Shown here one piece after another: positions 1-64,000 of a DNA stretch of 64,000 nucleotides. The notes below the pieces were generated by a model. That model saw only the letters and a program-made list of their open reading frames with translations. It had not been told where the DNA came from and ran no database searches. This DNA is from Clostridium sp. DSM 17811 (GTDB lineage: Bacteria; Bacillota; Clostridia; Clostridiales; Clostridiaceae). The DNA is taken from assembly GCF_018861905.1 (NCBI RefSeq), contig NZ_JAHLDU010000004.1, positions 186,001 through 250,000 of the forward strand, given 5' to 3'. A program made the translations under genes and the position numbers. Each line of letters begins with the position of its first letter. Position 1 is the first letter of the stretch.

Positions 1-1376
1 ACATAATATATCATCCAGATAAACATCGTATTAATAAAAAACTCGATATTACTGAATTGATAAGCATAACTAAGGATAAAAATAATTTTGAAAGGAATGG
101 TATGAAGGAGTTTACATATAAGACAGGTAAAGATACATTTAATGCGTTTTATATTAGTGTACCTGAGCTTAAAAGTTTAGTAGTTTTTACAGTAAATGAA
201 AATAATATGAAAAGTGCATCAAATACAATAGGAAAACTTATAGTGTTAATGACTTTTATAATGCTTTTAGTAATGGTGCCTTTATGTTATATATTTATAA
301 GGAAAATTCTGAGACCAATGAACATCCTTGTGAAAAATACAGTAGAGATTTCAAATGGAAATCTTGCAGTTGTGAATATAATAAAAAGCAATGATGAAAT
401 TGGTAAACTAGGTTTAAGTTTTAATACTATGACGCAAAATATTAAATCCTTAGTTTATGACGTAGCTAAGGTGACAGAAGAGCTTTTACACATTAATAAG
501 GTAACTTGTACAACGCAGCATAATATAGTAATAGGCATGGAGATAATTACAGAAAATACTCAAATGGTATCTAACGACACAAATAAATTAACTAGCGTAA
601 TAAATTCAAGCGTAAGGTCTGTTGAAGGCATAACTAAAAAGGTACAAAGCATAAAAGAACGATCTACGGATATGTATCTAAAAGCTGAAAATATTAAAAC
701 TATTAATAATTCAAACATAAGTTCAATCACTAGTCTAAAACATATAAATAAAGAAAGTACAAATAAACTAAATGGCGTAAATAAATCATTCAAGGAATTA
801 TATACGGATTTTATGGGTATTAAAAGTATAGTAGATGTTGTAAATAACATATCTAAAAGAACTCATATATTATCTTTAAATGCGTCAATAGAGGCTGCAA
901 CAGCTGGGAAATATGGTGCTGGATTTAGTATAGTTGCTAGAGAAATTAGAAGCTTGTCAGATGGTATTGGTGAGCAAATGAGTAAAATACAAGATATAGT
1001 TAGTAGTGTAAATAATAATATGTCAAGGACTGAAATTAGCATAGATGAGGTAAATAGAGTTTTTAATGAGCAAGATAACGCTATAAATGAAACTATTTTA
1101 AGTTATCAAAAGGCGTTAAGATCTACAGAGGATATAGTATCGTCAATTGGCAATATTGACCTTAGTATTGATGTTTTAAATAATGAAAATACAAGTGTTA
1201 TAAATACACTTAAAGAAGTAAATATTATTTGCGGGGAGTTTACAGATTCTGTTGGGAAAATAAGTGCTGTAATTGAAAATCAATATGTTGAAACTAAGAA
1301 TATGGACGGTTTAGTAATACAATTAGAGAATTCAACTAATGAACTTAGAGTAAAAATGAATAAATTTACTTTATAA
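1..1376 (+). CDS. Methyl-accepting chemotaxis protein, 5' end outside window
   Basis: The frame is open from base 3, upstream of the first possible TTG start at 57, and those codons (HPDK-like) continue a Cache-type sensor domain, so the gene is cut by the window edge. Visible order: end of the extracellular sensor, one membrane helix (about residues 60-84 counted from base 57), a HAMP domain and a cytoplasmic signalling coiled coil. The hairpin tip reads LSLNASIEAATAGKYGAGFS where the family norm is close to [20 protein letters not shown], so the CheA/CheW-binding tip is rather diverged. It should sense an external ligand and signal to CheA. The next gene is also a chemoreceptor but has its own promoter. 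Confidence 0.9.
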   Translation, partial: IIYHPDKHRINKKLDITELISITKDKNNFERNGMKEFTYKTGKDTFNAFYISVPELKSLVVFTVNENNMKSASNTIGKLIVLMTFIMLLVMVPLCYIFIRKILRPMNILVKNTVEISNGNLAVVNIIKSNDEIGKLGLSFNTMTQNIKSLVYDVAKVTEELLHINKVTCTTQHNIVIGMEIITENTQMVSNDTNKLTSVINSSVRSVEGITKKVQSIKERSTDMYLKAENIKTINNSNISSITSLKHINKESTNKLNGVNKSFKELYTDFMGIKSIVDVVNNISKRTHILSLNASIEAATAGKYGAGFSIVAREIRSLSDGIGEQMSKIQDIVSSVNNNMSRTEISIDEVNRVFNEQDNAINETILSYQKALRSTEDIVSSIGNIDLSIDVLNNENTSVINTLKEVNIICGEFTDSVGKISAVIENQYVETKNMDGLVIQLENSTNELRVKMNKFTL

Positions 1377-1417
1377 TAATATAAAGACAGGAAAGAATAT
1401 ATATTTAAAAGTAGTCT

Positions 1418-1444
1418 TAAGTAATAATCGTTTACAACGATAAT
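1418..1444 (+). promoter_or_regulatory. SigD-like (flagellar sigma) promoter
   Basis: TAAG, a spacer of 14-15 bases, then ACGATAAT resembles the SigD/FliA consensus TAAA-N15-GCCGATAT. It lies about 30 bases upstream of the next chemoreceptor start. It is a weaker match than the three sites upstream of the chemoreceptors near 43.8-48 kb. Confidence 0.45.
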
Positions 1445-1475
1445 ATAGAGACGATTGTTAAGGGGGGTACAACTA

Positions 1476-3236
1476 ATGAAAAAAGCGAATACTAAAACAA
1501 AAGGTTTGAATATTAAAACGAAACTCATAATAGTTACAGGAATGTTATTACTTATACCTGTAATTGCATTAGGCTTAATAAGTTATAAAGTCGCCAAAAA
1601 TGAACTTGAAGATAGCGGAAAGGTTTTACTTAAAAATAGTGTGGAAATGACACTTATGGTAATTAGTGAAAATCAAAAACTTGTAGATGAGGGAAAACTA
1701 ACGCTTGATGAAGCTAAGGAAAGAACACGTGAGTATATGTTAGGTAAAAAGCAAGCAGATGGTACAAGACCTATTAATAAAAAAATTAGTCTTGGGGAAA
1801 GTGGTTATTTGCTAGCATATACAAAAGATGGTGTAGAAGCTGCACATCCTACCCTAGAGGGTAAGAGTGTAATAGATGTTAAGGATAAGAAAGATGGTTC
1901 TTATTTTGTTAAGGAGCAAATTAGAATAGCGAGTAACGGTGGGGGTTATTTAACATACTTCTGGACTCCAGCTAATTCCGATGAAATTGCGAGTAAAATA
2001 ACTTACCAAAGGGTGGATCCTAATTGGGGCTGGACTGTTAGTGCAGGGACTTATACAAATGATTTTAATGTTGGCTCAAACAAAATTTTAGGTACTACAC
2101 TTCTTGTACTTTTAGCTGTGCTTGTTTTAGGAGGAGCAGTTATTATATTATTTGCGGAGCATATATCCGCTCCAATTAAAAAGATTGGTAAGGCAGTAGA
2201 TGTTGTAGCTTTAGGTAATTTAAGTATTCCGGATTTAAATATAAAAAATAGAGATGAAATTGGGAAGCTAAATGAGTCGTTCAATAGAATGGTTAAGAAT
2301 GTAAATGAACTAATAAGTTCTGTGAAAAATTCTGCTACTGTTGTATTTGAATCATCTCAGGTGTTAGATTCCATTGTGGATGAAAACACAGCATCAATTA
2401 ATGAGGTAGCAGCATCTGTTGATGAGATTGCAAGAGGATCAAGTGAGCAGGCGTTAGAGACACAAAATGGAGTTAGTAGGGTTAAAATTTTAGCAGATAA
2501 AATAGAACTTGTAACAGCGCTTTCTGTAAAAACTAATGAGGTAACAGAGGCAACGGTTGTGATAGGAAGCAAAGGATTTTCTGCATTTGAACAGCTTATA
2601 GAAAAAACAGATGAGAATAGCAAGGCATCAGGAAAGGTAAGTGATATAATACTTGAGGTTGATAGAAGTTCTATAGAAATTGGAGCAATAACCCAGGCAA
2701 TTAGTCAAATATCAGAGCAAACAAATTTATTAGCATTAAATGCTGCTATAGAGGCTGCAAGAGCTGGTGAACAGGGAAAAGGATTTGCAGTAGTTGCTGA
2801 AGAGGTAAGAAAGCTCGCTTCAGAGTCTGCTATATCTGCTGCAAAAGTTAGAGAACTAATTGATGGAATACAAAAAAAATCGAAAGATGCGGTTATAGCA
2901 ATGGAAGTTGGAAATGAAATAGCAAAAGAACAAAGTAAATCTGTAATAGATGCTAAAAGTATATTTGTACAGATACTAGAAGCTATAGGTAATATTTCAG
3001 AGGATATGAAAAGTATTAAGGGATATAGTCTAGAAATGGAAACAGAGAAGAATGTAATAATTGAAATTTTGGAAACCCTTTCAGCTTCAACAGAGGAAAA
3101 TTCAGCTGCGACTCAGCAGGTTGCAGCGACAACAGAAGAGCAACTAGCAAGTATAGATCAGATTGTTTCACATACACAAGATTTGAAGAATCTGGCAGTA
3201 AAGCTTACAGCTGCAGTGGACGAATTTCAGGTTTAG
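1476..3236 (+). CDS. Methyl-accepting chemotaxis protein with single Cache sensor
   Basis: A 586-residue chemoreceptor. The ATG at 1476 is chosen over the upstream TTG at 1455 because AGGGGGG lies about 8 bases before it. A membrane helix near residues 18-40 is followed by an extracellular sCache_2-type sensor ([22 protein letters not shown] and [10 protein letters not shown] are typical of the fold). A second membrane helix lies near 205-227, then HAMP and a canonical signalling domain with tip [20 protein letters not shown]. Cache_2 sensors of this kind often bind small organic acids; the ligand here is unknown. The gene is followed by a strong terminator. Confidence 0.93.
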
Positions 3237-3245
3237 GGTATAAAC

Positions 3246-3282
3246 AAAGAGGGAAACCAAATAAATATTGGTTTCCCTCTTT
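3246..3282. terminator. Bidirectional terminator between convergent genes
   Basis: A perfect 15-bp inverted repeat (3246-3260 and 3268-3282) with AAA on one flank and TTT on the other lies between the chemoreceptor and gltX, which converge. It can serve both strands. Confidence 0.85.
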
Positions 3283-3290
3283 ATTATATA

Positions 3291-4946
3291 TTATTTAAAA
3301 TCTTGGCTTAATCTTTGTATAACACGTTTTTCACCCATAGCTTGCATAACTTCATGTAGATCTTGAGTTTGTGTCTTATTAGTTAATGCAACTCTTACAA
3401 TTGTCGCAACATCTGATAATTGACCTTTAAATAACTCTGGATTTTTTTTATAAGTTTTTGCATTTTTGGCATATCCAAGGTTTAAAGCAAGCTCTTTAAG
3501 GGTCGCAAACCAAGTATCATTATCATGAGAAAAATCATATACACCAATATAACTTGAAAGAACACTTCTTACCTCATCCATTGGTATATGATCAGGGAAA
3601 TTGTATCCTTTGGTAAGGCTATCTCTATAAAGATCATCAAAGAAATACACAATATGTTCTTTTACATCTAACCATTTTACAAAATCTTTTCTTGGCTTAT
3701 CATTTTCTCTTTCTATATTAAATATTTTTTTAGCATATTCTTCATTTTCTATTAATAAATTCGACATTTTAACATCATAAGCTTTAGCCCAATTAAGATA
3801 AAGTTCATATACAGTAGTTGCATTCATGGTAGCTATAACATCTTTACTAATATCGTTAAGTTTCAAAATATCAAATAAAGCTCCACTTTTACTCATATTT
3901 TCAAGGGTAATATTAAAGCTTGTGCAAGGAATATTTTTATTAGCATCTCTCCACTCTTGAAAATCTGAATTAATTAAATTTACAAGATATTCAGTTACAG
4001 CTATAAAAGGATACCCCTCAGATCTGTAAAATTCAACTGAGATTTCTGGGTCTTTTCTCTTACTAAGCTTACGTTTTGATGTTCCATCCATTTTCATTAT
4101 TGTAGGTATATGAGCATAATGTGGGGTTGTAAAGCCCAACATTTCAAATAGCTGCAAATGTATAGGGAGAGATGATAGCCACTCCTCACCGCGAATTACA
4201 TGGGTTGTTCCCATTAAATGATCATCTATAGCATGAGCAAAATGATATGTTGGAATTCCATTCGTTTTAAGAATTACAATATCTTGGTCATTTTCTGGCA
4301 TGCTTATGGTACCTTTAATTAGATCATTACAAACAACTCTTTTGCCAGATTCCTCAGGTGCTCTAAGTCTTATAACATAAGGGGTACCCTTTGCGAGATT
4401 AGAAGTAATCTCATCCATTGTTGAATTCCTGTGAATTGCCCATTTCCCATGATATCCAGTATTAATTTTAAGTTCTTGTTGAATTGTTCTCGTTTTATCT
4501 AGATCTTCTGCAGTGCAAAAGCAAGGGTAAGCTAAGCCTTTTGATATTAGAGACTTTACAAAGGCATGATAAATATTAATTCTGTCACTTTGCTTATATG
4601 GACCATAGGCACCTTTTTCATTATTAGAATCTATAACACCTTCATCAAAGTTAATACCGAAATCTCGAAGAGTGCTTGTGCTATCTTCAATGGCTCCAAC
4701 TACCTCTCTTTTTTTATCAGTGTCCTCTACTCTAAAGTAAAATATACCTTCACTTTGGTGTGCAAGCCTTTCGGATATAAGAGCAGCAAAGACACCTCCA
4801 AGATGTTGAAAACCAGTAGGACTTGGGGCGTATCTTGTAATCATAGCATTAGGTTTAAGATTACGTTTTGGATAAAGAGTTCTATAGTATTCTGGAGTTT
4901 CTTTTACGTTAGGTAATAATAAATCAGCCAGTTTTAAATAATCCAT
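3291..4946 (-). CDS. gltX: Glutamyl-tRNA synthetase
   Basis: Class I synthetase charging tRNA with glutamate. The nucleotide-binding HIGH region reads APSPTGFQHLGG near residue 42 and the KMSKS loop reads KRKLSKRKDPE near residue 295. The long C-terminal anticodon-binding part gives about 551 residues, longer than the common 480-500-residue GluRS but in line with one clostridial type. An ATG at 4955 is also possible, but AAGAAAGG directly abuts it; the ATG at 4946 has the normal 9-base spacing and is preferred. Upstream is a T-box-like leader, so expression probably responds to tRNA charging. Whether it also charges tRNA-Gln cannot be judged here. Confidence 0.93.
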   Translation of the reverse strand: MDYLKLADLLLPNVKETPEYYRTLYPKRNLKPNAMITRYAPSPTGFQHLGGVFAALISERLAHQSEGIFYFRVEDTDKKREVVGAIEDSTSTLRDFGINFDEGVIDSNNEKGAYGPYKQSDRINIYHAFVKSLISKGLAYPCFCTAEDLDKTRTIQQELKINTGYHGKWAIHRNSTMDEITSNLAKGTPYVIRLRAPEESGKRVVCNDLIKGTISMPENDQDIVILKTNGIPTYHFAHAIDDHLMGTTHVIRGEEWLSSLPIHLQLFEMLGFTTPHYAHIPTIMKMDGTSKRKLSKRKDPEISVEFYRSEGYPFIAVTEYLVNLINSDFQEWRDANKNIPCTSFNITLENMSKSGALFDILKLNDISKDVIATMNATTVYELYLNWAKAYDVKMSNLLIENEEYAKKIFNIERENDKPRKDFVKWLDVKEHIVYFFDDLYRDSLTKGYNFPDHIPMDEVRSVLSSYIGVYDFSHDNDTWFATLKELALNLGYAKNAKTYKKNPELFKGQLSDVATIVRVALTNKTQTQDLHEVMQAMGEKRVIQRLSQDFK

Positions 4947-4983
4947 ATTAATCATCCTTTCTTATGTAAGTATTTTAATTTAA

Positions 4984-5044
4984 ATAAAAAACCTCTCATC
5001 CTAAAATATAATAGGACGAAAGGTAAACTTCCGCGGTACCACCT
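4984..5044 (-). promoter_or_regulatory. T-box antiterminator/terminator controlling gltX
   Basis: On the minus strand the hallmark AGGTGGTACCGCGG occupies 5031-5044. It is followed by an 11-bp terminator hairpin (5013-5023 with 4992-5002, two G-U pairs) and a run of six T. This is the signature of a T-box, where uncharged tRNA stabilises the antiterminator through its NCCA end. The stretch between the apparent promoter and this box is only about 40 bases, too short for a normal Stem I carrying a specifier loop. Confidence 0.85.
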
Positions 5045-5090
5045 AAATTGAAATTATATATGCTTATATCTTTTAGTACATTTAAGCTTA

Positions 5091-5119
5091 ATTATACATA
5101 TATTTTTAGAAGATGTCAA
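5091..5119 (-). promoter_or_regulatory. Vegetative promoter of gltX
   Basis: TTGACA (5114-5119) and TATAAT (5091-5096) are both perfect and separated by 17 bases on the minus strand. Transcription would start near 5084, about 40 bases before the T-box sequence. The match is by eye, but two perfect hexamers at ideal spacing are hard to dismiss. The rest of 5120-5306 is AT-rich; it holds the promoter of the next gene (TGGTATAAT, -10 at 5250-5255) and nothing else I recognise. Confidence 0.7.
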
Positions 5120-5306
5120 TATAGAATACTCTCACTTTTTTTGATAAAGACCATATGTTAGTAGTAGAGCAGGAATATTGTGTTTAAAATTCTCATAGAC
5201 TAAAAAAAGAAATATATATATAACCATGTATAGGTTTTCATAAATGTGGTATAATATATAAAATAATGAAAATTTTATAAGAAAATGAAAGTGAGGTGAT
5301 AATAAT

Positions 5307-5957
5307 ATGGGCGCGTTAGTTTTGCTCAGTGGTTTTACGCAAAAGGATAATGTTAATTTAATAAAGAGGATGAAAGAAATATTTTTAGATAGAAAATATA
5401 CTTTGAGTTATATACCTTCAATTACAGATAAGAAATTAGAAGGTTTTAAAAAGGCAAAAATACAATTGCGTGAATATGGAAATTTTGAATTTAAGTATTT
5501 TGATATAGATGATTTTTGTAGTATAGATACAATAGATGCAATATTTAAGTCAGATGTAATATATTTATCAGGTGGAAATGCTTACTATTTTTTAAATAAT
5601 CTTAAGAAAAGATATTTTATAACAAGGTTAAGACGATATGTCCAAAATGGTGGTTGTATTATAGGGGTATGCGCAGGTGCGATAATGATGGCAAAGGATA
5701 TATCAGCTGCACAATTTGGTAGTGAGGATATAGTAGGTTTATCAAATCTATCATCTTTAGCTCTAGTTGATTTTAATTTTATGCCACATTGGAATATGAG
5801 TAGTAAGTATTTAGATGATTTAAAGAAGTATTCTAATAATACTGGTAATGTAGTTTATACATGTAATGATGGGGATGGAATAGTTGTAATTAACAATGAA
5901 TTACAATTTTATGGAGATATAAATATGATAAAAGAGGGGGAAATAGAGCAAGTATAA
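5307..5957 (+). CDS. Peptidase S51 / class I glutamine-amidotransferase-like protein
   Basis: 216 residues with the flavodoxin-like fold of dipeptidase E and cyanophycinase relatives: YLSGGNAYYF near 86-95 and the nucleophile elbow GVCAGA at 120-125. Family S51 has Ser at this position (GxSAGA); here it is Cys122, which is the nucleophile used by class I amidotransferases. MPHWN further on supplies the histidine seen in S51 members. GTGAGGTGAT precedes the ATG. It stands alone, with its own promoter and terminator. Substrate unknown; a small-peptide or amide hydrolase is the cautious reading. Confidence 0.7.
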   Translation: MGALVLLSGFTQKDNVNLIKRMKEIFLDRKYTLSYIPSITDKKLEGFKKAKIQLREYGNFEFKYFDIDDFCSIDTIDAIFKSDVIYLSGGNAYYFLNNLKKRYFITRLRRYVQNGGCIIGVCAGAIMMAKDISAAQFGSEDIVGLSNLSSLALVDFNFMPHWNMSSKYLDDLKKYSNNTGNVVYTCNDGDGIVVINNELQFYGDINMIKEGEIEQV

Positions 5958-5960
5958 TTA

Positions 5961-6000
5961 AAAATCGATGTTATAATATATTTTATACATCGATTTTTTT
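5961..6000 (+). terminator. Rho-independent terminator
   Basis: AAAATCGATGT pairs with ACATCGATTTT and is followed by a run of T, just after the S51-like gene. The A-rich left side could also stop transcription of the convergent MATE gene. Confidence 0.8.
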
Positions 6001-6030
6001 AAAACTATGTCGTTGTTTTATAGAAGTATA

Positions 6031-7458
6031 TTAACTAGCAGCACTCGCAATGCTCGCAAGTCTTATTTTAATCTTATTAAGTTTAAAAATTTGATGTCTC
6101 TCTAGTATTTCAAGTGTGGTATAAGTGTACCTAATAAATATAGCAGCTGTAATAAAAGATATCACATCTGAAATGGGATAAGCGAGCCATGCTCCGGATA
6201 CACCCATATTAAGCCCAATTACAAATGAATATACAAGTGGTATAAATACTATTAGCTGCCTAAATATTGATAACTTGAAAGATGCCTTAACTCTATTTAT
6301 AGCTTGGCAATAAGATATTGATAGATAATATACGCCAATGCAAGGGAATACAGCTATAACCATTCTAAAAGCCTTCGATGTTTGTTCAATAATGGCTTTA
6401 TCATTTATAAATAGGCCTATAAATGTATCTGAAAAAATCATAAATATTGCCCATAATAAAGTTGAACTTACAGATACTGCAATTATGGACGACTTAACAA
6501 CTTCTTTTAACCTTGTATAATTTCCTGCACCAAAATTATATGCAGCGATGGGTTGCATAGCTGTGCTTATACCCATTACTGTCATAAATAAAAACATTGA
6601 AACCCTTGTAGTTAAACCAATTGTTACGATGGCAGAATCTCCGCCATAGGAAAATAATAAATTGTTTAATATAGCAGCAACTATCGCGTCTGATATTTCT
6701 ATTATAAATGTTGAAAATCCAACACATACTATTCCAACAGACACTGCTTTGTTTAGGGTTAATTTAAAAGAAAATTTTAGGCTCATTTTTAATTGAATAA
6801 ATACAATAAGAACATATATAAACGCTATTATTTGAGATACAACGGTTGCTATAGCAGCTCCTTTTACTCCGTAAGAGAATACATTTATTAGAAAATAATC
6901 TATAATTACATTGAAAATTGCTCCAATAGAAGTGCTTAATAAAACTATTTTTGTGTTTCCAAAAGAAGTTATAATATATGATGCGATTATAGTAAAGGAT
7001 TGAAAGATTACACCGATTAAGATTATATTTATATAATCTTTTGCAAGAGAAAATGTATTTTTAGAGGCTCCTAGGCTAATTAGAATTTTATCTTGAAAAA
7101 CAAAAATGCTAATACCAATTACGGATATTGTTATAAACATTAAAACTATAGCATTTGGTATAATTATCTTAAGATTTTCGAAATCTTTGTCTCCACAACT
7201 TCTTGAAACGGAAGTTGAAGCCCCGATAGCTATAAGCATAGATATGGCAAAAAACAATCTTTGAATTGGGAAGGCTATGGTTAGAGCACCAATCGCATTA
7301 GCGCCTATAGCTTGACCTAAAAACATAGAATCAACCATGTTGTACATTTCGGCTACCATTAAAGAAATTATTGCTGGCACAGAAAATTTAAATAATAGTT
7401 TCCCGATTTTTTCTTCACCAAACATTTTGTTACTTTCTGTGATATTACTTATCGTCAT
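6031..7458 (-). CDS. MATE family multidrug/cation efflux protein
   Basis: About 475 residues with twelve predicted hydrophobic helices and the two-bundle layout of MATE transporters. The N-terminus GKLLFKFSVPAIISLMV and the MVDSMFLGQAIG segment are typical of the MepA/DinF-like branch. It should export organic compounds in exchange for Na+ or H+. A GTG at 7467 lies only 2 bases from AAGGAG; the ATG at 7458 (11-base spacing) is the more plausible start. An 8-bp inverted repeat (TACAAAGT 7551-7558, ACTTTGTA 7571-7578) lies about 95-120 bases upstream and might be an operator. Confidence 0.9.
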   Translation of the reverse strand: MTISNITESNKMFGEEKIGKLLFKFSVPAIISLMVAEMYNMVDSMFLGQAIGANAIGALTIAFPIQRLFFAISMLIAIGASTSVSRSCGDKDFENLKIIIPNAIVLMFITISVIGISIFVFQDKILISLGASKNTFSLAKDYINIILIGVIFQSFTIIASYIITSFGNTKIVLLSTSIGAIFNVIIDYFLINVFSYGVKGAAIATVVSQIIAFIYVLIVFIQLKMSLKFSFKLTLNKAVSVGIVCVGFSTFIIEISDAIVAAILNNLLFSYGGDSAIVTIGLTTRVSMFLFMTVMGISTAMQPIAAYNFGAGNYTRLKEVVKSSIIAVSVSSTLLWAIFMIFSDTFIGLFINDKAIIEQTSKAFRMVIAVFPCIGVYYLSISYCQAINRVKASFKLSIFRQLIVFIPLVYSFVIGLNMGVSGAWLAYPISDVISFITAAIFIRYTYTTLEILERHQIFKLNKIKIRLASIASAAS

Positions 7459-7594
7459 TAAATCCACTACTCCTTAAAATTTTTGTTTCTATGATATTAT
7501 TCTACGCTATTATGTATTTTTAAACATTCACACGATTGCTAGATAGAAAGTACAAAGTTGCTAACATGAGACTTTGTATTATACTTAAATAACA

Positions 7595-7621
7595 AAAAAG
7601 CACCCTAAAATAGGTGCTTTT
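7595..7621 (-). terminator. Terminator overlapping the end of the AraC-GH39 gene
   Basis: AAAAGCACC pairs with GGTGCTTTT around a loop that contains the stop codon; on the minus strand it is followed by TTTTTTG. Confidence 0.75.
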
Positions 7622-9692
7622 GTACTTCTTGAAGAACTATTAATGTAGAGCCATAACCTTCTATCTTTATTATATTATTATAAACTGCATTTTTTTTAGC
7701 ATAGGATAAGGAAATGTTAGGGGTAGAAATTTTAGTTAGAAGCTTCCACTCATCATAACCAAGTCTTTTGGGTTTACCCATTCGTAACCAAATATCATAA
7801 GCTGATCCAACTTTTTCTCCAATTTCATATTTAATAACTTTGTAGTCATGAATCAAATTTTTAATTGATAAAGATATTTTTCGCTCAGTAATATTTTTAC
7901 TACCTTTACCTTTAGCTAAATCTTCTAGCTTAATTAGGGTATTAAGTTCATCACTGTAACTGTAAAGCAAAACTTGGATATCTTCATCTCTTCTTGTGAT
8001 AATATATCCATCACCTTTATCAATAACTTCATTTCCTAGTTTAGACAATAAATAATAGGCATAATACGAAGCTTTTTTTATTCCATCTAAGGTAAGGAGG
8101 CCAGGAGATCCAAAAAATAGTTCATTATTTAAAATCGAGCTTTCTTCTACGGTGTCAAAAGCCTTTAGTGCATTCAAACTGCTAGTATCATTAATGAAAT
8201 TATGAATAATATATGGAAGCATGTATGAAGAGTCATAAATAGTATTTATAGCTTCAGGACCATTAAAAGGTTTTTCTATTAAATCCTGTAATTGATATTT
8301 TTCGAAAATTTGTTTTGAAATATCTATATATTCTATAGATAGATCCTTTGAGACTTGGAATTTCCATAACTTCACAACTTCAATTCCATATATATCAGCG
8401 AAATATAATACAAAACTTTCTAAAAGTTTTATAAAGGAATTTTTATCTTCAAAGATTTGATCTAAAATTATTACTGGAACAAGGGATATGTCCATTAAAA
8501 ATTCTAATAGTTTTTCAACTTCATTCCAATTTAAGAAATTTACATTTTCATTAAAATATATTTTCATTTCTTTTCCAAAGAGATTTTGAACTATACCATT
8601 TTTAAAACCTATAGCCTCTTGAAAAGTTCTTAGATATTCTTGTTCCCTTGCTTTAATAAGCTCCTTTGCTTGACCTAAATTTATGTTTTCTTCCCATTTG
8701 TGGTATAAATGCGCACCTTTCAGCGTGAAATCTGTTTGTAGTTTTATAATTTTATTTGTATAGTTAAATCTATCATAGTCTTCTAAATAATTAGATAAAT
8801 AATGAATGGAAGTAGATAGGTCATAAGTTTGTATTTTTTTAAAACTATCAAATTGATCTGCTGGTATATCATATTTTTTTCTGAATTGTAGTGGTGTGCA
8901 CTTATAATGATCTTTAAAGCTTTTATTGTAATACCTGGCATGAGAAAAACCAACATCAAGAGAAATATCGGATATGGTTTTATCAGTATCTAATAACAAT
9001 TTAATAGATTCATCTACTCGTACATTATTAACTAATTCTTTTAAATTTGTTCCAGACATTTCTTTTATTTGATGACATAAATAATAAGAACTTAAATATT
9101 CTATACTTGCAATGTCTTGCAAACTTATCTTATTCATATAGTTATTATATATATACCTAATGATTCTATGGTACCTCTGAAATTGCGTTACATTTTCTTT
9201 TATATCTTTCTCATCATATGAAAGATAGTGAAAATTGTTTATTAAATGGAATAGTAACTTTACTAAAATGGATTCTATTTGATCATCAAAATTCTCGCTT
9301 TTTTGTATTACTTCGCAAGCTAAAATAGACAAATATTTTCGTAGAACATCATATTTTTCTTCTCTTTGGACGCCTTCTTCACTTGAATTTGTATAAAAAT
9401 ATATATTTTTCATATCATCATAATATTTTTCGAAAAATGTAGGGTCTAAGTGGAAAATTAATACCTTGTTTTCAACCTCTGAGTAAATTCTATGAGCTTC
9501 ATCACAATTTATAATTTCAAGTTCACGCTCGTATACTTCATAATTGCCTGATTCTATAAGTACATTAATAGTGCCCTCTAGTACAAAAATTATTTCGATA
9601 GAATTATGCCAATGTATTGGGTAGTCATTTATATTCTTAAGGGAGATACTTATAGGTAAATCATTCATATAACTTATATATTCTTTTCTCAT
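7605..9692 (-). CDS. AraC-family regulator fused to a degenerate GH39-like domain
   Basis: 695 residues in three parts: an N-terminal cupin sensor (HWHNSIEIIFVLEG near residue 27), an AraC double helix-turn-helix (about 170-275; ISDISLDVGFSHARYYNKSF and FKDHYKCTPLQFRKKY) and a long C-terminal TIM-barrel and beta-sandwich part resembling GH39 glycosidases (GSPGLLTLDGIKKASYYAYYLL near 525). In GH39 enzymes the acid/base sits in a WNEPN motif after a tryptophan-rich strand; here the aligned stretch reads LWKFQVSKDL, so the catalytic glutamate appears lost and the barrel probably senses a carbohydrate. AGAGG lies 8 bases before the ATG. The neighbouring MATE gene is downstream on the same strand but separated by a terminator; its target is unknown. 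Confidence 0.85.
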   Translation of the reverse strand: MRKEYISYMNDLPISISLKNINDYPIHWHNSIEIIFVLEGTINVLIESGNYEVYERELEIINCDEAHRIYSEVENKVLIFHLDPTFFEKYYDDMKNIYFYTNSSEEGVQREEKYDVLRKYLSILACEVIQKSENFDDQIESILVKLLFHLINNFHYLSYDEKDIKENVTQFQRYHRIIRYIYNNYMNKISLQDIASIEYLSSYYLCHQIKEMSGTNLKELVNNVRVDESIKLLLDTDKTISDISLDVGFSHARYYNKSFKDHYKCTPLQFRKKYDIPADQFDSFKKIQTYDLSTSIHYLSNYLEDYDRFNYTNKIIKLQTDFTLKGAHLYHKWEENINLGQAKELIKAREQEYLRTFQEAIGFKNGIVQNLFGKEMKIYFNENVNFLNWNEVEKLLEFLMDISLVPVIILDQIFEDKNSFIKLLESFVLYFADIYGIEVVKLWKFQVSKDLSIEYIDISKQIFEKYQLQDLIEKPFNGPEAINTIYDSSYMLPYIIHNFINDTSSLNALKAFDTVEESSILNNELFFGSPGLLTLDGIKKASYYAYYLLSKLGNEVIDKGDGYIITRRDEDIQVLLYSYSDELNTLIKLEDLAKGKGSKNITERKISLSIKNLIHDYKVIKYEIGEKVGSAYDIWLRMGKPKRLGYDEWKLLTKISTPNISLSYAKKNAVYNNIIKIEGYGSTLIVLQEVQKHLF

Positions 9693-10079
9693 TGTAGTAA
9701 CCTCTTTACTTGCGATTATGTGTATATATATTATACATCTTAAATTGCAAGATGATACATCACATAATTTAAATAGTAATTTAAATTTTATATTCTAGGT
9801 AATAAAGAAGTGTTATGGTTATTTTATTATTTATCAATAAAAACTTAGCAGATTATAAATAACATAAAAATTGGATAACTGAGAATAATATTAGAATATA
9901 TTAATTGATAAAAATATATTATAAAGGATGATTTCTGTGGAAAATAATTATTCTAAAGTTTATAATATAAATAATTTCATTTTTTAATTCTAAAAATATT
10001 ATTATATGCAAATATAAAGTTTAGACATCTTTTAGAAGGAAAGTCATCTATTTATATAAGTGGATACAAGGAGAAATGA
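9693..10079. other. Intergenic region, AT-rich
   Basis: 387 bases between divergent genes. It should hold the two promoters. A possible 16-codon reading frame starts with GTG at about 9937 behind AAAGGATG, but nothing supports it beyond the Shine-Dalgarno-like sequence. No hairpin with a T run or known RNA motif was recognised. Confidence 0.5.
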
Positions 10080-10760
10080 ATGGAAAAGTATGTTTATGTT
10101 ATTATTTCAAGAACACCAACATCTACAGGCAAGATAGTTAGAAAATTTTTAAAAGAAAAATACAATCATGCTTCAATTAGCTTAGATAAAAATTTAAGTC
10201 AAATGTATTCTTTTTGTAGATTGTCAGTAAGTAATCCCCTTGTGGGGGGGATAGTTCATGAGAGTGTGTTTACCCTTACTATAGGATTAAAAGAGAATGT
10301 ACCTATAAACATATATCGGATACCTGTAACAGCAGAAAAATATGAATTGATAAGTAAATTTATTTATGGAGTTTATAACGATACAGAAGTTTACTACTAC
10401 AATTTTCTTCAAGCTATTGGGCTTATTAACAATAAAAGGCATGCTATTTACAAGACATATATATGCACTGAATTTGTTATGGAAGCTCTAAGGCAAGCAG
10501 GAATAAGGCTTACAACATTAGAACCATATCAGATAACACCTACAGATATTTGCAGGATCATGGGTAAATTTATTTGCTATTCAGGAAATATAGATGACTA
10601 TCCATTTAGGGCACAGATAAAAACGAAAAACGATGAGATCTTCTTTTGTAAAACAGGTTTTTTTTATGAAGGATTACATACTATTAAACACTTCTGGATG
10701 GTTGTTTCTAGAGATAGAAGTAGTAAAAGAAGTAGTAAAAGCAAGAAAAGTAGAATTTAA
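10080..10760 (+). CDS. Permuted papain-fold (YiiX/NlpC-P60-like) protein
   Basis: 226 residues without signal peptide. A histidine in YNHASISLD (near residue 36) precedes a cysteine in YICTEFV (near residue 129). This His-then-Cys order is that of circularly permuted NlpC/P60 proteins of the YaeF/YiiX type, which act as amidases or thioesterases. The C-terminus is very basic, ending in repeated SSK/RSSK, which could bind nucleic acid or membrane lipid. Substrate unknown. It is probably co-transcribed with the acetyltransferase 22 bases downstream. Confidence 0.6.
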   Translation: MEKYVYVIISRTPTSTGKIVRKFLKEKYNHASISLDKNLSQMYSFCRLSVSNPLVGGIVHESVFTLTIGLKENVPINIYRIPVTAEKYELISKFIYGVYNDTEVYYYNFLQAIGLINNKRHAIYKTYICTEFVMEALRQAGIRLTTLEPYQITPTDICRIMGKFICYSGNIDDYPFRAQIKTKNDEIFFCKTGFFYEGLHTIKHFWMVVSRDRSSKRSSKSKKSRI

Positions 10761-10782
10761 GGTAAATACTAGGGGGAGAATA

Positions 10783-11724
10783 ATGGAAAGTTATAATCAT
10801 ACTATTTGTATGAAATTAAAATTAGATGAGGAAGAAAATAAGGCTGTTAGGACCCTTTGCGCTATTTGTAATGAAAAACAAAAGATCTACTTAAAATTGG
10901 AACTTGATTTAAAAAAGAGGCAAAGAAAAGAAACTGCAAAAGACGAAGCTCTGTTAGAATTTCTTTATTATGAGAATAAGATGTTAGTAGGATACTTAGG
11001 AGTATGCAATTTCGGAGGAAATTCAGTCCAAATAAGCGGGATGGTACATCCTGACTTTAGGCGAAAGGGGATATTTAGAAAATTATACCTTATGGCAAAG
11101 GAAGAATGGCAAAGAATATCGAAAGCTGAGGTTCTAGCGCTATGTGATCATACATCTACTTATGGAATAGATTTTATAAATTCTATTGGGGGTGAATATG
11201 TATCCTCAGAGTATAAAATGTGCTTAAATAAAAAAGATTTAGAGTGCAAGATTAAACAGTCACATGAAAATGCTAGTATTATTAAACTTAGATTAGCAAC
11301 GAGTGAGGATGTCTCTGAAATTGAAAAGCAAACTTCTATTTATTTTGGGAAACCATTAAATGAAATGGATGATAAAGAAGCTAAAGTAGTTAATATGAAT
11401 AAAGAAGACGTAGAAAACTCTTTCATTCAGCAAGGTAATAATTTCATTAGCTATATGGCAATTCTTAAAGAGAAAATTATAGGGAAGGTTCATATTAGTA
11501 TAATTAATAATGAAGGTTTTATTTATGGATTTGGAGTGCTTCCAGTATTTAGAGGAAAAGGTTATGGAAGGGAAGTTCTATTAGCTACATTAGATATATT
11601 AAAAGAAAAAGGAGCTGACAACATTTTTCTCGAAGTTGAGTCACAAAATAAAAATGCACTTGGACTTTACGAATCTTGTGGGTTTGAAGAGGTTAATGTA
11701 ATGGATTATTATGTAATAACTTAA
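10783..11724 (+). CDS. Tandem GNAT-domain N-acetyltransferase
   Basis: 313 residues from the ATG at 10783, preceded by AGGGGGAG with good spacing; a longer frame from 10633 overlaps the previous gene and is rejected. Two GNAT folds can be seen. The first centres on SGMVHPDFRRKGIFRKLY (acetyl-CoA-binding R/Q-x-x-G-x-G/A loop in the form RRKGIF). The second has VLPVFRGKGYGREVLL and the typical ending NKNALGLYESCGFEEV. Only the second keeps a full RGKGYG pyrophosphate-binding loop, so it is probably the catalytic half. Substrate not predictable. Confidence 0.85.
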   Translation: MESYNHTICMKLKLDEEENKAVRTLCAICNEKQKIYLKLELDLKKRQRKETAKDEALLEFLYYENKMLVGYLGVCNFGGNSVQISGMVHPDFRRKGIFRKLYLMAKEEWQRISKAEVLALCDHTSTYGIDFINSIGGEYVSSEYKMCLNKKDLECKIKQSHENASIIKLRLATSEDVSEIEKQTSIYFGKPLNEMDDKEAKVVNMNKEDVENSFIQQGNNFISYMAILKEKIIGKVHISIINNEGFIYGFGVLPVFRGKGYGREVLLATLDILKEKGADNIFLEVESQNKNALGLYESCGFEEVNVMDYYVIT

Positions 11725-11825
11725 AGCGATTGGTGATAATAATACTTAAATAAAACATAACCTTTATTTAACCTGTTCTTAACTTTTCATGCATATAATG
11801 AAAGCATAGAGGAGAGTGAGGCATT

Positions 11826-12404
11826 ATGAAAAATTTAAATATATGTATTGATATTGACGGAACAATAACAGATGCTTATTATTGGCTTAATATTACTAAT
11901 AAATATTTCAATAAAAATATAACAGAGGATGAGGTAACCAAGTATTATATACATGAAATAATGGGTGTTAGTTTAAAAGAATATGATGAATTCTATCAGC
12001 AAAACAAATTTGAAATCCATTCAGAGCAGATACTTCGGGAAGATGTTCAAATTGTTATAAAAGGACTAAGTGAACTTCATAATATTTATTTTGTTACAGC
12101 AAGAGAAAAAGAACTAACTATGTTTACTCATTCATATCTAAAGAGAAATAATATTGCATATGATGAGCTGTTTGTATTAGGTAGCCATTATAAGGTGGAT
12201 AAAGCAAGAGAATTAGAATGTAATGTGTTTATCGAAGATAATTATGATAATGCAGTTCAACTATCAAATGCAGGATTTAAGGTTCTTTTAATAGATACGA
12301 ATTATAATAGGAAACCATTAAATGGTAATATAGTTAGGGTTTATAACTGGAAAGAAATATATTATACAATAAACAAACTGTTATTACAAAGAAAAGCGGT
12401 GTAA
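11826..12404 (+). CDS. HAD-superfamily 5'-nucleotidase-like protein (YqfW type)
   Basis: 192 residues. The HAD nucleophile motif reads ICIDIDGTITD with Asp9 and Asp11; FVTAREKE is motif II and FIEDNYDNAVQL holds the later acidic motif. Length and layout match small nucleotidases of the YqfW family that dephosphorylate (deoxy)nucleoside monophosphates. A TATAAT at 11794-11799 and GAGAGTGAGG before the ATG suggest its own transcript. The 3' end forms half of a terminator stem shared with queC. Confidence 0.75.
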   Translation: MKNLNICIDIDGTITDAYYWLNITNKYFNKNITEDEVTKYYIHEIMGVSLKEYDEFYQQNKFEIHSEQILREDVQIVIKGLSELHNIYFVTAREKELTMFTHSYLKRNNIAYDELFVLGSHYKVDKARELECNVFIEDNYDNAVQLSNAGFKVLLIDTNYNRKPLNGNIVRVYNWKEIYYTINKLLLQRKAV

Positions 12405-12420
12405 TAACAGTTTGTTTTAT
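12371..12420. terminator. Bidirectional terminator overlapping the nucleotidase stop codon
   Basis: A perfect 17-bp inverted repeat (12371-12387 with 12401-12417) lies between the convergent nucleotidase gene and queC and includes the nucleotidase stop codon. T-rich sequence follows on the plus side and A-rich sequence precedes it. Confidence 0.85.
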
Positions 12421-13085
12421 TTATTTTGCAACAAATATTTTTCTTTGAATTCTATATAACCCTTTTTTCTTAATTTGCAAGATGGGCAGTCTCCACAACC
12501 ATTACCTTTTATACCATTATAACAAGTTAATGTTTGCTCTTTAACAACGTCAAGCACACCTAAATCATAAGCCATTTTCCAAGTTTCTGCTTTGTTAATC
12601 CACATCAAAGGTGTTTCAATTACAAAATCATAACCCATGGCTAAATTTAAGGTAACATTTAAGGATTTAATAAACACATCTCTGCAATCTGGGTATCCAC
12701 TAAAATCACTTTGAGATACACCAGTTATAATATTACTTATACCTCTTTGCTTAGCAAACACGGCTACAAAAGTTAAAAATAATAAGTTACGTCCATCTAC
12801 AAAGGAATTAGGAACACTATCTTTTGGGGCTGACTTGTCCACTTTCATATCTTTTCTTGTTAAGGAATTGGGTGCTAACTGATTAAGTAAGCCTAAGTCT
12901 AAAACATGAAATTCAACGTCATGTTCTTTGCATATAGTTTTTGCACAATCAAGTTCTAATATATGTTTCTGGCCATAATCAAAAGACACAGCTATAACTT
13001 CCTTATATTTTTTTAATGCCCAAAATAAACAAGTTGTGCTATCTTGTCCGCCACTAAATACTACTACTGCTTTATCTCTATTCAT
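12417..13085 (-). CDS. queC: 7-cyano-7-deazaguanine (preQ0) synthase
   Basis: 222 residues. The ATP PP-loop [14 protein letters not shown] lies at the N-terminus and a C-terminal zinc site [17 protein letters not shown] completes the signature. QueC converts 7-carboxy-7-deazaguanine to preQ0 with ATP and ammonia, the last preQ0 step. It is the last gene of the riboswitch-controlled operon, 37 bases after folE. Confidence 0.97.
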
Positions 13086-13122
13086 AATCTACACGCTCCT
13101 TTTAAGTTGTTTAAATCTTTAC

Positions 13123-13713
13123 TTATTTATTATAAAGCATCATTAATTTATTGTTTAAAATTACGTCAGTATTAAATCTTCCTCTAAAAGTAGTAGACAT
13201 TGTTTTAGTACCTGGTTTTTTTATTCCACGAGTAGTCATGCAGGCATGTTCACCTTCTATAATAACAGCAATGTCCGAAGATGTTGTTACTATTTCCATG
13301 ATTTCTGCAATGTCTGTTCCTATTCTTTCTTGAAGTTGAAGTCTTCGGCCTACCATATCAGCTATTCTTGCTATTTTACTTAGACCAATAATTTTTTTAT
13401 TAGGAACATATGCTACTGTTACTTTCATATCATACATAAGCGCCAAATGGTGTTCACAATGACTGAAAATTTGTATATCTTTCATTATAACTATATCACG
13501 AGAATCATCATTAACTATTAAATCATCAACAAATGTTGTATCAAACATTTTAGCAATTTCAGCATTGCTGTAACACATACCGGCAAATACTTCTTCATAC
13601 ATTTTAGATACACGTTTTGGTGTATCTATAAGTCCTTCACGGGTTGGGTCATCACCTAGTGCTATTAAAATGCCTCTTATATGTTTCTCAATTGCTTTTG
13701 TATCAATTGCCAT
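13123..13713 (-). CDS. folE: GTP cyclohydrolase I
   Basis: 196 residues, usual length. Zinc ligands lie in [10 protein letters not shown] (His and Cys) and in HACMTTRG. It converts GTP to 7,8-dihydroneopterin triphosphate, the first step of both folate and deazapurine synthesis. Its place between queE and queC, 3 bases after queE, and behind a preQ1 riboswitch, says that this copy serves queuosine. Confidence 0.97.
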
Positions 13714-13716
13714 AAC

Positions 13717-14382
13717 TTATACACCTCTCTTATTTGGATCCCAAATGATTTTATGAAGTTGAACTTGAAGATTAACACCATTCATTTTATTACTTTTCAT
13801 AAATTCTACAATATCTTCTAGGTCAATTTGTCCAAATACTGGACTAATATACACATTTGTTTTATTTGTTAAGGAATATTTATCTATTATACATTTGGAT
13901 TTTTGTAAATCTTCCATGCTACTAGCTACAAACTTAACTGTATCTTTATAAGTTAAATAAGCAAAGTTATTTAAATCCATTGATCCCTCCATACCACTTG
14001 CGGGTAGTTTATAATCCATATTAAAGCTCGGTGGGTTGTAAGTATTTGCAAATTCACCTAAATTAATACTACCATTAGTCTCAATTTCAATATGAATGGA
14101 GTTGTCGATTGACAAAATCTTTAAGAGATCTTTAATTCCTTCTTGTAATAGTGGTTCACCACCGGTTAAGGTTACATTTCGAATTTGGGTAGATTTTATA
14201 TATTCATATATATCATCAGGTGTCATGAGGTTATAACTGGCATCTGTCTCATTAGCCCAAGTGGTGTCACAGTAGCCACAATTAAGGTTACAACCTGCAA
14301 ATCTTATAAATACTACAAGTTGTCCTGAGAGCGGTCCTTCTCCGTTAACACTTATAAACTTTTCAACTACTTTATATTCCAA
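13717..14382 (-). CDS. queE: 7-carboxy-7-deazaguanine synthase, radical SAM
   Basis: The radical SAM cluster motif is CNLNCGYC (Cx3Cx2C), preceded by GEGPLSGQLVVFIRFAG, typical of QueE. It rearranges 6-carboxytetrahydropterin to CDG. The frame opens 51 bases further up, inside queD, but the TTG at 14382 is preferred: it follows the queD stop by one base, has GCGAGG 9 bases upstream and gives the family's usual start (xEYKVVEKFISVNGEG). The product is then 221 residues. Translation is probably coupled to queD. Confidence 0.93.
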   Translation of the reverse strand: MEYKVVEKFISVNGEGPLSGQLVVFIRFAGCNLNCGYCDTTWANETDASYNLMTPDDIYEYIKSTQIRNVTLTGGEPLLQEGIKDLLKILSIDNSIHIEIETNGSINLGEFANTYNPPSFNMDYKLPASGMEGSMDLNNFAYLTYKDTVKFVASSMEDLQKSKCIIDKYSLTNKTNVYISPVFGQIDLEDIVEFMKSNKMNGVNLQVQLHKIIWDPNKRGV

Positions 14383-14383
14383 T

Positions 14384-14815
14384 TTAATGTGCCTCGCTTT
14401 CTTCATATGATGCGCTATTATTAGGTGTTTCATAAACGGTAGTTCGTTTTACATTATATCCTTTATCTTTCATTTGTTTAAAGAAAAATTTTGCAAAGTT
14501 TTCAGCTGTTGTTCTAAAATCAACAAGTATCACTTTAAATCCGTCCTGTTTTATACAATTTAGGGTCTCATCTCTCATGCTACCTATTTGCACAATTAGA
14601 GCATGGTCATAGGCGTCAGCCATGGACTTAACATCCCTTTTTAAATCACCAAAATCTATTACCATACCTTCTAATTGACCGCCTTTTGTTAAGGCTTCTG
14701 ATTGTACTTCGACTTCAACCTTCCATCTATGTCCATGAATATTTGCACACTTTCCTTCATATCCAGAAAGAAAATGCGCACTATCAAAGCTATGTTCTGA
14801 TTTCAAAATATACAT
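14384..14815 (-). CDS. queD: 6-carboxy-5,6,7,8-tetrahydropterin synthase
   Basis: Small PTPS-family enzyme (about 143 residues). The zinc histidines lie in SAHFLSGY and NIHGHRW, and the catalytic Cys in GKCANIHGH. It converts dihydroneopterin triphosphate to 6-carboxytetrahydropterin. Two ATGs are possible: the one at 14824 lies 1 base from AGGAGG, the one at 14815 lies 10 bases away and is preferred. It follows the activase gene on the same strand after a short gap. Confidence 0.95.
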   Translation of the reverse strand: MYILKSEHSFDSAHFLSGYEGKCANIHGHRWKVEVEVQSEALTKGGQLEGMVIDFGDLKRDVKSMADAYDHALIVQIGSMRDETLNCIKQDGFKVILVDFRTTAENFAKFFFKQMKDKGYNVKRTTVYETPNNSASYEESEAH

Positions 14816-14836
14816 ATGGGGCATTCCTCCTAAAAT

Positions 14837-15595
14837 TTATAAAAATTCACTCCCGTAATAACAACATCCAATGGCCCCATTAAATTGAGGGTCTTCGATA
14901 GAAACTATTTCATCGTAATTGTTGCTTAAATATTTTTTAATTGCAATATTACTTGCAACACCACCTGTTAAGATTAATTTTTTACCACGGAACTTACTAA
15001 GTAATGGTAGGAGCCTTTTGTATAGGGAGTAATTAACGCTAGAGCACAAACTTTCTATACTTATACCTTCGGCTATTTTACCAATTAATTCTGATTCAGA
15101 AAATACTGCGCAAGTTGAATTGAGTTCTATAGCATTTTCATAATGTTTGCTCATCTCGCCAAGTGATACTTCTAGAACACTTGCCATATTCTCTAAATAT
15201 CTACCACAAGATGCAGCGCATTTTTCATTAAGCTCTAGGTCTGTTGTGATACCTTTTTCTACTTTTACAATTTTAACATCTTGACCACCTATATCTAAAA
15301 GTATAAAATTATTTAAACCTGTCTGATAAAATCCTCCATATACATGAGCTTTTATCTCATTTATTGGTGAAAATAGTAATAAATCAGTGTTGTTTTTACC
15401 ATAACCTGTAGAAACTGCTTTATCAATATGGCTAATATCAAGTTTTTCTAAATCAACAATAATTTTACCATCAAACTTACAATAATTTCTGTAAAAACTC
15501 ATTGTGCTTACTTTCTTTTTTTGCATAATCTTATTGTCTTCCATTAAAACTATTTTAACCTCGCGGCTTCCAAGGTCTATACCTAGTACTCGCAT
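14837..15595 (-). CDS. 2-hydroxyacyl-CoA dehydratase activase-like ATPase (HgdC/BcrAD family)
   Basis: 252 residues with the ASKHA ATPase fold: GIDLGSREVKIV at the N-terminus, LLDIGGQDVKIV near 99-110 and LTGGVASN near the C-terminus. The cluster-ligand cysteines of the family fall at Cys126 (NEKCAASCGR) and Cys162 (NSTCAVFSESE), so a dimer can hold one [4Fe-4S] between subunits. Such activases use ATP to push one low-potential electron into a partner, here surely the protein encoded just upstream, whose stop overlaps this start by 13 bases. GGAGG lies 7 bases before the ATG. The operon context is queuosine synthesis, not amino-acid fermentation. Confidence 0.88.
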   Translation of the reverse strand: MRVLGIDLGSREVKIVLMEDNKIMQKKKVSTMSFYRNYCKFDGKIIVDLEKLDISHIDKAVSTGYGKNNTDLLLFSPINEIKAHVYGGFYQTGLNNFILLDIGGQDVKIVKVEKGITTDLELNEKCAASCGRYLENMASVLEVSLGEMSKHYENAIELNSTCAVFSESELIGKIAEGISIESLCSSVNYSLYKRLLPLLSKFRGKKLILTGGVASNIAIKKYLSNNYDEIVSIEDPQFNGAIGCCYYGSEFL

Positions 15596-16593
15596 TCTTT
15601 AGCCTCCTTCAAATCTAGCAACATATCAAGGAAGGCTTCTAACCTAAGCTTTGTTCTTGCGTCTAAGACGTTTAATTTGTCGCCTTCAATATTTAATATG
15701 GGAATATTTAATTTCTCTTTTAAAACTATATCTGCAACTGCCCTATAGCAAAATGCTTGAGTGTAGTGAATTATTCCGTCTAATTTACGATTGTCTATTT
15801 GTTTTTGAATCTCTACAATCCTAAAACTCGTATCATAAGGATAAGTATAATCATAGTATTGATGATATATATCAATGGCGTTATTAGCTCTTGGAAAAGC
15901 AAATTCTCTTTGAACCTCATTGTATACAAAACTAGCATTAAGATTTTCAACAAATGCGTAGATATCTGGAGTCATAGGTGGTACACCCATATAGCCAAGG
16001 CGAAGTTTTCTAATTACTGGTTTTCTGTTTTTAATTTCACAAATAATTTTTTTTAAATCAACGTCAAAAGCATCTACATTACAATTAAAATCACTTGAAC
16101 TTACTTGATAAAGATGATTTTCAAAGCCTGTTGCTTTATTATGTATATAAGTTAATTCATCAATTTCTTTGACCAAGGCGCGAGTTTTATTTATGCGGGT
16201 CTTAACTATTTCAACTTCTTTTATTGTTACATTAAAGACATTCATAAATTTTTTTATTTCATGTTCTACATCCTCTAACTTGTGACTATGAGGGAAGGAA
16301 AATGGATAAACTTTTATTCCTCGTAGTTCTAGTACTTCAATTAGAGCTTTTGTGTTAGAACAATCGCCCTCAACAACTCCAACTATTTCTTTTATGTCAT
16401 TTTGTAAACAGGCTCCATAAATACCCTTTATCCAGGTACATAAACTCCTAGGGAAGCCATCTCTTTCCGCAATGTCTATATATTTCAAATAGTCATCTGA
16501 GGTTATAAAAATATTGTTTAAATCGACAGGTGTATAACCTGCTGCAATTAGAATTTCTACTGGAACAGTAGTTGTTAAACCTATTTTTTTCAT
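15583..16593 (-). CDS. 2-hydroxyacyl-CoA dehydratase / double-cubane-type reductase-like protein
   Basis: 336 residues of the HgdB/BcrC/FldBC superfamily. The ATG at 16593, 7 bases from AGGAGG, replaces an upstream in-frame ATG at 16641. Candidate iron-sulfur ligands are Cys52 (RSLCTWIKG), Cys62, Cys78 (EGDCSNT) and Cys282 (QAFCYRAVADIV); the last is followed by the family ending IPILNIEGD. Members receive one electron from an ATP-driven activase and carry out hard reductions or radical dehydrations. Only one such subunit is encoded, whereas hydroxyacyl-CoA dehydratases need two; this is closer to single-subunit double-cubane proteins. First gene after a preQ1 riboswitch, so a step in deazapurine or queuosine metabolism is inferred. 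True substrate unknown. Confidence 0.8.
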   Translation of the reverse strand: MKKIGLTTTVPVEILIAAGYTPVDLNNIFITSDDYLKYIDIAERDGFPRSLCTWIKGIYGACLQNDIKEIVGVVEGDCSNTKALIEVLELRGIKVYPFSFPHSHKLEDVEHEIKKFMNVFNVTIKEVEIVKTRINKTRALVKEIDELTYIHNKATGFENHLYQVSSSDFNCNVDAFDVDLKKIICEIKNRKPVIRKLRLGYMGVPPMTPDIYAFVENLNASFVYNEVQREFAFPRANNAIDIYHQYYDYTYPYDTSFRIVEIQKQIDNRKLDGIIHYTQAFCYRAVADIVLKEKLNIPILNIEGDKLNVLDARTKLRLEAFLDMLLDLKEAKECEY

Positions 16594-16636
16594 TACGATT
16601 CCTCCTAAAAGATAACAAAAGAACCATCTGATACCA

Positions 16637-16707
16637 AACAAAAAAACTACCTAAAACGGTAGTTACGTCCTAGTTTTGTTTATAGACAGGATGGTTTAGA
16701 ACTGTCT
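16637..16707 (-). promoter_or_regulatory. preQ1-I riboswitch with terminator
   Basis: On the minus strand P1 is AGACAG (16702-16707) with CTGTCT (16684-16689), enclosing loop TTCTAAACCATC. The A-rich tail ATAAACAAAACTAGG (16669-16683) then folds back, as in class I preQ1 aptamers (the known T. tengcongensis and B. subtilis aptamers share the short stem, C-rich loop and AACAAAAC/AAAAACTA tail ending in AGG). An intrinsic terminator (GGTAGTT 16658-16664 with AACTACC 16645-16651, then eight T) lies directly downstream. Binding of preQ1 should stop transcription of the operon down to queC. Confidence 0.88.
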
Positions 16708-16729
16708 TATTTAAGTTTTATATTAATAA

Positions 16730-16758
16730 AGTTTACTATATTTTAATTGCTATGTCAA
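16730..16758 (-). promoter_or_regulatory. Promoter of the preQ1-regulated operon
   Basis: TTGACA at 16753-16758 and TAAACT at 16730-16735 on the minus strand, 17 bases apart, place the transcription start near 16723, about 15 bases before the aptamer stem. Confidence 0.6.
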
Positions 16759-16770
16759 ATTGTCTCGAAA

Positions 16771-16812
16771 AATAAAAACTGCCACAGAAATAATATCTGT
16801 AGCAGTTTTTGT
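16771..16812 (-). terminator. Terminator after the G5/3D gene
   Basis: AAAACTGCCACAGA (16775-16788) pairs with TCTGTAGCAGTTTT (16796-16809); T-rich sequence follows on the minus strand. Confidence 0.8.
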
Positions 16813-16833
16813 ATAATTAAGTATATAAAATAT

Positions 16834-17895
16834 TTAGTTTAGTATATGCACCGTCAGGTATTGTACACCCCAATCACCGCATTCACCTTCATTATTAAAG
16901 AATAGATCTATAAAATTTCCTTTTATTGCTGAACCGGTATCAGCCGCGATAGCATTTCCATAACCCTCTATATATAATTTTGTTCCAAGAGGTATGACAC
17001 TTGGATCTACAGCTACGGTACTATATCCATTTGGATTTCTAACAGCCTTTTGTCCTGAGGCAGTATAAGTGTTATTAGTTCCTTCAGAACCCCAGTAAGC
17101 AGTAGTTTTTACAGAAAAAGTTTTACTATATGAATTACTTTTGGAAGAAATGGGAGTTGCTTTTGATGCAGTAGATTCTCTGGAAATTGAAGATCCCCTT
17201 GAAACAGATACTGCTGGCATAGTACCCTGAACTATGATTTTATCTTTAGGCTGTGTAACTAAGGTTTCTTTAACAACTTTCCTAGCCACTTCTTTTCCAT
17301 TTTCATAAGTTACATTTAATGTAATACTTTTCAAGCCATTAACTCCATTTTGTGAAACTGTTCTTTCAGATTTTAATATACTATCATTTTCTTTAATAAC
17401 AGTTTTAAAATCAACAGGTTTTGACTGATTTATTGTTTTTGAATTAACCCTAGTTATTGTTATGCCTAGGCCACTCGATAATTTAGTTTCTTTTGATGGT
17501 GAAATTTTATCAGTGGGGCTTATGTCTATCTGTTGTGCCTTTAACATTAAAGCAACATCTTTTTCTGCAGATTTAACATTAAGTTTCTTATTATCCACAA
17601 AGACGTTAACGTTTATAGCACGGGTTATAGTTATAACGCCGTTGTTTTGTATTTTTGAATTCAGAGCCTTATCAACTTTATCTTTTACGTCTATGCTTAT
17701 ATCTGATTTTTTTAGAGCGTTACCAAATGTCTTTTGATAAGTTACCATATTAGTTGATTTACCGTCTATAACTACCGTAATGTTTTTTCTAATGGAGCAT
17801 ACAAAAATAGTTGAAGTTGTAATTATTGCCACCAGTATGAATCCAATTACAAATTTTATTCGTCTACCTTCCATAAATCTAAATATAAAAATCAT
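16834..17895 (-). CDS. Cell-wall protein with DUF348, G5 and 3D domains (YabE-like)
   Basis: 353 residues: an N-terminal membrane anchor (FVIGFILVAIITTSTIFV), two DUF348 repeats (about 35-70 and 90-130), a G5 domain (about 150-225) and a C-terminal 3D domain with the conserved aspartates in VAVDPSVIPLGTKLYIEGYG and ADTGSAIKGNFIDLFF. This is the layout of YabE/Rpf-like muralytic enzymes, lytic transglycosylases that remodel peptidoglycan outside the cell. AGGAG directly abuts the ATG at 17895 with no spacer and the next ATG (17874) is too far, so the start is unusual. A long structured leader lies upstream. Confidence 0.88.
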   Translation of the reverse strand: MIFIFRFMEGRRIKFVIGFILVAIITTSTIFVCSIRKNITVVIDGKSTNMVTYQKTFGNALKKSDISIDVKDKVDKALNSKIQNNGVITITRAINVNVFVDNKKLNVKSAEKDVALMLKAQQIDISPTDKISPSKETKLSSGLGITITRVNSKTINQSKPVDFKTVIKENDSILKSERTVSQNGVNGLKSITLNVTYENGKEVARKVVKETLVTQPKDKIIVQGTMPAVSVSRGSSISRESTASKATPISSKSNSYSKTFSVKTTAYWGSEGTNNTYTASGQKAVRNPNGYSTVAVDPSVIPLGTKLYIEGYGNAIAADTGSAIKGNFIDLFFNNEGECGDWGVQYLTVHILN

Positions 17896-18223
17896 CTCCT
17901 ATTATTAATTTCAGTATAAAGCACCAGGGACTTATTATTACAGATGCCTAAATACTTAGGTCTACAGTGCTCTTGGGTATATTACAATTAAGAGCGCTCT
18001 CATAAAACACATGAGAAGTAGGGGAGTCATGTATACTTATACCAATAAATGTATTGGTAAATTATTGTAACAGTATTGTAACACGTTTAGGTAAAACATG
18101 CAAATGATAACGATTTCTTACCCGGTTTTCCCTTAAGTGATATAATTATTATAGCATATAAAAGTTTAGTTCGTTTAATTTATGTGATTTTAGAGGTATT
18201 ATTAAATTGGAGGTGATTAAGAC
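17896..18223. other. Intergenic region with structured, unidentified minus-strand leader
   Basis: 328 bases between divergent genes. On the minus strand, after a plausible -10 (TATAAG near 18040), come several helices: ACATGA/TCATGT, GCTCTT/AAGAGC, and an outer AGCAC/GTGCT stem enclosing CCTAAGTATTTAGG. I compared it by eye with c-di-AMP, c-di-GMP, purine and ZTP motifs and found no convincing match. On the plus strand GGAGGTG at 18209-18215 serves the helicase gene. Confidence 0.45.
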
Positions 18224-21199
18224 GTGAAGTTAATGGAGTTACAAAGTATAATATTCAAATCATCTTCAGAGAGTATGAGAAGTCAGGGTAAAAAGGCTTT
18301 TAATGAGGGATTAGTTAGTAAAATCAAAGGAAAAAAGATAAATAATATGTATCATATTTATGGAAAGGTTAATAATGATACTAAATCAAAAGAATTAAAT
18401 ACACACATAACAATAGATTTAGCTAAGATGAAATTAGATAGTATAAAATGTACCTGTGAGGATTTTAAAGAAGTCTCTATTGTAGGTCATTTATTTATGT
18501 GTAGTCATTTAACAGCTACAGCATATAGTTTTTTGAATATATATACAAAGGGTAATTCTAAAAAATCAGAGAAGGATGAAAAATCAGGGAAGATACGGGA
18601 GAATGATGCTAGTAAGAAACACATAAGTAATATTATAAAGTTGAATCGAAAAGTAGCGAAAGGTTCAATTTATTATGAGGCTCAACATCAAATAGGTATG
18701 GAAAAAACAAAAATAGAGGCAAATTACTTAAGAGGTTTTCTTTCAGGGCTTAATTATAAAAAAGTTAGATTAAATTATGATGGGTTTGAGTTTGAAGCAC
18801 CAATTGTAAAGCAGGATTTACCTCTAACATTTACGTTAAAGATGCGAGAAAAGCATTTTGTTTTAACTACGCATAAGCAATTCCCAATATCATTAAATGA
18901 CAAAAATGATGTATATTTATTCAATTGGAAACTGTACTTACCATCAAAGGGTCAAGTACAAAGGTATATTCTTATTTGTGAAAGGTTAAGAAAAAATCGT
19001 GAAATTTTATATGGCGTAAATATTACTAATTATAATAAAATCATATCTTTTTTAGGCACTATTTCAAGGGATGTAAATATTAGTGAAGAAGTCAAAAATT
19101 TTGCATCAAACTTTATAAAGGCAGAATTTCACTTGTATGAGGTAGATAGCCATATTTATTGTGATTTGTTAGTTGTTTATGGTAATGAAAAAATTAACAT
19201 ACTAAAGAATGATAGGAGTAAAGATAAAATAACCCGTGAGCATAAAACAAATACACGTGATTACAAATTTGAGGACAGAATCCTTATGGAACTGGAGAAA
19301 TATAGGTTTATAAAAAGAAATGAGAGGCTACTTTTTATAGGATCAGATGAGCAGCTGTTTGATATATTAAATAAGAGTAAAAACAATCTTTATTCCCTTG
19401 GAAATGTTACTTTTGGAAATGGACTTAAGCATATGAAAATACAAAATACAAAGAATATAAAAGCAGAGATTAAGGAAATGGATGATTACTATGATTTTTC
19501 TTATAGTATAGACAATATTTATGATAATGAGTTAAAAGCTGTGATCGATTCATTTAAACAAAATAATAGATTTTATAAAACTAAGAATAATAATTTTTTG
19601 AACTTTGAAGATGAGACAGTTAGGAGTTTTTTTGATCTAATATTAGTATTAAGTGCTGATGAGTTACTAGAAGATGGTTCAATAAGGATAGAAAAAAATA
19701 AGGCATTGTATTTACAAAACAAAATAAAAAACAAAAAATTTGAATTCATTAAGGGTTGCGAAGTGCTAAAGGATATAGAAGACATCTATGATAACATAAA
19801 TAAAATGGAAATAAAGGTACCTGTGAACTTAAAGGCTACGCTTCGTGAGTATCAAATTGATGGTTTTAAATGGCTTAAAAGACTAAGCGCTTTGGGACTT
19901 GGGGGGATACTAGCAGATGAAATGGGTCTTGGAAAAACTGTTCAGACCATAGCTTTTCTATTATCATTTGAAAATAAAAAATCTATTATCATTAGTCCAA
20001 CTTCCCTTATTTATAATTGGAAGGCGGAATTTGAAAAATTTGCTCCTAGTCTAAAGGTTGCAATTGTACATGGAGAAAAAAAAGGAAGGTATGAGTTAAT
20101 TCATAATTTGGAGGATTATGATATAATACTTACGACCTATGGAACTCTAAAAATGGACTTAAATCAGTATGATAATATTGTTTTTGATTATTGTATTATA
20201 GATGAAGCGCAAAATATAAAAAATTATTTATCACAAAACACAAAAGTTATTAAAGACGTTAAAGCTAAAGTAAGATATGCAATAACTGGCACTCCTATTG
20301 AAAATAATTTGTTAGAACTTTGGTCTATTTTTGATTTTGTAATGCCAAACTATTTATATTCCAAAGAAACTTTTGAACTAAAATTTATTTCTGGAAAAAA
20401 GGTTGATTTAGGAGAACTAAAATCACTTATTAAACCTTTTCTATTAAGAAGAACTAAAAATGAAGTGCTTAGAGAATTGCCAGATAAAATAGAAAAGAAA
20501 TTTCTAGTTGAGATGACTACATCTCAAAAGGCTGTATATAAAGCCTATATCAAAGCTGTCAGGGATAAAATGAAAAACAATACTGATGGGAAAATAGAGG
20601 TCTTTTCTTATTTAACAAGGCTCAGACAAATATGTCTAGACCCATCACTTGTGATAGAAGGATATAAAGGCGGAAGTGGAAAGATAAACATTGCAACAGA
20701 ACTTATTCAAAAACATGTGAATAGTGGTGGAAAAATAATATTGTTTTCTCAATTTACATCCGCGCTTAAAAATATAGGAGAAAACTTAAAAGAAAAAGGA
20801 ATGCCATATTATTATCTAGATGGAAAAACTAAATCTAAGGATAGAATTAAGATGGTAGATGAATTCAATAAAAGTTGTCAAACATTTGTATTTTTAATAT
20901 CATTAAAGGCAGGGGGAACAGGCCTTAACTTAACGTCAGCAAATTTGGTGATTCATTTTGACCCTTGGTGGAATCCGGCAGTTGAGAATCAAGCCACAGA
21001 TAGGGCTCATAGAATTGGTCAAAAAAATGTAGTTGAAGTAATTAAATTAGTTGCAAAAGGGACTATTGAAGAAAAAATCATTCTACTTCAAGAAAATAAA
21101 AAAGATCTAATTGAGAGTGTAATTACAGGGGAACTTACGAATAGTGATGTTCTTGGGAAACTTACAAAAGAAGAAATTTTGGAGATACTCATGATTTAA
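18224..21199 (+). CDS. SWIM zinc-finger SNF2-family helicase/ATPase
   Basis: 991 residues from a GTG start 8 bases after GGAGGTG. An N-terminal SWIM zinc finger (CTCEDF...CSH near residues 79-104) may bind DNA or protein. The two-lobed SNF2 motor carries DEMGLGKTVQT (Walker A), DEAQNI (Walker B), TGTPIENNLLELW, and in lobe 2 LKAGGTGLNLTSANLV and DRAHRIGQ. Such bacterial Rad54/HepA-like proteins move along duplex DNA and displace proteins; RapA-type members recycle RNA polymerase. Isolated gene; no defence genes next to it, so no defence role is claimed. Confidence 0.93.
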   Translation: MKLMELQSIIFKSSSESMRSQGKKAFNEGLVSKIKGKKINNMYHIYGKVNNDTKSKELNTHITIDLAKMKLDSIKCTCEDFKEVSIVGHLFMCSHLTATAYSFLNIYTKGNSKKSEKDEKSGKIRENDASKKHISNIIKLNRKVAKGSIYYEAQHQIGMEKTKIEANYLRGFLSGLNYKKVRLNYDGFEFEAPIVKQDLPLTFTLKMREKHFVLTTHKQFPISLNDKNDVYLFNWKLYLPSKGQVQRYILICERLRKNREILYGVNITNYNKIISFLGTISRDVNISEEVKNFASNFIKAEFHLYEVDSHIYCDLLVVYGNEKINILKNDRSKDKITREHKTNTRDYKFEDRILMELEKYRFIKRNERLLFIGSDEQLFDILNKSKNNLYSLGNVTFGNGLKHMKIQNTKNIKAEIKEMDDYYDFSYSIDNIYDNELKAVIDSFKQNNRFYKTKNNNFLNFEDETVRSFFDLILVLSADELLEDGSIRIEKNKALYLQNKIKNKKFEFIKGCEVLKDIEDIYDNINKMEIKVPVNLKATLREYQIDGFKWLKRLSALGLGGILADEMGLGKTVQTIAFLLSFENKKSIIISPTSLIYNWKAEFEKFAPSLKVAIVHGEKKGRYELIHNLEDYDIILTTYGTLKMDLNQYDNIVFDYCIIDEAQNIKNYLSQNTKVIKDVKAKVRYAITGTPIENNLLELWSIFDFVMPNYLYSKETFELKFISGKKVDLGELKSLIKPFLLRRTKNEVLRELPDKIEKKFLVEMTTSQKAVYKAYIKAVRDKMKNNTDGKIEVFSYLTRLRQICLDPSLVIEGYKGGSGKINIATELIQKHVNSGGKIILFSQFTSALKNIGENLKEKGMPYYYLDGKTKSKDRIKMVDEFNKSCQTFVFLISLKAGGTGLNLTSANLVIHFDPWWNPAVENQATDRAHRIGQKNVVEVIKLVAKGTIEEKIILLQENKKDLIESVITGELTNSDVLGKLTKEEILEILMI

Positions 21200-21234
21200 A
21201 GCTGCCACCCATATGACAATGATTATGATATAAT

Positions 21235-21324
21235 AAAGCAAGTAATATAAAAGAAATAGCAGAATACTTAAATTTAGTACCTTCAACTATAGGTAAACTG
21301 ATTTCTCGTAATAAAATAGTATAA
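21235..21324 (+). pseudogene. Relic of a transposase C-terminus
   Basis: Twenty-nine codons reading KASNIKEIAEYLNLVPSTIG then KLISRNKIV and a stop form a small helix-turn-helix, as found at the C-terminus of some REP-associated (IS200-like) tyrosine transposases in clostridia. A TGA two codons upstream blocks the frame and there is no start, so only this tail remains. REP-like palindromes lie beside it. Confidence 0.45.
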
Positions 21325-21326
21325 GA

Positions 21327-21347
21327 TGCCACTTGCCAAGTGTGGCA
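21327..21347. repeat. REP-like palindrome, copy 1
   Basis: TGCCAC at the left and GTGGCA at the right, with TTGCC between; the sequence recurs at 21855-21877, and a half copy (TGCCACCC) lies at 21203-21210. The copies flank the transposase relic and the small gene. Confidence 0.6.
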
Positions 21348-21365
21348 CAAATAGGAGATGAAACT

Positions 21366-21779
21366 ATGTACGTAGAATTTAATAGTACGATTGTAGAGAG
21401 TAAAGATATAAAAGATACAATCGAGAAAAACACAGAATTTAAAGTACTTAAAGATATGAGTAAAGGTTCAAAGAGAGAGGATATATTAGCTTTTAATTTA
21501 AGTATAGCTATTAATACCTTGAATGATTTAATGGAAGGCGAAAATAATTTAAATGATTTAACAGAAGATGAATTATTTGAAGAATACCTATCGCTTGCAG
21601 AAGAAATTGCAATGGACATTGAAGAGTATGTACCAGATGGTGCAGTACTAGACATCAAAGTTTATAAATGGGATAAATCAGATGATGGCATAAGACTTGT
21701 TATAATTATAGCTCCAGAAGATATAAATGATCTTAAATTAAAGGATATTATGAGAAAACTAATAACTCAAGTGGAATAA
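21366..21779 (+). CDS. Small acidic protein of unknown function
   Basis: 137 residues from the ATG at 21366 (GGAG 8 bases upstream), rich in Asp and Glu, with a helical middle (NDLMEGENNLNDLTEDELFEEY) and a predicted beta ending (VLDIKVYKWDKSDDGIRLVIII). No signal peptide or membrane helix. I do not recognise the family. It lies between two REP-like palindromes and next to a transposase relic, and has its own terminator. Confidence 0.65.
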   Translation: MYVEFNSTIVESKDIKDTIEKNTEFKVLKDMSKGSKREDILAFNLSIAINTLNDLMEGENNLNDLTEDELFEEYLSLAEEIAMDIEEYVPDGAVLDIKVYKWDKSDDGIRLVIIIAPEDINDLKLKDIMRKLITQVE

Positions 21780-21790
21780 CAATTAGGACT

Positions 21791-21835
21791 GTAGCAAGAT
21801 TAAAATAATTTAAATCTTGTTATGGCTTTTTTATT
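21791..21835 (+). terminator. Rho-independent terminator
   Basis: CAAGATT pairs with AATCTTG, extended by AGC/GCT, followed by a run of T, just after the small acidic protein gene. Confidence 0.7.
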
Positions 21836-21854
21836 TATATGAGCTTGTCACTTT

Positions 21855-21877
21855 TGCCACTTGCCACGTGGGTGGCA
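21855..21877. repeat. REP-like palindrome, copy 2
   Basis: TGCCACTTGCC is identical to copy 1; the right arm is GGGTGGCA instead of GTGTGGCA. Copies of this kind are targets of REP-associated transposases in other bacteria. Confidence 0.6.
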
Positions 21878-21983
21878 CCTTGTTGTCTCATTGCATAATT
21901 ATGCAAGAAAAATGGTGCGATTGGTTATAAATACACTGTTAATAAATAAACATAATAAAACCACAAAAAAAATAAACAATATG

Positions 21984-22018
21984 TTGAATAATTATTCATA
22001 TTGATGTATAATTATTCA
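21984..22018 (+). promoter_or_regulatory. argBD promoter with two overlapping ArgR boxes
   Basis: TGAATAATTATTCA (21985-21998) is a perfect 14-bp ARG-box palindrome and TGTATAATTATTCA (22005-22018) a near copy 20 bases on, the spacing expected for an ArgR/AhrC hexamer. The boxes overlap a promoter: TTGAAT at 21984-21989 and TATAAT at 22007-22012, 17 bases apart. Arginine with ArgR should repress argB-argD. Confidence 0.85.
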
Positions 22019-22204
22019 AATGGTTAAATCATCACCTGTGGTGCTGAAATATTAAGACTCCAGAAGGAAATTTATACTCATACTGAAATTATCTCTTTAT
22101 TATAGTATGCAATTTCTAGTAAAGAACTGAGAGACTTTCCTTCTGAAATGTCGTTAAACAGTTATATAATTAGTGAAAATTAAGTATTAGGTTTGGAGGT
22201 TATA
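22019..22204 (+). promoter_or_regulatory. Structured argB leader
   Basis: About 185 untranslated bases separate the ArgR promoter from argB. CAGAAGGAAA (22061-22070) is fully complementary to TTTCCTTCTG (22136-22145). Within it, CATACT/AGTATG and GAAATT/AATTTC pairings exclude one another. No T-box or known riboswitch sequence was recognised and no T run follows the outer stem. Confidence 0.5.
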
Positions 22205-23080
22205 ATGGATATATTAAATAATGAATCAAATAAAAAAGATTTTTTAGAAATGTGTAAATATGAGGGTAAAACCTTTGTTATAAAATATGGTGGAAGTATA
22301 ATGAGCAATGATGTAGCTAAGGAAGCATTTGTAGAAGATATTGAGCTTATGACAAAAGCAGGCATAAAAGTTGTTATAGTACATGGCGGAGGTCCTTTGA
22401 TTAGCAAATGGGTAAAGAAATCTGGCGGTGAAAACAAGTTTATAAATGGGTTAAGAGTTACAGGTCAGGATACTATGGAAATTGTAGAGATGGTATTATC
22501 AGGTAATGTTAACAAAAGATTATCTTCAATTTTAAGTCTTAGAGGATTAAATGCCATAGGTATAAGCGGTAGAGACAGTAATTTAATTCAGGCTAAAAAG
22601 AAGTATGTTTTAGAAGATGGCCAAAAAATTGATATTGGTTTTGTTGGAGAAGTTGCCAATATTAATACCAAGGTATTAATTACTTTGCTTAAAAACAAGT
22701 ATATACCAGTTATTTCTCCAGTTGGGGTAGGGTGTGAAGGAAATAGTTATAATATAAATGCGGATTATGCTGCAGCTGCTATAAGTGGAGTACTTAAAGC
22801 TGAAAAGTTATTAATTATGACGGATATAGATGGTGTATATACAGATATAACTGACCCAACAACGCTTTTATCATCAATAACGGTTGCACAAACTAAAGAG
22901 TTTATAAATAAGGGTATGATTTATGGTGGAATGATTCCAAAGCTAGAATGTTGCGTTGCTGCAATTGATAAGGGAGCTAAGAATGTTCATTTAGTAGATG
23001 GAAGAAAAAAGCATGGTTTATTATTAAATATAATTAAGGATAGTGGAACTAAAATTATAACAGCAAAAGGGGTAATATAA
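22205..23080 (+). CDS. argB: Acetylglutamate kinase
   Basis: 291 residues of the amino acid kinase family: VIKYGGSIM (ATP site), VHGGGPLIS (N-acetylglutamate site), SGRDSN and the late TDIDGVYTD. It phosphorylates N-acetylglutamate in arginine synthesis. ATG at 22205 with GGAGGT 4 bases upstream is chosen over a TTG at 22193 inside the ribosome site. Its stop overlaps the argD start (TAATG). An ArgR-box promoter lies upstream. Confidence 0.96.
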   Translation: MDILNNESNKKDFLEMCKYEGKTFVIKYGGSIMSNDVAKEAFVEDIELMTKAGIKVVIVHGGGPLISKWVKKSGGENKFINGLRVTGQDTMEIVEMVLSGNVNKRLSSILSLRGLNAIGISGRDSNLIQAKKKYVLEDGQKIDIGFVGEVANINTKVLITLLKNKYIPVISPVGVGCEGNSYNINADYAAAAISGVLKAEKLLIMTDIDGVYTDITDPTTLLSSITVAQTKEFINKGMIYGGMIPKLECCVAAIDKGAKNVHLVDGRKKHGLLLNIIKDSGTKIITAKGVI

Positions 23081-24246
23081 TGGAAGAAAATTGTGTAATG
23101 AATACTTATGGAAGATATGATGTTACTTTTGAGAAAGGTCTAGGATGTAAAATTTATGATTTAGTGGGTCAAGAGTATATGGATTTTGTATCAGGAGTTG
23201 CAGTGAATTGTCTTGGGCATAGCCATCCTGCTATAATAAATGCAATAACTACGCAAAGTAGTAAGCTCATGCAGAGTTCTAATTATTATTGGAATACACC
23301 TCATAAGCTACTCGCAAAAAAACTAATAGATAACTGCGATCACGATAAAGTGTTTTTTTGTAACAGTGGGACAGAAGCCATAGAAGCAGCGCTCAAGATA
23401 GCGAGAAAATACGGAGCATTAAAAACAACTAAAGATAAAAATGTACTTATATATATGGACGAATCTTTTCATGGTAGAACTATGGGTTCATTATCAGTTA
23501 CTGGTCAGGAAAAATATCAAAAGGATTTCCGCCCATTAATTGGAGGTACACAAAAGGTAAAATTTAATGATGTAGAAGAGTTAAAAAAGAATTTTAATGA
23601 TAAAGTATGCGCTGTAATAGTAGAACCGATTCAAGGAGAAGGCGGAATAAATATTGCAACAATAGAGTTCTTAAAAGCAGCAAGAGATTTGTGCGATAAA
23701 TATGATGCTCTATTAATTTTTGATGAAGTACAATGCGGTATGGGACGCCTTGGAAGTCTTTTTGCTTATAAGAAATTTTCAGTTATTCCTGATGTTATAT
23801 GTATTGCAAAAGCACTCGGTGGCGGTTTTCCAATAGGGGCAACTATTACAAATCTTAAAGCATCAGCGGCATTTGTACCAGGTGATCATGGAAGCACTTT
23901 TGGTGGAAATCCACTTGCATGTGCTGTTGGTGAGGCTGTTTTAACAGAGCTTCTTGATGGTGGAGTTATAGAGAAAATTGACGACAAAAGTGCATATATG
24001 AAAGAAAGATTACTTAAAATAAAAGAGAAATATGGTGTGATAGATGAAATAAAAGGTATAGGTCTATTGATTGGAATAAAAATAAACACAGATACAAAGG
24101 AATTTTGTAAGTCGTGTTTTGACAATAAATTGCTTGTAATTGCGGCTGGAAATAATGTGGTAAGATTACTTCCTCCACTTAATGTAACAAAGGGAGAGAT
24201 TGATGAGGCATTAGATATTCTTGAAAAAGTAATTTCGGAAATTTGA
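23080..24246 (+). CDS. argD: Acetylornithine aminotransferase
   Basis: 388 residues, class III PLP-dependent aminotransferase. FCNSGTEAIEAALKIAR binds the cofactor phosphate, LIFDEVQCGMGRLG carries the PLP aspartate and ICIAKALGGGFPIG the Schiff-base lysine. It makes N-acetylornithine from N-acetylglutamate semialdehyde. It is translationally coupled to argB; argC and argJ are not nearby. Confidence 0.95.
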   Translation: MEENCVMNTYGRYDVTFEKGLGCKIYDLVGQEYMDFVSGVAVNCLGHSHPAIINAITTQSSKLMQSSNYYWNTPHKLLAKKLIDNCDHDKVFFCNSGTEAIEAALKIARKYGALKTTKDKNVLIYMDESFHGRTMGSLSVTGQEKYQKDFRPLIGGTQKVKFNDVEELKKNFNDKVCAVIVEPIQGEGGINIATIEFLKAARDLCDKYDALLIFDEVQCGMGRLGSLFAYKKFSVIPDVICIAKALGGGFPIGATITNLKASAAFVPGDHGSTFGGNPLACAVGEAVLTELLDGGVIEKIDDKSAYMKERLLKIKEKYGVIDEIKGIGLLIGIKINTDTKEFCKSCFDNKLLVIAAGNNVVRLLPPLNVTKGEIDEALDILEKVISEI

Positions 24247-24279
24247 TGCGTAAGTTTACTATGAAAATAAAGTAAATAG

Positions 24280-24318
24280 ATAAAAGCTGCATAACGAATT
24301 CGTTATGCAGCTTTTATC
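24280..24318. terminator. Bidirectional terminator between argD and the response regulator
   Basis: A near-perfect palindrome centred on GAATTC (AAAGCTGCATAACGAA with its complement), A-rich on the left and T-rich on the right, lies between convergent genes. Confidence 0.88.
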
Positions 24319-24319
24319 T

Positions 24320-25057
24320 TTAGAAATGTTGTTTCTTGTTTTGACACCTAAAGTGATTTGGGGACATTCCAACACTTTTTAAAAAAACTTTACTGAAATA
24401 ACTTGAATCAACATATCCAACATTTTGTGATATTTCTGTAATATTTTTATCTGTATTTAGGAGCAAGTCTTTTGCTTTTATTACTCTAAAGGAAGATAAA
24501 TAATTAATAAAGTTAATACCAATTTTACTCTTGAAGTATCTACTGAAATATTGTGGGTTAAGATGAACATAAGCTGCAATTGATTGAAGACTTATATATG
24601 TATTATAATGTTCATCGATATAATTCATAGCTTCTTTAATTAGCGTATCATCTTGGTTATCGCTTATGACTCTATCATTTTGCTTATTTATTAAAGAGAT
24701 GCTTCTGTTAATAGATTCAATTAAATCGTTAGGTCTTATGGGTTTCAAAAGGTAATCGATTACTTTTATTCTAATTGCACTCTGGGTAAAAGCAAAATCA
24801 TCATAAGCGGATAGAATGATTGTGTGTACATTTGGCAAAAATTTAATTATCTCTTTTTGAGCTTCAAGGCCGCTAAGTTCAGGCATTTCTACATCCATTA
24901 AAATAATATCGGGGGTACTTGTTTTAGCCATTTCAATAGCTTCTAAGCCACTTTTAGCTTCACCACAAATATTAATACAACTTAGTTTATCTTCAATGAT
25001 ATACCTAAGCGCTCGTCTTTCAATATTTTCATCTTCAACTATTAGTAAATTGTGCAT
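24320..25057 (-). CDS. AraC-type response regulator of the pdu locus
   Basis: 245 residues: a receiver domain with acidic pocket VEDE, phospho-acceptor Asp55 (IILMDVEMPE) and KPIRP, then an AraC double helix-turn-helix (about 140-240; ISQNVGYVDSSYFSKVFLK, SVGMSPNHFR). Partner of the PocR-domain kinase encoded 3 bases upstream; its ribosome site lies in the end of the kinase gene. It is inferred to activate the divergent microcompartment operon. Confidence 0.92.
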   Translation of the reverse strand: MHNLLIVEDENIERRALRYIIEDKLSCINICGEAKSGLEAIEMAKTSTPDIILMDVEMPELSGLEAQKEIIKFLPNVHTIILSAYDDFAFTQSAIRIKVIDYLLKPIRPNDLIESINRSISLINKQNDRVISDNQDDTLIKEAMNYIDEHYNTYISLQSIAAYVHLNPQYFSRYFKSKIGINFINYLSSFRVIKAKDLLLNTDKNITEISQNVGYVDSSYFSKVFLKSVGMSPNHFRCQNKKQHF

Positions 25058-25060
25058 TAG

Positions 25061-26290
25061 TTACTCCTCCCTTTTATTTAATTTAATACAAGGAACCTTT
25101 ATTGTAGCGGTAGTTCCACATTCTTTAGTCGATTTAAGTTCGATGCCATATTTAGACCCAAAGAAGTGTTTAATCCTGTCGTCTACATTTTTAATTCCTA
25201 GACCAGTAAGGTTCTCATAAGAATTTTCAACTGAAAAAATTGTTTTAAGTCTGTCTTCATCAATACCAATGCCATTATCAAAAACTTCAAGTGTGAGATA
25301 ACTATTATTAAAATTTTTACCTGTTATTTTAACTTTACCATTTATCGTCATATTTTTAAGACCATGAATTATTGAGTTCTCGACTAATGGTTGAAGAGTC
25401 ATTACAGGAATTTTAAAGTAGAGTATTGAAGGATCAATATCTATTTTGTAATCAAATCTATCACCAAATCTTGTTTTTTGAATATAAAAATATTTTTTAA
25501 TATTAGTTATTTCTGAATATATTGTAACCATGTTATTTGAATTCTTAAGACTATATCTTAATAGGTCAGAAATCGCATAAATGAGATTTTCAGTGTCGGG
25601 GGCCCCTTCTATTAAAGCCATTCTTGCAATGGTATTTAGAGTATTATATAGAAAATGAGGATTAATTTGAGCCTGAAGGGCTTTAATTTCCATGTTTTTA
25701 AGAAGTTCTGTAAGTTTCATTTTTTCTTTAGTTTCGTCCAATAGTTCTGATTTTGTAATTGTTGCTATTCCCATTTTAGCGATGAAATTAGAGAAAAGAA
25801 AAAGATAATCAGCAGATACCAGAATCTTTTCATAATCAACTACCGGAACTTCATTTAATGCATCATTTAGATCATTCTCAGATAAACTAAGCTCATGTGA
25901 TAATCTCTTAACATCTATGATTGTTTTATTTTTAAAGTTTGTACTTGTTACTTGTCCACATAACATAGATCCAAGATAATTACCGTTTACAATTATTGGC
26001 GCGGCAAAATCAATGAGACCAGTATGGCAGTTATAAATAATAGGTTTACCAGCCTTCATTGCCATTGTTCCACCAATTGAATCACAATGTTTACAACGGC
26101 TATATCCTTCAGTGCTGCTTCTAATTAAGCTACACCATTTAGTAAAATAACTGGCGGGCACAACAGGTGTTCCATCTCCATCAACTGTTACAGTTGAGAG
26201 GCCAACTATTTTTGCGAATTTATCTTGAATATCTTTAAGCGAGGATACATCAATAATTTCTTTGAGTTTATATTTAGGATGCATTGTCAT
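25061..26290 (-). CDS. PocR-domain sensor histidine kinase
   Basis: 409 residues, no membrane helix. The N-terminal PocR domain (about 10-165) contains Cys53, Cys66, Cys69 and Cys88 (KWCSL, RCKHCD, YNCHTG). The kinase part is of the LytS/YesM type (His_kinase, PF06580) with phospho-acceptor His212 in QINPHFLYNTLN and an ATPase domain with DNGIGI. PocR domains are known ligand-sensing modules of propanediol and cobalamin regulation, so a cytoplasmic propanediol sensor is inferred. AAAGGAGG lies 6 bases before the ATG. Confidence 0.93.
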   Translation of the reverse strand: MTMHPKYKLKEIIDVSSLKDIQDKFAKIVGLSTVTVDGDGTPVVPASYFTKWCSLIRSSTEGYSRCKHCDSIGGTMAMKAGKPIIYNCHTGLIDFAAPIIVNGNYLGSMLCGQVTSTNFKNKTIIDVKRLSHELSLSENDLNDALNEVPVVDYEKILVSADYLFLFSNFIAKMGIATITKSELLDETKEKMKLTELLKNMEIKALQAQINPHFLYNTLNTIARMALIEGAPDTENLIYAISDLLRYSLKNSNNMVTIYSEITNIKKYFYIQKTRFGDRFDYKIDIDPSILYFKIPVMTLQPLVENSIIHGLKNMTINGKVKITGKNFNNSYLTLEVFDNGIGIDEDRLKTIFSVENSYENLTGLGIKNVDDRIKHFFGSKYGIELKSTKECGTTATIKVPCIKLNKREE

Positions 26291-26548
26291 AATATTCCTC
26301 CTTTATAAGAAGCTTTAATACCATTAACTATATAGTGAATATATTACCATTAATTGTAATAAAAACATACTATATTTAATATAATAAAAATATATTAGCA
26401 CTATCTATATAGTAATAATAATACCTACAAATGTCAAAATAATTCCTTTTTATGAAATCAATATTATACTTAAATAGAGCAATATATTGACATCGAAAAG
26501 TGTGAAAATTCGCTATAATGAAGATATAAAATAAATGGAGGTGTTTTT
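26291..26548. promoter_or_regulatory. Divergent regulatory region of the pdu locus
   Basis: Between kinase and pduA. ACTATATAGT (26328-26337) is a perfect palindrome and CTATATAGT recurs near 26405, so these may bind the AraC-type regulator. Near pduA there is TTGACA at 26488-26493 and TATAAT 21 bases further; the spacing is too long for a strong promoter, as expected for an activator-dependent one. GGAGGTG precedes pduA. Confidence 0.5.
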
Positions 26549-26836
26549 ATGGGACAAGAATCATTAGGAATGATAGAAACAAAAGGTTTGATTGGTGCAA
26601 TAGAAGCTGCAGATTCAATGGTTAAAGCTGCAAATGTAGTTCTTATAGGTTATGAGAAAATAGGTTCAGGACTAGTTACTGTTATGGTTAGGGGAGATGT
26701 TGGTGCTGTTAAAGCCGCTACTGATGCCGGTGCCGCAGCTGCAAAGAGAGTTGGAGAAGTAATATCTGTTCATGTAATTCCAAGACCTCACACTGATGTT
26801 GAAAGAATATTACCTAAATATCCAGTTTCAGAATAA
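26549..26836 (+). CDS. pduA: Microcompartment shell hexamer, PduA/PduJ type
   Basis: 95 residues, a single BMC domain ([38 protein letters not shown]). Hexamers tile the shell facets and their central pore admits propanediol. First gene of the operon, as in other pdu loci. No pduJ paralogue is found later in the locus, so this protein probably serves both roles. Confidence 0.95.
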
Positions 26837-26856
26837 ATAGTGAGAGGTTGATGTAA

Positions 26857-27729
26857 ATGAATACACAGCTAATTGAAAAGGTTTACGAAGAGGTTAGACG
26901 TAAAATTGCTAGTGGAGAAATAAAACCAAATGACGTAGAGGTGGCAGTTAAAGAAATTGCAAAATGTGAGAATGAAGGTAAAGTTAAAAATGAAGTTATA
27001 GAGGTTAAAGAAGTTAAAAAGGAGGGGAAATTTATGCAGGCACCAGGATTAACCGAATTTGTTGGAACAGGTATTGGGGATACAATTGGTTTAGTTATTG
27101 CAAACATAGACTCGGCACTACACGCGGCTATGGGAATTGATAAAAAATTCCATTCAATAGGTATTATAGGAGCAAGAACCGGAGCAGGTCCACAAATAAT
27201 GGCTGCTGATGAGGCTGTTAAAGCTACTAATACTGAAATCGTTTCAATTGAACTTCCAAGAGATACAAAAGGTGGGGCTGGCCATGGTTGCCTTATAATA
27301 TTTGGAGCAGAGGATGTTTCAGATGCAAGGCGTGCAGTTGAAGTTACATTAAAAGAACTTCCTAGAACTTTTGGTGATGTTTATGGTAATGATGCAGGAC
27401 ATCTTGAAATGCAGTATAGTGCGAGAGCTAGTTTGGCAATAGAAAAAGCTTTTGGAGCACCTGTTGGAAAGGCTTTTGGATTAGTTATTGGGGCGCCGGC
27501 AGCAATTGGAGTAATGATGGCAGATACTGCTGTTAAAACTGCAAATGTAGAAATAGTTGCTTATTCAAGTCCTTCTAAAGGGACATCACATTCAAACGAA
27601 GTTATACTTGCAATAACTGGAGATTCAGGAGCAGTAAGACAAGCGGTAATCGCAGGAAGAGAAGTAGGAAAGAAACTTTTAAATGCGTTAGGTGATGAAC
27701 CAACTTCAACTACCGAACCGTACATTTAA
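26857..27729 (+). CDS. pduB: Microcompartment shell trimer PduB with internal PduB' start
   Basis: 290 residues with tandem BMC domains forming a pseudohexameric trimer. The first 59 residues form a charged extension, which in known PduB links shell to enzyme core. An internal ATG at 27034 (Met60, MQAPGLTEFV) has AAGGAGGGG 6 bases upstream, a stronger site than that of the full-length start, so a shorter PduB' should also be made, as known in Salmonella. Confidence 0.95.
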   Translation: MNTQLIEKVYEEVRRKIASGEIKPNDVEVAVKEIAKCENEGKVKNEVIEVKEVKKEGKFMQAPGLTEFVGTGIGDTIGLVIANIDSALHAAMGIDKKFHSIGIIGARTGAGPQIMAADEAVKATNTEIVSIELPRDTKGGAGHGCLIIFGAEDVSDARRAVEVTLKELPRTFGDVYGNDAGHLEMQYSARASLAIEKAFGAPVGKAFGLVIGAPAAIGVMMADTAVKTANVEIVAYSSPSKGTSHSNEVILAITGDSGAVRQAVIAGREVGKKLLNALGDEPTSTTEPYI

Positions 27730-27752
27730 ATTAAGGATGGAGGGTTGATATT

Positions 27753-29417
27753 ATGAAAAGGTCAAAAAGATTTGAAGCATTAGAAAAAAGGGAAGTTAAT
27801 AAAGATGGGTTTGTAAAAGATTGGCCAGATGTAGGCCTTATTGCAATGGATGGTCCAAATGATCCTAAATCTAGTTTGAAAATTGAAAATGGTAAAATAT
27901 CTGAAATGGATGGAAAGAAAAGAGCTGATTTTGATTTTATAGATATTTTTCTTGCAGATCATGCTATAAACCTTGGTGATGCAGAAAAATCTATGGCAAT
28001 TAGTTCACTTGAAATTGCTAGGATGCTTACAGATATAAATGTCCCTAGAGCAAAAATTGTAACTATTGCTACATCAATTACACCAGCAAAACTAGTTGAA
28101 GTTGTAGATCATTTAAATGTTGTTGAAATGATGATGGCACTACAAAAAATGAGAGCTAGAAAAACACCATCTAATCAGTGCCATATTACAAATGTAAAAG
28201 ATAATCCAATCCTTATTGCGGCTGATGCTGCAGAAGCCGCTTTAAGAGGTTTTGATGAAATGGAAACTACAGTTGCTGTAACAAGATATGCACCGTTTAA
28301 TGCACTTGGATTATTAATTGGAGCACAAGTAGGAAGAGGCGGAATATTAACTCAATGTGCTCTTGAAGAAGCAACAGAACTTAAACTTGGAATGCTTGGT
28401 TATACAGCATATGCTGAGACTATATCAGTTTATGGTACGGAGCAAGTATTTACTGATGGAGATGATACTCCTTGGTCAAAGGCTTTCCTTGCATCTGCAT
28501 ATGCATCACGTGGTCTTAAAATGAGATTTACATCTGGTACTGGTTCAGAGGTTTTAATGGGCTATGCTGAAGGTAAGTCAATGCTTTATCTTGAAGCAAG
28601 ATGCATAATGATCACAAAAGGTGCTGGAGTTCAAGGATTACAAAATGGTTCTATAAGTTGTATTGGTATACCAGCAGCTGTTTCAGGTGGAATAAGAGCC
28701 GTACTTGCGGAAAACCTAATAACTTCAATGCTTGACATGGAAGTTTGTTCAGGAAATGATCAAACATTCACACATTCAGATATAAGAAAAACTGCAAGAA
28801 CTATGATGCAATTCCTTCCTGGAACAGACTTTATATTCTCAGGATACGGTGGAGTTCCTAATTATGATAATATGTTTGCAGGTTCTAACTTTGATGTTGA
28901 TGATTATGATGACTACCTTGTACTTCAAAGAGATTTAAAGGTTGATGGAGGGCTCAAACCAGTAAAAGAAGCAGATGCAATTGCTGTTAGAAATAAGGCT
29001 GCTAAAGTGCTTCAAGGAGTATTTAAAGAAATGGGATTACCACAAATAACTGATGAAGAAGTTGAGGCCGTAACATATGCACATGGAAGTAAGGATGTTC
29101 CAAACCGAAATGTTGTAGAAGATTTAAAGGCTGCTCAAAGTATACTGAAAAATGGAATTACAGTTCTTGAAGTAGTTAAAGCTCTTTCAAAGAGTGGTAA
29201 TGAAGAGATTGCACAGAGAGTTCTAAGTTTGGTTAAACAAAGAATTGCTGGAGATTATCTACACACCTCATCTATTTTTGACGATAAATTCAATGTAATT
29301 ACCGCAGTAAATGATCCTAATGATTATATGGGACCAGGAACTGGGTATAGGCTTGAGGGAGCAAGATGGGATGAAATCAAAAACATTAATCAGGCTCTTG
29401 ATCCTAATAAAATGTAG
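27753..29417 (+). CDS. pduC: Propanediol dehydratase large subunit
   Basis: 554 residues, the usual length. MDGPNDPKSSLKI near the N-terminus and the TIM barrel (TRYAPFNALGLLIGAQVGRGG, SGTGSEVLMGYAEGKSMLY) are typical of B12-dependent diol/glycerol dehydratases. It removes water from 1,2-propanediol to give propionaldehyde. The sequence alone does not separate diol from glycerol dehydratase; the pdu setting favours propanediol. Followed by the medium and small subunits. Confidence 0.96.
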   Translation: MKRSKRFEALEKREVNKDGFVKDWPDVGLIAMDGPNDPKSSLKIENGKISEMDGKKRADFDFIDIFLADHAINLGDAEKSMAISSLEIARMLTDINVPRAKIVTIATSITPAKLVEVVDHLNVVEMMMALQKMRARKTPSNQCHITNVKDNPILIAADAAEAALRGFDEMETTVAVTRYAPFNALGLLIGAQVGRGGILTQCALEEATELKLGMLGYTAYAETISVYGTEQVFTDGDDTPWSKAFLASAYASRGLKMRFTSGTGSEVLMGYAEGKSMLYLEARCIMITKGAGVQGLQNGSISCIGIPAAVSGGIRAVLAENLITSMLDMEVCSGNDQTFTHSDIRKTARTMMQFLPGTDFIFSGYGGVPNYDNMFAGSNFDVDDYDDYLVLQRDLKVDGGLKPVKEADAIAVRNKAAKVLQGVFKEMGLPQITDEEVEAVTYAHGSKDVPNRNVVEDLKAAQSILKNGITVLEVVKALSKSGNEEIAQRVLSLVKQRIAGDYLHTSSIFDDKFNVITAVNDPNDYMGPGTGYRLEGARWDEIKNINQALDPNKM

Positions 29418-29435
29418 TTAGAGGAGTGATGTGAT

Positions 29436-30104
29436 ATGAATGTAATGTCTAATGAAGAATTAATCAAAATTATAACCAATGAAGTTGTTAAAAAATTACA
29501 ATCACAAGGCAATTCGCTTGATGATGCAACAAATAATAAAGTAGATACAACGAATTCGAAATTAGAGCTTATTGAAGTTGGAGAAGCGAAAGTGGGAATG
29601 CGACGCGATGAAGTTGTTATAGCAGTAGCTCCTGCATTTGGAATTTATCAGACAAAAACTATTGTTGATATTCCACACAATGAAGTACTTAGTGAACTTA
29701 TGGCAGGGATTGAAGAAGAAGGTGTTACTTCAAGAGTTATTAGAGTAACTCGTACATCGGATGTTTGTTTTATGGCTCATGATGCAGCAGTTTTAAGTGG
29801 CTCAGGAATTGGTATTGGCATTCAGTCAAAAGGAACAACTGTTATTCATCAAAAGGACCTTGAGATGTTAGAAAATCTTGAACTTTTCCCACAAGCACCA
29901 TTAATTACAAGAGAAACTTTTAGAGCAATTGGGAAAAATGCTGCTAAATATGCAAAAGGTGAGTCACCAGATCCTGTTCCTACATTAAATGATCAGATGG
30001 CAAGGCCTAAATATCAAGCAAAAGCAGCAGTTCTTCATATCAAGGAAACACAGCATGTTGTGCCAAATGCAAAACCTATGCAGCTTAAAGTTGTATTTAA
30101 GTAA
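29436..30104 (+). CDS. pduD: Propanediol dehydratase medium subunit
   Basis: 222 residues. The N-terminal helix [18 protein letters not shown] is an amphipathic encapsulation-peptide-like segment, followed by a linker, then the folded domain ([38 protein letters not shown]). It binds the base-off side of adenosylcobalamin together with PduC. Confidence 0.95.
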
Positions 30105-30116
30105 GGGGTGAATTAT

Positions 30117-30626
30117 ATGGATGATAATATGAATATTGAACAAATAGTAAAAGAAGTTATGAAAATGATGAACAATGAACCACAAGAGGTTAAAGTAGCA
30201 AGTAATGGTAATGCTAAGAAGTTAACACTTAAAGACTATCCATTAGCAATAAAGAGTAAAGAACTTATTAAAACGAAAAATGGTAAAGGGCTTGACGACA
30301 TAGATGTTAAAAGTGTGCTTAGTGGAGAGGTTAAAGATGATGATATAAAAATTACATCAGAGGTACTTTTATATCAAGCACAAATTGCAGATGAGGTTGG
30401 AAGAGTTCAATTTGGTAAAAATTTAAGAAGAGCTGCTGAAATGGTTATAATTCCGGATGCAAGAGTTCTTGAGATTTATAGTGCACTTAGACCTTTTAGA
30501 TCTACAAAGCAGGAGTTATTAGATATTGCGACAGAGCTTGAGGATAAGTATAATGCCACAATAAATGCTACATTAGTAAGAGAAGCCGCTGATGTATATG
30601 AAAAAAGAAGTAGGCTAAAAGTTTAA
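30117..30626 (+). CDS. pduE: Propanediol dehydratase small subunit
   Basis: 169 residues from the ATG at 30117, 6 bases after AAGGGGTG; a GTG at 30108 lies inside that ribosome site. N-terminal helix MNIEQIVKEVMKMM looks like an encapsulation peptide. DYPLAIK and VGRVQFGKNLRRAAEM are typical of the family. Confidence 0.95.
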   Translation: MDDNMNIEQIVKEVMKMMNNEPQEVKVASNGNAKKLTLKDYPLAIKSKELIKTKNGKGLDDIDVKSVLSGEVKDDDIKITSEVLLYQAQIADEVGRVQFGKNLRRAAEMVIIPDARVLEIYSALRPFRSTKQELLDIATELEDKYNATINATLVREAADVYEKRSRLKV

Positions 30627-30664
30627 CGACAGCATCGAAGATGATGATTAATGAGGTGATTGGT

Positions 30665-32485
30665 TTGAAGTTTATTGCAGGTGTAGATGTAGGTAATTCT
30701 ACAACAGAAGTAGCTATTGCGGATATTGAAAATGGTCTAAATTTTGTTTCTAGTAGTTTGTCTAAAACTACAGGGATAAAAGGAACTTTAGATAACGTTG
30801 TTGGAATTTTAAATTCACTAACTGACGCATGCAAGAAGATTAATATAGAATTATCTGCATTGGATTCCATATGTATCAATGAGGCAACGCCTGTAATAGG
30901 TGATGTAGCAATGGAAACAATTACAGAAACAATAATAACCGAGTCAACTATGATTGGACATAATCCAGATACACCGGGTGGACTAGGTATTGGTATTGGT
31001 AAGACTGTGTATATTGATGAAATAGTAAATCTACACAGTATGGAAGATGTAATTTGTATAATTCCAAAGTCAGTAGATTTTGAAACTGCTGCTATGAGAA
31101 TTAATAATGCACTTGATAATAATGTAAAGATTAATGGGCTTATTGTTCAAGCAGATGATGGTGTTATTATTTCTAATAGGCTAAGGAAAGTTATCCCGAT
31201 TGTTGATGAAGTTTCTCTTATAGAAAAAGTACCTATGGGAATGATTGCAGCTGTTGAGGTAGCCGCGCCAGGTTCTAACATAACAGTACTTTCAAATCCA
31301 TATGGCTTAGCTACAATATTTAGTTTAACCCCAGATGAAACAAAGCATATAATCCCTGTTGCAAGGGCTCTGATTGGAAATAAATCAGCTGTTGTAATTA
31401 GGACACCAGAGGGAGACGTAAAGGAAAGAACGATTCCTTCTGGTAATCTTATTTTATTTGGAAAACAAGAAAAAAAAGTTGGCATCGAAGAAGGTGCAGT
31501 TAAAATAATGCAGGCACTGAGGGATGCTTGGCCAATAAATGATGTGGTGGGTGAGAGTGGAACTAATGTTGGAGGGATGATTGAACGAGTTAAGCAGGTC
31601 ATGGGTCAATTAACTAAGCAGAAAAGCTGCGAAATAAAAATTCAAGACATTCTAGCAGTAGACACATTTGTACCTCAAAAGGTAAATGGAGGTATAGCAG
31701 GAGAGTTTGCTTTAGAAAATGCAGTCGCACTAGCAGCAATGGTTAAAACAAGTAGACTGCCTATGGAAAGTATAGCAAGAAAACTTGAGCAGGAGACAGG
31801 CATTAAGGTGATTATTGGTGGAGTTGAAGCAAATATGGCAGTCCTTGGAGCATTAACTACTCCAGGTACGGACAGACCAATGGTAATACTTGATTTAGGT
31901 GGGGGATCAACAGACTCTGCCTTTATAAGTAAAACAGGAGATGTAAAATCTATTCATCATGCAGGAGCAGGAGAGATGGTAACAATGCTCATAAACTCAG
32001 AGCTTGGAATAGATGATTATAACCTGGCTGAGGATATCAAGAAGTATCCTCTTGCGAAAGTTGAAAGCTTATTTAATATAAGGTATGAAGATGGTAGTGT
32101 TTGTTTTTTCCAAAAGCCGCTTAGTGCTTCTATATTTGCAAGAAATGTTGTTGTAAAAGAAAATGAGATGCTTCCAGTCCATTCAAAACATTCAATTGAT
32201 AAAATAAGAATTGTTAGACGCGAAGCTAAAAAGAAGATATTTATAACAAATGTTGTAAGAGCGCTTCAAGATATAGCACCAGGGAATAACCTTCGCGCTA
32301 TTGAGTTTGTAGTACTCGTTGGTGGATCAGCACTTGATTTTGAAATACCTGAGATGATATCTGATGAGCTTTCTCATTATGGCATAGTTTGTGGAAGTGG
32401 TAATATAAGAGCAAAAGAGGGCCCTAGAAATGCAGTAGCAACAGGTCTTGTAATATCTTACTACAATAGCTTGAAAGGAATATAA
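30665..32485 (+). CDS. pduG: Diol dehydratase reactivase large subunit
   Basis: 606 residues. TTG at 30665, after GAGGTGAT, gives the family start xKFIAGVDVGNSTTEVAIAD; the upstream ATG at 30641 lacks a ribosome site. ATPase motifs GVDVGNSTTE and LDLGGGSTDSAF are present. With PduH it uses ATP to swap inactive cobalamin for adenosylcobalamin in the dehydratase. Confidence 0.95.
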   Translation: MKFIAGVDVGNSTTEVAIADIENGLNFVSSSLSKTTGIKGTLDNVVGILNSLTDACKKINIELSALDSICINEATPVIGDVAMETITETIITESTMIGHNPDTPGGLGIGIGKTVYIDEIVNLHSMEDVICIIPKSVDFETAAMRINNALDNNVKINGLIVQADDGVIISNRLRKVIPIVDEVSLIEKVPMGMIAAVEVAAPGSNITVLSNPYGLATIFSLTPDETKHIIPVARALIGNKSAVVIRTPEGDVKERTIPSGNLILFGKQEKKVGIEEGAVKIMQALRDAWPINDVVGESGTNVGGMIERVKQVMGQLTKQKSCEIKIQDILAVDTFVPQKVNGGIAGEFALENAVALAAMVKTSRLPMESIARKLEQETGIKVIIGGVEANMAVLGALTTPGTDRPMVILDLGGGSTDSAFISKTGDVKSIHHAGAGEMVTMLINSELGIDDYNLAEDIKKYPLAKVESLFNIRYEDGSVCFFQKPLSASIFARNVVVKENEMLPVHSKHSIDKIRIVRREAKKKIFITNVVRALQDIAPGNNLRAIEFVVLVGGSALDFEIPEMISDELSHYGIVCGSGNIRAKEGPRNAVATGLVISYYNSLKGI

Positions 32486-32486
32486 A

Positions 32487-32885
32487 ATGGAGAATAACAG
32501 TAGACCTTGTATTGTTGTTGTTACAGATAAACCAGATATTAATATACTTAAGCATATACTCGCAGGAATTGAAGAAGAAGGCATCCCATATGAAGTTGAT
32601 GTAGTTAATGGTGATGAACTTTTAAAGATCACTCATAAGGCTGCAGTTTATTCAAGGATGGGGGTCGGGATAGGAATAAAACAAAATAGAGTTTTGCTAC
32701 ACTTTAGCAAACTTAAAATTGATAAACCAATTCTCGACGTCAACTTGAATGAAAATATTAAAGATACTGCAAGAAATATTGGTAATAATGCTGCGAGATT
32801 ATATAAAATAATGCCTTTTAAAAATATGGGCGAGGGTATTATGGAAGCATTAAATCAGAATTTCGCCAGGGAGGAAAACATATGA
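32487..32885 (+). CDS. pduH: Diol dehydratase reactivase small subunit
   Basis: 132 residues. GIEEEGIPYEVDVV and SRMGVGIGI mirror the PduD fold it replaces during reactivation. It follows pduG by one base and overlaps the next gene by 4 bases (ATGA). Confidence 0.92.
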   Translation: MENNSRPCIVVVTDKPDINILKHILAGIEEEGIPYEVDVVNGDELLKITHKAAVYSRMGVGIGIKQNRVLLHFSKLKIDKPILDVNLNENIKDTARNIGNNAARLYKIMPFKNMGEGIMEALNQNFAREENI

Positions 32886-33436
32886 GCAGAGTTGCCCTTG
32901 GGTTAATTGAAACAGTAGGATTAGCTGCAGCGATTGAAGCAGCGGATACTTGTATGAAATCAGCAAATGTTGAGCTCATTGGGTATGAATTGACTAAAGG
33001 TTATGGCATGGTTACAGTTAAGATTAAAGGTGACGTATCAGCAGTTAAAGCAGCCATTGAGTCGGCTAAAGTAAGTGCAGCGGCTGTAAACACAGTATAT
33101 GCAACTCTTGTTATACCAAGACCTGTGGATAAATTAGATTTAATGATTGAATCAAGTAATACTATTGGATTAAAAAATAAATTTGTTGGCAAAAAAGAAA
33201 CAATAGAAATTCCAGAAGAAATAATAAAGGAAGAAGAAAGAAAAATAGTAGAGAAGCAAGCTTTAGTAGAAGAATCAGTTGTAGTTGTTAATTCAATCAT
33301 TGTGGATGGAGCAGTGCAGGAAACACCAACAGAGGGGATTTGCAATTTATGTTATGACCCTAAATGTAGTAGGAAGAAGGGAATGACTAGAAAGGCATGT
33401 ATGCATTATAAGGATAGTGAAGGTGATAAGAAATGA
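32882..33436 (+). CDS. pduK: Microcompartment shell protein with C-terminal Cys motif, PduK-like
   Basis: 184 residues: an N-terminal BMC domain ([16 protein letters not shown]), a charged linker rich in Glu and Lys (about 100-145), and a C-terminal motif [14 protein letters not shown]...CMHY (Cx2Cx4C then a fourth Cys), which could carry a metal or iron-sulfur cluster. This is the PduK layout. Four-base overlaps on both sides indicate tight coupling. Confidence 0.9.
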
Positions 33437-34086
33437 ATGAATTTGATGATGCTCTTTTAAAGGATATAGTTGAAGAAGTTTCAAGGAAATCATGTATTAA
33501 AAATAGAGAATATGTTATTCCGGTTGGAGTGTCAAGTAGGCATATTCATGTGACCAAGGAAGATCTTGAGATTCTATTTGGAAAAGGATATGAGCTTACT
33601 GTAAAAAGCAAAGTTAAACAAATAGGTCAGTTTGCAGCAAATGAAACTGTTACATTAGCAGGACCTAAGGGAAGCTTAACTAAAGTTAGAATACTCGGGC
33701 CTATAAGAAAAGAAAGTCAGATTGAAATATCACTTACTGATTCCTATGCACTTGGAGTAAAGGCTCCACTTAGAAATTCTTCAGACATAGTAGGGTCAGA
33801 AACACTTAGTGTAATTGGACCAAAGGGAATGAAAATTTTTAGCGAAAAAGTAATTGTTGCAACTAGGCATGTTCATATGTTACCACGTGACGCAATAAAA
33901 TTTGGAGTTTCGGATGGTGACTTTGTTGATATTGAAACTAAAGGGCTTAAAGGTATTATTTTTAAAAATGTACTTGTTAGAGTTGGTAATAATTCAGTTT
34001 TAGAGGTTCATATAGATACTGATGAGGCAAATGCAGCAGAAATAAAAAATAATGGACTCATTAGGATTGTGGGGTTAAGTAGATAA
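33433..34086 (+). CDS. pduL: Microcompartment phosphotransacylase
   Basis: 217 residues with two related beta-barrel halves: [16 protein letters not shown] and [17 protein letters not shown] provide the zinc-binding histidines. Residues 1-20 ([15 protein letters not shown]) form an encapsulation-peptide-like helix. PduL converts propionyl-CoA to propionyl phosphate inside the shell and recycles CoA. Confidence 0.96.
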
Positions 34087-34088
34087 TT

Positions 34089-34904
34089 ATGATGGAGAAA
34101 GCAAATGCGCTTATATTGCAAATGGAGAAATGTATAGCTAATGAGAATCCAATAAAGGTAGAGGGAAAGCTTAAGGTTGGAGTTGATCTTGGAACTGCGA
34201 ATATAGTTATTACAGTACTTGATTCTAATGATATTCCGGTTGCAGGAGCAATTTATCCAGCAGATGTTGTACGTGATGGAATAGTTGTTAATTTTGTAGA
34301 GGCAGTACAAATTATAAGGAAGCTTAAAGCTCAGCTTGAAAAGCAACTTGGGCGTGAGCTTATATATGCAGCAACTGCAATCCCACCAGGAATTATGGAA
34401 GGTAATGTACGTGTTATTAAGAATGTAGTTGAAGGTGGAGGTTTTATTGTTACAAATGTACTTGATGAGCCAACGGCGGCAGCTAACATATTAAATATTA
34501 ACTCTGGAGCAGTTGTGGACATAGGTGGTGGTACTACGGGGATTTCGATACTCAAAGATGGAAAAGTTATCTATAGTGCAGATGAGCCAACAGGAGGAAG
34601 ACATTTGACTCTTGTGACGGCAGGGGCTCTAAATATGGAATATGAAGATGCAGAGGAATATAAAAAGGACATTAACAATTATAATATGGTGTTTACAATG
34701 GTTAGGCCGGTAATTGAAAAAATGTCATCGATTATACAAAAACATATAAAAGGTTACAATATCGATACAATATATCTTGTTGGAGGTACTTGTTGCCTTA
34801 GGAATATTGAAAATGTTGTAGAGGAGTACACTGGGGTTAAAACTGTTAAAACGTATAATCCACTTCTAGCAACTCCACTCGGAATTGCAATTAGCGTAAA
34901 GTGA
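34089..34904 (+). CDS. eutJ: EutJ/Hsp70-like chaperone of the microcompartment
   Basis: 271 residues, an actin/Hsp70-type ATPase core (VGVDLGTANIVITV; DEPTAAANILNI; VVDIGGGTTGIS; YLVGGTCC) without a substrate-binding domain. EutJ proteins accompany eut and many clostridial pdu loci and are thought to help assembly or enzyme folding. Starts 2 bases after pduL. Confidence 0.9.
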   Translation: MMEKANALILQMEKCIANENPIKVEGKLKVGVDLGTANIVITVLDSNDIPVAGAIYPADVVRDGIVVNFVEAVQIIRKLKAQLEKQLGRELIYAATAIPPGIMEGNVRVIKNVVEGGGFIVTNVLDEPTAAANILNINSGAVVDIGGGTTGISILKDGKVIYSADEPTGGRHLTLVTAGALNMEYEDAEEYKKDINNYNMVFTMVRPVIEKMSSIIQKHIKGYNIDTIYLVGGTCCLRNIENVVEEYTGVKTVKTYNPLLATPLGIAISVK

Positions 34905-34914
34905 GGTGATATAG

Positions 34915-35679
34915 TTGGATATTGAAGAGCTAATAAAAGCAATTACAATTCAAGTATTAGGTTTGGTTAATAAAAAAGTATTAGTTTTTATTTCAGGCGG
35001 GGTAGTAAATGTGGAAGAGGAATTTAAGATTTTAAAAGAATTTAATAATTTACAATATAGTGTTGTTTTATCTGATTCTGCAAAGGATATAATTCCTAAT
35101 AAGTTTATTGAAGACCTAAATGCAGATTTGATTTCTGATATAAAATTAATGTCTAAAAAGATAGATGAAGTTGATTTTATATTGATACCAGTTATGACAA
35201 GAAATATACTTGCAAAAACAGCTTTCGGTATTCGCGATACATTTATTACAACAGGAATTTCGGATGCAATTATGAAAAATAAGAAAATAATTGTAGTAAA
35301 GGATAGTTTTGATCCTGATAACCCAGTTAATGTTTCACTAGGTTATTCACAAAATGTTTCATATAATGAAATGATAAAAAATCATATAAAAACAATAGAG
35401 AGCTTTGGGGTTTCATTTATTAATGCATATGAGCTCAAAAAGGCTATAAACGAATTACTTATTATAGAAGAAAAGAAAACAACACAAATTACTACTATTA
35501 AAAAAGTTGTGACAAGAGAAATAGGTCAAGTAACATTAAAAGGAATAATAACAAAAACCGATTTGCTGTCTATTGGGAGTTGTAGGAATATAAAGATTTC
35601 AAAAGGAGCGGTTATTACATCTCTTGCAAAAGATTACATAGACTCAGAAAACATTGCAATAGATTATATTGAGGGGTGA
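34915..35679 (+). CDS. Microcompartment-associated flavoprotein-like protein with PduM-like end
   Basis: 254 residues from TTG at 34915 behind GAGGTGAT. Three parts can be seen: an N-terminal amphipathic helix DIEELIKAITIQVLGLV resembling encapsulation peptides; a Rossmann-like flavoprotein middle (KVLVFISGGVVNVEEEF, VDFILIPVMTRNILAKTAFG); and a C-terminal segment (GIITKTDLL...KGAVITSLAKDYIDSENI) like that ending PduM and related microcompartment proteins. The gene sits where pduM lies in other loci. A lumen flavoprotein, perhaps for cobalamin reduction with PduS, is only an inference. Confidence 0.6.
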   Translation: MDIEELIKAITIQVLGLVNKKVLVFISGGVVNVEEEFKILKEFNNLQYSVVLSDSAKDIIPNKFIEDLNADLISDIKLMSKKIDEVDFILIPVMTRNILAKTAFGIRDTFITTGISDAIMKNKKIIVVKDSFDPDNPVNVSLGYSQNVSYNEMIKNHIKTIESFGVSFINAYELKKAINELLIIEEKKTTQITTIKKVVTREIGQVTLKGIITKTDLLSIGSCRNIKISKGAVITSLAKDYIDSENIAIDYIEG

Positions 35680-35683
35680 GAAT

Positions 35684-35956
35684 ATGTTTTTGGCAAAAGT
35701 AATTGGGACGCTTGTTTCCACAAAGAAAGATGACAGATTGATCGGAAGTAAGCTTCTGATAATTAGAAAAATTAATGAATTCGAGGAAGAAGAGAAAGAT
35801 ACGTTAGTTGCAGTTGATACAGTAGGCGCAGGAAATGGTGAGATAGTTCTTGTAATTACAGGCAGTGGAGCAAGACTTTTAGAAGATAACAAAGATACAC
35901 CAATTGATACGGCTATTGTAGGTATTGTAGATTATCTTGAAGTAAGCAAACAATAA
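35684..35956 (+). CDS. pduN: Microcompartment vertex pentamer
   Basis: 90 residues of the EutN/CcmL family (MFLAKVIGTLVSTKKDD; VAVDTVGAGNGEIVLVITGSGAR). Pentamers close the shell vertices. The ATG at 35684 follows GAGGGGTGAG. Confidence 0.95.
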   Translation: MFLAKVIGTLVSTKKDDRLIGSKLLIIRKINEFEEEEKDTLVAVDTVGAGNGEIVLVITGSGARLLEDNKDTPIDTAIVGIVDYLEVSKQ

Positions 35957-35983
35957 TTTAAACTCCCGATAGGAGATGAATTT

Positions 35984-36976
35984 ATGAAAATATATACAAA
36001 AACGGGGGATAAAGGTCAAACAAGTTTAGTTGGGGGAAGCAGAACTTCAAAATCTGATTTAAGGGTATGGTCGTATGGAACATGCGATAGTGCGAATTCG
36101 ACCTTAGGTTTTGCAAGAAGTTTTATAAAAGATGAAGAGATAAAAGAAATAATATTCAAAATTCAAAAAACACTTTTTGAAGCAGGGGCGGAACTTGCAT
36201 CGCTTGGTACTGATAAATTTAAGGAAAGAATAGTTAAAGAAGATATAGATTATTTAGAAACAGTAATAGATAAGTTAGACATGATTATACCAAAACTTAA
36301 TAGTTTTATAGTTCCTGGTGGAACAATTGAATCGGGAGCGCTTGATGTAGCAAGAACTAAGGTACGCGAAGCGGAGCGATATATAGTAGAGTTATGCGTG
36401 AGTTATGATGTAAGTGCTAATTTATCAAAGTATTTTAATAGATTATCAGATGTTATATACACCATAGCAAGATACGAGGATTATAAAAATGTATTAATAA
36501 AGGTTCAGGCAAATGTAGCAGAGGCACTAGGAAAAAAAATTCATAGCAAAGGTAGTGAGAAAATGAATAGTGAGCTTAGTGAAAAGATAATAGAAAGTTG
36601 TATAAAAAAAGCAGTGCAAATAGAAGTTCCAATGGTGATTTGGGTCATGGATGAACATGGAAACCCTGTAATGTTTGAGAGAATGGATGGATCACTTCTT
36701 GCAAGTATTGAAATTGCAAAAGGAAAGGCTTATAGTGCAGTGGCATTTAAGTTACCTACACATGAACTTAATGAACTAGCAAAAAACGGAGAACTTTATG
36801 GTATTAATAACCTAGAAAACGTTATTACATTTGGAGGCGGATATCCGTTAAAGATAAATAATCTTATAGTTGGAGCAGTTGGTGTAAGTGGCGGAACAGT
36901 TGCACAAGATATGGAAGTTGCGACCTATGCGGTTAAAACGTTTGAGGAGATGATAAGTTATGGAGATAAAAAATGA
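35984..36976 (+). CDS. pduO: PduO: cob(I)alamin adenosyltransferase with C-terminal PduO_C domain
   Basis: 330 residues, two domains. N-terminal adenosyltransferase (about 1-180) with ATP motif TKTGDKGQTSLVGGSR and the later VREAERYIVEL; C-terminal HbpS/PduO_C domain (about 190-330) that can bind haem or corrinoid. It makes adenosylcobalamin for the dehydratase inside the compartment. It overlaps pduP by 17 bases. Confidence 0.95.
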   Translation: MKIYTKTGDKGQTSLVGGSRTSKSDLRVWSYGTCDSANSTLGFARSFIKDEEIKEIIFKIQKTLFEAGAELASLGTDKFKERIVKEDIDYLETVIDKLDMIIPKLNSFIVPGGTIESGALDVARTKVREAERYIVELCVSYDVSANLSKYFNRLSDVIYTIARYEDYKNVLIKVQANVAEALGKKIHSKGSEKMNSELSEKIIESCIKKAVQIEVPMVIWVMDEHGNPVMFERMDGSLLASIEIAKGKAYSAVAFKLPTHELNELAKNGELYGINNLENVITFGGGYPLKINNLIVGAVGVSGGTVAQDMEVATYAVKTFEEMISYGDKK

Positions 36977-38375
36977 TGAAATATCAGCAATGGTTGAAAA
37001 AGTGCTTCAGGAAATGAACAGGAGAGATCTTAACATCTCTGAGAGTGATGGCGTTTTTGATGATATGGATGAAGCAATTGAGGCTGCATCCATTGCGCAA
37101 AAGCAGCTTATATGTATGAGCATTTCACAGAGGGAAGAGCTTATAGCTGCAATGCGAAAAGCTATACTTGATAATGCTACAAAAATAGCAGATATTTGCG
37201 TTGAAGATACTGGAATGGGAAGAAAAGATCACAAGTATTTAAAACTTAAACTTGTGGCTAATAAAACTCCTGGAACAGAAGTGCTTAAAACAATGGCAAT
37301 ATCAGGTGATAAAGGATTAACACTTATAGAAATGGGACCATTTGGAGTAATTGGTGGAATAACGCCTTCAACTAATCCATCTGCGACAGTTATGTGTAAC
37401 AGTATTGGAATGATTGCATCAGGCAATGCGGCTGTATTTTCACCACACCCAGGAGCAATAGAAAGTTGTCTTATTTCAGTAAGAGTTCTTAATAAAGCAA
37501 TAACTGATGCTGGCGGTCCTAGAAATTTAATTACAACGTTAAGTAAACCATCACTTGAAAGTACCGATCTTATGATAAATAATCCTAAAATAAGACTTGT
37601 AGTTGCAACTGGTGGACCTTTTATTGTTAAGAAAGTGTTATCATCAGGCAAAAAAGCAATTGGAGCAGGAGCAGGTAATCCTCCGGTAGTTGTTGATGAA
37701 ACTGCAGATATAGTTAAAGCTGCAAGGGATATAATCGCAGGTTGTTGTTTTGATAACAATCTTCCATGTATAGCAGAAAAGGAAGCAATTGTTGTTGAAA
37801 GCGTATATGAAAAATTAATTGCAGAGATGCTTAAAAACGGAAACGTATATGAATTAGATGAGCAGCAAAAACAAAAGGTTTTAGATGTAGTAATGAATAA
37901 AACTGAAAAGAATGGAAAAATAAAATATGGAGTTAACAAAAACTTTGTTGGTAAAGATGCAACAGTTATTTTAGCCGCAGCAGGAATAGAGGCTCCTAAA
38001 GGTGTTGAATGTTTAATTTGTAGGGCAGAGAATTTACATCCATTTGTACAAGAAGAGTTAATGATGCCAATACTTGCGATTGTTAAAGTTAAAGATGTTG
38101 ATGAAGCAATAAACACAGCCGTTTTAGATGAACATGGAAATAGACATACTGCGATGATGCATTCGAAAAATATTGATAATTTAACCAAGATGTCAAGACT
38201 TATAGATACTACAATATTTGTTAAAAATGCACCATCATATGCAGGAATAGGTTTTGGTGGAGAAGGTTGGACAACATTTACAATAGCTGGGCCAACAGGT
38301 GAAGGTATTACAAACGCTACATCATTTACTAGGCAGAGAAGATGTACAATGGTTGATTCTTTTAGAATCATATAA
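36960..38375 (+). CDS. pduP: CoA-acylating propionaldehyde dehydrogenase
   Basis: 471 residues. The N-terminal helix NDEISAMVEKVLQEMNRR is an encapsulation peptide. Catalytic core of the aldehyde dehydrogenase fold: ITPSTNPSATVMCNS, GAGNPPVVVDETADI and the nucleophile in CCFDNNLPCIAEKE. It oxidises propionaldehyde to propionyl-CoA with NAD+. The start lies inside pduO behind GAGGAGATGATAAG. Confidence 0.96.
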   Translation: MEIKNDEISAMVEKVLQEMNRRDLNISESDGVFDDMDEAIEAASIAQKQLICMSISQREELIAAMRKAILDNATKIADICVEDTGMGRKDHKYLKLKLVANKTPGTEVLKTMAISGDKGLTLIEMGPFGVIGGITPSTNPSATVMCNSIGMIASGNAAVFSPHPGAIESCLISVRVLNKAITDAGGPRNLITTLSKPSLESTDLMINNPKIRLVVATGGPFIVKKVLSSGKKAIGAGAGNPPVVVDETADIVKAARDIIAGCCFDNNLPCIAEKEAIVVESVYEKLIAEMLKNGNVYELDEQQKQKVLDVVMNKTEKNGKIKYGVNKNFVGKDATVILAAAGIEAPKGVECLICRAENLHPFVQEELMMPILAIVKVKDVDEAINTAVLDEHGNRHTAMMHSKNIDNLTKMSRLIDTTIFVKNAPSYAGIGFGGEGWTTFTIAGPTGEGITNATSFTRQRRCTMVDSFRII

Positions 38376-38387
38376 GGAGGGTTTAAT

Positions 38388-39731
38388 ATGGAATTATTAG
38401 ACCAAATATATAAAGCCGGAGTTGTAGGAGCAGGGGGAGCCGGATTCCCAACTCACATTAAACTAAAATGTAGTGTTGAATATCTTTTAGTTAATGCAGC
38501 AGAATGTGAGCCACTTATTCAAACTGATAAGTATATTATGCGCCATAATGCAGATGAAATAATAAAGGCACTAAGTTTTATGGCACCACTGGTAGGCGCA
38601 GATAAAGTTATAATTGCAATTAAAGGAAAATACGAAAGAGAGATACAAGCTCTTCAAAGTGCAATAAAAAAGCTCGACTCAAAAGTTGAACTTTTTTATC
38701 TTAAAAGTATTTATCCTGCAGGTGATGAACAAGTTATTGTATATGAAGTTACTGGCAGAGTAATTCCACCTGGAGGAATACCACTAAATGTTGGAGCAGT
38801 GGTGTCAAACGTTGCAACAGTGTTAAACATATATGATGCAACGAGAGGCAGGAGTGTTACTGATAAAATAATTACTGTAACTGGTGAAGTGAATAATCCA
38901 AGTTTATTATCAATTCCAATTGGAACACCGGTTTCAAAATGTATAAAAGCTGCAGGTGGTTTAAATATTAAGGATTATTGTGTAATTATGGGCGGTCCTA
39001 TGATGGGAAGAATTTTAACATCAGATGAAGTAGAGAAAAGAAGTATAACTAAAACTGATGGTGGAATAATAGTACTTCCTGCAGATCATTATATTAAAGA
39101 AAGAAAATCATTATCTGTGCAGCACATAATTAATCAAACAAAATCATCATGTATTCAGTGTTCATATTGCACGCAAATGTGCCCAAGATATTTACTGGGT
39201 CATCCACTAAGACCACACAAAATTATGAGGGCAATTTCAATGTCACTAGATCACTCAGAGGAAATTTTTAAAGAAGCCTTAATATGCAGCGAATGTGGAA
39301 TATGTGAAATGTATGCTTGTCCTATGGGGATATCTCCAAGGCAAGTAAATATAATGATAAAAAATGAGTTAAGACAAAAGGGAGTTAAGTTTAATACAAC
39401 TTTAAAAATAATCCCAAATGAACAAAGAGATGGCAGGCAAGTACCTGTATCAAGGCTTCTACAAAGACTTAACTTAGGTAAATATAAAGATATAAAATTT
39501 GATGATGACGCAATTGAGGTAAAGGTTAACATTGTGAGCATACCATTAAAGCAACATATAGGTAAATCCGCTGCTGCAATTGTAGCAGTGGGCGATGAAG
39601 TTAATAAAGGACAACTAATTGGCGAAGTTAAGCGGGAGGATATGGGGGCTAATATTCATGCAAGTATTAGTGGAAAAGTTACAAATGTATCTGATTGTAT
39701 AATTATTGAAAGTAGTGAGGTGATATTATGA
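38388..39731 (+). CDS. pduS: Cobalamin reductase, RnfC-like flavo-iron-sulfur protein
   Basis: 447 residues. N-terminal flavin/NADH module (VGAGGAGFPTHIKL), a SLBB-like region, then two [4Fe-4S] motifs: CIQCSYCTQMCP and CSECGICEMYACP. PduS reduces cob(II)alamin for PduO and may pass electrons across the shell through PduT. The stop overlaps pduT (ATGA). Confidence 0.94.
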   Translation: MELLDQIYKAGVVGAGGAGFPTHIKLKCSVEYLLVNAAECEPLIQTDKYIMRHNADEIIKALSFMAPLVGADKVIIAIKGKYEREIQALQSAIKKLDSKVELFYLKSIYPAGDEQVIVYEVTGRVIPPGGIPLNVGAVVSNVATVLNIYDATRGRSVTDKIITVTGEVNNPSLLSIPIGTPVSKCIKAAGGLNIKDYCVIMGGPMMGRILTSDEVEKRSITKTDGGIIVLPADHYIKERKSLSVQHIINQTKSSCIQCSYCTQMCPRYLLGHPLRPHKIMRAISMSLDHSEEIFKEALICSECGICEMYACPMGISPRQVNIMIKNELRQKGVKFNTTLKIIPNEQRDGRQVPVSRLLQRLNLGKYKDIKFDDDAIEVKVNIVSIPLKQHIGKSAAAIVAVGDEVNKGQLIGEVKREDMGANIHASISGKVTNVSDCIIIESSEVIL

Positions 39732-40276
39732 TTAGATCAATAGCATTAATAGAGCTTAACAGCATATCAAGAGGAATAGCAGTAGCAGATGTTATGCTAA
39801 AGTCTGCAGAGGTGAGACTATTATTTTCAAAACCTACTTGTCCAGGGAAATTTATAATACTAGTTGCTGGTGAAGTTGGGGCAGTAAAAGCTGCTCAAAA
39901 GTCAGGTGTTGATTATGGTGGGCAGTATGTTGTTGATGATGTTTTAATTGCTAATGTGCATCCTGATGTTATTGGCGCTATTAATTGTAATGCAACAATA
40001 GATAAAGTAAATGCACTTGGAATATTAGAATTCTTTTCAATAGCAGCGTCAATTGTAGCAGCGGACGCTGCTGCAAAAGCAGCACAAGTTAAGTTAATTG
40101 AAATAAGACTTGGAATGGGAATTGGTGGTAAGTCATATATAACTTTGACAGGTGATGTAAGCTCGGTTAAAGCCGCTGTTGAAGTAGGTGCAAATGCAGT
40201 AGTACAAACAGGAATGCTTTTAAATAAAGAAGTTATTGCATCTCCTAAAAAAGAAGTGTTTAATAATTTGTTATAG
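39728..40276 (+). CDS. pduT: Iron-sulfur microcompartment shell trimer
   Basis: 182 residues, two BMC domains. Cys38 (SKPTCPGKF) is at the position known to ligate a [4Fe-4S] cluster in the trimer pore of PduT, so the electron-conducting role seems kept. Last gene of the locus, followed by a strong terminator; pduU, pduV, pduQ and pduW do not follow. Confidence 0.94.
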   Translation: MIRSIALIELNSISRGIAVADVMLKSAEVRLLFSKPTCPGKFIILVAGEVGAVKAAQKSGVDYGGQYVVDDVLIANVHPDVIGAINCNATIDKVNALGILEFFSIAASIVAADAAAKAAQVKLIEIRLGMGIGGKSYITLTGDVSSVKAAVEVGANAVVQTGMLLNKEVIASPKKEVFNNLL

Positions 40277-40280
40277 TAAA

Positions 40281-40336
40281 GTAAGATAAGAGCCTTATAC
40301 TAAAAATTTAGTATGAGGCTCTTATCTTACTTATTT
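40281..40336 (+). terminator. Strong terminator of the pdu operon
   Basis: GTAAGATAAGAGCC (40281-40294) pairs with GGCTCTTATCTTAC (40317-40330); the stem continues inward through TATACTAAA/TTTAGTATG. T-rich sequence follows. A second hairpin (AAACAGTAC/GTGCTGTTT) lies near 40350-40378. Confidence 0.88.
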
Positions 40337-40512
40337 TTAGTTAAGGAATAAACAGTACATTAAATAGATGTGCTGTTTAATAATCATAAAAATACGTCTT
40401 AGTACATATAAACTAAGTAAATGTAAATTTTAATTTGAATATTTATGTGGTACAATGGGATTATATGACTTTTTTTATTAGCAAAATAGCTATCAAGTAG
40501 GGGAGATAAAAT

Positions 40513-41697
40513 ATGATTGGAGTATCAAAATTACTATGTGGGACTGAAAATTTTGGAGACAAATTAAGGTATGTAAGCGGAGCTAGCACGCAAACAAATG
40601 GGGTTAGTAATGGTCGTGGGCCTGTTGTTGTGTGGAATTGCACAAAAACTTGTAATTTGAAATGTATGCATTGTTATGCTAATTCTGATAGTAAAAAATA
40701 CAAAGGTGAATTAAGCACTAAAGAGGCTATATCTCTTATTGATGATTTTCATAATGCTAAAGTACCAGTAATATTATTTTCCGGGGGAGAACCTTTACTT
40801 AGGGGAGACCTGTTTGAGTTAATAAAGCATGCAGGAGAGCAAAAAATACGAAGTACTATTTCTACTAATGGTACACTTATTGACAAAGATGTTGCAAAAA
40901 GAATTAAACAAAGTGAAGTCGGATATGTAGGAATTAGTTTGGATGGTATTGGTGATAGGCATGATGAATTTAGGCGTACTAAAGGATGTTTTGATAAAGC
41001 TTTAAATGGAATAGAAAATTGCAAAAAAGTGGATCAAAAAGTGGGGGTACGGTTTACTATTAATAGTCACAACTATGATCAAATAGAGGATATATTTCAT
41101 CTAATTAAAGAAGAAAAAATTAATCGTGTTTGCTTTTATCATTTGGTTTATTCAGGAAGAGGAAGTGAGATGATTAAAGAGGACATATCTCACGCACAGT
41201 CAAGAGCTGCAATGGATTTGATTATGAAAAAAACCGTAGAGCTCGGAGATAAAGTAGAAATACTTACTGTAGATAATCATGCGGATACAGTTTATCTTTA
41301 TTTGCAAGCATTAAAAAAATACCCTCATTTAGCTGATAATATATTAAAATTGATGGAGATGAATGGTGGAAATAGGTCTGGTATTGCTATTTCAAATGTT
41401 GATTACCTAGGAAATATACATGCGGATCAGTTTACCCCACAATATACTTTTGGTAACGTTAAAGAAAGAGCGTTTAAAGAAATTTGGGAAGATACAACAA
41501 GTCCAATTATGAAGGGGTTAAAGGATAGAAAAAATTTGCTTAAGGGTAGATGTAGTAAATGTAAATGGTTAAGTGTATGTAATGGTAATTTTAGGACAAG
41601 GGCTGAATCAGTGACTGGAGATTTTTGGGCATCAGATCCAGCATGTTATTTGAGTAATAAAGAAATTGGTGTAGAAGATGAAATTGGATTAGTTTAA
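40513..41697 (+). CDS. ahbC: Radical SAM protein AhbC/NirJ1 (12,18-didecarboxysiroheme side-chain removal)
   Basis: 394 residues. Start MIGVSKLLCGT and the radical SAM motif CNLKCMHC (Cx3Cx2C) match the AhbC/NirJ1 family; a C-terminal SPASM-like cysteine set (CSKCKWLSVC, then DPACY) suggests a second cluster. AhbC removes two acetate groups from 12,18-didecarboxysiroheme to give Fe-coproporphyrin III. AGGGGAG lies 7 bases upstream; TGGTACAAT at 40448-40456 is a likely extended -10. First of four ahb genes. Confidence 0.85.
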   Translation: MIGVSKLLCGTENFGDKLRYVSGASTQTNGVSNGRGPVVVWNCTKTCNLKCMHCYANSDSKKYKGELSTKEAISLIDDFHNAKVPVILFSGGEPLLRGDLFELIKHAGEQKIRSTISTNGTLIDKDVAKRIKQSEVGYVGISLDGIGDRHDEFRRTKGCFDKALNGIENCKKVDQKVGVRFTINSHNYDQIEDIFHLIKEEKINRVCFYHLVYSGRGSEMIKEDISHAQSRAAMDLIMKKTVELGDKVEILTVDNHADTVYLYLQALKKYPHLADNILKLMEMNGGNRSGIAISNVDYLGNIHADQFTPQYTFGNVKERAFKEIWEDTTSPIMKGLKDRKNLLKGRCSKCKWLSVCNGNFRTRAESVTGDFWASDPACYLSNKEIGVEDEIGLV

Positions 41698-41754
41698 AAA
41701 GAGTTAGAAAAGATGGTTAACAGCTTTGAAAAAGATGGGTAGGGGGCATAAAAT

Positions 41755-42759
41755 ATGATCATGTCATGGAACACAACTAATAAATGCAATATGTATTGTA
41801 AACATTGTTATAGAGAGGCAGGTATTCAAGCTGAGCATGAACTAAATACCGCTGAGGGTAAATCATTAATAGAGGAAGTGGCGAAGGCGGGATTTAAAAT
41901 AATGGTATTTTCAGGTGGGGAGCCTTTAGTAAGGCCTGATATTTATGATTTAATAAAGCACGCAGTGAAAGTTGGATTGAGGCCGGTTCTTGGGAGTAAT
42001 GGAACGCTTATAACTAAAAGAGCTGCTATGGAGTTAAAAAATGCAGGGGTTATGGGTATAGGAATTAGTTTAGACAGTCTTAATCCTAAAAAACATGATG
42101 AATTTCGAAGTTACACAGGTGGATGGAGAGAAGCTGTAATTGGCATGAAAAATTGTAGAGAGGCCGGACTTAATTTCCAAATACATACAACGGTAATGAA
42201 TTGGAATAAGGATGAAATACTTGATATAACCGATTTTGCGATTGGAATGGGCGCTGTAGCTCATCATACTTTTTTCTTAGTACCAACAGGAAGAGGCGCA
42301 GATATTGAAGAAGAATCATTAAATCCAGAGCAATATGAGTCGTTATTAAAGGATATAATGTTAAAACAAAAGGATGTAAACATAGAGCTAAAACCTACAT
42401 GTGCACCTGAGTTTATGAGAATTGCAAAGGAAATGGGAATGAATCCTAGGTTTAGTCGCGGGTGCTTAGCTGGAACTAGTTATTGTATTATTAGTCCTAG
42501 TGGGGATGTGCAGCCTTGTGCATATCTAAATATTCCAATTGGAAATGTACGAGAGACACCTTTTAGTGAAATTTGGAGAGATAATCATATATTTAAAGAA
42601 TTAAGAACTATGAATTACAAAGGTAAGTGTGGGAGTTGCAACTATAAAAAAGACTGCGGTGGATGTCGCGCTCGCGTTGCATATTATAATGATGGGGATT
42701 ACATGGCAGGCGAAGACTGGTGTTCATATTCTAATGATAATACAAGGAATATAAATTAA
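41755..42759 (+). CDS. ahbD: Radical SAM protein AhbD/NirJ2 (haem synthase)
   Basis: 334 residues. The radical SAM motif is CNMYCKHC near residue 10; the C-terminal SPASM-type cysteines are CGSCNYKKDCGGCRARV. This matches AhbD/NirJ2, which oxidatively decarboxylates two propionates of Fe-coproporphyrin III to vinyl groups, giving haem b. AGGGGGC precedes the ATG; the stop overlaps ahbA (TAATG). Confidence 0.85.
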   Translation: MIMSWNTTNKCNMYCKHCYREAGIQAEHELNTAEGKSLIEEVAKAGFKIMVFSGGEPLVRPDIYDLIKHAVKVGLRPVLGSNGTLITKRAAMELKNAGVMGIGISLDSLNPKKHDEFRSYTGGWREAVIGMKNCREAGLNFQIHTTVMNWNKDEILDITDFAIGMGAVAHHTFFLVPTGRGADIEEESLNPEQYESLLKDIMLKQKDVNIELKPTCAPEFMRIAKEMGMNPRFSRGCLAGTSYCIISPSGDVQPCAYLNIPIGNVRETPFSEIWRDNHIFKELRTMNYKGKCGSCNYKKDCGGCRARVAYYNDGDYMAGEDWCSYSNDNTRNIN

Positions 42760-43211
42760 TGGATGAAATAAATAAAAATTTACTTAATTTGATTCAGTCT
42801 AATTTTCCAATAGAATCAAGACCCTTCAACAAAATTGCAAATGAGTTAAACATTTCAGAAAATCAGGTTATTGATATGATTAAGGAACTTAAAAATGATG
42901 GATATATTAAACGAATAGGTGGAATTTTTGATTCAAGAAAATTAGGATATTCTAGTACTCTATGTGCAATAAGGGTTCCCTTTGATAGGATTACTGAAGT
43001 AGCAGACATTATAAACAGTTATAATGGAGTTACTCATAATTATATTAGAAATCATTCATACAATATGTGGTTTACAGTGATTGCTCCTTCAATAGTTGAG
43101 GTTAAAGAGTTCCTAAATGACATTAAGATTAAAACAGATATTGATGAGATAATTGAGCTCCCTGTAGTTAATTTATTTAAAATTAATGTTGTTTTCAATA
43201 TTAAGGAGTGA
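42759..43211 (+). CDS. ahbA: Siroheme decarboxylase subunit AhbA (Lrp-like)
   Basis: 150 residues: an AsnC/Lrp-type helix-turn-helix (FNKIANELNISENQVIDMIK) and an RAM-like domain. YIKRIGGIFDSRKLGYSSTL and NHSYNMWFTV are hallmarks of AhbA/NirD-type siroheme decarboxylases, which remove two acetate carboxyls from siroheme; His and Tyr near YNMWFTV form the active site in known members. Confidence 0.85.
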   Translation: MDEINKNLLNLIQSNFPIESRPFNKIANELNISENQVIDMIKELKNDGYIKRIGGIFDSRKLGYSSTLCAIRVPFDRITEVADIINSYNGVTHNYIRNHSYNMWFTVIAPSIVEVKEFLNDIKIKTDIDEIIELPVVNLFKINVVFNIKE

Positions 43212-43217
43212 TTATAT

Positions 43218-43691
43218 ATGTTAAGCTGTTTAGATGTAAAAATTATTCGTAAAATTCAAGAAGACATGCCGTTGGTACCAGAACCTTATAAAGAAATAGC
43301 TCAGGAAATTGGAATTACAGAAAATGAATTAATGGATAAAATTAAGGAATATTGCAAAAGTGGTATTATTCGAAGATTTGGCACTATCTTAAATCATAGA
43401 AATGTTGGATTTAAGGCAAATGCAATGGTTGTGTGGATAGTTTCGAAAGAGCGAATTAAAGAGGTTAGTAAAATCATGATATTATTTCCCCAAGTTAGTC
43501 ATTGCTATCAGAGGTCTACATTTCCGGGGTGGCCGTATAATGTTTTTACAATGGTTCATGGAGAAACGAAGCAGGAATGCGAAAAAGTAGTTATGGCAAT
43601 TGCAGAAGCAGTTAATATTAACGAATACGATTTGTTGTACAGTAGTAAAGAACTAAAAAAGGTTAGCATGAAATATTTTATAGAAAAATAA
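43218..43691 (+). CDS. ahbB: Siroheme decarboxylase subunit AhbB (Lrp-like)
   Basis: 157 residues, paralogue of AhbA: PYKEIAQEIGITENELMDKI, IIRRFGTILNHRNVGF and WPYNVFTMVHG. RRFGxxxxHRxxGxxxN is typical of AhbB/NirL. It forms a heterodimer with AhbA. GGAGTGAT precedes the ATG; a terminator follows, closing the ahbCDAB operon. Confidence 0.87.
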   Translation: MLSCLDVKIIRKIQEDMPLVPEPYKEIAQEIGITENELMDKIKEYCKSGIIRRFGTILNHRNVGFKANAMVVWIVSKERIKEVSKIMILFPQVSHCYQRSTFPGWPYNVFTMVHGETKQECEKVVMAIAEAVNINEYDLLYSSKELKKVSMKYFIEK

Positions 43692-43705
43692 TTTTAAATA
43701 GTATT

Positions 43706-43747
43706 AAAAAATCGTTGCTACATATATGTAATAACGATTTTTTTTAT
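43706..43747 (+). terminator. Terminator of the ahb operon
   Basis: AAAAAATCGTT pairs with AACGATTTTTT around a loop with an inner CATATATG palindrome; followed by a T run. Confidence 0.82.
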
Positions 43748-43813
43748 TATTTATGGGAGACCATTAAATTTAATTATGTTAATGAGAATATATACAAATC
43801 ATCAAAATAATAT

Positions 43814-43840
43814 TAAAGTTGTGTATGTAATGAACGATAT
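43814..43840 (+). promoter_or_regulatory. SigD-like promoter of chemoreceptor 1 of the tandem set
   Basis: TAAA (43814-43817), 15 bases, AACGATAT (43833-43840) matches TAAA-N15-GCCGATAT at all but two positions. It lies about 35 bases before the ATG, which fits a flagellar-regulon gene. Confidence 0.72.
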
Positions 43841-43875
43841 ATTATTGTAATATATTATTTGAGGAGTGTAGATTA

Positions 43876-45588
43876 ATGAAATTTTTTAATAATTTAAAAA
43901 TGATTCAGAAATTAGTATCAGCATTTTTACTTGTAGCAGTGTTCCTAGGGTTAGTTGGATTTATTGGAATATATAATATGAAGAATATTAATACAAATGT
44001 TAAGGATATTTACAATGATGATTTGATAGGTGTTAAAGACTTAATTAGTATCAAAGCTAATTTATTATCGGTAAAAAGCGATACATTGTTAATTCTTGAT
44101 CAAAAAAATAAAAATGATATACAAACACACAAAGATGATGTAACTAATATGAAAAATGCTACTATCATTCTTATCGCTGAGTATAAAGAAACGATAAATA
44201 CAGATATAGAAAAGACTCAATTTGCTGAATTTGAAAAATTAATGACGGGGTATCGTATTGCAAGAGATGAATTAATTGAAAAGGCAGTTTTAGGAGATTA
44301 TAAAAAAGCATATGAACTCTTACCTGCTGCTGATAAAATAAGAGATGATATGTTGATGAGTTTAGATAAAGAATTGAAAATAAACGTTGCTACGTCAAAA
44401 GTTGATTATGATAAAAGTCAGTCATCATATAAAAGCGCATCAGTTCAAATTAATATAGTGATTGCCATAGGGTTATTGGTTGCTATAGCACTGGGGTTAA
44501 TAATAGGAATTGCAATATCAAGACGATTAAAGAAAGTATTAGTAGTTGCACAGTCTCTTGGAGAAAATGATTTATCAAAAACTGTTGATATTGAGAGTAA
44601 TGATGAAATTGGTATTTTATCAAAAGCTTTAAATAAATCTGTAGTTAACTTAAAGATATTAGTTTCTGAAATATCAGAAAGTGCTACTGATATTAGCGCT
44701 ACTAGCGAAGAACTATCTGCTACAACAGAGGAAATATCAGCAAAAATGGATCTTGTTAATGAATCAGTAAGGCAAGTATCCATAGGGTCAGAACAGTTAA
44801 GCGCCACAACGCAGGAAGTAAATGCAACCACAGAAAGTATTGCAGAGAACGTGGCCGATGTGACTTTAAGAGCAAATAAAGCAGTAGAAATTGCTAGTGA
44901 TATAGAAGTAAAAGCAGAGAAAGTCAGAGAAAGTGCTGAAATTAGTTTTAATAATGCGAATAAGTTATATGATGAGAAACAGGAAAGTATATTAAAAGCA
45001 ATTGAAGATGGAAAAGTTGTTAGTGAAGTTAAAATAATGGCTGATGAAATAGAAAATATTGCAAGTCAGACAAACCTTCTTGCACTAAATGCGGCGATTG
45101 AGGCAGCAAGAGCAGGGGAACAAGGTAAAGGATTTGCCGTAGTTGCTGATGAAGTAAGAAAATTAGCTGAAGATTCATCAGATGCAGTTCAAAGAATTCA
45201 AGAGGTAACTTCAAGAGTTGAGGAGGCTTTCAGGAACCTTTCTAGTAATGCTCAGGAAGTGTTAGGCTTTATTGATAATCAAGTTAAACCTGATTATCAA
45301 TTATTTGTAGATACAGGTAAACAATATGGCGAAGATGCTGTAGTGTTTAATAAGATATCTTCAAATATTGGAACTTCAATGGATACAGTAAATGAAACTG
45401 TATCAGAAATTAAAAAGGCAATTGAAAATGTATCAGCTACAGCTGAGGAATCTGTTGATAGTACAGAGGAGATACTTGCAAGTGTTAACGAATCGGTTAT
45501 GGCCATTGGGGAAATAACAAAAGCTTCTCAAGACCAGGCAATACTAGCTGAGAAATTAAATAGTATGGTTCAAAAATTCAAGCTATAA
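43876..45588 (+). CDS. Methyl-accepting chemotaxis protein, 4HB sensor (tandem copy 1)
   Basis: 570 residues: membrane helix near 11-32, a four-helix-bundle sensor (4HB_MCP_1, about 35-190), second membrane helix near 193-215, HAMP and signalling domain with tip [20 protein letters not shown]. The 3' end (about the last 200 bases) is nearly identical to that of the two following chemoreceptors, while the sensor domains differ, so the copies probably detect different ligands. Confidence 0.94.
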
Positions 45589-45928
45589 AACTAATATAAG
45601 TAAATTTCACCATATAGAGTAGACAAATAAAGTCTAAGCTATATGGCATTTTTTTTATTGTTTTTATATGTATACATTGTAACATTTTATATAAAAATGT
45701 GATTTTAACAATATTATTTGAAAGATTTTAATATATTATTAAATTTTGTTAAAGTTAAATGCAAATAGAACGATTATAATAGAGACTTAGAAAAAGTTTT
45801 AATGATATTTGACAATTAAATGTAAAACTATAGAAAAATATGAAACATTATAGATGTTTGTTTAAAAAATTATAAAAATCAATCAGTGTAGCATGTGATG
45901 CACTAGATATAATTAGGAGTGATTGTTA
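45589..45928 (+). other. Intergenic region, duplicated after the next chemoreceptor
   Basis: It begins with a terminator: CCATATAG (45610-45617) with CTATATGG (45639-45646), then a run of eight T. A SigD-like promoter follows, TAAA (45750-45753), 15 bases, AACGATTA (45769-45776), then a leader of about 140 bases to AGGAG (45915-45919). Almost the whole stretch recurs at 47642-47972 with a few differences, so it is part of a tandemly duplicated unit of about 2,045 bp. Confidence 0.8.
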
Positions 45929-47641
45929 ATGAGATGGTTTACTAATTTAAAAATGATTAAAAAACTAGTGTCAGCATTTGTTTTAGTTGCATTGTTTATA
46001 GGTATTGTTGGGTTTATTGGAATGACTAATATAAAAAATATCAATAAAAATCTGGGGAACATTTATAATATAGATTTAATAGGGGTAAATGATATTTCTA
46101 ATATCAAAGCAAATTTATTGGAAATAAGAGGAGATTTGTTGTTGCTTGCTGCTCCAACAAATAAAAGTGATTTGCAAAAAAACAAAGACAATATTGCAAC
46201 TCTTATAACCAATAATAATAAACTTATTGTAGAATACAAGACTACTATTACATCTGATTTAGATAGACAACAATTTACGGAATTTGAAAAACTACTTGTG
46301 GATTATAATGCAGGTATTGAGGACGTAATTAAACAAATTGATGGGGGCGACTATAAAAAAGCAGATGCACTTGTTCCAGTACTTTCTAAGATTAGAATAA
46401 ACATGTTCGAAGTTCTACAAAAAGAGTCAAAACTAGCTATGAGTATGGCGAAAATCGATTATGATAATAGTCAAGTAACATATAATAGCTCATATGTTAT
46501 TATTGCAATAATAACTTTATTAGGCTTATTTGTTGCAATTGCATTGGGGTTAATAATTGCTATTTCGATATCGAGGAGGATAAAGAAGGTTGTTATTGTA
46601 GCTGGAGCACTTTGCGAAAATGATTTATCAAAAACTGTTGATATTGACAATAAGGATGAAATTGGTATTTTAGCAAAAGCTTTAAACAAGGCGATATTCA
46701 ATTTAAAAACATTAATTTCTGAAATATCAGAAAGTGCTACTGATATTAGCGCTACCAGTGAAGAATTATCTGCTACAACAGAAGAAATATCGGCAAAAAT
46801 GGATCTTGTTAATGAATCCGTAAGACAAGTGTCTATAGGTGCACAACAGTTAAGTGCAACGGCCGAAGAAGTAAATGCGACAACAGAAAGCATTGCAGAG
46901 AATGTGAGGGGTATAACTTTAAGAGCAAATAATGGAACTAAGATTGCTAGTGACATAGGCATAAAAGCTAAGAAAATTATGAAAAATGCAGAGGACAGTA
47001 ATATTAATGCAAAAAAATTAGGTGAAGAGAAACAAGAAAAAATATTAAAAGCAATTGAAGAAGGAAAGGTTGTAAGTGAAGTTAAGATAATGGCAGATGA
47101 AATAGAAAACATAGCAAGTCAGACAAATCTTCTTGCACTTAATGCAGCTATTGAAGCAGCAAGAGCCGGAGAACAAGGTAAGGGGTTTGCTGTGGTTGCA
47201 GATGAAGTTAGAAAATTAGCAGAAGATTCATCAGCTGCAGTTCAAAAAATTCAAGAGGTAACTTTAAGAGTTGAAGCTGCATTTCAGAATCTTTCAAGTA
47301 ATGCACAAGAGGTGTTGAATTATCTTATTATTACAGTTACACCTGATTATATATCGTTTGTAGATACAGGTAAACAATATGGCATAGATGCCGTAATATT
47401 TAATGAGTTATCCTCCGATATAGGAACTTCAATGGATACAGTAAATGAAACAGTGTCAGAGATTAAAAAAGCAATTGAAAATGTATCAGCTACAGCTGAG
47501 GAATCTGTTGATAGTACAGAGGAGATACTTGCAAGTGTTAACGAATCGGTTATGGCCATTGGTGAAATAACAAAAGCTTCTCAAGACCAGGCAATACTAG
47601 CTGAGAAATTAAATAGTATGGTTCAAAAATTCAAGCTATAA
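45929..47641 (+). CDS. Methyl-accepting chemotaxis protein, 4HB sensor (tandem copy 2)
   Basis: 570 residues from ATG 45929 (AGGAG 9 bases upstream; a TTG at 45923 lies between). Same architecture as copy 1. The membrane helix and signalling domain are close to copies 1 and 3; the sensor (about 35-190) has diverged most. The segment before the hairpin tip ([20 protein letters not shown]) is shared by the three copies. Confidence 0.94.
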
Positions 47642-47972
47642 AACTAATATAAGTAAATTTTACCATATAGAGTAGACAAATAAAGTCTAAGCTATATGGC
47701 ATTTTTTTTATTATTTTTATATACGTCTATTGTAGTGTTTTATACAAAAATGAGATTTTAACAATATTATTTGAGGATTTTTAATATATTATTAAATTTT
47801 GTTAAAGTTAAATGCAAATATGACGATTATATTAGTGACTTAGAAAAAGATTTAATGATATTTGACAATTAAATGTGAAACTATAGAAAAATATGAAATA
47901 TTACAGAAAGTTGTTTAAAAAATTAATCAGTGTAGCGTGTGCTGCACTAGATATAATCAGGAGTGATTGTTA
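47642..47972 (+). other. Intergenic region, second copy of the duplicated unit
   Basis: Terminator CCATATAG (47663-47670) with CTATATGG (47692-47699), then T8. SigD-like promoter TAAA (47803-47806), 15 bases, GACGATTA (47822-47829). AGGAG at 47959-47963 precedes the next ATG. Near-identical to 45589-45928 apart from substitutions and a short deletion. Confidence 0.8.
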
Positions 47973-49685
47973 ATGAAATGGTTTAATAATTTAAAAATGA
48001 TTCAAAAACTAGTGTCAGCATTTGTTTTAGTTGCATTGTTTATAGGTATTGTTGGGTTTATAGGGGTGACTAATATTAAGAACATGAATAAAAATCTTGA
48101 AAATATTTATAATAATGATATGAAAGGTTTAGATGGTATTATCAATATTAAATCAAATTTATTAGAAATTAGAGGATATTTATTGGTGGTTACTGATCCG
48201 ATAAATAAAAAAGATCTACAAAAATATAAAGATTCTATTACAAGTCTTGAAGGGAGTAATAATAAATTTATAGCTGATTATAAGACTACAATTGTAAGTG
48301 ATTTAGATAGGAAACAATTCGTAGAATTTGAAAAATTACTTGGTAATTATAGTACGGGATATAGTGAAGTAATTAAGCAAGTTGATGCGGGTGACTACAA
48401 AAGAGCAAATATACTATTTGCAGGTCTTTATGAGAGCAGAGTGGTTATGTCTACAACTCTAACGAAGAAGGTAGAATTAATTAAAAAAATGGCGAAAGAT
48501 GATTATGATAATAGTCAATCATTATATAATAGTGCATATGTTAAAATTGTAACAATGACTGTGGTGGGTTTATTTGTCGCAATTGCACTCGGATTAATAA
48601 TTGCTATTTCAATATCAAGGAGAATAAAGAAGGTTGTGATTGTAGCTGGAGCACTTTGCGAAAATGATTTATCAAAAACTATTGATATTGATAATAATGA
48701 TGAAATTGGTATTTTAGCGAAAGCATTAAATAAAGCTATAATAAATTTAAAAACATTAATTGGAGAAATATCAGCAGGTGCTACTGATATTAGCGCTACC
48801 AGTGAAGAACTATCTGCTACAACAGAAGAAATATCAGCAAAAATGGATCTTGTTAATGAGTCCGTAAGACAAGTATCTATAGGTGCAGAACAGTTAAGTG
48901 CCACAACAGAGGAAGTAAATGCTACCACAGAAAGTATTGCAGAAAACGTGGTAGAGGTAACATTAAAAGCAAATAATGGAACTAAGATTGCAAGTAACAC
49001 AGAGATAAATGCAGAAAAAATCAGTAAAAATGCTGAAATTAATGCGAATATTTCAAATAAAATATATGATGAGAAGCAAGAAAGAATATTAAAAGCAATT
49101 GAAGAAGGAAAGGTTGTTAGTGAAGTTAAAATAATGGCAGATGAAATAGAAAATATAGCAAGTCAAACAAACCTTCTTGCACTTAATGCAGCTATCGAAG
49201 CGGCAAGAGCAGGAGAGCAAGGTAAGGGGTTTGCTGTGGTTGCAGATGAGGTTAGACAACTGGCTGAAGATTCATCGAGTACGGTTAAAAAAATTCAAGA
49301 GGTAACTGCAAAAGTTGAAAAGGCATTCCAAAATCTTTCCATCAATGCTCAAGATGTATTAGCTTTTATGGATAGTAATGTTAAACCGGATTATAAATTG
49401 TTTGTAGATACGAGCAAAAAATATGGAACAGATGCAGTAGTCTTTAATAAGTTGAGTTCAGAGATTGGAGATTCGATGAATATTGTAAATGAAACAGTGG
49501 CAGAAATTAAAAAAGCAATTGAAAATGTATCAGCTACAGCTGAGGAATCGGTAGCTAGTACAGAAGAGATACTCGCAAGTGTTAACGAATCGGTTATGGC
49601 CATTGGTGAAATAACAAAAGCTTCTCAAGACCAGGCAATACTAGCTGAGAAATTAAATAGTATGGTTCAAAAATTCAAATTGTAA
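47973..49685 (+). CDS. Methyl-accepting chemotaxis protein, 4HB sensor (tandem copy 3)
   Basis: 570 residues. Start to start it lies 2,044 bases from copy 2, the same as the distance between their ends, so the two are full-length duplicates without indels in sum. The N-terminal helix is almost identical to copy 2, the sensor differs (e.g. [16 protein letters not shown] against [16 protein letters not shown]). Followed by a strong terminator and, further on, the lactate genes; a lactate or fermentation-acid ligand is possible but unproven. Confidence 0.94.
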
Positions 49686-49999
49686 ATAGAATATTAAAAA
49701 CCGATAAGATTTTATAAATCTTATCGGTTTTTAATATAATGTTTCAGATTAAATGTAATATTTGTATCCGATATTTCATTTAAAATAAACGATTATGTGA
49801 AAATATTATCAATGTTCTTACTCTTTATAAATTATAATATATTATTGTTCTTAGTACATCTTATATTAAAAATATGATTATAGTTATTTACATAAATGTT
49901 TATAATTTTGAACATGATTTGCTGGAATATTAAATTGTAATAATTATGTTATAATATATATAATGTATGAATCTGGAATGTTAAAGGGGGAATCACATA
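49686..49999 (+). other. Intergenic region: terminator and regulator promoter
   Basis: AAAAACCGATAAGATT with AATCTTATCGGTTTTT (about 49696-49732) is a strong bidirectional-looking terminator. The middle is AT-rich with nothing recognised. TGTTATAAT at about 49948-49955 is an extended -10 for the regulator gene; AAAGGGGG lies 9 bases before its ATG. Confidence 0.7.
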
Positions 50000-50761
50000 A
50001 TGGATAAAATTGATAAGACTACATTAAAACCTTTGGAGCAATATCCAGGTCTGAATAAAATGTTTAGTCCAATAAAGAGTACGAAAGTTTACGAGCAAGT
50101 AATTGAACAAATAAAAAGTATGATTGATCAAGGTATGCTTAAAAAAGGTGATAAACTACCTTCAGAGAGAAGCTTAGTGCAACAATTAGAAGTTAGTAGG
50201 GCCTCGATTCGAGAGGCTCTTCGGGCATTAGAAGTCATTGGACTTATAGATTGCAGACAAGGGGAAGGAAGTTATATAAAGGCAAGTTTTCAGGATAATT
50301 TATTTGAACCATTATCAATTATGTTTATGTTAGAAGGAAGTAATCAAGAAGAGATATGGGAGCTCAGAAAAATTATGGAGGTTGAGGCTGCAGGTCTTGC
50401 TTCAAAGAGAATAACAGATGAACAATTAATAGAGCTTAAGGAGCTTACACAAAAATTTATAAATTGTGATGATGAAGATATTAATTCTGAAATAGATAAA
50501 AAATTTCATTATAAGATTGCAGAATGCTCAGGTAATGTTTTAATTTTTGATATTCTAAAAACAGTTTCAACACTTGTAGATCATTTTATAAAGGATGCAA
50601 GAAAATTAATAATAGTTCATGAAGGGAATAAGGAAATTCTTTTTTCTCAACATAATGAGATATATTTAGCGATGGAAAGACATAGTTCCTCAGATGCCAG
50701 AAAAGCAATGCGAGAACATTTAGATTTTGCAAATAAGTATAAGAGTGAAAGGACAAAATAA
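50000..50761 (+). CDS. lctA: FadR/GntR-family regulator of lactate genes (LctA/LldR-like)
   Basis: 253 residues. A GntR winged helix (about 30-100: GDKLPSERSLVQQLEVSRAS and REALRALEVIGLI) and an all-helical FCD ligand domain with metal-site residues (ELRKIMEVEAAGLA; DKKFHYKIAECSGN). LldR-type members bind lactate and leave DNA of the form TGGTNNNACCA, a sequence present upstream of the next gene and twice more downstream. It heads the lct gene order, as lctA does in Acetobacterium woodii. Confidence 0.88.
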   Translation: MDKIDKTTLKPLEQYPGLNKMFSPIKSTKVYEQVIEQIKSMIDQGMLKKGDKLPSERSLVQQLEVSRASIREALRALEVIGLIDCRQGEGSYIKASFQDNLFEPLSIMFMLEGSNQEEIWELRKIMEVEAAGLASKRITDEQLIELKELTQKFINCDDEDINSEIDKKFHYKIAECSGNVLIFDILKTVSTLVDHFIKDARKLIIVHEGNKEILFSQHNEIYLAMERHSSSDARKAMREHLDFANKYKSERTK

Positions 50762-50786
50762 AAAATATAATGATTTTCATAAAATC

Positions 50787-50830
50787 AAAGGTGAGGGCAA
50801 TAACAAATATTGCTCTCGCCTTTAATTTTT
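50787..50830 (+). terminator. Terminator after the lactate regulator
   Basis: AAAGGTGAGGGCAATA pairs with TATTGCTCTCGCCTTT (with G-U pairs), followed by AATTTTT. The regulator and the dehydrogenase genes are thus separate transcripts. Confidence 0.8.
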
Positions 50831-50908
50831 CAACAAAAAAATAAACACTGTTAATTAAATAACAATAGTAGAAATGTTTTGAATAGTGTGTTATTATAAA
50901 TTAAAAGG

Positions 50909-50919
50909 TGGTCAGACCA
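50909..50919. promoter_or_regulatory. LldR-type operator 1 (lctBCD)
   Basis: TGGTCAGACCA is a palindrome of the GntR/FadR-family form TGGTNNNACCA. It lies just after a TATAAA -10-like sequence (50895-50900) and 56 bases before lctB, where a bound repressor would block initiation. Confidence 0.7.
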
Positions 50920-50974
50920 TCTAGCCAATAATGAGTTTTTAGAATTCTATACAAAATGTAGGAGGAATAAATAT

Positions 50975-51763
50975 ATGGAAATTTTAGTTTGTATAAAACA
51001 AGTTCCAGGTACTTCAAATGTTGAGGTAGATCCAGTTACAGGAGTTTTAAAAAGAGATGGTGTAGATTCTAAAATGAATCCTTTCGATTTGTTTGCGTTA
51101 GAAACAGCTCTTAAAATTAAGGAACAAAAGGGTGGACTAATTAAAGTTATAACAATGGGACCCCCTCAAGCAAAGGATGTTATTCGCGAAGCATATATGA
51201 TGGGAGCAGACGAAGGTGCATTAATTTCGGATAGAAAGTTTGCAGGAGCAGATGTTCTAGCTACATCTTATACAATTTCTCAAGGTGTAAGAAAAATGGG
51301 CAAATTTGATCTTATATTATGTGGAAAGCAAACAACTGATGGTGATACTGCTCAAGTAGGACCGGAAATGGCTGAATACCTAAATATTCCACATATTGCA
51401 AACGTTTTAAAAATAATAGAATTGAAGGAAAAATCAATTGTTGTAGAGATGGATATGGCAAATACTATAGAAGTAGCAGAAGTTCAATTTCCATGTCTTT
51501 TAACTGTAGATAAAGACATATATCAGCCAAGGCTTCCATCTTATAGGAAAAAATTAGCTACAAAAGATAGAGAAATAAAAATGATAACATTAAATGATTT
51601 TGAAGATAAGGATGAAAAGAAATATGGACTTAATGGTTCACCAACACAAGTTGAGAGAATATTCCCACCAGCAGTGAATAATGATCGTGAAACATGGACA
51701 GGTAGCGGTGCAGAACTTAGTTTAAAAATGGCAACAAAACTTAAAGAATTAAAATTCGTATAA
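50975..51763 (+). CDS. lctB: Electron-transfer flavoprotein beta subunit of lactate dehydrogenase complex
   Basis: 262 residues, EtfB family: [13 protein letters not shown] at the N-terminus, [20 protein letters not shown] in the middle. The next two genes encode a ferredoxin-type EtfA and an FAD lactate dehydrogenase, the composition of the electron-bifurcating/confurcating LctBCD complex. In that complex EtfB holds the bifurcating FAD and the NAD site. Confidence 0.93.
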
Positions 51764-51796
51764 TGAATTAAATTATATAAGAAGGGTGGAGTTCTA

Positions 51797-53005
51797 ATGA
51801 GTAAGTTAATTTGTCACCAAGAGAAAGTAAATGAAGCAAATGTTCAAGAATTATTAAAGGTTTGTCCTTTTGGTGCTATTGAATATAACGATGGGAAAAT
51901 AGAAGTTAATGCAGGCTGTAAAATGTGTAAGATTTGTGTCAAAAAAGGTCCAACGGGAGTAATGGAATTTATTGAAACGAAGGCAGTTCAAGTTGATAAG
52001 AGTTTATGGAAGGGTATAGGGGTATATGTTGATCATGTAGAAGGAGTTATACATCCTGTAACAATGGAACTTATAGGAAAAGCGAGAGAACTTGCAGCAG
52101 TTGTTAATTTTCCAGTATATTGTGTTTTCATTGGACACAACATAAAAGAGAAAGCAAAAGAATTATTACATTATGGTGTTGATGAAGTATTTGTATACGA
52201 TTATGAAGAGCTTAAGGATTTTAGGATAGAACCTTATACTGCAGCATTCGAAGATTTTGTAAATAAGGTAAAGCCATCATCATTACTTGTGGGTGCAACA
52301 ACTATTGGTAGATCACTTGCCCCAAGAGTTGCAGCAAGATTTAGAACAGGACTTACTGCTGACTGTACAATACTTAAGATGAAAGAAAATACAGACCTTG
52401 TGCAGATAAGACCAGCTTTTGGTGGTAATATTATGGCTCAAATTATATGCCCAAATACAAGACCACAAATGTCTACAGTAAGGTATAAAGTTATGAATGC
52501 TCCTGAAAAAAACTGTGATGAGAAAGGTAAAATTACAATTTGTGAAATAGATAGAACAAAATTAAGATCTAACATTGAAGTATTAAAGGTTACTAAAAAA
52601 GAAGTTGAAGAAAATATTTCAGATGCAGAGGTAATTATTGCAGTTGGAAGAGCATTAAAGTCAGAAAAAGATCTTGTTATGATACAGGAACTTGCAGACT
52701 TACTTAATGCCCAAGTAGCTGGAACAAGACCAACAATTGAAGCAGGTTGGATTGATGCTAAAAAACAAATTGGTCTATCAGGAAGAACAGTAAAACCTAA
52801 ATTAATAATAGCTCTTGGAATTTCAGGTGCAGTTCAGTTTACAGCCGGAATGAACAGTTCAGAGCGTATATTTGCAATAAATAAAGATCCTAATGCATCG
52901 ATATTTAATGTAGCTCATTATGGAATAGTGGGAGACATATATGAAATAGTTCCTCAATTGATCCAAAACATTAAAAATTCAGGAGCTGAGTACTGTATTC
53001 GCTAA
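51797..53005 (+). CDS. lctC: Electron-transfer flavoprotein alpha subunit with N-terminal [4Fe-4S] domain
   Basis: 402 residues, about 80 longer than plain EtfA because of an N-terminal ferredoxin-like domain: Cys23 (VCPFGAI) and CKMCKIC (Cys41, 44, 47) can hold one [4Fe-4S]. The usual fourth Cys of a CxxCxxCxxxCP motif is absent (KKGP), so Cys23 completes the site. C-terminal FAD-binding half: TRPTIEAGWIDAKKQIGLSG and ALGISGAVQFTAGM. This extra domain is what lets reduced ferredoxin take part in lactate oxidation with NAD+. Confidence 0.94.
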   Translation: MSKLICHQEKVNEANVQELLKVCPFGAIEYNDGKIEVNAGCKMCKICVKKGPTGVMEFIETKAVQVDKSLWKGIGVYVDHVEGVIHPVTMELIGKARELAAVVNFPVYCVFIGHNIKEKAKELLHYGVDEVFVYDYEELKDFRIEPYTAAFEDFVNKVKPSSLLVGATTIGRSLAPRVAARFRTGLTADCTILKMKENTDLVQIRPAFGGNIMAQIICPNTRPQMSTVRYKVMNAPEKNCDEKGKITICEIDRTKLRSNIEVLKVTKKEVEENISDAEVIIAVGRALKSEKDLVMIQELADLLNAQVAGTRPTIEAGWIDAKKQIGLSGRTVKPKLIIALGISGAVQFTAGMNSSERIFAINKDPNASIFNVAHYGIVGDIYEIVPQLIQNIKNSGAEYCIR

Positions 53006-53093
53006 CGTATAGATTTTAATCAACTTTTAGTCTTAACTTAAGTAATAAATCATTTAGCGGTTTTACTAAATGAATAATCGGGGAGGTAATCTT

Positions 53094-54491
53094 ATGAGTT
53101 ACAAAAAACTTGATGCAAAGGATATAGAATTTCTAGTGTCTATATTAGGAAAAGATAGAGTGTTTACTGGTGAAGATATAAATGATGATTTCAGCCATGA
53201 TGAGATGGGTGGAATAAGTAAAATGCCAGAAGTATTAGTTGAGGTTCTTACAACGCAGGAAGTGTCAAAGATCATGAAATATGCATCTGATAATGTTATT
53301 CCTGTTGTAGCAAGAGGTTCAGGAACAGGACTAGTTGGAGCATCAGTTCCAATATTCGGCGGGATTATGATAAATATGTCTAGGATGAATAAAATACTTG
53401 AAATTGATGAAGAAAACTTAATGTTAACACTCGAGCCAGGTGTACTTCTAATGGAGATAAGTAAATATGTTGAAGAGTTTGATCTGTTTTATCCACCAGA
53501 TCCAGGAGAAAAATCAGCAACAATTGCGGGTAATATAAATACTAATGCAGGTGGAATGAGAGCTGTTAAATACGGAGTTACAAGGGACTATATAAGAGGA
53601 CTTGAAGTAGTACTTCCAAGTGGAGAAATACTTGAAGTGGGTGGAAAGGTAGTTAAGAATTCTACTGGTTACAGTATAAAAGATTTAATATGTGGTTCTG
53701 AGGGAACACTTGGGATAGTTACGAAAATAATATTAAGACTATTACCACTACCAAAGAAAGCTGTGTCATTATTAATACCCTTCCCTAATCTCGATATGGC
53801 AATAAATACAGTTCCTTTAATAGTTAAATCAAAAGCAGCTCCAACTGCTATAGAATTTATGCAAAGAGAGGTTATTCTTGCTGCTGAAGAATTCCTTGGT
53901 AAAAAGTTCCCGGATAATTCATCAGATGCTTATCTTTTATTAACTTTTGACGGTAATACTATAGAAGAAATAGAAAAAGCATATGAAGGGGTAGCTAATA
54001 TTTGCCTAGAGCAAGGTGCTCTAGATGTATTTATAACGGATACAGATGAGAGAAAAGAAGCTGTTTGGTCTGCAAGAGGGGCTTTTCTTGAAGCTGTTAA
54101 AGCAACAACAACTTATATGGATGAATGTGATGTTGTTGTTCCAAGGAACATGGTTGCCAAGTTCATTAATTACACTAATGAGCTTCAAAAGGAATTTAAT
54201 ATAAGGATAAGAAGTTTTGGTCATGCAGGTGATGGTAACTTACATGTATATGTGTTAAAAGATGACCTTACGGATGAAGTATGGGACACAAAAATTGCAG
54301 AAGTATTTGAAGCAATGTATAGTAAATCAAGAGAACTCAAAGGTTTAGTATCTGGAGAACATGGTATTGGATTTGCAAAAAAAGCATATATGTTAGAACA
54401 ATTAGGACCTGTATATGTAGGACTTATGAGAAATATAAAATTAGCATTTGATCCTAAAAATATATTAAATCCAGGAAAGGTTTGTGAATAA
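53094..54491 (+). CDS. lctD: FAD-dependent lactate dehydrogenase of the Etf complex
   Basis: 465 residues from ATG 53094 (GGGGAGG upstream; the ATG at 53070 has no ribosome site). GlcD/VAO family: FAD-binding [12 protein letters not shown] and [19 protein letters not shown]-terminal oxidase domain with [14 protein letters not shown] and [11 protein letters not shown]. It oxidises lactate (D-isomer in the A. woodii enzyme) to pyruvate and passes electrons to LctBC. Its last six codons are found again 5 kb downstream in front of the permease gene. Confidence 0.93.
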
Positions 54492-54599
54492 AGCTGGGCA
54501 TATCGTCAATGTCTTTTGTAGATATTGGCGATATATAATATTAATTCATAGTAGATTTCACTACTGTATCTAAGCTTACTAAGTAGATGAGATATTAAA
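54474..54599 (+). repeat. Direct repeat, left copy (flanks the inserted Etf block)
   Basis: From the last codons of lctD (GGAAAGGTTTGTGAATAA) to GATGAGATATTAAAAATTG. About 125 bases align with 59435-59562 at roughly 85% identity by eye, including an unbroken shared stretch over CATATCGTCAATG...GGCGATATATAAT. Both copies carry a hairpin (ATATCGTCAAT with ATTGGCGATAT). Confidence 0.85.
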
Positions 54600-54801
54600 A
54601 ATTGTATAAGTCATTGAGTTGTTTTAAATATTGTGATAAAATCAAATAAAGTGGTAGTACCATACTACCAACAAATAATATTTCTATAAAAATCAATCAA
54701 AGCAATTTTCATAAAATGGTTCTTTATAAAAAATTTAAATATACAATTGTTCTATCAAGAAAACGATTTAATAAAGTAAAAGTGTAAAGGAGAGGGAAAG
54801 T
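54492..54801 (+). other. Intergenic region between lctD and the second Etf block
   Basis: Its first 108 bases belong to the direct repeat. Then a promoter-like pair TTGAGT (about 54614) and TAAAAT, 17 bases apart, and an operator at 54652-54662. The last 130 bases are AT-rich; GGAGAGGG precedes etfB. The promoter and operator stretch resembles 56670-56730. Confidence 0.65.
54652..54670. promoter_or_regulatory. LldR-type operator 2
   Basis: TGGTAGTACCA (54652-54662), extended by ACTACCA into a 19-base double palindrome. It lies just downstream of a promoter-like TTGAGT-N17-TAAAAT. Confidence 0.65.
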
Positions 54802-55587
54802 ATGAATATTATTTTATGTGTAAAACAAGTTCCAGATGATTCTATTGAAATTCATTTGGATAATAAGACGAAAAAACCTAATTTAAATGGAGTCAGTTTG
54901 GTAGCAAATGCATTTGACACATATGCATTAGAGTTAGCAGTTCGTTTTACAGAAGCTAATGGAGGAACTGTTAGTGTACTAACTGTTGGAGCAGATGATT
55001 CTTTAAATACATTAAAAAATTGTCTTTCTGTAGGAGCTAAAGAAGCATTTTCTGTAAAAGATGATTTATATGCAGATTTAGACGCTAATTCCACAGCTCA
55101 TGTTTTGGCAGATGCTATTCATAAAATTGAAAAAGACAAAGGTGAAAAATTTGATTTAATTCTTTGTGGAAAGGAATCCACAGATGAAATTACTGGTCAG
55201 GTAGGAGCCATACTTGCTGAAAAATTGGACACAAGCTTTGTTAGTAATGCAATTGAAATCAATCTTAAAGAGGGTGGCATGGAAGTTCATCAAGAAACTG
55301 AAGAAGGATATAATATAGTTTCTGTAGGATCTCCAGCTGTAGTAACAGTAAGTAAACCAAATTATGATCCACGTTATCCTAGTATTAGAACTAAGATGGC
55401 AAGTCGTAAGGCAATTATTCCAATTTACTGCGCAGCAGAAATTGGAGAGGTAAAACAAGCAAAAGTACGTTGTATTGAATATGTGCAGCCTCCTAAGAAA
55501 GAGGCTGGTATCAAGATCCAAGAGAAAGATGCGTTGCTAGCAGTAAGTGCTGCTATTGATCAAATGAAAAAAGATAAAATAATCTAA
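54802..55587 (+). CDS. etfB: Electron-transfer flavoprotein beta subunit, second set
   Basis: 261 residues, EtfB family ([52 protein letters not shown]). It differs clearly from the first EtfB and uses CGT for arginine several times (CGTTTT, CGTTAT, CGTAAG, CGTTGT), unlike the AGA-dominated neighbours. First gene of the block that interrupts the lct order. Confidence 0.92.
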   Translation: MNIILCVKQVPDDSIEIHLDNKTKKPNLNGVSLVANAFDTYALELAVRFTEANGGTVSVLTVGADDSLNTLKNCLSVGAKEAFSVKDDLYADLDANSTAHVLADAIHKIEKDKGEKFDLILCGKESTDEITGQVGAILAEKLDTSFVSNAIEINLKEGGMEVHQETEEGYNIVSVGSPAVVTVSKPNYDPRYPSIRTKMASRKAIIPIYCAAEIGEVKQAKVRCIEYVQPPKKEAGIKIQEKDALLAVSAAIDQMKKDKII

Positions 55588-55607
55588 TTAAGGGGGAAAA
55601 CGAAATT

Positions 55608-56546
55608 ATGAAAGCACTATTGTTTATTGAAACAGATGGAGAAAAAGTATTAGGCGGAAGTCTTGAATTGATTAGTGCAGTAAAAGCACTAGATGCAGAA
55701 GGAACAGCTATTATAGTAGGTAATAAGGTTTTGGCAGATACAGTAGCAACTTTTGGAATTCCAGTTATTTTTATAGAAACTGCTACAGACTGTGATACTT
55801 TGACAGAAGTATTATCACAAACGGTTAAGCAGCAAAACCCAGATATTCTACTACTCGCAAATACAGCACTTGCTAAAGATATTGCACCACGTATTGCAGG
55901 ACGTATGAGTTTAGGATTTGTAAGTGACGTAATAGGAATGAATAAAACTGATGGTAAAGTTATATACACAAGGCCGGCTTATGGTGGTACAATTTTAGAA
56001 CACATTGAAGTAGATGGAACAGCCGTAGTTATAGTTAGAAATGGAACTTTTTCAAAGCCAGAGGCTGGTTCAAATGCAGGTGTTACAGAGAAAAAAGTAG
56101 AAATTCCAGCGAGTGTTGTTAAGGCAAAAATCGTTGATACAGTAAAAGACATTTGTGAAACTGTTAATTTAGAGGAAGCACAAGTTATTGTTTCTGGTGG
56201 ACGTGGATTGGGAAATGTAGAAAATTTTAAACTTGTTGAAGAATTAGCACATGTACTTGGTGGTGAAGTAGGTGCAACAAGACCAGCAATAGAAGATGGA
56301 TGGATTTGTCGTACACACCAAGTTGGACAATCGGGAAAGATTGTAGCACCAAAACTTTATATTGCATGCGGTCTTTCTGGAGCAACACAACATACATCTG
56401 GAATGACAGGTGCTAAGTATATTGTGGCAATTAATAAAGATGAGGAAGCTCCGATTTTTGAAATAGCAGATATAAGTATTATTGGAAATGTAAATGAAAT
56501 TCTTCCAATTATGATTGAAGAAATGAAAAAAGTAAAAGCAAAATAA
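55608..56546 (+). CDS. etfA: Electron-transfer flavoprotein alpha subunit, second set
   Basis: 312 residues, plain EtfA without ferredoxin domain. FAD-binding half: SGGRGLGNVENF, TRPAIEDGWICRTHQVGQSG and ACGLSGATQHTSGM. Together with the EtfB before it this makes an ETF that could serve either the dehydrogenase or the acyl-CoA dehydrogenase encoded next. Confidence 0.93.
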   Translation: MKALLFIETDGEKVLGGSLELISAVKALDAEGTAIIVGNKVLADTVATFGIPVIFIETATDCDTLTEVLSQTVKQQNPDILLLANTALAKDIAPRIAGRMSLGFVSDVIGMNKTDGKVIYTRPAYGGTILEHIEVDGTAVVIVRNGTFSKPEAGSNAGVTEKKVEIPASVVKAKIVDTVKDICETVNLEEAQVIVSGGRGLGNVENFKLVEELAHVLGGEVGATRPAIEDGWICRTHQVGQSGKIVAPKLYIACGLSGATQHTSGMTGAKYIVAINKDEEAPIFEIADISIIGNVNEILPIMIEEMKKVKAK

Positions 56547-56552
56547 AGGTAT

Positions 56553-56635
56553 TAAAGGGAGTATTTTTGTTACATTAGTCGCTGCATTACCATTTGGTAA
56601 AGCAGTGCAAGTATGATCTCCCTTTATTTTAATAT
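56553..56635 (+). terminator. Nested hairpin/terminator after etfA
   Basis: AAAGGGAG (56554-56561) pairs with CTCCCTTT (56618-56625), followed by ATTTTAAT. Inside, GCTGC...GCAG and ACC/GGT pairings form a second stem. An unusually large enclosed loop for an intrinsic terminator. Confidence 0.5.
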
Positions 56636-56711
56636 CTGTAATGTAAATGTTTACTTGAAATTTATATAAATGATTGAATTGTCTTAGATATTGTGATAAA
56701 CTTAAATAAAG

Positions 56712-56722
56712 TGGTCTTACCA
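56712..56722. promoter_or_regulatory. LldR-type operator 3
   Basis: TGGTCTTACCA behind a promoter-like TTGAAT-N17-TAAACT. The surrounding 60 bases resemble those at operator 2 (ATTGTGATAAA, AAATAAAGTGGT), so promoter and operator were duplicated together. Confidence 0.65.
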
Positions 56723-56775
56723 TAGTACCAATAAATAATATCGAGTAAGAAAAAATTTAGAAAGGAAGGATTATT

Positions 56776-58209
56776 ATGGCCCAGTATAATCAATTGACAG
56801 AAGAATTAATCTTACAATTACAGGAGGCAGCTCCAGGACATATTTTAACAGGTGATGATATCAATGATGATTATTCTCATGATGAAATGCCTATTTATGG
56901 AAAAAAAGCCCCGCAAGTTGTATTTATAGCACACTCTACAGAGGAAGTTGCTGCAGTAGTGAAAATATGTAATGAAAATAAGATACCAGTAACTCCAAGA
57001 GGAGCAGGAACAGGACTTGCAGGAGGAGCAGTTCCATTACTCGGAGGAGTTTTAATTGATCTTACAAAGATGAATAAAATACTTTCTTATGACTTAGAAA
57101 ATTTTGTTGTTCATGTCGAGGCAGGAGTACTTCTCAAGGACCTTGCAGAGGATTGTACAAAACAAGGATTACTTTATGCTCCAGATCCTGGTGAAAAGCT
57201 TGCTTGTTTAGGCGGAAACGTTGCAACAAATGCTGGTGGAATGAGAGCTGTTAAATATGGTGCAACACGTGATTACGTACGTGCAATGACAGTTGTTCTT
57301 CCAACAGGAGAAATTACTAAGTTTGGAGCTACAGTATCAAAAACAAGTTCAGGTTACAGCCTTTTAAATTTAATGATTGGTTCAGAAGGTACCCTTGGAA
57401 TTATTACAGAACTTACTTTGAAAACAATTGTAGCACCAAAGGAAGTTGCAAGTTTAATTATTCCTTTTGAAAATCTAGATGATTGTATTTCTGCTGTTCC
57501 TAAATTTAAAATGGAACACATGAATCCACAAGCATTGGAATTTATGGAAAGAGAAATTGTTTTATGTAGTGAAAGATATATTGGAAAGAGTGTATTCCCT
57601 CAAGTAATTAATGGGGTAACTGCAAATGCTTATTTACTTGTTACTTTAGATGCAAGTAGTGAAGATGAACTAAATGATCTTATTGAACAAGCAAGTGAAA
57701 TAGTATTAGAAGCAGGAGCAATTGATGTTCTTGTAGCTGATACACCTTCGAAAATTAAAGATGCATGGGCTGCACGTTCTAGTTTCTTAGATGCAATTCT
57801 TGCAGAAACAAAATTATTAGATGAATGTGATGTGGTAGTTCCAATAAATAAAATTGCTTCTTATCTTGCGTTTGCAAATAAGGTTGGCGAAGAGTGTGGA
57901 TTAACTATTAAGAGTTTTGGACATGCAGGAGATGGTAATCTTCACATATATCAATGTAGTAATGATTTAGATGAAGCAGAATTTAAAATAAGAGTTGAGA
58001 AATTCTTTGATATTATTTATAAAGAAGCAATAGATTGTGGCGGACTTGTTTCAGGAGAACATGGAATAGGGAGTGGAAAGATCAGCTATTTAGAAGAGTG
58101 CGTTGGAGAAGTAAATATGGAATTAATGAAAGGTATTAAAAGAACTTTTGATCCAAATTCTATTATGAACCCAGGTAAAGTATGCGCTCCAATAGATGAT
58201 GCACGCTAA
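56776..58209 (+). CDS. FAD-dependent 2-hydroxyacid (lactate) dehydrogenase, second copy
   Basis: 477 residues, same family as lct[61 protein letters not shown] and ending NPGKVC. Clearly homologous to lctD over its length, but diverged. It lies between the second ETF pair and an acyl-CoA dehydrogenase and has its own operator. Confidence 0.9.
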   Translation: MAQYNQLTEELILQLQEAAPGHILTGDDINDDYSHDEMPIYGKKAPQVVFIAHSTEEVAAVVKICNENKIPVTPRGAGTGLAGGAVPLLGGVLIDLTKMNKILSYDLENFVVHVEAGVLLKDLAEDCTKQGLLYAPDPGEKLACLGGNVATNAGGMRAVKYGATRDYVRAMTVVLPTGEITKFGATVSKTSSGYSLLNLMIGSEGTLGIITELTLKTIVAPKEVASLIIPFENLDDCISAVPKFKMEHMNPQALEFMEREIVLCSERYIGKSVFPQVINGVTANAYLLVTLDASSEDELNDLIEQASEIVLEAGAIDVLVADTPSKIKDAWAARSSFLDAILAETKLLDECDVVVPINKIASYLAFANKVGEECGLTIKSFGHAGDGNLHIYQCSNDLDEAEFKIRVEKFFDIIYKEAIDCGGLVSGEHGIGSGKISYLEECVGEVNMELMKGIKRTFDPNSIMNPGKVCAPIDDAR

Positions 58210-58259
58210 TAAAACACAATTTACAAACACTTTTAAAATATGAAAGGTAGGTAATTAAT

Positions 58260-59402
58260 ATGAATTTTATACAAGATGAAGATAGCAAACAATTACAAGA
58301 AATGTATCGTGAATTTGCAGAAAAAGAGGTAAAACCAATTGCAAAAGAAATTGATGAAAATATGCGCTTTCCAGCAGAAAACATACCCAAAATGGCTGAA
58401 ATGGGCTTACTTGGAATTCCATTTCCAGAAGAATACGGTGGAGCTGGAATGGATACATTAAGTTATGTACAATGTGTAGAAGAATTATCTAAAGTTTGTG
58501 CAACAACAGGTGTTATTGTTTCGGCACATACAAGTCTTTGTGCAACACCAATTTTCACATATGGTACAGAAGAACAAAAACAAAAATATTTAAAACCACT
58601 TGCCTGCGGTGAAAAATTGGGTGCATTTGGCTTAACAGAACCTTCTGCAGGAACTGATGCATCACTTCAAAAGACAACAGCAGTACTCGAAGGAGACCAT
58701 TATGTATTAAATGGCAGCAAAATCTTTATTACTAATGCAGGATTTGCAGATATATATATTATTTTAGCTATGACAGATAAGAGTAAGGGAACAAAGGGTA
58801 TTACAGCATTTATCGTTGAAAAAGATTTTCCTGGTTTTACTGTTGGAACTCATGAATTAAAGATGGGAATTAGGGGATCTTCTACATGTGAATTATTCTT
58901 TGATAATTGCATAGTTCCAAAGGAAAATCTTTTAGGGGTAGAAGGTAAAGGATTTAGCCTTGCAATGGCAACTCTTGATGGAGGCCGTATTGGTGTTGCA
59001 GCACAAGCTCTTGGTATTGCAGAAGGTGCAATAGAAGAAACTATTAAATATGTTAATGAACGTGTTCAATTTGGGCGTACTATCTCAAAATTCCAAAATA
59101 CACAATTTGAACTTGCTCAAATGCGTGCAAATACAGAAGCTGCAAAGCTTTTAGTATATCAAGCTGCATGTGCAAAGGATAATCATGAAAGATTTACACA
59201 TTTCGCTGCTATGGCAAAATTAGTTTCTTCTAGAAATGCCAGCGATGTAACAAGACGTTGTTTACAGTTATTTGGTGGATACGGATATTCAAGTGATTAT
59301 CCAATTGAAAGAATGATGCGTGATGCAAAAATAACAGAAATTTATGAAGGAACATCAGAAGTTCAAATGATGGTCATTTCTGGATGGATGGGTGTTAAAT
59401 AA
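58260..59402 (+). CDS. Short-chain acyl-CoA dehydrogenase
   Basis: 380 residues. FAD contacts FGLTEPSAGTDAS and ITNAGFADIYIILAM, the catalytic Glu region near the C-terminus in MMRDAKITEIYEGTSEVQMM, and FGGYGYSSDYPIER. Of the butyryl-CoA/acryloyl-CoA dehydrogenase group; chain length cannot be read by eye. It needs an ETF partner; the nearest pair is 1.7-3.5 kb upstream in the same block. Arginine codons include many CGT/CGC. Confidence 0.93.
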   Translation: MNFIQDEDSKQLQEMYREFAEKEVKPIAKEIDENMRFPAENIPKMAEMGLLGIPFPEEYGGAGMDTLSYVQCVEELSKVCATTGVIVSAHTSLCATPIFTYGTEEQKQKYLKPLACGEKLGAFGLTEPSAGTDASLQKTTAVLEGDHYVLNGSKIFITNAGFADIYIILAMTDKSKGTKGITAFIVEKDFPGFTVGTHELKMGIRGSSTCELFFDNCIVPKENLLGVEGKGFSLAMATLDGGRIGVAAQALGIAEGAIEETIKYVNERVQFGRTISKFQNTQFELAQMRANTEAAKLLVYQAACAKDNHERFTHFAAMAKLVSSRNASDVTRRCLQLFGGYGYSSDYPIERMMRDAKITEIYEGTSEVQMMVISGWMGVK

Positions 59403-59434
59403 TAGATAACTAAAATTAAATAAAAAACAGATGA

Positions 59435-59562
59435 GGAAAAGTTTGTGAATAAAGCAGGTCATATCGTCAATGTCTTTTGTAGATATTGGCGATATATAAT
59501 ATCAAGATGTAGTCGATTTCACTACTGTGTCTAATCTTACTAAGTAGAGGAGATAATAAAAA
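59435..59562 (+). repeat. Direct repeat, right copy, with relic of the lctD end
   Basis: GGAAAAGTTTGTGAATAA (59435-59452) repeats the last codons of lctD (Gly-Lys-Val-Cys-Glu-stop), followed by the same hairpin and leader as at 54474-54599, here ending in AGAGGAGATAATAAAAA and the permease ATG. The left copy ends in ATTG instead of ATG. It shows that permease once directly followed lctD. Confidence 0.85.
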
Positions 59563-61086
59563 ATGAATATGTATTTATTATTTTTTATAGCACTTATTCC
59601 TATTGTATGGCTAATGGTATCTCTTGGTGTTTTAAAAATGCCAGGACATAAAACTTGTTCAATTACGCTTGCAATTACAATAGCACTTGCGATTATCGTT
59701 TGGAAAATGCCAATAGGTCAAGCACTTACAGCAACGGTTGAGGGTGCATCAATGGCAATTTGGCCAATAATTGTCGTAATAATAGCAGCGGTGTTTACCT
59801 ATAATCTTTCTATTCATACCAAAAGTATGGATGTAATAAAGGACATGATGACAGGAATCACAACTGATAGAAGAATACTCGTTTTAATTGTTGCTTGGGG
59901 TTTTGGTGGATTTCTTGAGGCAATTGCAGGGTTTGGTACAGCAGTTGCAATACCTGCAAGTATATTAGCTGCACTTGGGTTTGATCCGATATTTGCAGCG
60001 ATAATATGTCTTATTGCAAATACAACGCCAACAGCTTTTGGAGCAATAGGATTACCTGTAACAACTCTTGCAAAGGTTGCATCAATTGATCCAGTTACTT
60101 TAAGTTATGCAGTTGGTATTCAATTATTTGCGCTAATTGTAGTTTTACCATTGATACTTGTAATGCTCACAGGTAAGAGTGTGAAGGCGATAAAAGGAGT
60201 TGTGTTTATTTCTATTGCATCAGGTCTAGCTTTTGCAGTGCCAGAACTTTTAGTAGCAAAATATCTTGGAGCTGAACTTCCAGCACTAATTGGATCAATA
60301 ATATGTATTATTGTAACAGTTACGATAGCTAAAATATTCTATAAAAAAACTGCGGCTAAAGATGCAGTTAATATACCTGTAAAAAAGGCTTTATTAGCTT
60401 GGGTGCCATTTATATTAATTTTAGCTTTTATATTAATAACAAGTACTTTAGTTCCAGCAATAAATAAACCATTATCAGCTATAAAAACTTCAATACAAAT
60501 ATATACCGGTCCACATGCAAAAATAAGTACTTTTACATGGATTGCAAATCCCGGGACACTTATAATTATTGCAACATTTATAGGGGGACTTATTCAGGGA
60601 GCTAAGTCACGAGAAATAGTAAAGGTATTCACGGATACTTGCAAGCAAATGTCTAAAACTGCAATTACAATACTTGCTATAGTTTCTCTAGCAAAGGTAA
60701 TGAGTTATAGCGGAATGATAACATCTATTGCTGTGGTACTTGTTGCAGCAACAGGAGGATTCTATCCATTATTTGCACCGGTAATAGGAGCTCTTGGAAC
60801 ATTTGTAACAGGTAGTGATACCTCAGCAAACGTACTTTTTGGTCCACTTCAAGTTGAGGTTGCAAGAAATCTTCATATGAGTCCTTACTGGTTAGCGGCA
60901 GCCAATACTGGTGGCGCGACTGCTGGTAAAATGATTTCGCCTCAAAGTATAGCAGTCGCAACGGCCGCTACTGGAATTGTAGGAGCGGAAGGTAAGATAT
61001 TAAAGGCAACTTTGAAATTCTGTTTAGTATATGTATTAATCTTAGGATTGATTGTGTACTTTGGATCAAAATTCTTTACAATGTAG
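59563..61086 (+). CDS. lctP: L-lactate permease family transporter
   Basis: 507 residues, about 12-14 membrane helices, LctP family: GFGGFLEAIAGFGTAVAIPA, NTTPTAFGAIGLPVTTLAK and TGSDTSANVLFGPLQVEVA are diagnostic. It takes up lactate with protons. AGAGGAGAT precedes the ATG. Position corresponds to lctE of A. woodii. Confidence 0.96.
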   Translation: MNMYLLFFIALIPIVWLMVSLGVLKMPGHKTCSITLAITIALAIIVWKMPIGQALTATVEGASMAIWPIIVVIIAAVFTYNLSIHTKSMDVIKDMMTGITTDRRILVLIVAWGFGGFLEAIAGFGTAVAIPASILAALGFDPIFAAIICLIANTTPTAFGAIGLPVTTLAKVASIDPVTLSYAVGIQLFALIVVLPLILVMLTGKSVKAIKGVVFISIASGLAFAVPELLVAKYLGAELPALIGSIICIIVTVTIAKIFYKKTAAKDAVNIPVKKALLAWVPFILILAFILITSTLVPAINKPLSAIKTSIQIYTGPHAKISTFTWIANPGTLIIIATFIGGLIQGAKSREIVKVFTDTCKQMSKTAITILAIVSLAKVMSYSGMITSIAVVLVAATGGFYPLFAPVIGALGTFVTGSDTSANVLFGPLQVEVARNLHMSPYWLAAANTGGATAGKMISPQSIAVATAATGIVGAEGKILKATLKFCLVYVLILGLIVYFGSKFFTM

Positions 61087-61098
61087 GGAGGAATAAAA

Positions 61099-62373
61099 AT
61101 GACTAAAGTTAAAATACCCTATTCAAAACGGTTTTTAGAAATTGAAATACCAGACAAAAATTTGTTGGCAATACTAGAATCAAAAGCACATGATTACAAA
61201 GTAGAAAGCACTCAAGAGGACATTGTAAATAAGGCATTAGATAATCCTATTGGAAGTGTAAAATTAGAAGAATTAGTTAAAGGTAAAAAAAACTTAGTAT
61301 TAATAACTAGTGATCATACAAGACCAGTTCCTAGTAAAGTAACACTTCCAATATTACTTAGGAGAATAAGATTAGCTAACCCTAAAATTGATATAACAAT
61401 ATTAATTGCTACTGGTTTTCATAGACCTACAACAAGGGAGGAAATGATTAATAAATTTGGACAGGAAATTGTAGATAATGAAGTGATAATAAATCATGTA
61501 TCTGAGGACTATAGCAGTATGGTTAGTGTTGGAATTCTTCCATCAGGTGGAGAACTATTACTTAATAAAGTGGCAATGGAAGCTGAACTTCTAATTTCGG
61601 AAGGTTTTATAGAACCACATTTCTTTGCAGGCTTTTCGGGGGGACGAAAAAGTGTTCTTCCTGGAGTGGCATCAGCAAAGACAGTTATGGCAAATCATTG
61701 CTCTGAATTTATAGCAAGTGAGTATGCACGTTCTGGAGTTCTTTTAAACAACCCAATTCATAAGGATATGTTATATGCTGCTAAAAAAGCTAAGCTAGCA
61801 TTTATATTAAATGTTGTTATTGACAGCGAGAAAAATATTATAAATGCATTTGCAGGAGATAGTGAACTTGCACATGCTAGCGGATGTAAATTTGTAATGG
61901 AACTTGCATCTGTGAAAGCCGTGAAAGCAGATATTGCCATATCAACTAATGGAGGATACCCACTAGATCAAAATATATATCAATCTGTAAAAGGCATGAC
62001 AGCAGGTGAAGCAACTTGCAAGGAAAACGGAGTTATAATTATGGTGTCTGCTTGTAATGATGGACATGGTGGACAGTCTTTTTATGACAATATAGCAAAT
62101 GCCAGTAGCCCACGTGAGGTTCTTGATAGGGTGATTAAAGTTGGAAGAAATGATACCGCGCCAGATCAATGGGAATTCCAAATTCTTGCACGGATACTGG
62201 ATAAGTTCACCGTAATCCTAGTTTCAGATATGTGTGACCCAGAGATGATAAAAAAAATGCATATGCAGCATGCATTTACATTTGAAGAAGCACTTGAAAG
62301 AGCATTTAAGATAAAGGGTAAAGATGCTAGCATATCTGTAATACCAGATGGAGTTTCAGTTATAGTAAGATAA
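61099..62373 (+). CDS. larA: Nickel-pincer lactate racemase
   Basis: 424 residues. SDHTRPVP (Asp of the active site), ATGFHRPTT (His), EPHFFAGFSGGRKSVLPG (His and the Lys that carries the pincer cofactor) and ANHCSEF (His) are the LarA signature. It interconverts D- and L-lactate so that one dehydrogenase can use both. Corresponds to lctF of A. woodii. The cofactor genes larB, larC and larE are not in the window. Starts 12 bases after the permease. Confidence 0.94.
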   Translation: MTKVKIPYSKRFLEIEIPDKNLLAILESKAHDYKVESTQEDIVNKALDNPIGSVKLEELVKGKKNLVLITSDHTRPVPSKVTLPILLRRIRLANPKIDITILIATGFHRPTTREEMINKFGQEIVDNEVIINHVSEDYSSMVSVGILPSGGELLLNKVAMEAELLISEGFIEPHFFAGFSGGRKSVLPGVASAKTVMANHCSEFIASEYARSGVLLNNPIHKDMLYAAKKAKLAFILNVVIDSEKNIINAFAGDSELAHASGCKFVMELASVKAVKADIAISTNGGYPLDQNIYQSVKGMTAGEATCKENGVIIMVSACNDGHGGQSFYDNIANASSPREVLDRVIKVGRNDTAPDQWEFQILARILDKFTVILVSDMCDPEMIKKMHMQHAFTFEEALERAFKIKGKDASISVIPDGVSVIVR

Positions 62374-62422
62374 ATATAAAAATAGTAGCAAAAGAAGAGA
62401 TGATTCTTGTATTATGAACTGT

Positions 62423-62480
62423 AAACTAGATATTAGACACTAAAAAAAAGTGACTAGTATCTAGTTTTATTATTTTTTTG
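62423..62480 (+). terminator. Terminator of the lactate locus
   Basis: AAACTAGATATTAG pairs with CTAGTATCTAGTTT around an A-rich loop with an extra CACT/AGTG pair, then a T run. The remaining sequence to 62661 is AT-rich with nothing recognised. Confidence 0.82.
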
Positions 62481-62661
62481 TTGTTATAATAGTATATGTA
62501 TTAATATTACATAAGTACAAATTAAAGGAATAACAATGTGAAATTAATAACGACAAAATTCGAATAAAAATTTGAAATATACTTGCAATTTTACAATTTT
62601 ATGCTTAAAATTTAAGTTAAGAGATATTAATAAAAGTGTTAGAGTTGAGGGAGGGATTTAA

Positions 62662-63684
62662 ATGAAAATTGTTCCGGTTGAAGAAGCATTAGGAATGGTA
62701 TTATGCCATGATTTAACCAAAATTATCCCAGGAGAGTTTCAGGGTGTGGCGTTCAAAAAAGGACATGTAATATCTGAGGAAGATATACCTAGAATGTTGG
62801 ATATTGGGAAAAAAAACATTTATGTTTGGGAAATGCAGGAAGGAATGATTCATGAAAATGAAGCTGGAGAAAGAATGGCAAGAGCGGCAGCTGGGAAGGG
62901 AATAGTTTTTACTAAGCCATCAGAAGGTAAAGTTAAATTGGTAGCTGAATGTAAAGGCTTACTTAAAATAAATATAAAAGCTTTAGAAAAAATTAATATG
63001 ATAGATGAGGCAATGGTTGCAACTTTACATACTGATATTGTGGTAGATGAAGGGAGTGTGATTGCAGGTACAAGAATAATACCGCTTTTTATTGAAGATT
63101 ATAAAATTGAACAAATCGAGAATATTTGTAAAGAAGAAGGACCTATTATTTGGGTAGAAACCTTAAGAAATATGAAGGTGGGCATTGTGACCACAGGTAG
63201 TGAAGTTTATAGTGGTAGAATATCAGATAAATTTGGACCTGTCATTAAAAATAAAATTAATGAAATTGGAAGTCAAGTTATCAAACAAATCATTGTAACA
63301 GACAGTGAGAGTATGATTGCCGATGCTATAAATGAATTACTTACACTAGGTGTTGACATGATTGTTGTTACTGGAGGTATGTCAGTAGATCCTGATGATG
63401 TTACACCTGCAGGAATAAGGAAAGCTGGAGCAAAGGTTATATCTTATGGAGCACCTGTACTTCCGGGAGCCATGTTTTTAGTTGCATACATGGGTGATAT
63501 ACCTGTTCTTGGACTTCCGGGTTGTGTTATGTACAATAAACGAACCGTATTCGATCTTATACTTCCTAAGATTTTAGCTGGTGAAATGATAAAAAGGGGA
63601 GATATTACAAAGTTAGGTCATGGTGGGTTATGTGTTAAGTGTGAAGTGTGTGATTTTCCAGCTTGCAGTTTTGGTAAATGTTAA
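62662..63684 (+). CDS. Molybdopterin-binding protein with C-terminal cysteine motif
   Basis: 340 residues. The C-terminal half is a MoCF/MoaB-MogA-like domain (GIVTTGSEVYSGRISDKFGP; VVTGGMSVDPDDVTPAG; LPGAMFLVAY; LGLPGC). The end carries six cysteines in CVKCEVCDFPACSFGKC. Such proteins sit beside molybdenum hydroxylase genes in clostridia and are thought to deliver or mature the cofactor. The N-terminus is not a full MoeA. GAGGGAGG lies 6 bases before the ATG. Confidence 0.88.
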   Translation: MKIVPVEEALGMVLCHDLTKIIPGEFQGVAFKKGHVISEEDIPRMLDIGKKNIYVWEMQEGMIHENEAGERMARAAAGKGIVFTKPSEGKVKLVAECKGLLKINIKALEKINMIDEAMVATLHTDIVVDEGSVIAGTRIIPLFIEDYKIEQIENICKEEGPIIWVETLRNMKVGIVTTGSEVYSGRISDKFGPVIKNKINEIGSQVIKQIIVTDSESMIADAINELLTLGVDMIVVTGGMSVDPDDVTPAGIRKAGAKVISYGAPVLPGAMFLVAYMGDIPVLGLPGCVMYNKRTVFDLILPKILAGEMIKRGDITKLGHGGLCVKCEVCDFPACSFGKC

Positions 63685-63752
63685 TAGAGGGGCTGAGCTT
63701 TTATAAATTAAGGCTGTACCTTTTTAAATAAAGAAAGAAAAGGGGCGTTAAA

Positions 63753-64000
63753 ATGTTAAAAAAAATACTTAATATTAATGGTCTTAAAAGAACAGTCATT
63801 GTTAGTCCAGAAATTTCACTCGCTGATGTTTTAAGAAAACAGTTATTTCTTACAGGTACCAAAGTGGGGTGTGGAAAAGGTGAATGTGGTGCATGTAATG
63901 TAATATTGGATGGTAAAGTTGTAAGATCATGTATAGTTAGAATGAAAAGAGTACCAGATGAAGCTGAAATAACAACAATTGAAGGAATAGGATCACAAGA
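63753..64000 (+). CDS. [2Fe-2S] subunit of a xanthine dehydrogenase-type molybdenum hydroxylase, 3' end outside window
   Basis: Eighty-two codons from the ATG at 63753 (AAAAGGGG upstream) to the window edge. The plant-type ferredoxin motif CGKGECGACNVILDGK with a later RSCIVRM supplies four cluster cysteines; the following EITTIEGIG is typical of CoxS/XdhC-like small subunits. Molybdopterin and FAD subunits should follow beyond the window, consistent with the molybdopterin-binding protein just upstream. Confidence 0.92.
   Translation, partial: MLKKILNINGLKRTVIVSPEISLADVLRKQLFLTGTKVGCGKGECGACNVILDGKVVRSCIVRMKRVPDEAEITTIEGIGSQ

Follow-up and report, generated by a model that had tools for sequence, protein, structure and literature searches.

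Organization of the locus

The window, which is the whole 64-kb stretch of DNA that we analyzed from Clostridium sp. DSM 17811, carries an operon-like series of elements on its minus strand, in the order promoter-like site, riboswitch aptamer, terminator, HGD, ACT, queD, queE, folE, and queC (Table 1). A sequence-only reading of the same DNA had described a preQ1 aptamer and terminator ahead of these six genes, and our searches bear this out, with an RF00522 match that lies below the gathering score. The overlap between the ends of HGD and ACT, also described there, is real and amounts to 13 bases. According to the ORF list, HGD has an alternative, longer start (TTG at 16641). The coordinates given for QueE are those of the longest ORF, and the real start of the protein is probably near 14382, inside that ORF. 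Based on NCBIfam analysis, the QueC, QueD, and QueE equivalogs and the CoA_E_activ family (TIGR00241) all exceed their cut-offs.

Table 1. Features of the HGD-ACT operon, with coordinates in the window
Feature	Position	Strand	Basis and remarks
Promoter-like site, TTGACA-17-TAAACT	16730-16758	minus	Consensus scan, 10/12; by itself no proof of function
Putative preQ1 class I (type I-like) riboswitch aptamer	16664-16710	minus	RF00522, 22.3 bits
Intrinsic terminator, AACTACC-loop-GGTAGTT plus T-run	16645-16664	minus	
HGD (HgdB/BcrC/DCCP-like catalytic component)	15583-16593	minus	PF06050; 336 aa from ATG
ACT (HgdC-like ATP-driven activase)	14837-15595	minus	PF01869, TIGR00241; 252 aa
QueD	14384-14824	minus	TIGR03367, above cut-off
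QueE (clostridial type)	13717-14433 (longest ORF)	minus	TIGR03963, 343 bits; match begins at residue 20
FolE (GTP cyclohydrolase I)	13123-13713	minus	PF01227
QueC	12417-13085	minus	TIGR00364, 266.5 bits

The riboswitch element

The RF00522 match in the window has an E value of 0.022 in a search of 351 bases, and its score falls short of the gathering score of 39; at the gathering score, there was no match to RF00522 anywhere in the window. Rfam searches at gathering scores also returned no preQ1 element in eight HGD-bearing loci, and none in eight loci that were taken from QueF-type genomes at queF or queC. Only the permissive Rfam search detects the aptamer, with scores of 18 to 25 bits (25.0 bits in locus L107 and 18.0 bits before queD in locus L172, both below 39). 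Because the Rfam score is below gathering, the identity of the aptamer rests on its features and its conservation. Its P1 stem is GACAG/CUGUC; UU follows the 5' strand of this stem, UC stands ahead of the 3' strand, and the tail of the aptamer is A-rich (AAACAAAACUAGG). According to passages of a review (PMC11625349), class I preQ1 riboswitches of type I are marked by UU on top of the P1 5' strand and by UC ahead of its 3' strand; the window aptamer follows this rule (GACAG-UU...UC-CUGUC), and the same letters are common to 59 distinct aptamers, yet the search pattern itself demands them. The folding energy of the window aptamer is mildly better than that of shuffled sequences (z = -2.0), with 9 of 200 shuffles being equally good.

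A riboswitch pattern, composed after the sequences had been viewed, gave 136 matches in 4.94 million bases (both strands of the window and the retrieved loci), a number that includes repeated loci of one genome. The next called gene was HGD for 111 matches, queD for 16, queT for four, and queC for two, for a total of 133. One further match precedes a 71-aa ORF that lies just ahead of HGD (L189), and two have no called ORF after them (that of the window, which lies upstream of HGD, and another where L040 ends). A control with mononucleotide-shuffled loci gave one match. Judged from these sequence matches, the riboswitch element exceeds chance. Upstream sequence of 250 bases or more was available for 100 distinct HGD loci; the pattern occurs within 400 bases of HGD in 86 of these and is missing in the other 14, six of which belong to the family with code f55 and two of which (L095, L096) have a misplaced gene start, such that the true upstream region lies outside the scan. 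The riboswitch is common to HGD-type and QueF-type operons. In five loci from the window's genus (L034, L036, L037, L039, L041), an insertion splits HGD-ACT from queDE, and each piece has its own copy of the riboswitch.

Sequence and predicted structure of HGD and ACT

HGD matches the HGD-D family (PF06050) with an E value of 6.8e-38 and 131.5 bits (cut-off 28.4), and ACT matches BcrAD_BadFG (PF01869; E value 1.1e-28) and TIGR00241 (156.2 bits, cut-off 125.4). In an alignment of 100 sequences, including that of the window, Cys52, Cys78, and Cys282 of HGD are invariant, as are Cys126 and Cys162 of ACT, so the bridging positions of the activase are kept. The sequence-only reading had pointed to all five of these residues, as well as to Cys62 of HGD; the last did not hold up, as it is present in 86 of the 100 sequences. 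The three invariant HGD cysteines align with cysteines of DCCP and HadC, and they are candidate ligands of a [4Fe-4S] cluster, for which catalytic subunits of the superfamily use three cysteines.

AlphaFold2 modeled HGD with a pLDDT of 84.6 from a 20-row alignment. A Foldseek search of this model against the PDB returned DCCP, HadBC, BzdNO, and MbdON, and all matches at ranks 1 to 15 belong to the HAD/class I BCR superfamily. The best fold match is to a DCCP (7yyl_A; TMq 0.74, 22% identity). ACT matches the structure of HgdC (1hux; E value 1e-43) and also 4eht.

Systems that rest on a heterodimeric dehydratase or reductase have two different catalytic subunits together; here, one HGD gene is followed by ACT. 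Among eight window proteins scanned, we found no second HGD subunit (PF06050) and no CoA-transferase partner, and no second HGD-like ORF is labeled beside HGD in the locus tables inspected. Pfam identified no RNA-binding domain in the HGD or ACT protein of the window.

A double-cubane DCCP (DCCP/DCCP-R; NF040772; 6eno, 7yyl) was considered as an identity for HGD and rejected. The two systems are alike in having one catalytic gene plus an activase. However, NF040772, the sole NCBIfam match of HGD, reached 52.1 bits, far under its cut-off of 350. A double cubane [8Fe-9S] needs more than three cysteines, and this reading was dropped because HGD has only three that are invariant.

Gene neighborhoods across genomes

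After removal of repeats, and with the window excluded, we compared 103 distinct HGD loci. ACT lies directly after HGD in all of them. The sequence-only reading had proposed a tally of how often the pair neighbors que genes or preQ1-I riboswitches across clostridia. In 80 of the 103 loci, queC, queD, or queE is no more than six ORFs away on the same strand; the riboswitch pattern is frequent as well (86/100, as described above). Eight loci have a QueT or COG1738-type (PF02592, Vut_1) transporter and no nearby que gene; seven of these transporters were assigned by Pfam and one (L159) by a purpose-made profile, and passages of PMC11130926 equate PF02592 with COG1738/QPTR. In the remaining 15 loci, the six-ORF neighborhood contains no que gene and no transporter, and several of the genomes concerned hold QueC elsewhere. 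The named HGD loci (the best 80 of 140) span Clostridiaceae, other Clostridia, Halobacteroidaceae, and Fusobacteriaceae. On the 0.96-Mb replicon of Ilyobacter polytropus, for example, genes named "2-hydroxyacyl-CoA dehydratase" and "acyl-CoA dehydratase activase" are followed in the annotated record by queD, queE, folE, and queC.

QueF-type operons show counterparts of these arrangements in which QueF stands in for the pair. The order queD-queE-folE-queC-queF (L172, L173, L176, L209, L211) corresponds to HGD-ACT-queD-queE-folE-queC, and queF-queC-queD-queE (L206, L210, L218, L221) corresponds to HGD-ACT-queC-queD-queE. Similarly, QueT-QueF (L175) mirrors HGD-ACT-QueT. QueF is found apart from QueC in some genomes (G350, loci L174 and L175; G140, loci L178 and L179).

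Queuosine pathway genes and the distribution of HGD and QueF

The window genome is 5.19 Mb in 98 contigs and is rated 100% complete. Searches of this genome for the enzymes absent from the locus found QueG and detected neither QueF nor QueH; QueC, TGT, and QueA are also encoded. The QueF domain (PF14489) has no match in HGD, in ACT, or elsewhere in the window genome, and of the 14 control genomes put through the same QueF search, eight were positive, including those of E. coli and B. subtilis. Since QueC, TGT, QueA, and QueG were found and QueF was not, the step from preQ0 to preQ1 is the single hole in the pathway. There is no second match to HGD in the window genome at an E value of 0.001.

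We examined 60 relatives for both systems. HGD matches at an E value of 0.001 occur in 41 of these genomes, and 34 have orthologues at ≥60% identity, some of which are fragments; the other HGD-type matches have ≤33% identity, except for short pieces at 38% (G017, G020) and 51% (G050). QueF was taken as present in five relatives. QueC is present in 35, not counting a 38-residue QueC fragment in G014; 33 of the 35 have HGD without QueF, and two (G042, G050) have QueF without an HGD orthologue. QueC accompanies HGD in 33 of the 34 HGD genomes, all 34 of which have QueG or QueH, and TGT and QueA are present in all 60 relatives. One genome assembled into 410 contigs (G009) has an HGD fragment and no QueC match.

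QueF is a T-fold protein related to FolE, and this kinship is visible as cross-matches in QueF searches. Among the 60 relatives, a QueF candidate above the Pfam cut-off in G017 and candidates below it in six genomes were rejected as FolE or another protein. Weak QueF matches (21 to 28 bits) in loci L066 to L071, L203, and L204 are FolE, with 148 to 175.5 bits by the FolE profile; two of them, in L066 (G017) and L203 (G444), reach the Pfam cut-off for QueF although they are FolE. Another weak match, in L072, is neither QueF nor FolE.

A draw of 391 genomes across the class gave 27 with HGD, 38 with QueF, and none with both (limits: HGD, E ≤ 1e-40; QueF, E ≤ 1e-15; QueC, E ≤ 1e-25). Of the 53 QueC-positive genomes in this draw, 25 have HGD only, 27 have QueF only, and one (G168), which is 84% complete and has a truncated QueC, has neither. 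QueF occurs in the absence of QueC in eleven genomes, and HGD occurs without a QueC match in two (G110, G344); misses across the class, of QueC for example, are possible because only the best first-look candidates were scored. In 50 further HGD genomes, drawn from the 80 named loci described above with visible duplicates avoided, no true QueF was found (0/50), and the two weak matches, one of them at the Pfam cut-off, are FolE.

When the 60 relatives and the class draw are merged, 55 of 85 QueC genomes have HGD, 29 have QueF, none have both, and one has neither; these tallies were made by hand on HGD alone, and the three genome sets may overlap. ACT stands beside HGD in every retrieved locus, and G009, G052, G054, G113, G165, G185, and G293 were counted by HGD alone. 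An HGD/ACT-like pair near QueF in G251 (L182) was treated as paralogous and left uncounted; its HGD scores 47 bits, compared with at least 431 bits for the compared loci.

A QueC tree was built from 105 rows, 78 labeled HGD and 27 labeled QueF, by a quick method that gave long-branch warnings. The HGD/QueF label changes at least four times on this tree, and only two of the changes are forced by starred branches. HGD accompanies several widely separated QueC lineages, and both systems are found within each of two genera (codes g3 and g18). Because of these label changes and mixed genera, the exclusion is neither one frozen event nor 84 separate ones. On this phylogenetic evidence, the genome counts are non-independent.

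HGD-ACT as a predicted replacement for QueF

The sequence-only reading had suggested that the pair substitutes for a missing reduction in the pathway. For the reduction of preQ0, this suggestion is strongly supported by the lack of a detected QueF in the genome, the mutual exclusion, the operon swap, and the shared riboswitch. We did not find the situation named in that reading as counting against it, with queF and queG or queH both elsewhere in the genome and the pair beside que genes only here. We consider it probable that HGD and ACT are a non-orthologous replacement of QueF, in which an ATP-driven Fe-S system reduces the nitrile of preQ0 to give preQ1. As a genomic prediction, HGD-ACT probably performs this step in anaerobes without QueF, and the gene content and neighborhoods make a strong case for the assignment to preQ0 and preQ1. 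The character of the reaction, as an ATP-driven Fe-S nitrile reduction, is suggested because of the protein family to which HGD and ACT belong.

In the mechanism that we propose, ferredoxin or flavodoxin would donate electrons to an ACT homodimer with a bridging [4Fe-4S] cluster, which in an ATP-driven step would hand them singly to HGD. HGD is probably a homodimer and would hold one [4Fe-4S] cluster per subunit on Cys52, Cys78, and Cys282, with one iron left open. The nitrile of preQ0 would bind at or near this open iron, and four electrons and four protons would turn it into the aminomethyl group of preQ1. The product would then pass onward to TGT, QueA, and QueG, and binding of preQ1 to the riboswitch would terminate transcription of the operon.

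QueF (PF14489, EC 1.7.1.13) is like HGD-ACT in its comparable operons, the same riboswitch, the same remaining pathway, and, by our prediction, the same step. In contrast, QueF takes its electrons from NADPH and has an unrelated fold, whereas HGD-ACT is an Fe-S/ATP system without a QueF domain. The ATP-driven route would be costly because NADPH-driven QueF needs no ATP. A precedent for non-orthologous replacement in the same pathway is the replacement of QueG by QueH, as described in passages of PMC5372724, although the step and the protein family differ.

In genome G344, one of the two HGD-bearing genomes without a QueC match, QueT lies after ACT (L168, on a contig equal in length to that of L152). 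Passages of the review PMC11625349 describe QueT as a transporter of preQ1 only, and a preQ0 reductase would therefore be idle in G344. The ATP cost, the non-independence of the genome counts, the two HGD-bearing genomes without a QueC match, the QueT neighbors, the 15 loci without telling neighbors, and the 14 without the riboswitch pattern all stand against the preQ0-reductase reading.

Alternative functions

A reduction at the level of tRNA, in which HGD-ACT would convert preQ0 that is already at position 34 into preQ1-34 instead of acting on the free base, is improbable. TGT can take preQ0, and such a reaction would replace QueF genetically just as well. However, the preQ1-type riboswitch before the pair suggests a free-base product, transporters of precursors adjoin HGD-ACT in the eight loci without nearby que genes, and neither window protein has an RNA-binding domain that Pfam recognizes.

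Marginally less probable still is an action on another 7-deazaguanine intermediate, such as the QueC amide, or the making of a different end product, either of which would bypass the step from preQ0 to preQ1. Exclusion of QueF taken alone leaves the substrate unfixed, but genomes with the pair retain QueC (all but one of the 34 HGD-bearing relatives), TGT, and QueA, which indicates preQ0 as the input and preQ1 as the output.

The database names of the two proteins, "2-hydroxyacyl-CoA dehydratase" and "acyl-CoA dehydratase activase," would fit an ordinary dehydratase of amino acid fermentation that lies here by chance. We regard this as very improbable, since the neighborhood and riboswitch are kept across loci of Clostridia, Halobacteroidaceae, and Fusobacteriaceae, the window proteins scanned include no second HGD subunit or CoA-transferase, and a gap in identity separates the orthologues (≥60%) from the other HGD-type matches (mostly ≤33%).

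Substitution for the epoxyqueuosine reductase (QueG/QueH), the other reduction considered in the sequence-only reading and likewise a reductive step of this pathway, is the least probable of all and was dropped because QueG is encoded in the window genome and QueG or QueH in every HGD-bearing relative (34/34).

Relationship to known Fe-S systems

Among Fe-S systems, those closest to HGD-ACT are class I benzoyl-CoA reductases, 2-hydroxyacyl-CoA dehydratases, and DCCPs. To our knowledge, no relative in the HAD/BCR family reduces a nitrile, which also counts against the preQ0-reductase reading. BzdNOPQ/MbdONPQ share with HGD-ACT the fold of the catalytic subunit, the activase family, and the three-cysteine cluster (BzdO); they differ in having two different catalytic subunits, compared with one HGD, and in acting on a CoA ester, compared with the nucleobase proposed here. 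This comparison gave no sign of a double-cubane subunit. In BzdO, according to passages of PMC11971306, the catalytic aqua-[4Fe-4S] cluster is held by three cysteines. HadBC/HadI (2-hydroxyisocaproyl-CoA dehydratase) and HgdC resemble HGD-ACT in fold (3o3n) and activase (1hux, 4eht). HAD reactions, as described in passages of the same paper (PMC11971306), use CoA-ester substrates and are net redox-neutral, whereas nitrile reduction takes up four electrons net. DCCPs are described there as double-cubane proteins that reduce acetylene, hydrazine, and azide.

It seems fairly likely that HGD-ACT would be the first known ATP-dependent nitrile reductase, taking C-triple-bond-N to CH2-NH2 with four electrons at a site-differentiated [4Fe-4S] cluster. 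With comparable confidence, we suggest that the benzoyl-CoA reductase/DCCP toolkit has given rise to a second natural solution for the QueF reaction, unrelated to the first, in strict anaerobes.

Implications

Our literature search, which covered a library of open-access papers, found no description of a role for HGD-ACT in queuosine synthesis, and the riboswitch literature passages that were checked contain nothing on the pair. If the proposed function is correct, the reactions known for the HAD/BCR/DCCP family would come to include nitrile reduction, and a tRNA modification would depend on a low-potential Fe-S system driven by ATP. The name 2-hydroxyacyl-CoA dehydratase, under which the family is currently annotated, would then need correction. 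In passages of PMC5372724, the absence of queF is read as an inability to use preQ0; our proposal, if true, would bear on this assumption for COG1738 carriers in genomes that lack QueF. Inventories of the pathway also depend on QueF. A gut inventory (PMC6593275) includes QueF in the signature of prototrophs and attributes queuosine synthesis among Firmicutes mostly to Bacillales and Negativicutes, and in another inventory (PMC11130926) QueF is one of the proteins whose presence decides how a pathway is classified. If HGD-ACT reduces preQ0 as predicted, it would supply the missing step of queuosine synthesis in a large set of anaerobes, which inventories based on QueF would score as deficient.

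Upstream region and riboswitch

The Rfam preQ1-I model (RF00522) gives 18 to 25 bits for the clostridial aptamers ahead of the genes for HGD, the HgdB/BcrC-like protein, or queD at the three places measured (the window, L107 and L172), all far beneath its gathering score of 39; because of this gap, Rfam-based annotation may overlook the whole clostridial group. At L169, in a que operon of the QueF type (as opposed to the type with HGD and its activase ACT), a pattern search identified the riboswitch doubled in tandem. The G5/3D-domain protein gene upstream of the window operon, which has a strong terminator of its own, was seen at 10 of the 31 loci compared, including the window.

Features located in the window and in other loci
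Feature	Locus	Position	Strand	Remark
G5/3D-domain protein	window	16834-17895	-	upstream
Terminator	window	16774-16810		after G5/3D-domain gene
preQ1-I-like aptamer	window	16664-16710		below gathering score
preQ1-I-like aptamer	L107	7867-7913		below gathering score
preQ1-I-like aptamer	L172	4702-4750		below gathering score
Tandem riboswitch copies	L169	6094-6131, 6229-6265		before queD; pattern match
HGD/ACT-like pair	L182	12532-14638		~5 kb from queF
COG1738-type (Vut_1) transporter	L132	9775-10449		directly after ACT
COG1738-type (Vut_1) transporter	L133	9775-10458		directly after ACT

Related pairs and gene replacement

The distant HGD/ACT-like pair in genome G251 (L182) scores 47 and 139 bits against the HGD and ACT profiles, respectively, and is taken as a paralogue. 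The HGD-ACT-que operon is also present at L116, a record labelled Lutibacter sp. B2 (Bacteroidota by name); its QueC clusters with Clostridium in the QueC tree, and probably the organism name is wrong or the assembly is mixed. At L132 and L133, a COG1738-type transporter takes the position of the que genes behind ACT within the locus, and this replacement suggests that an imported precursor feeds HGD-ACT there.
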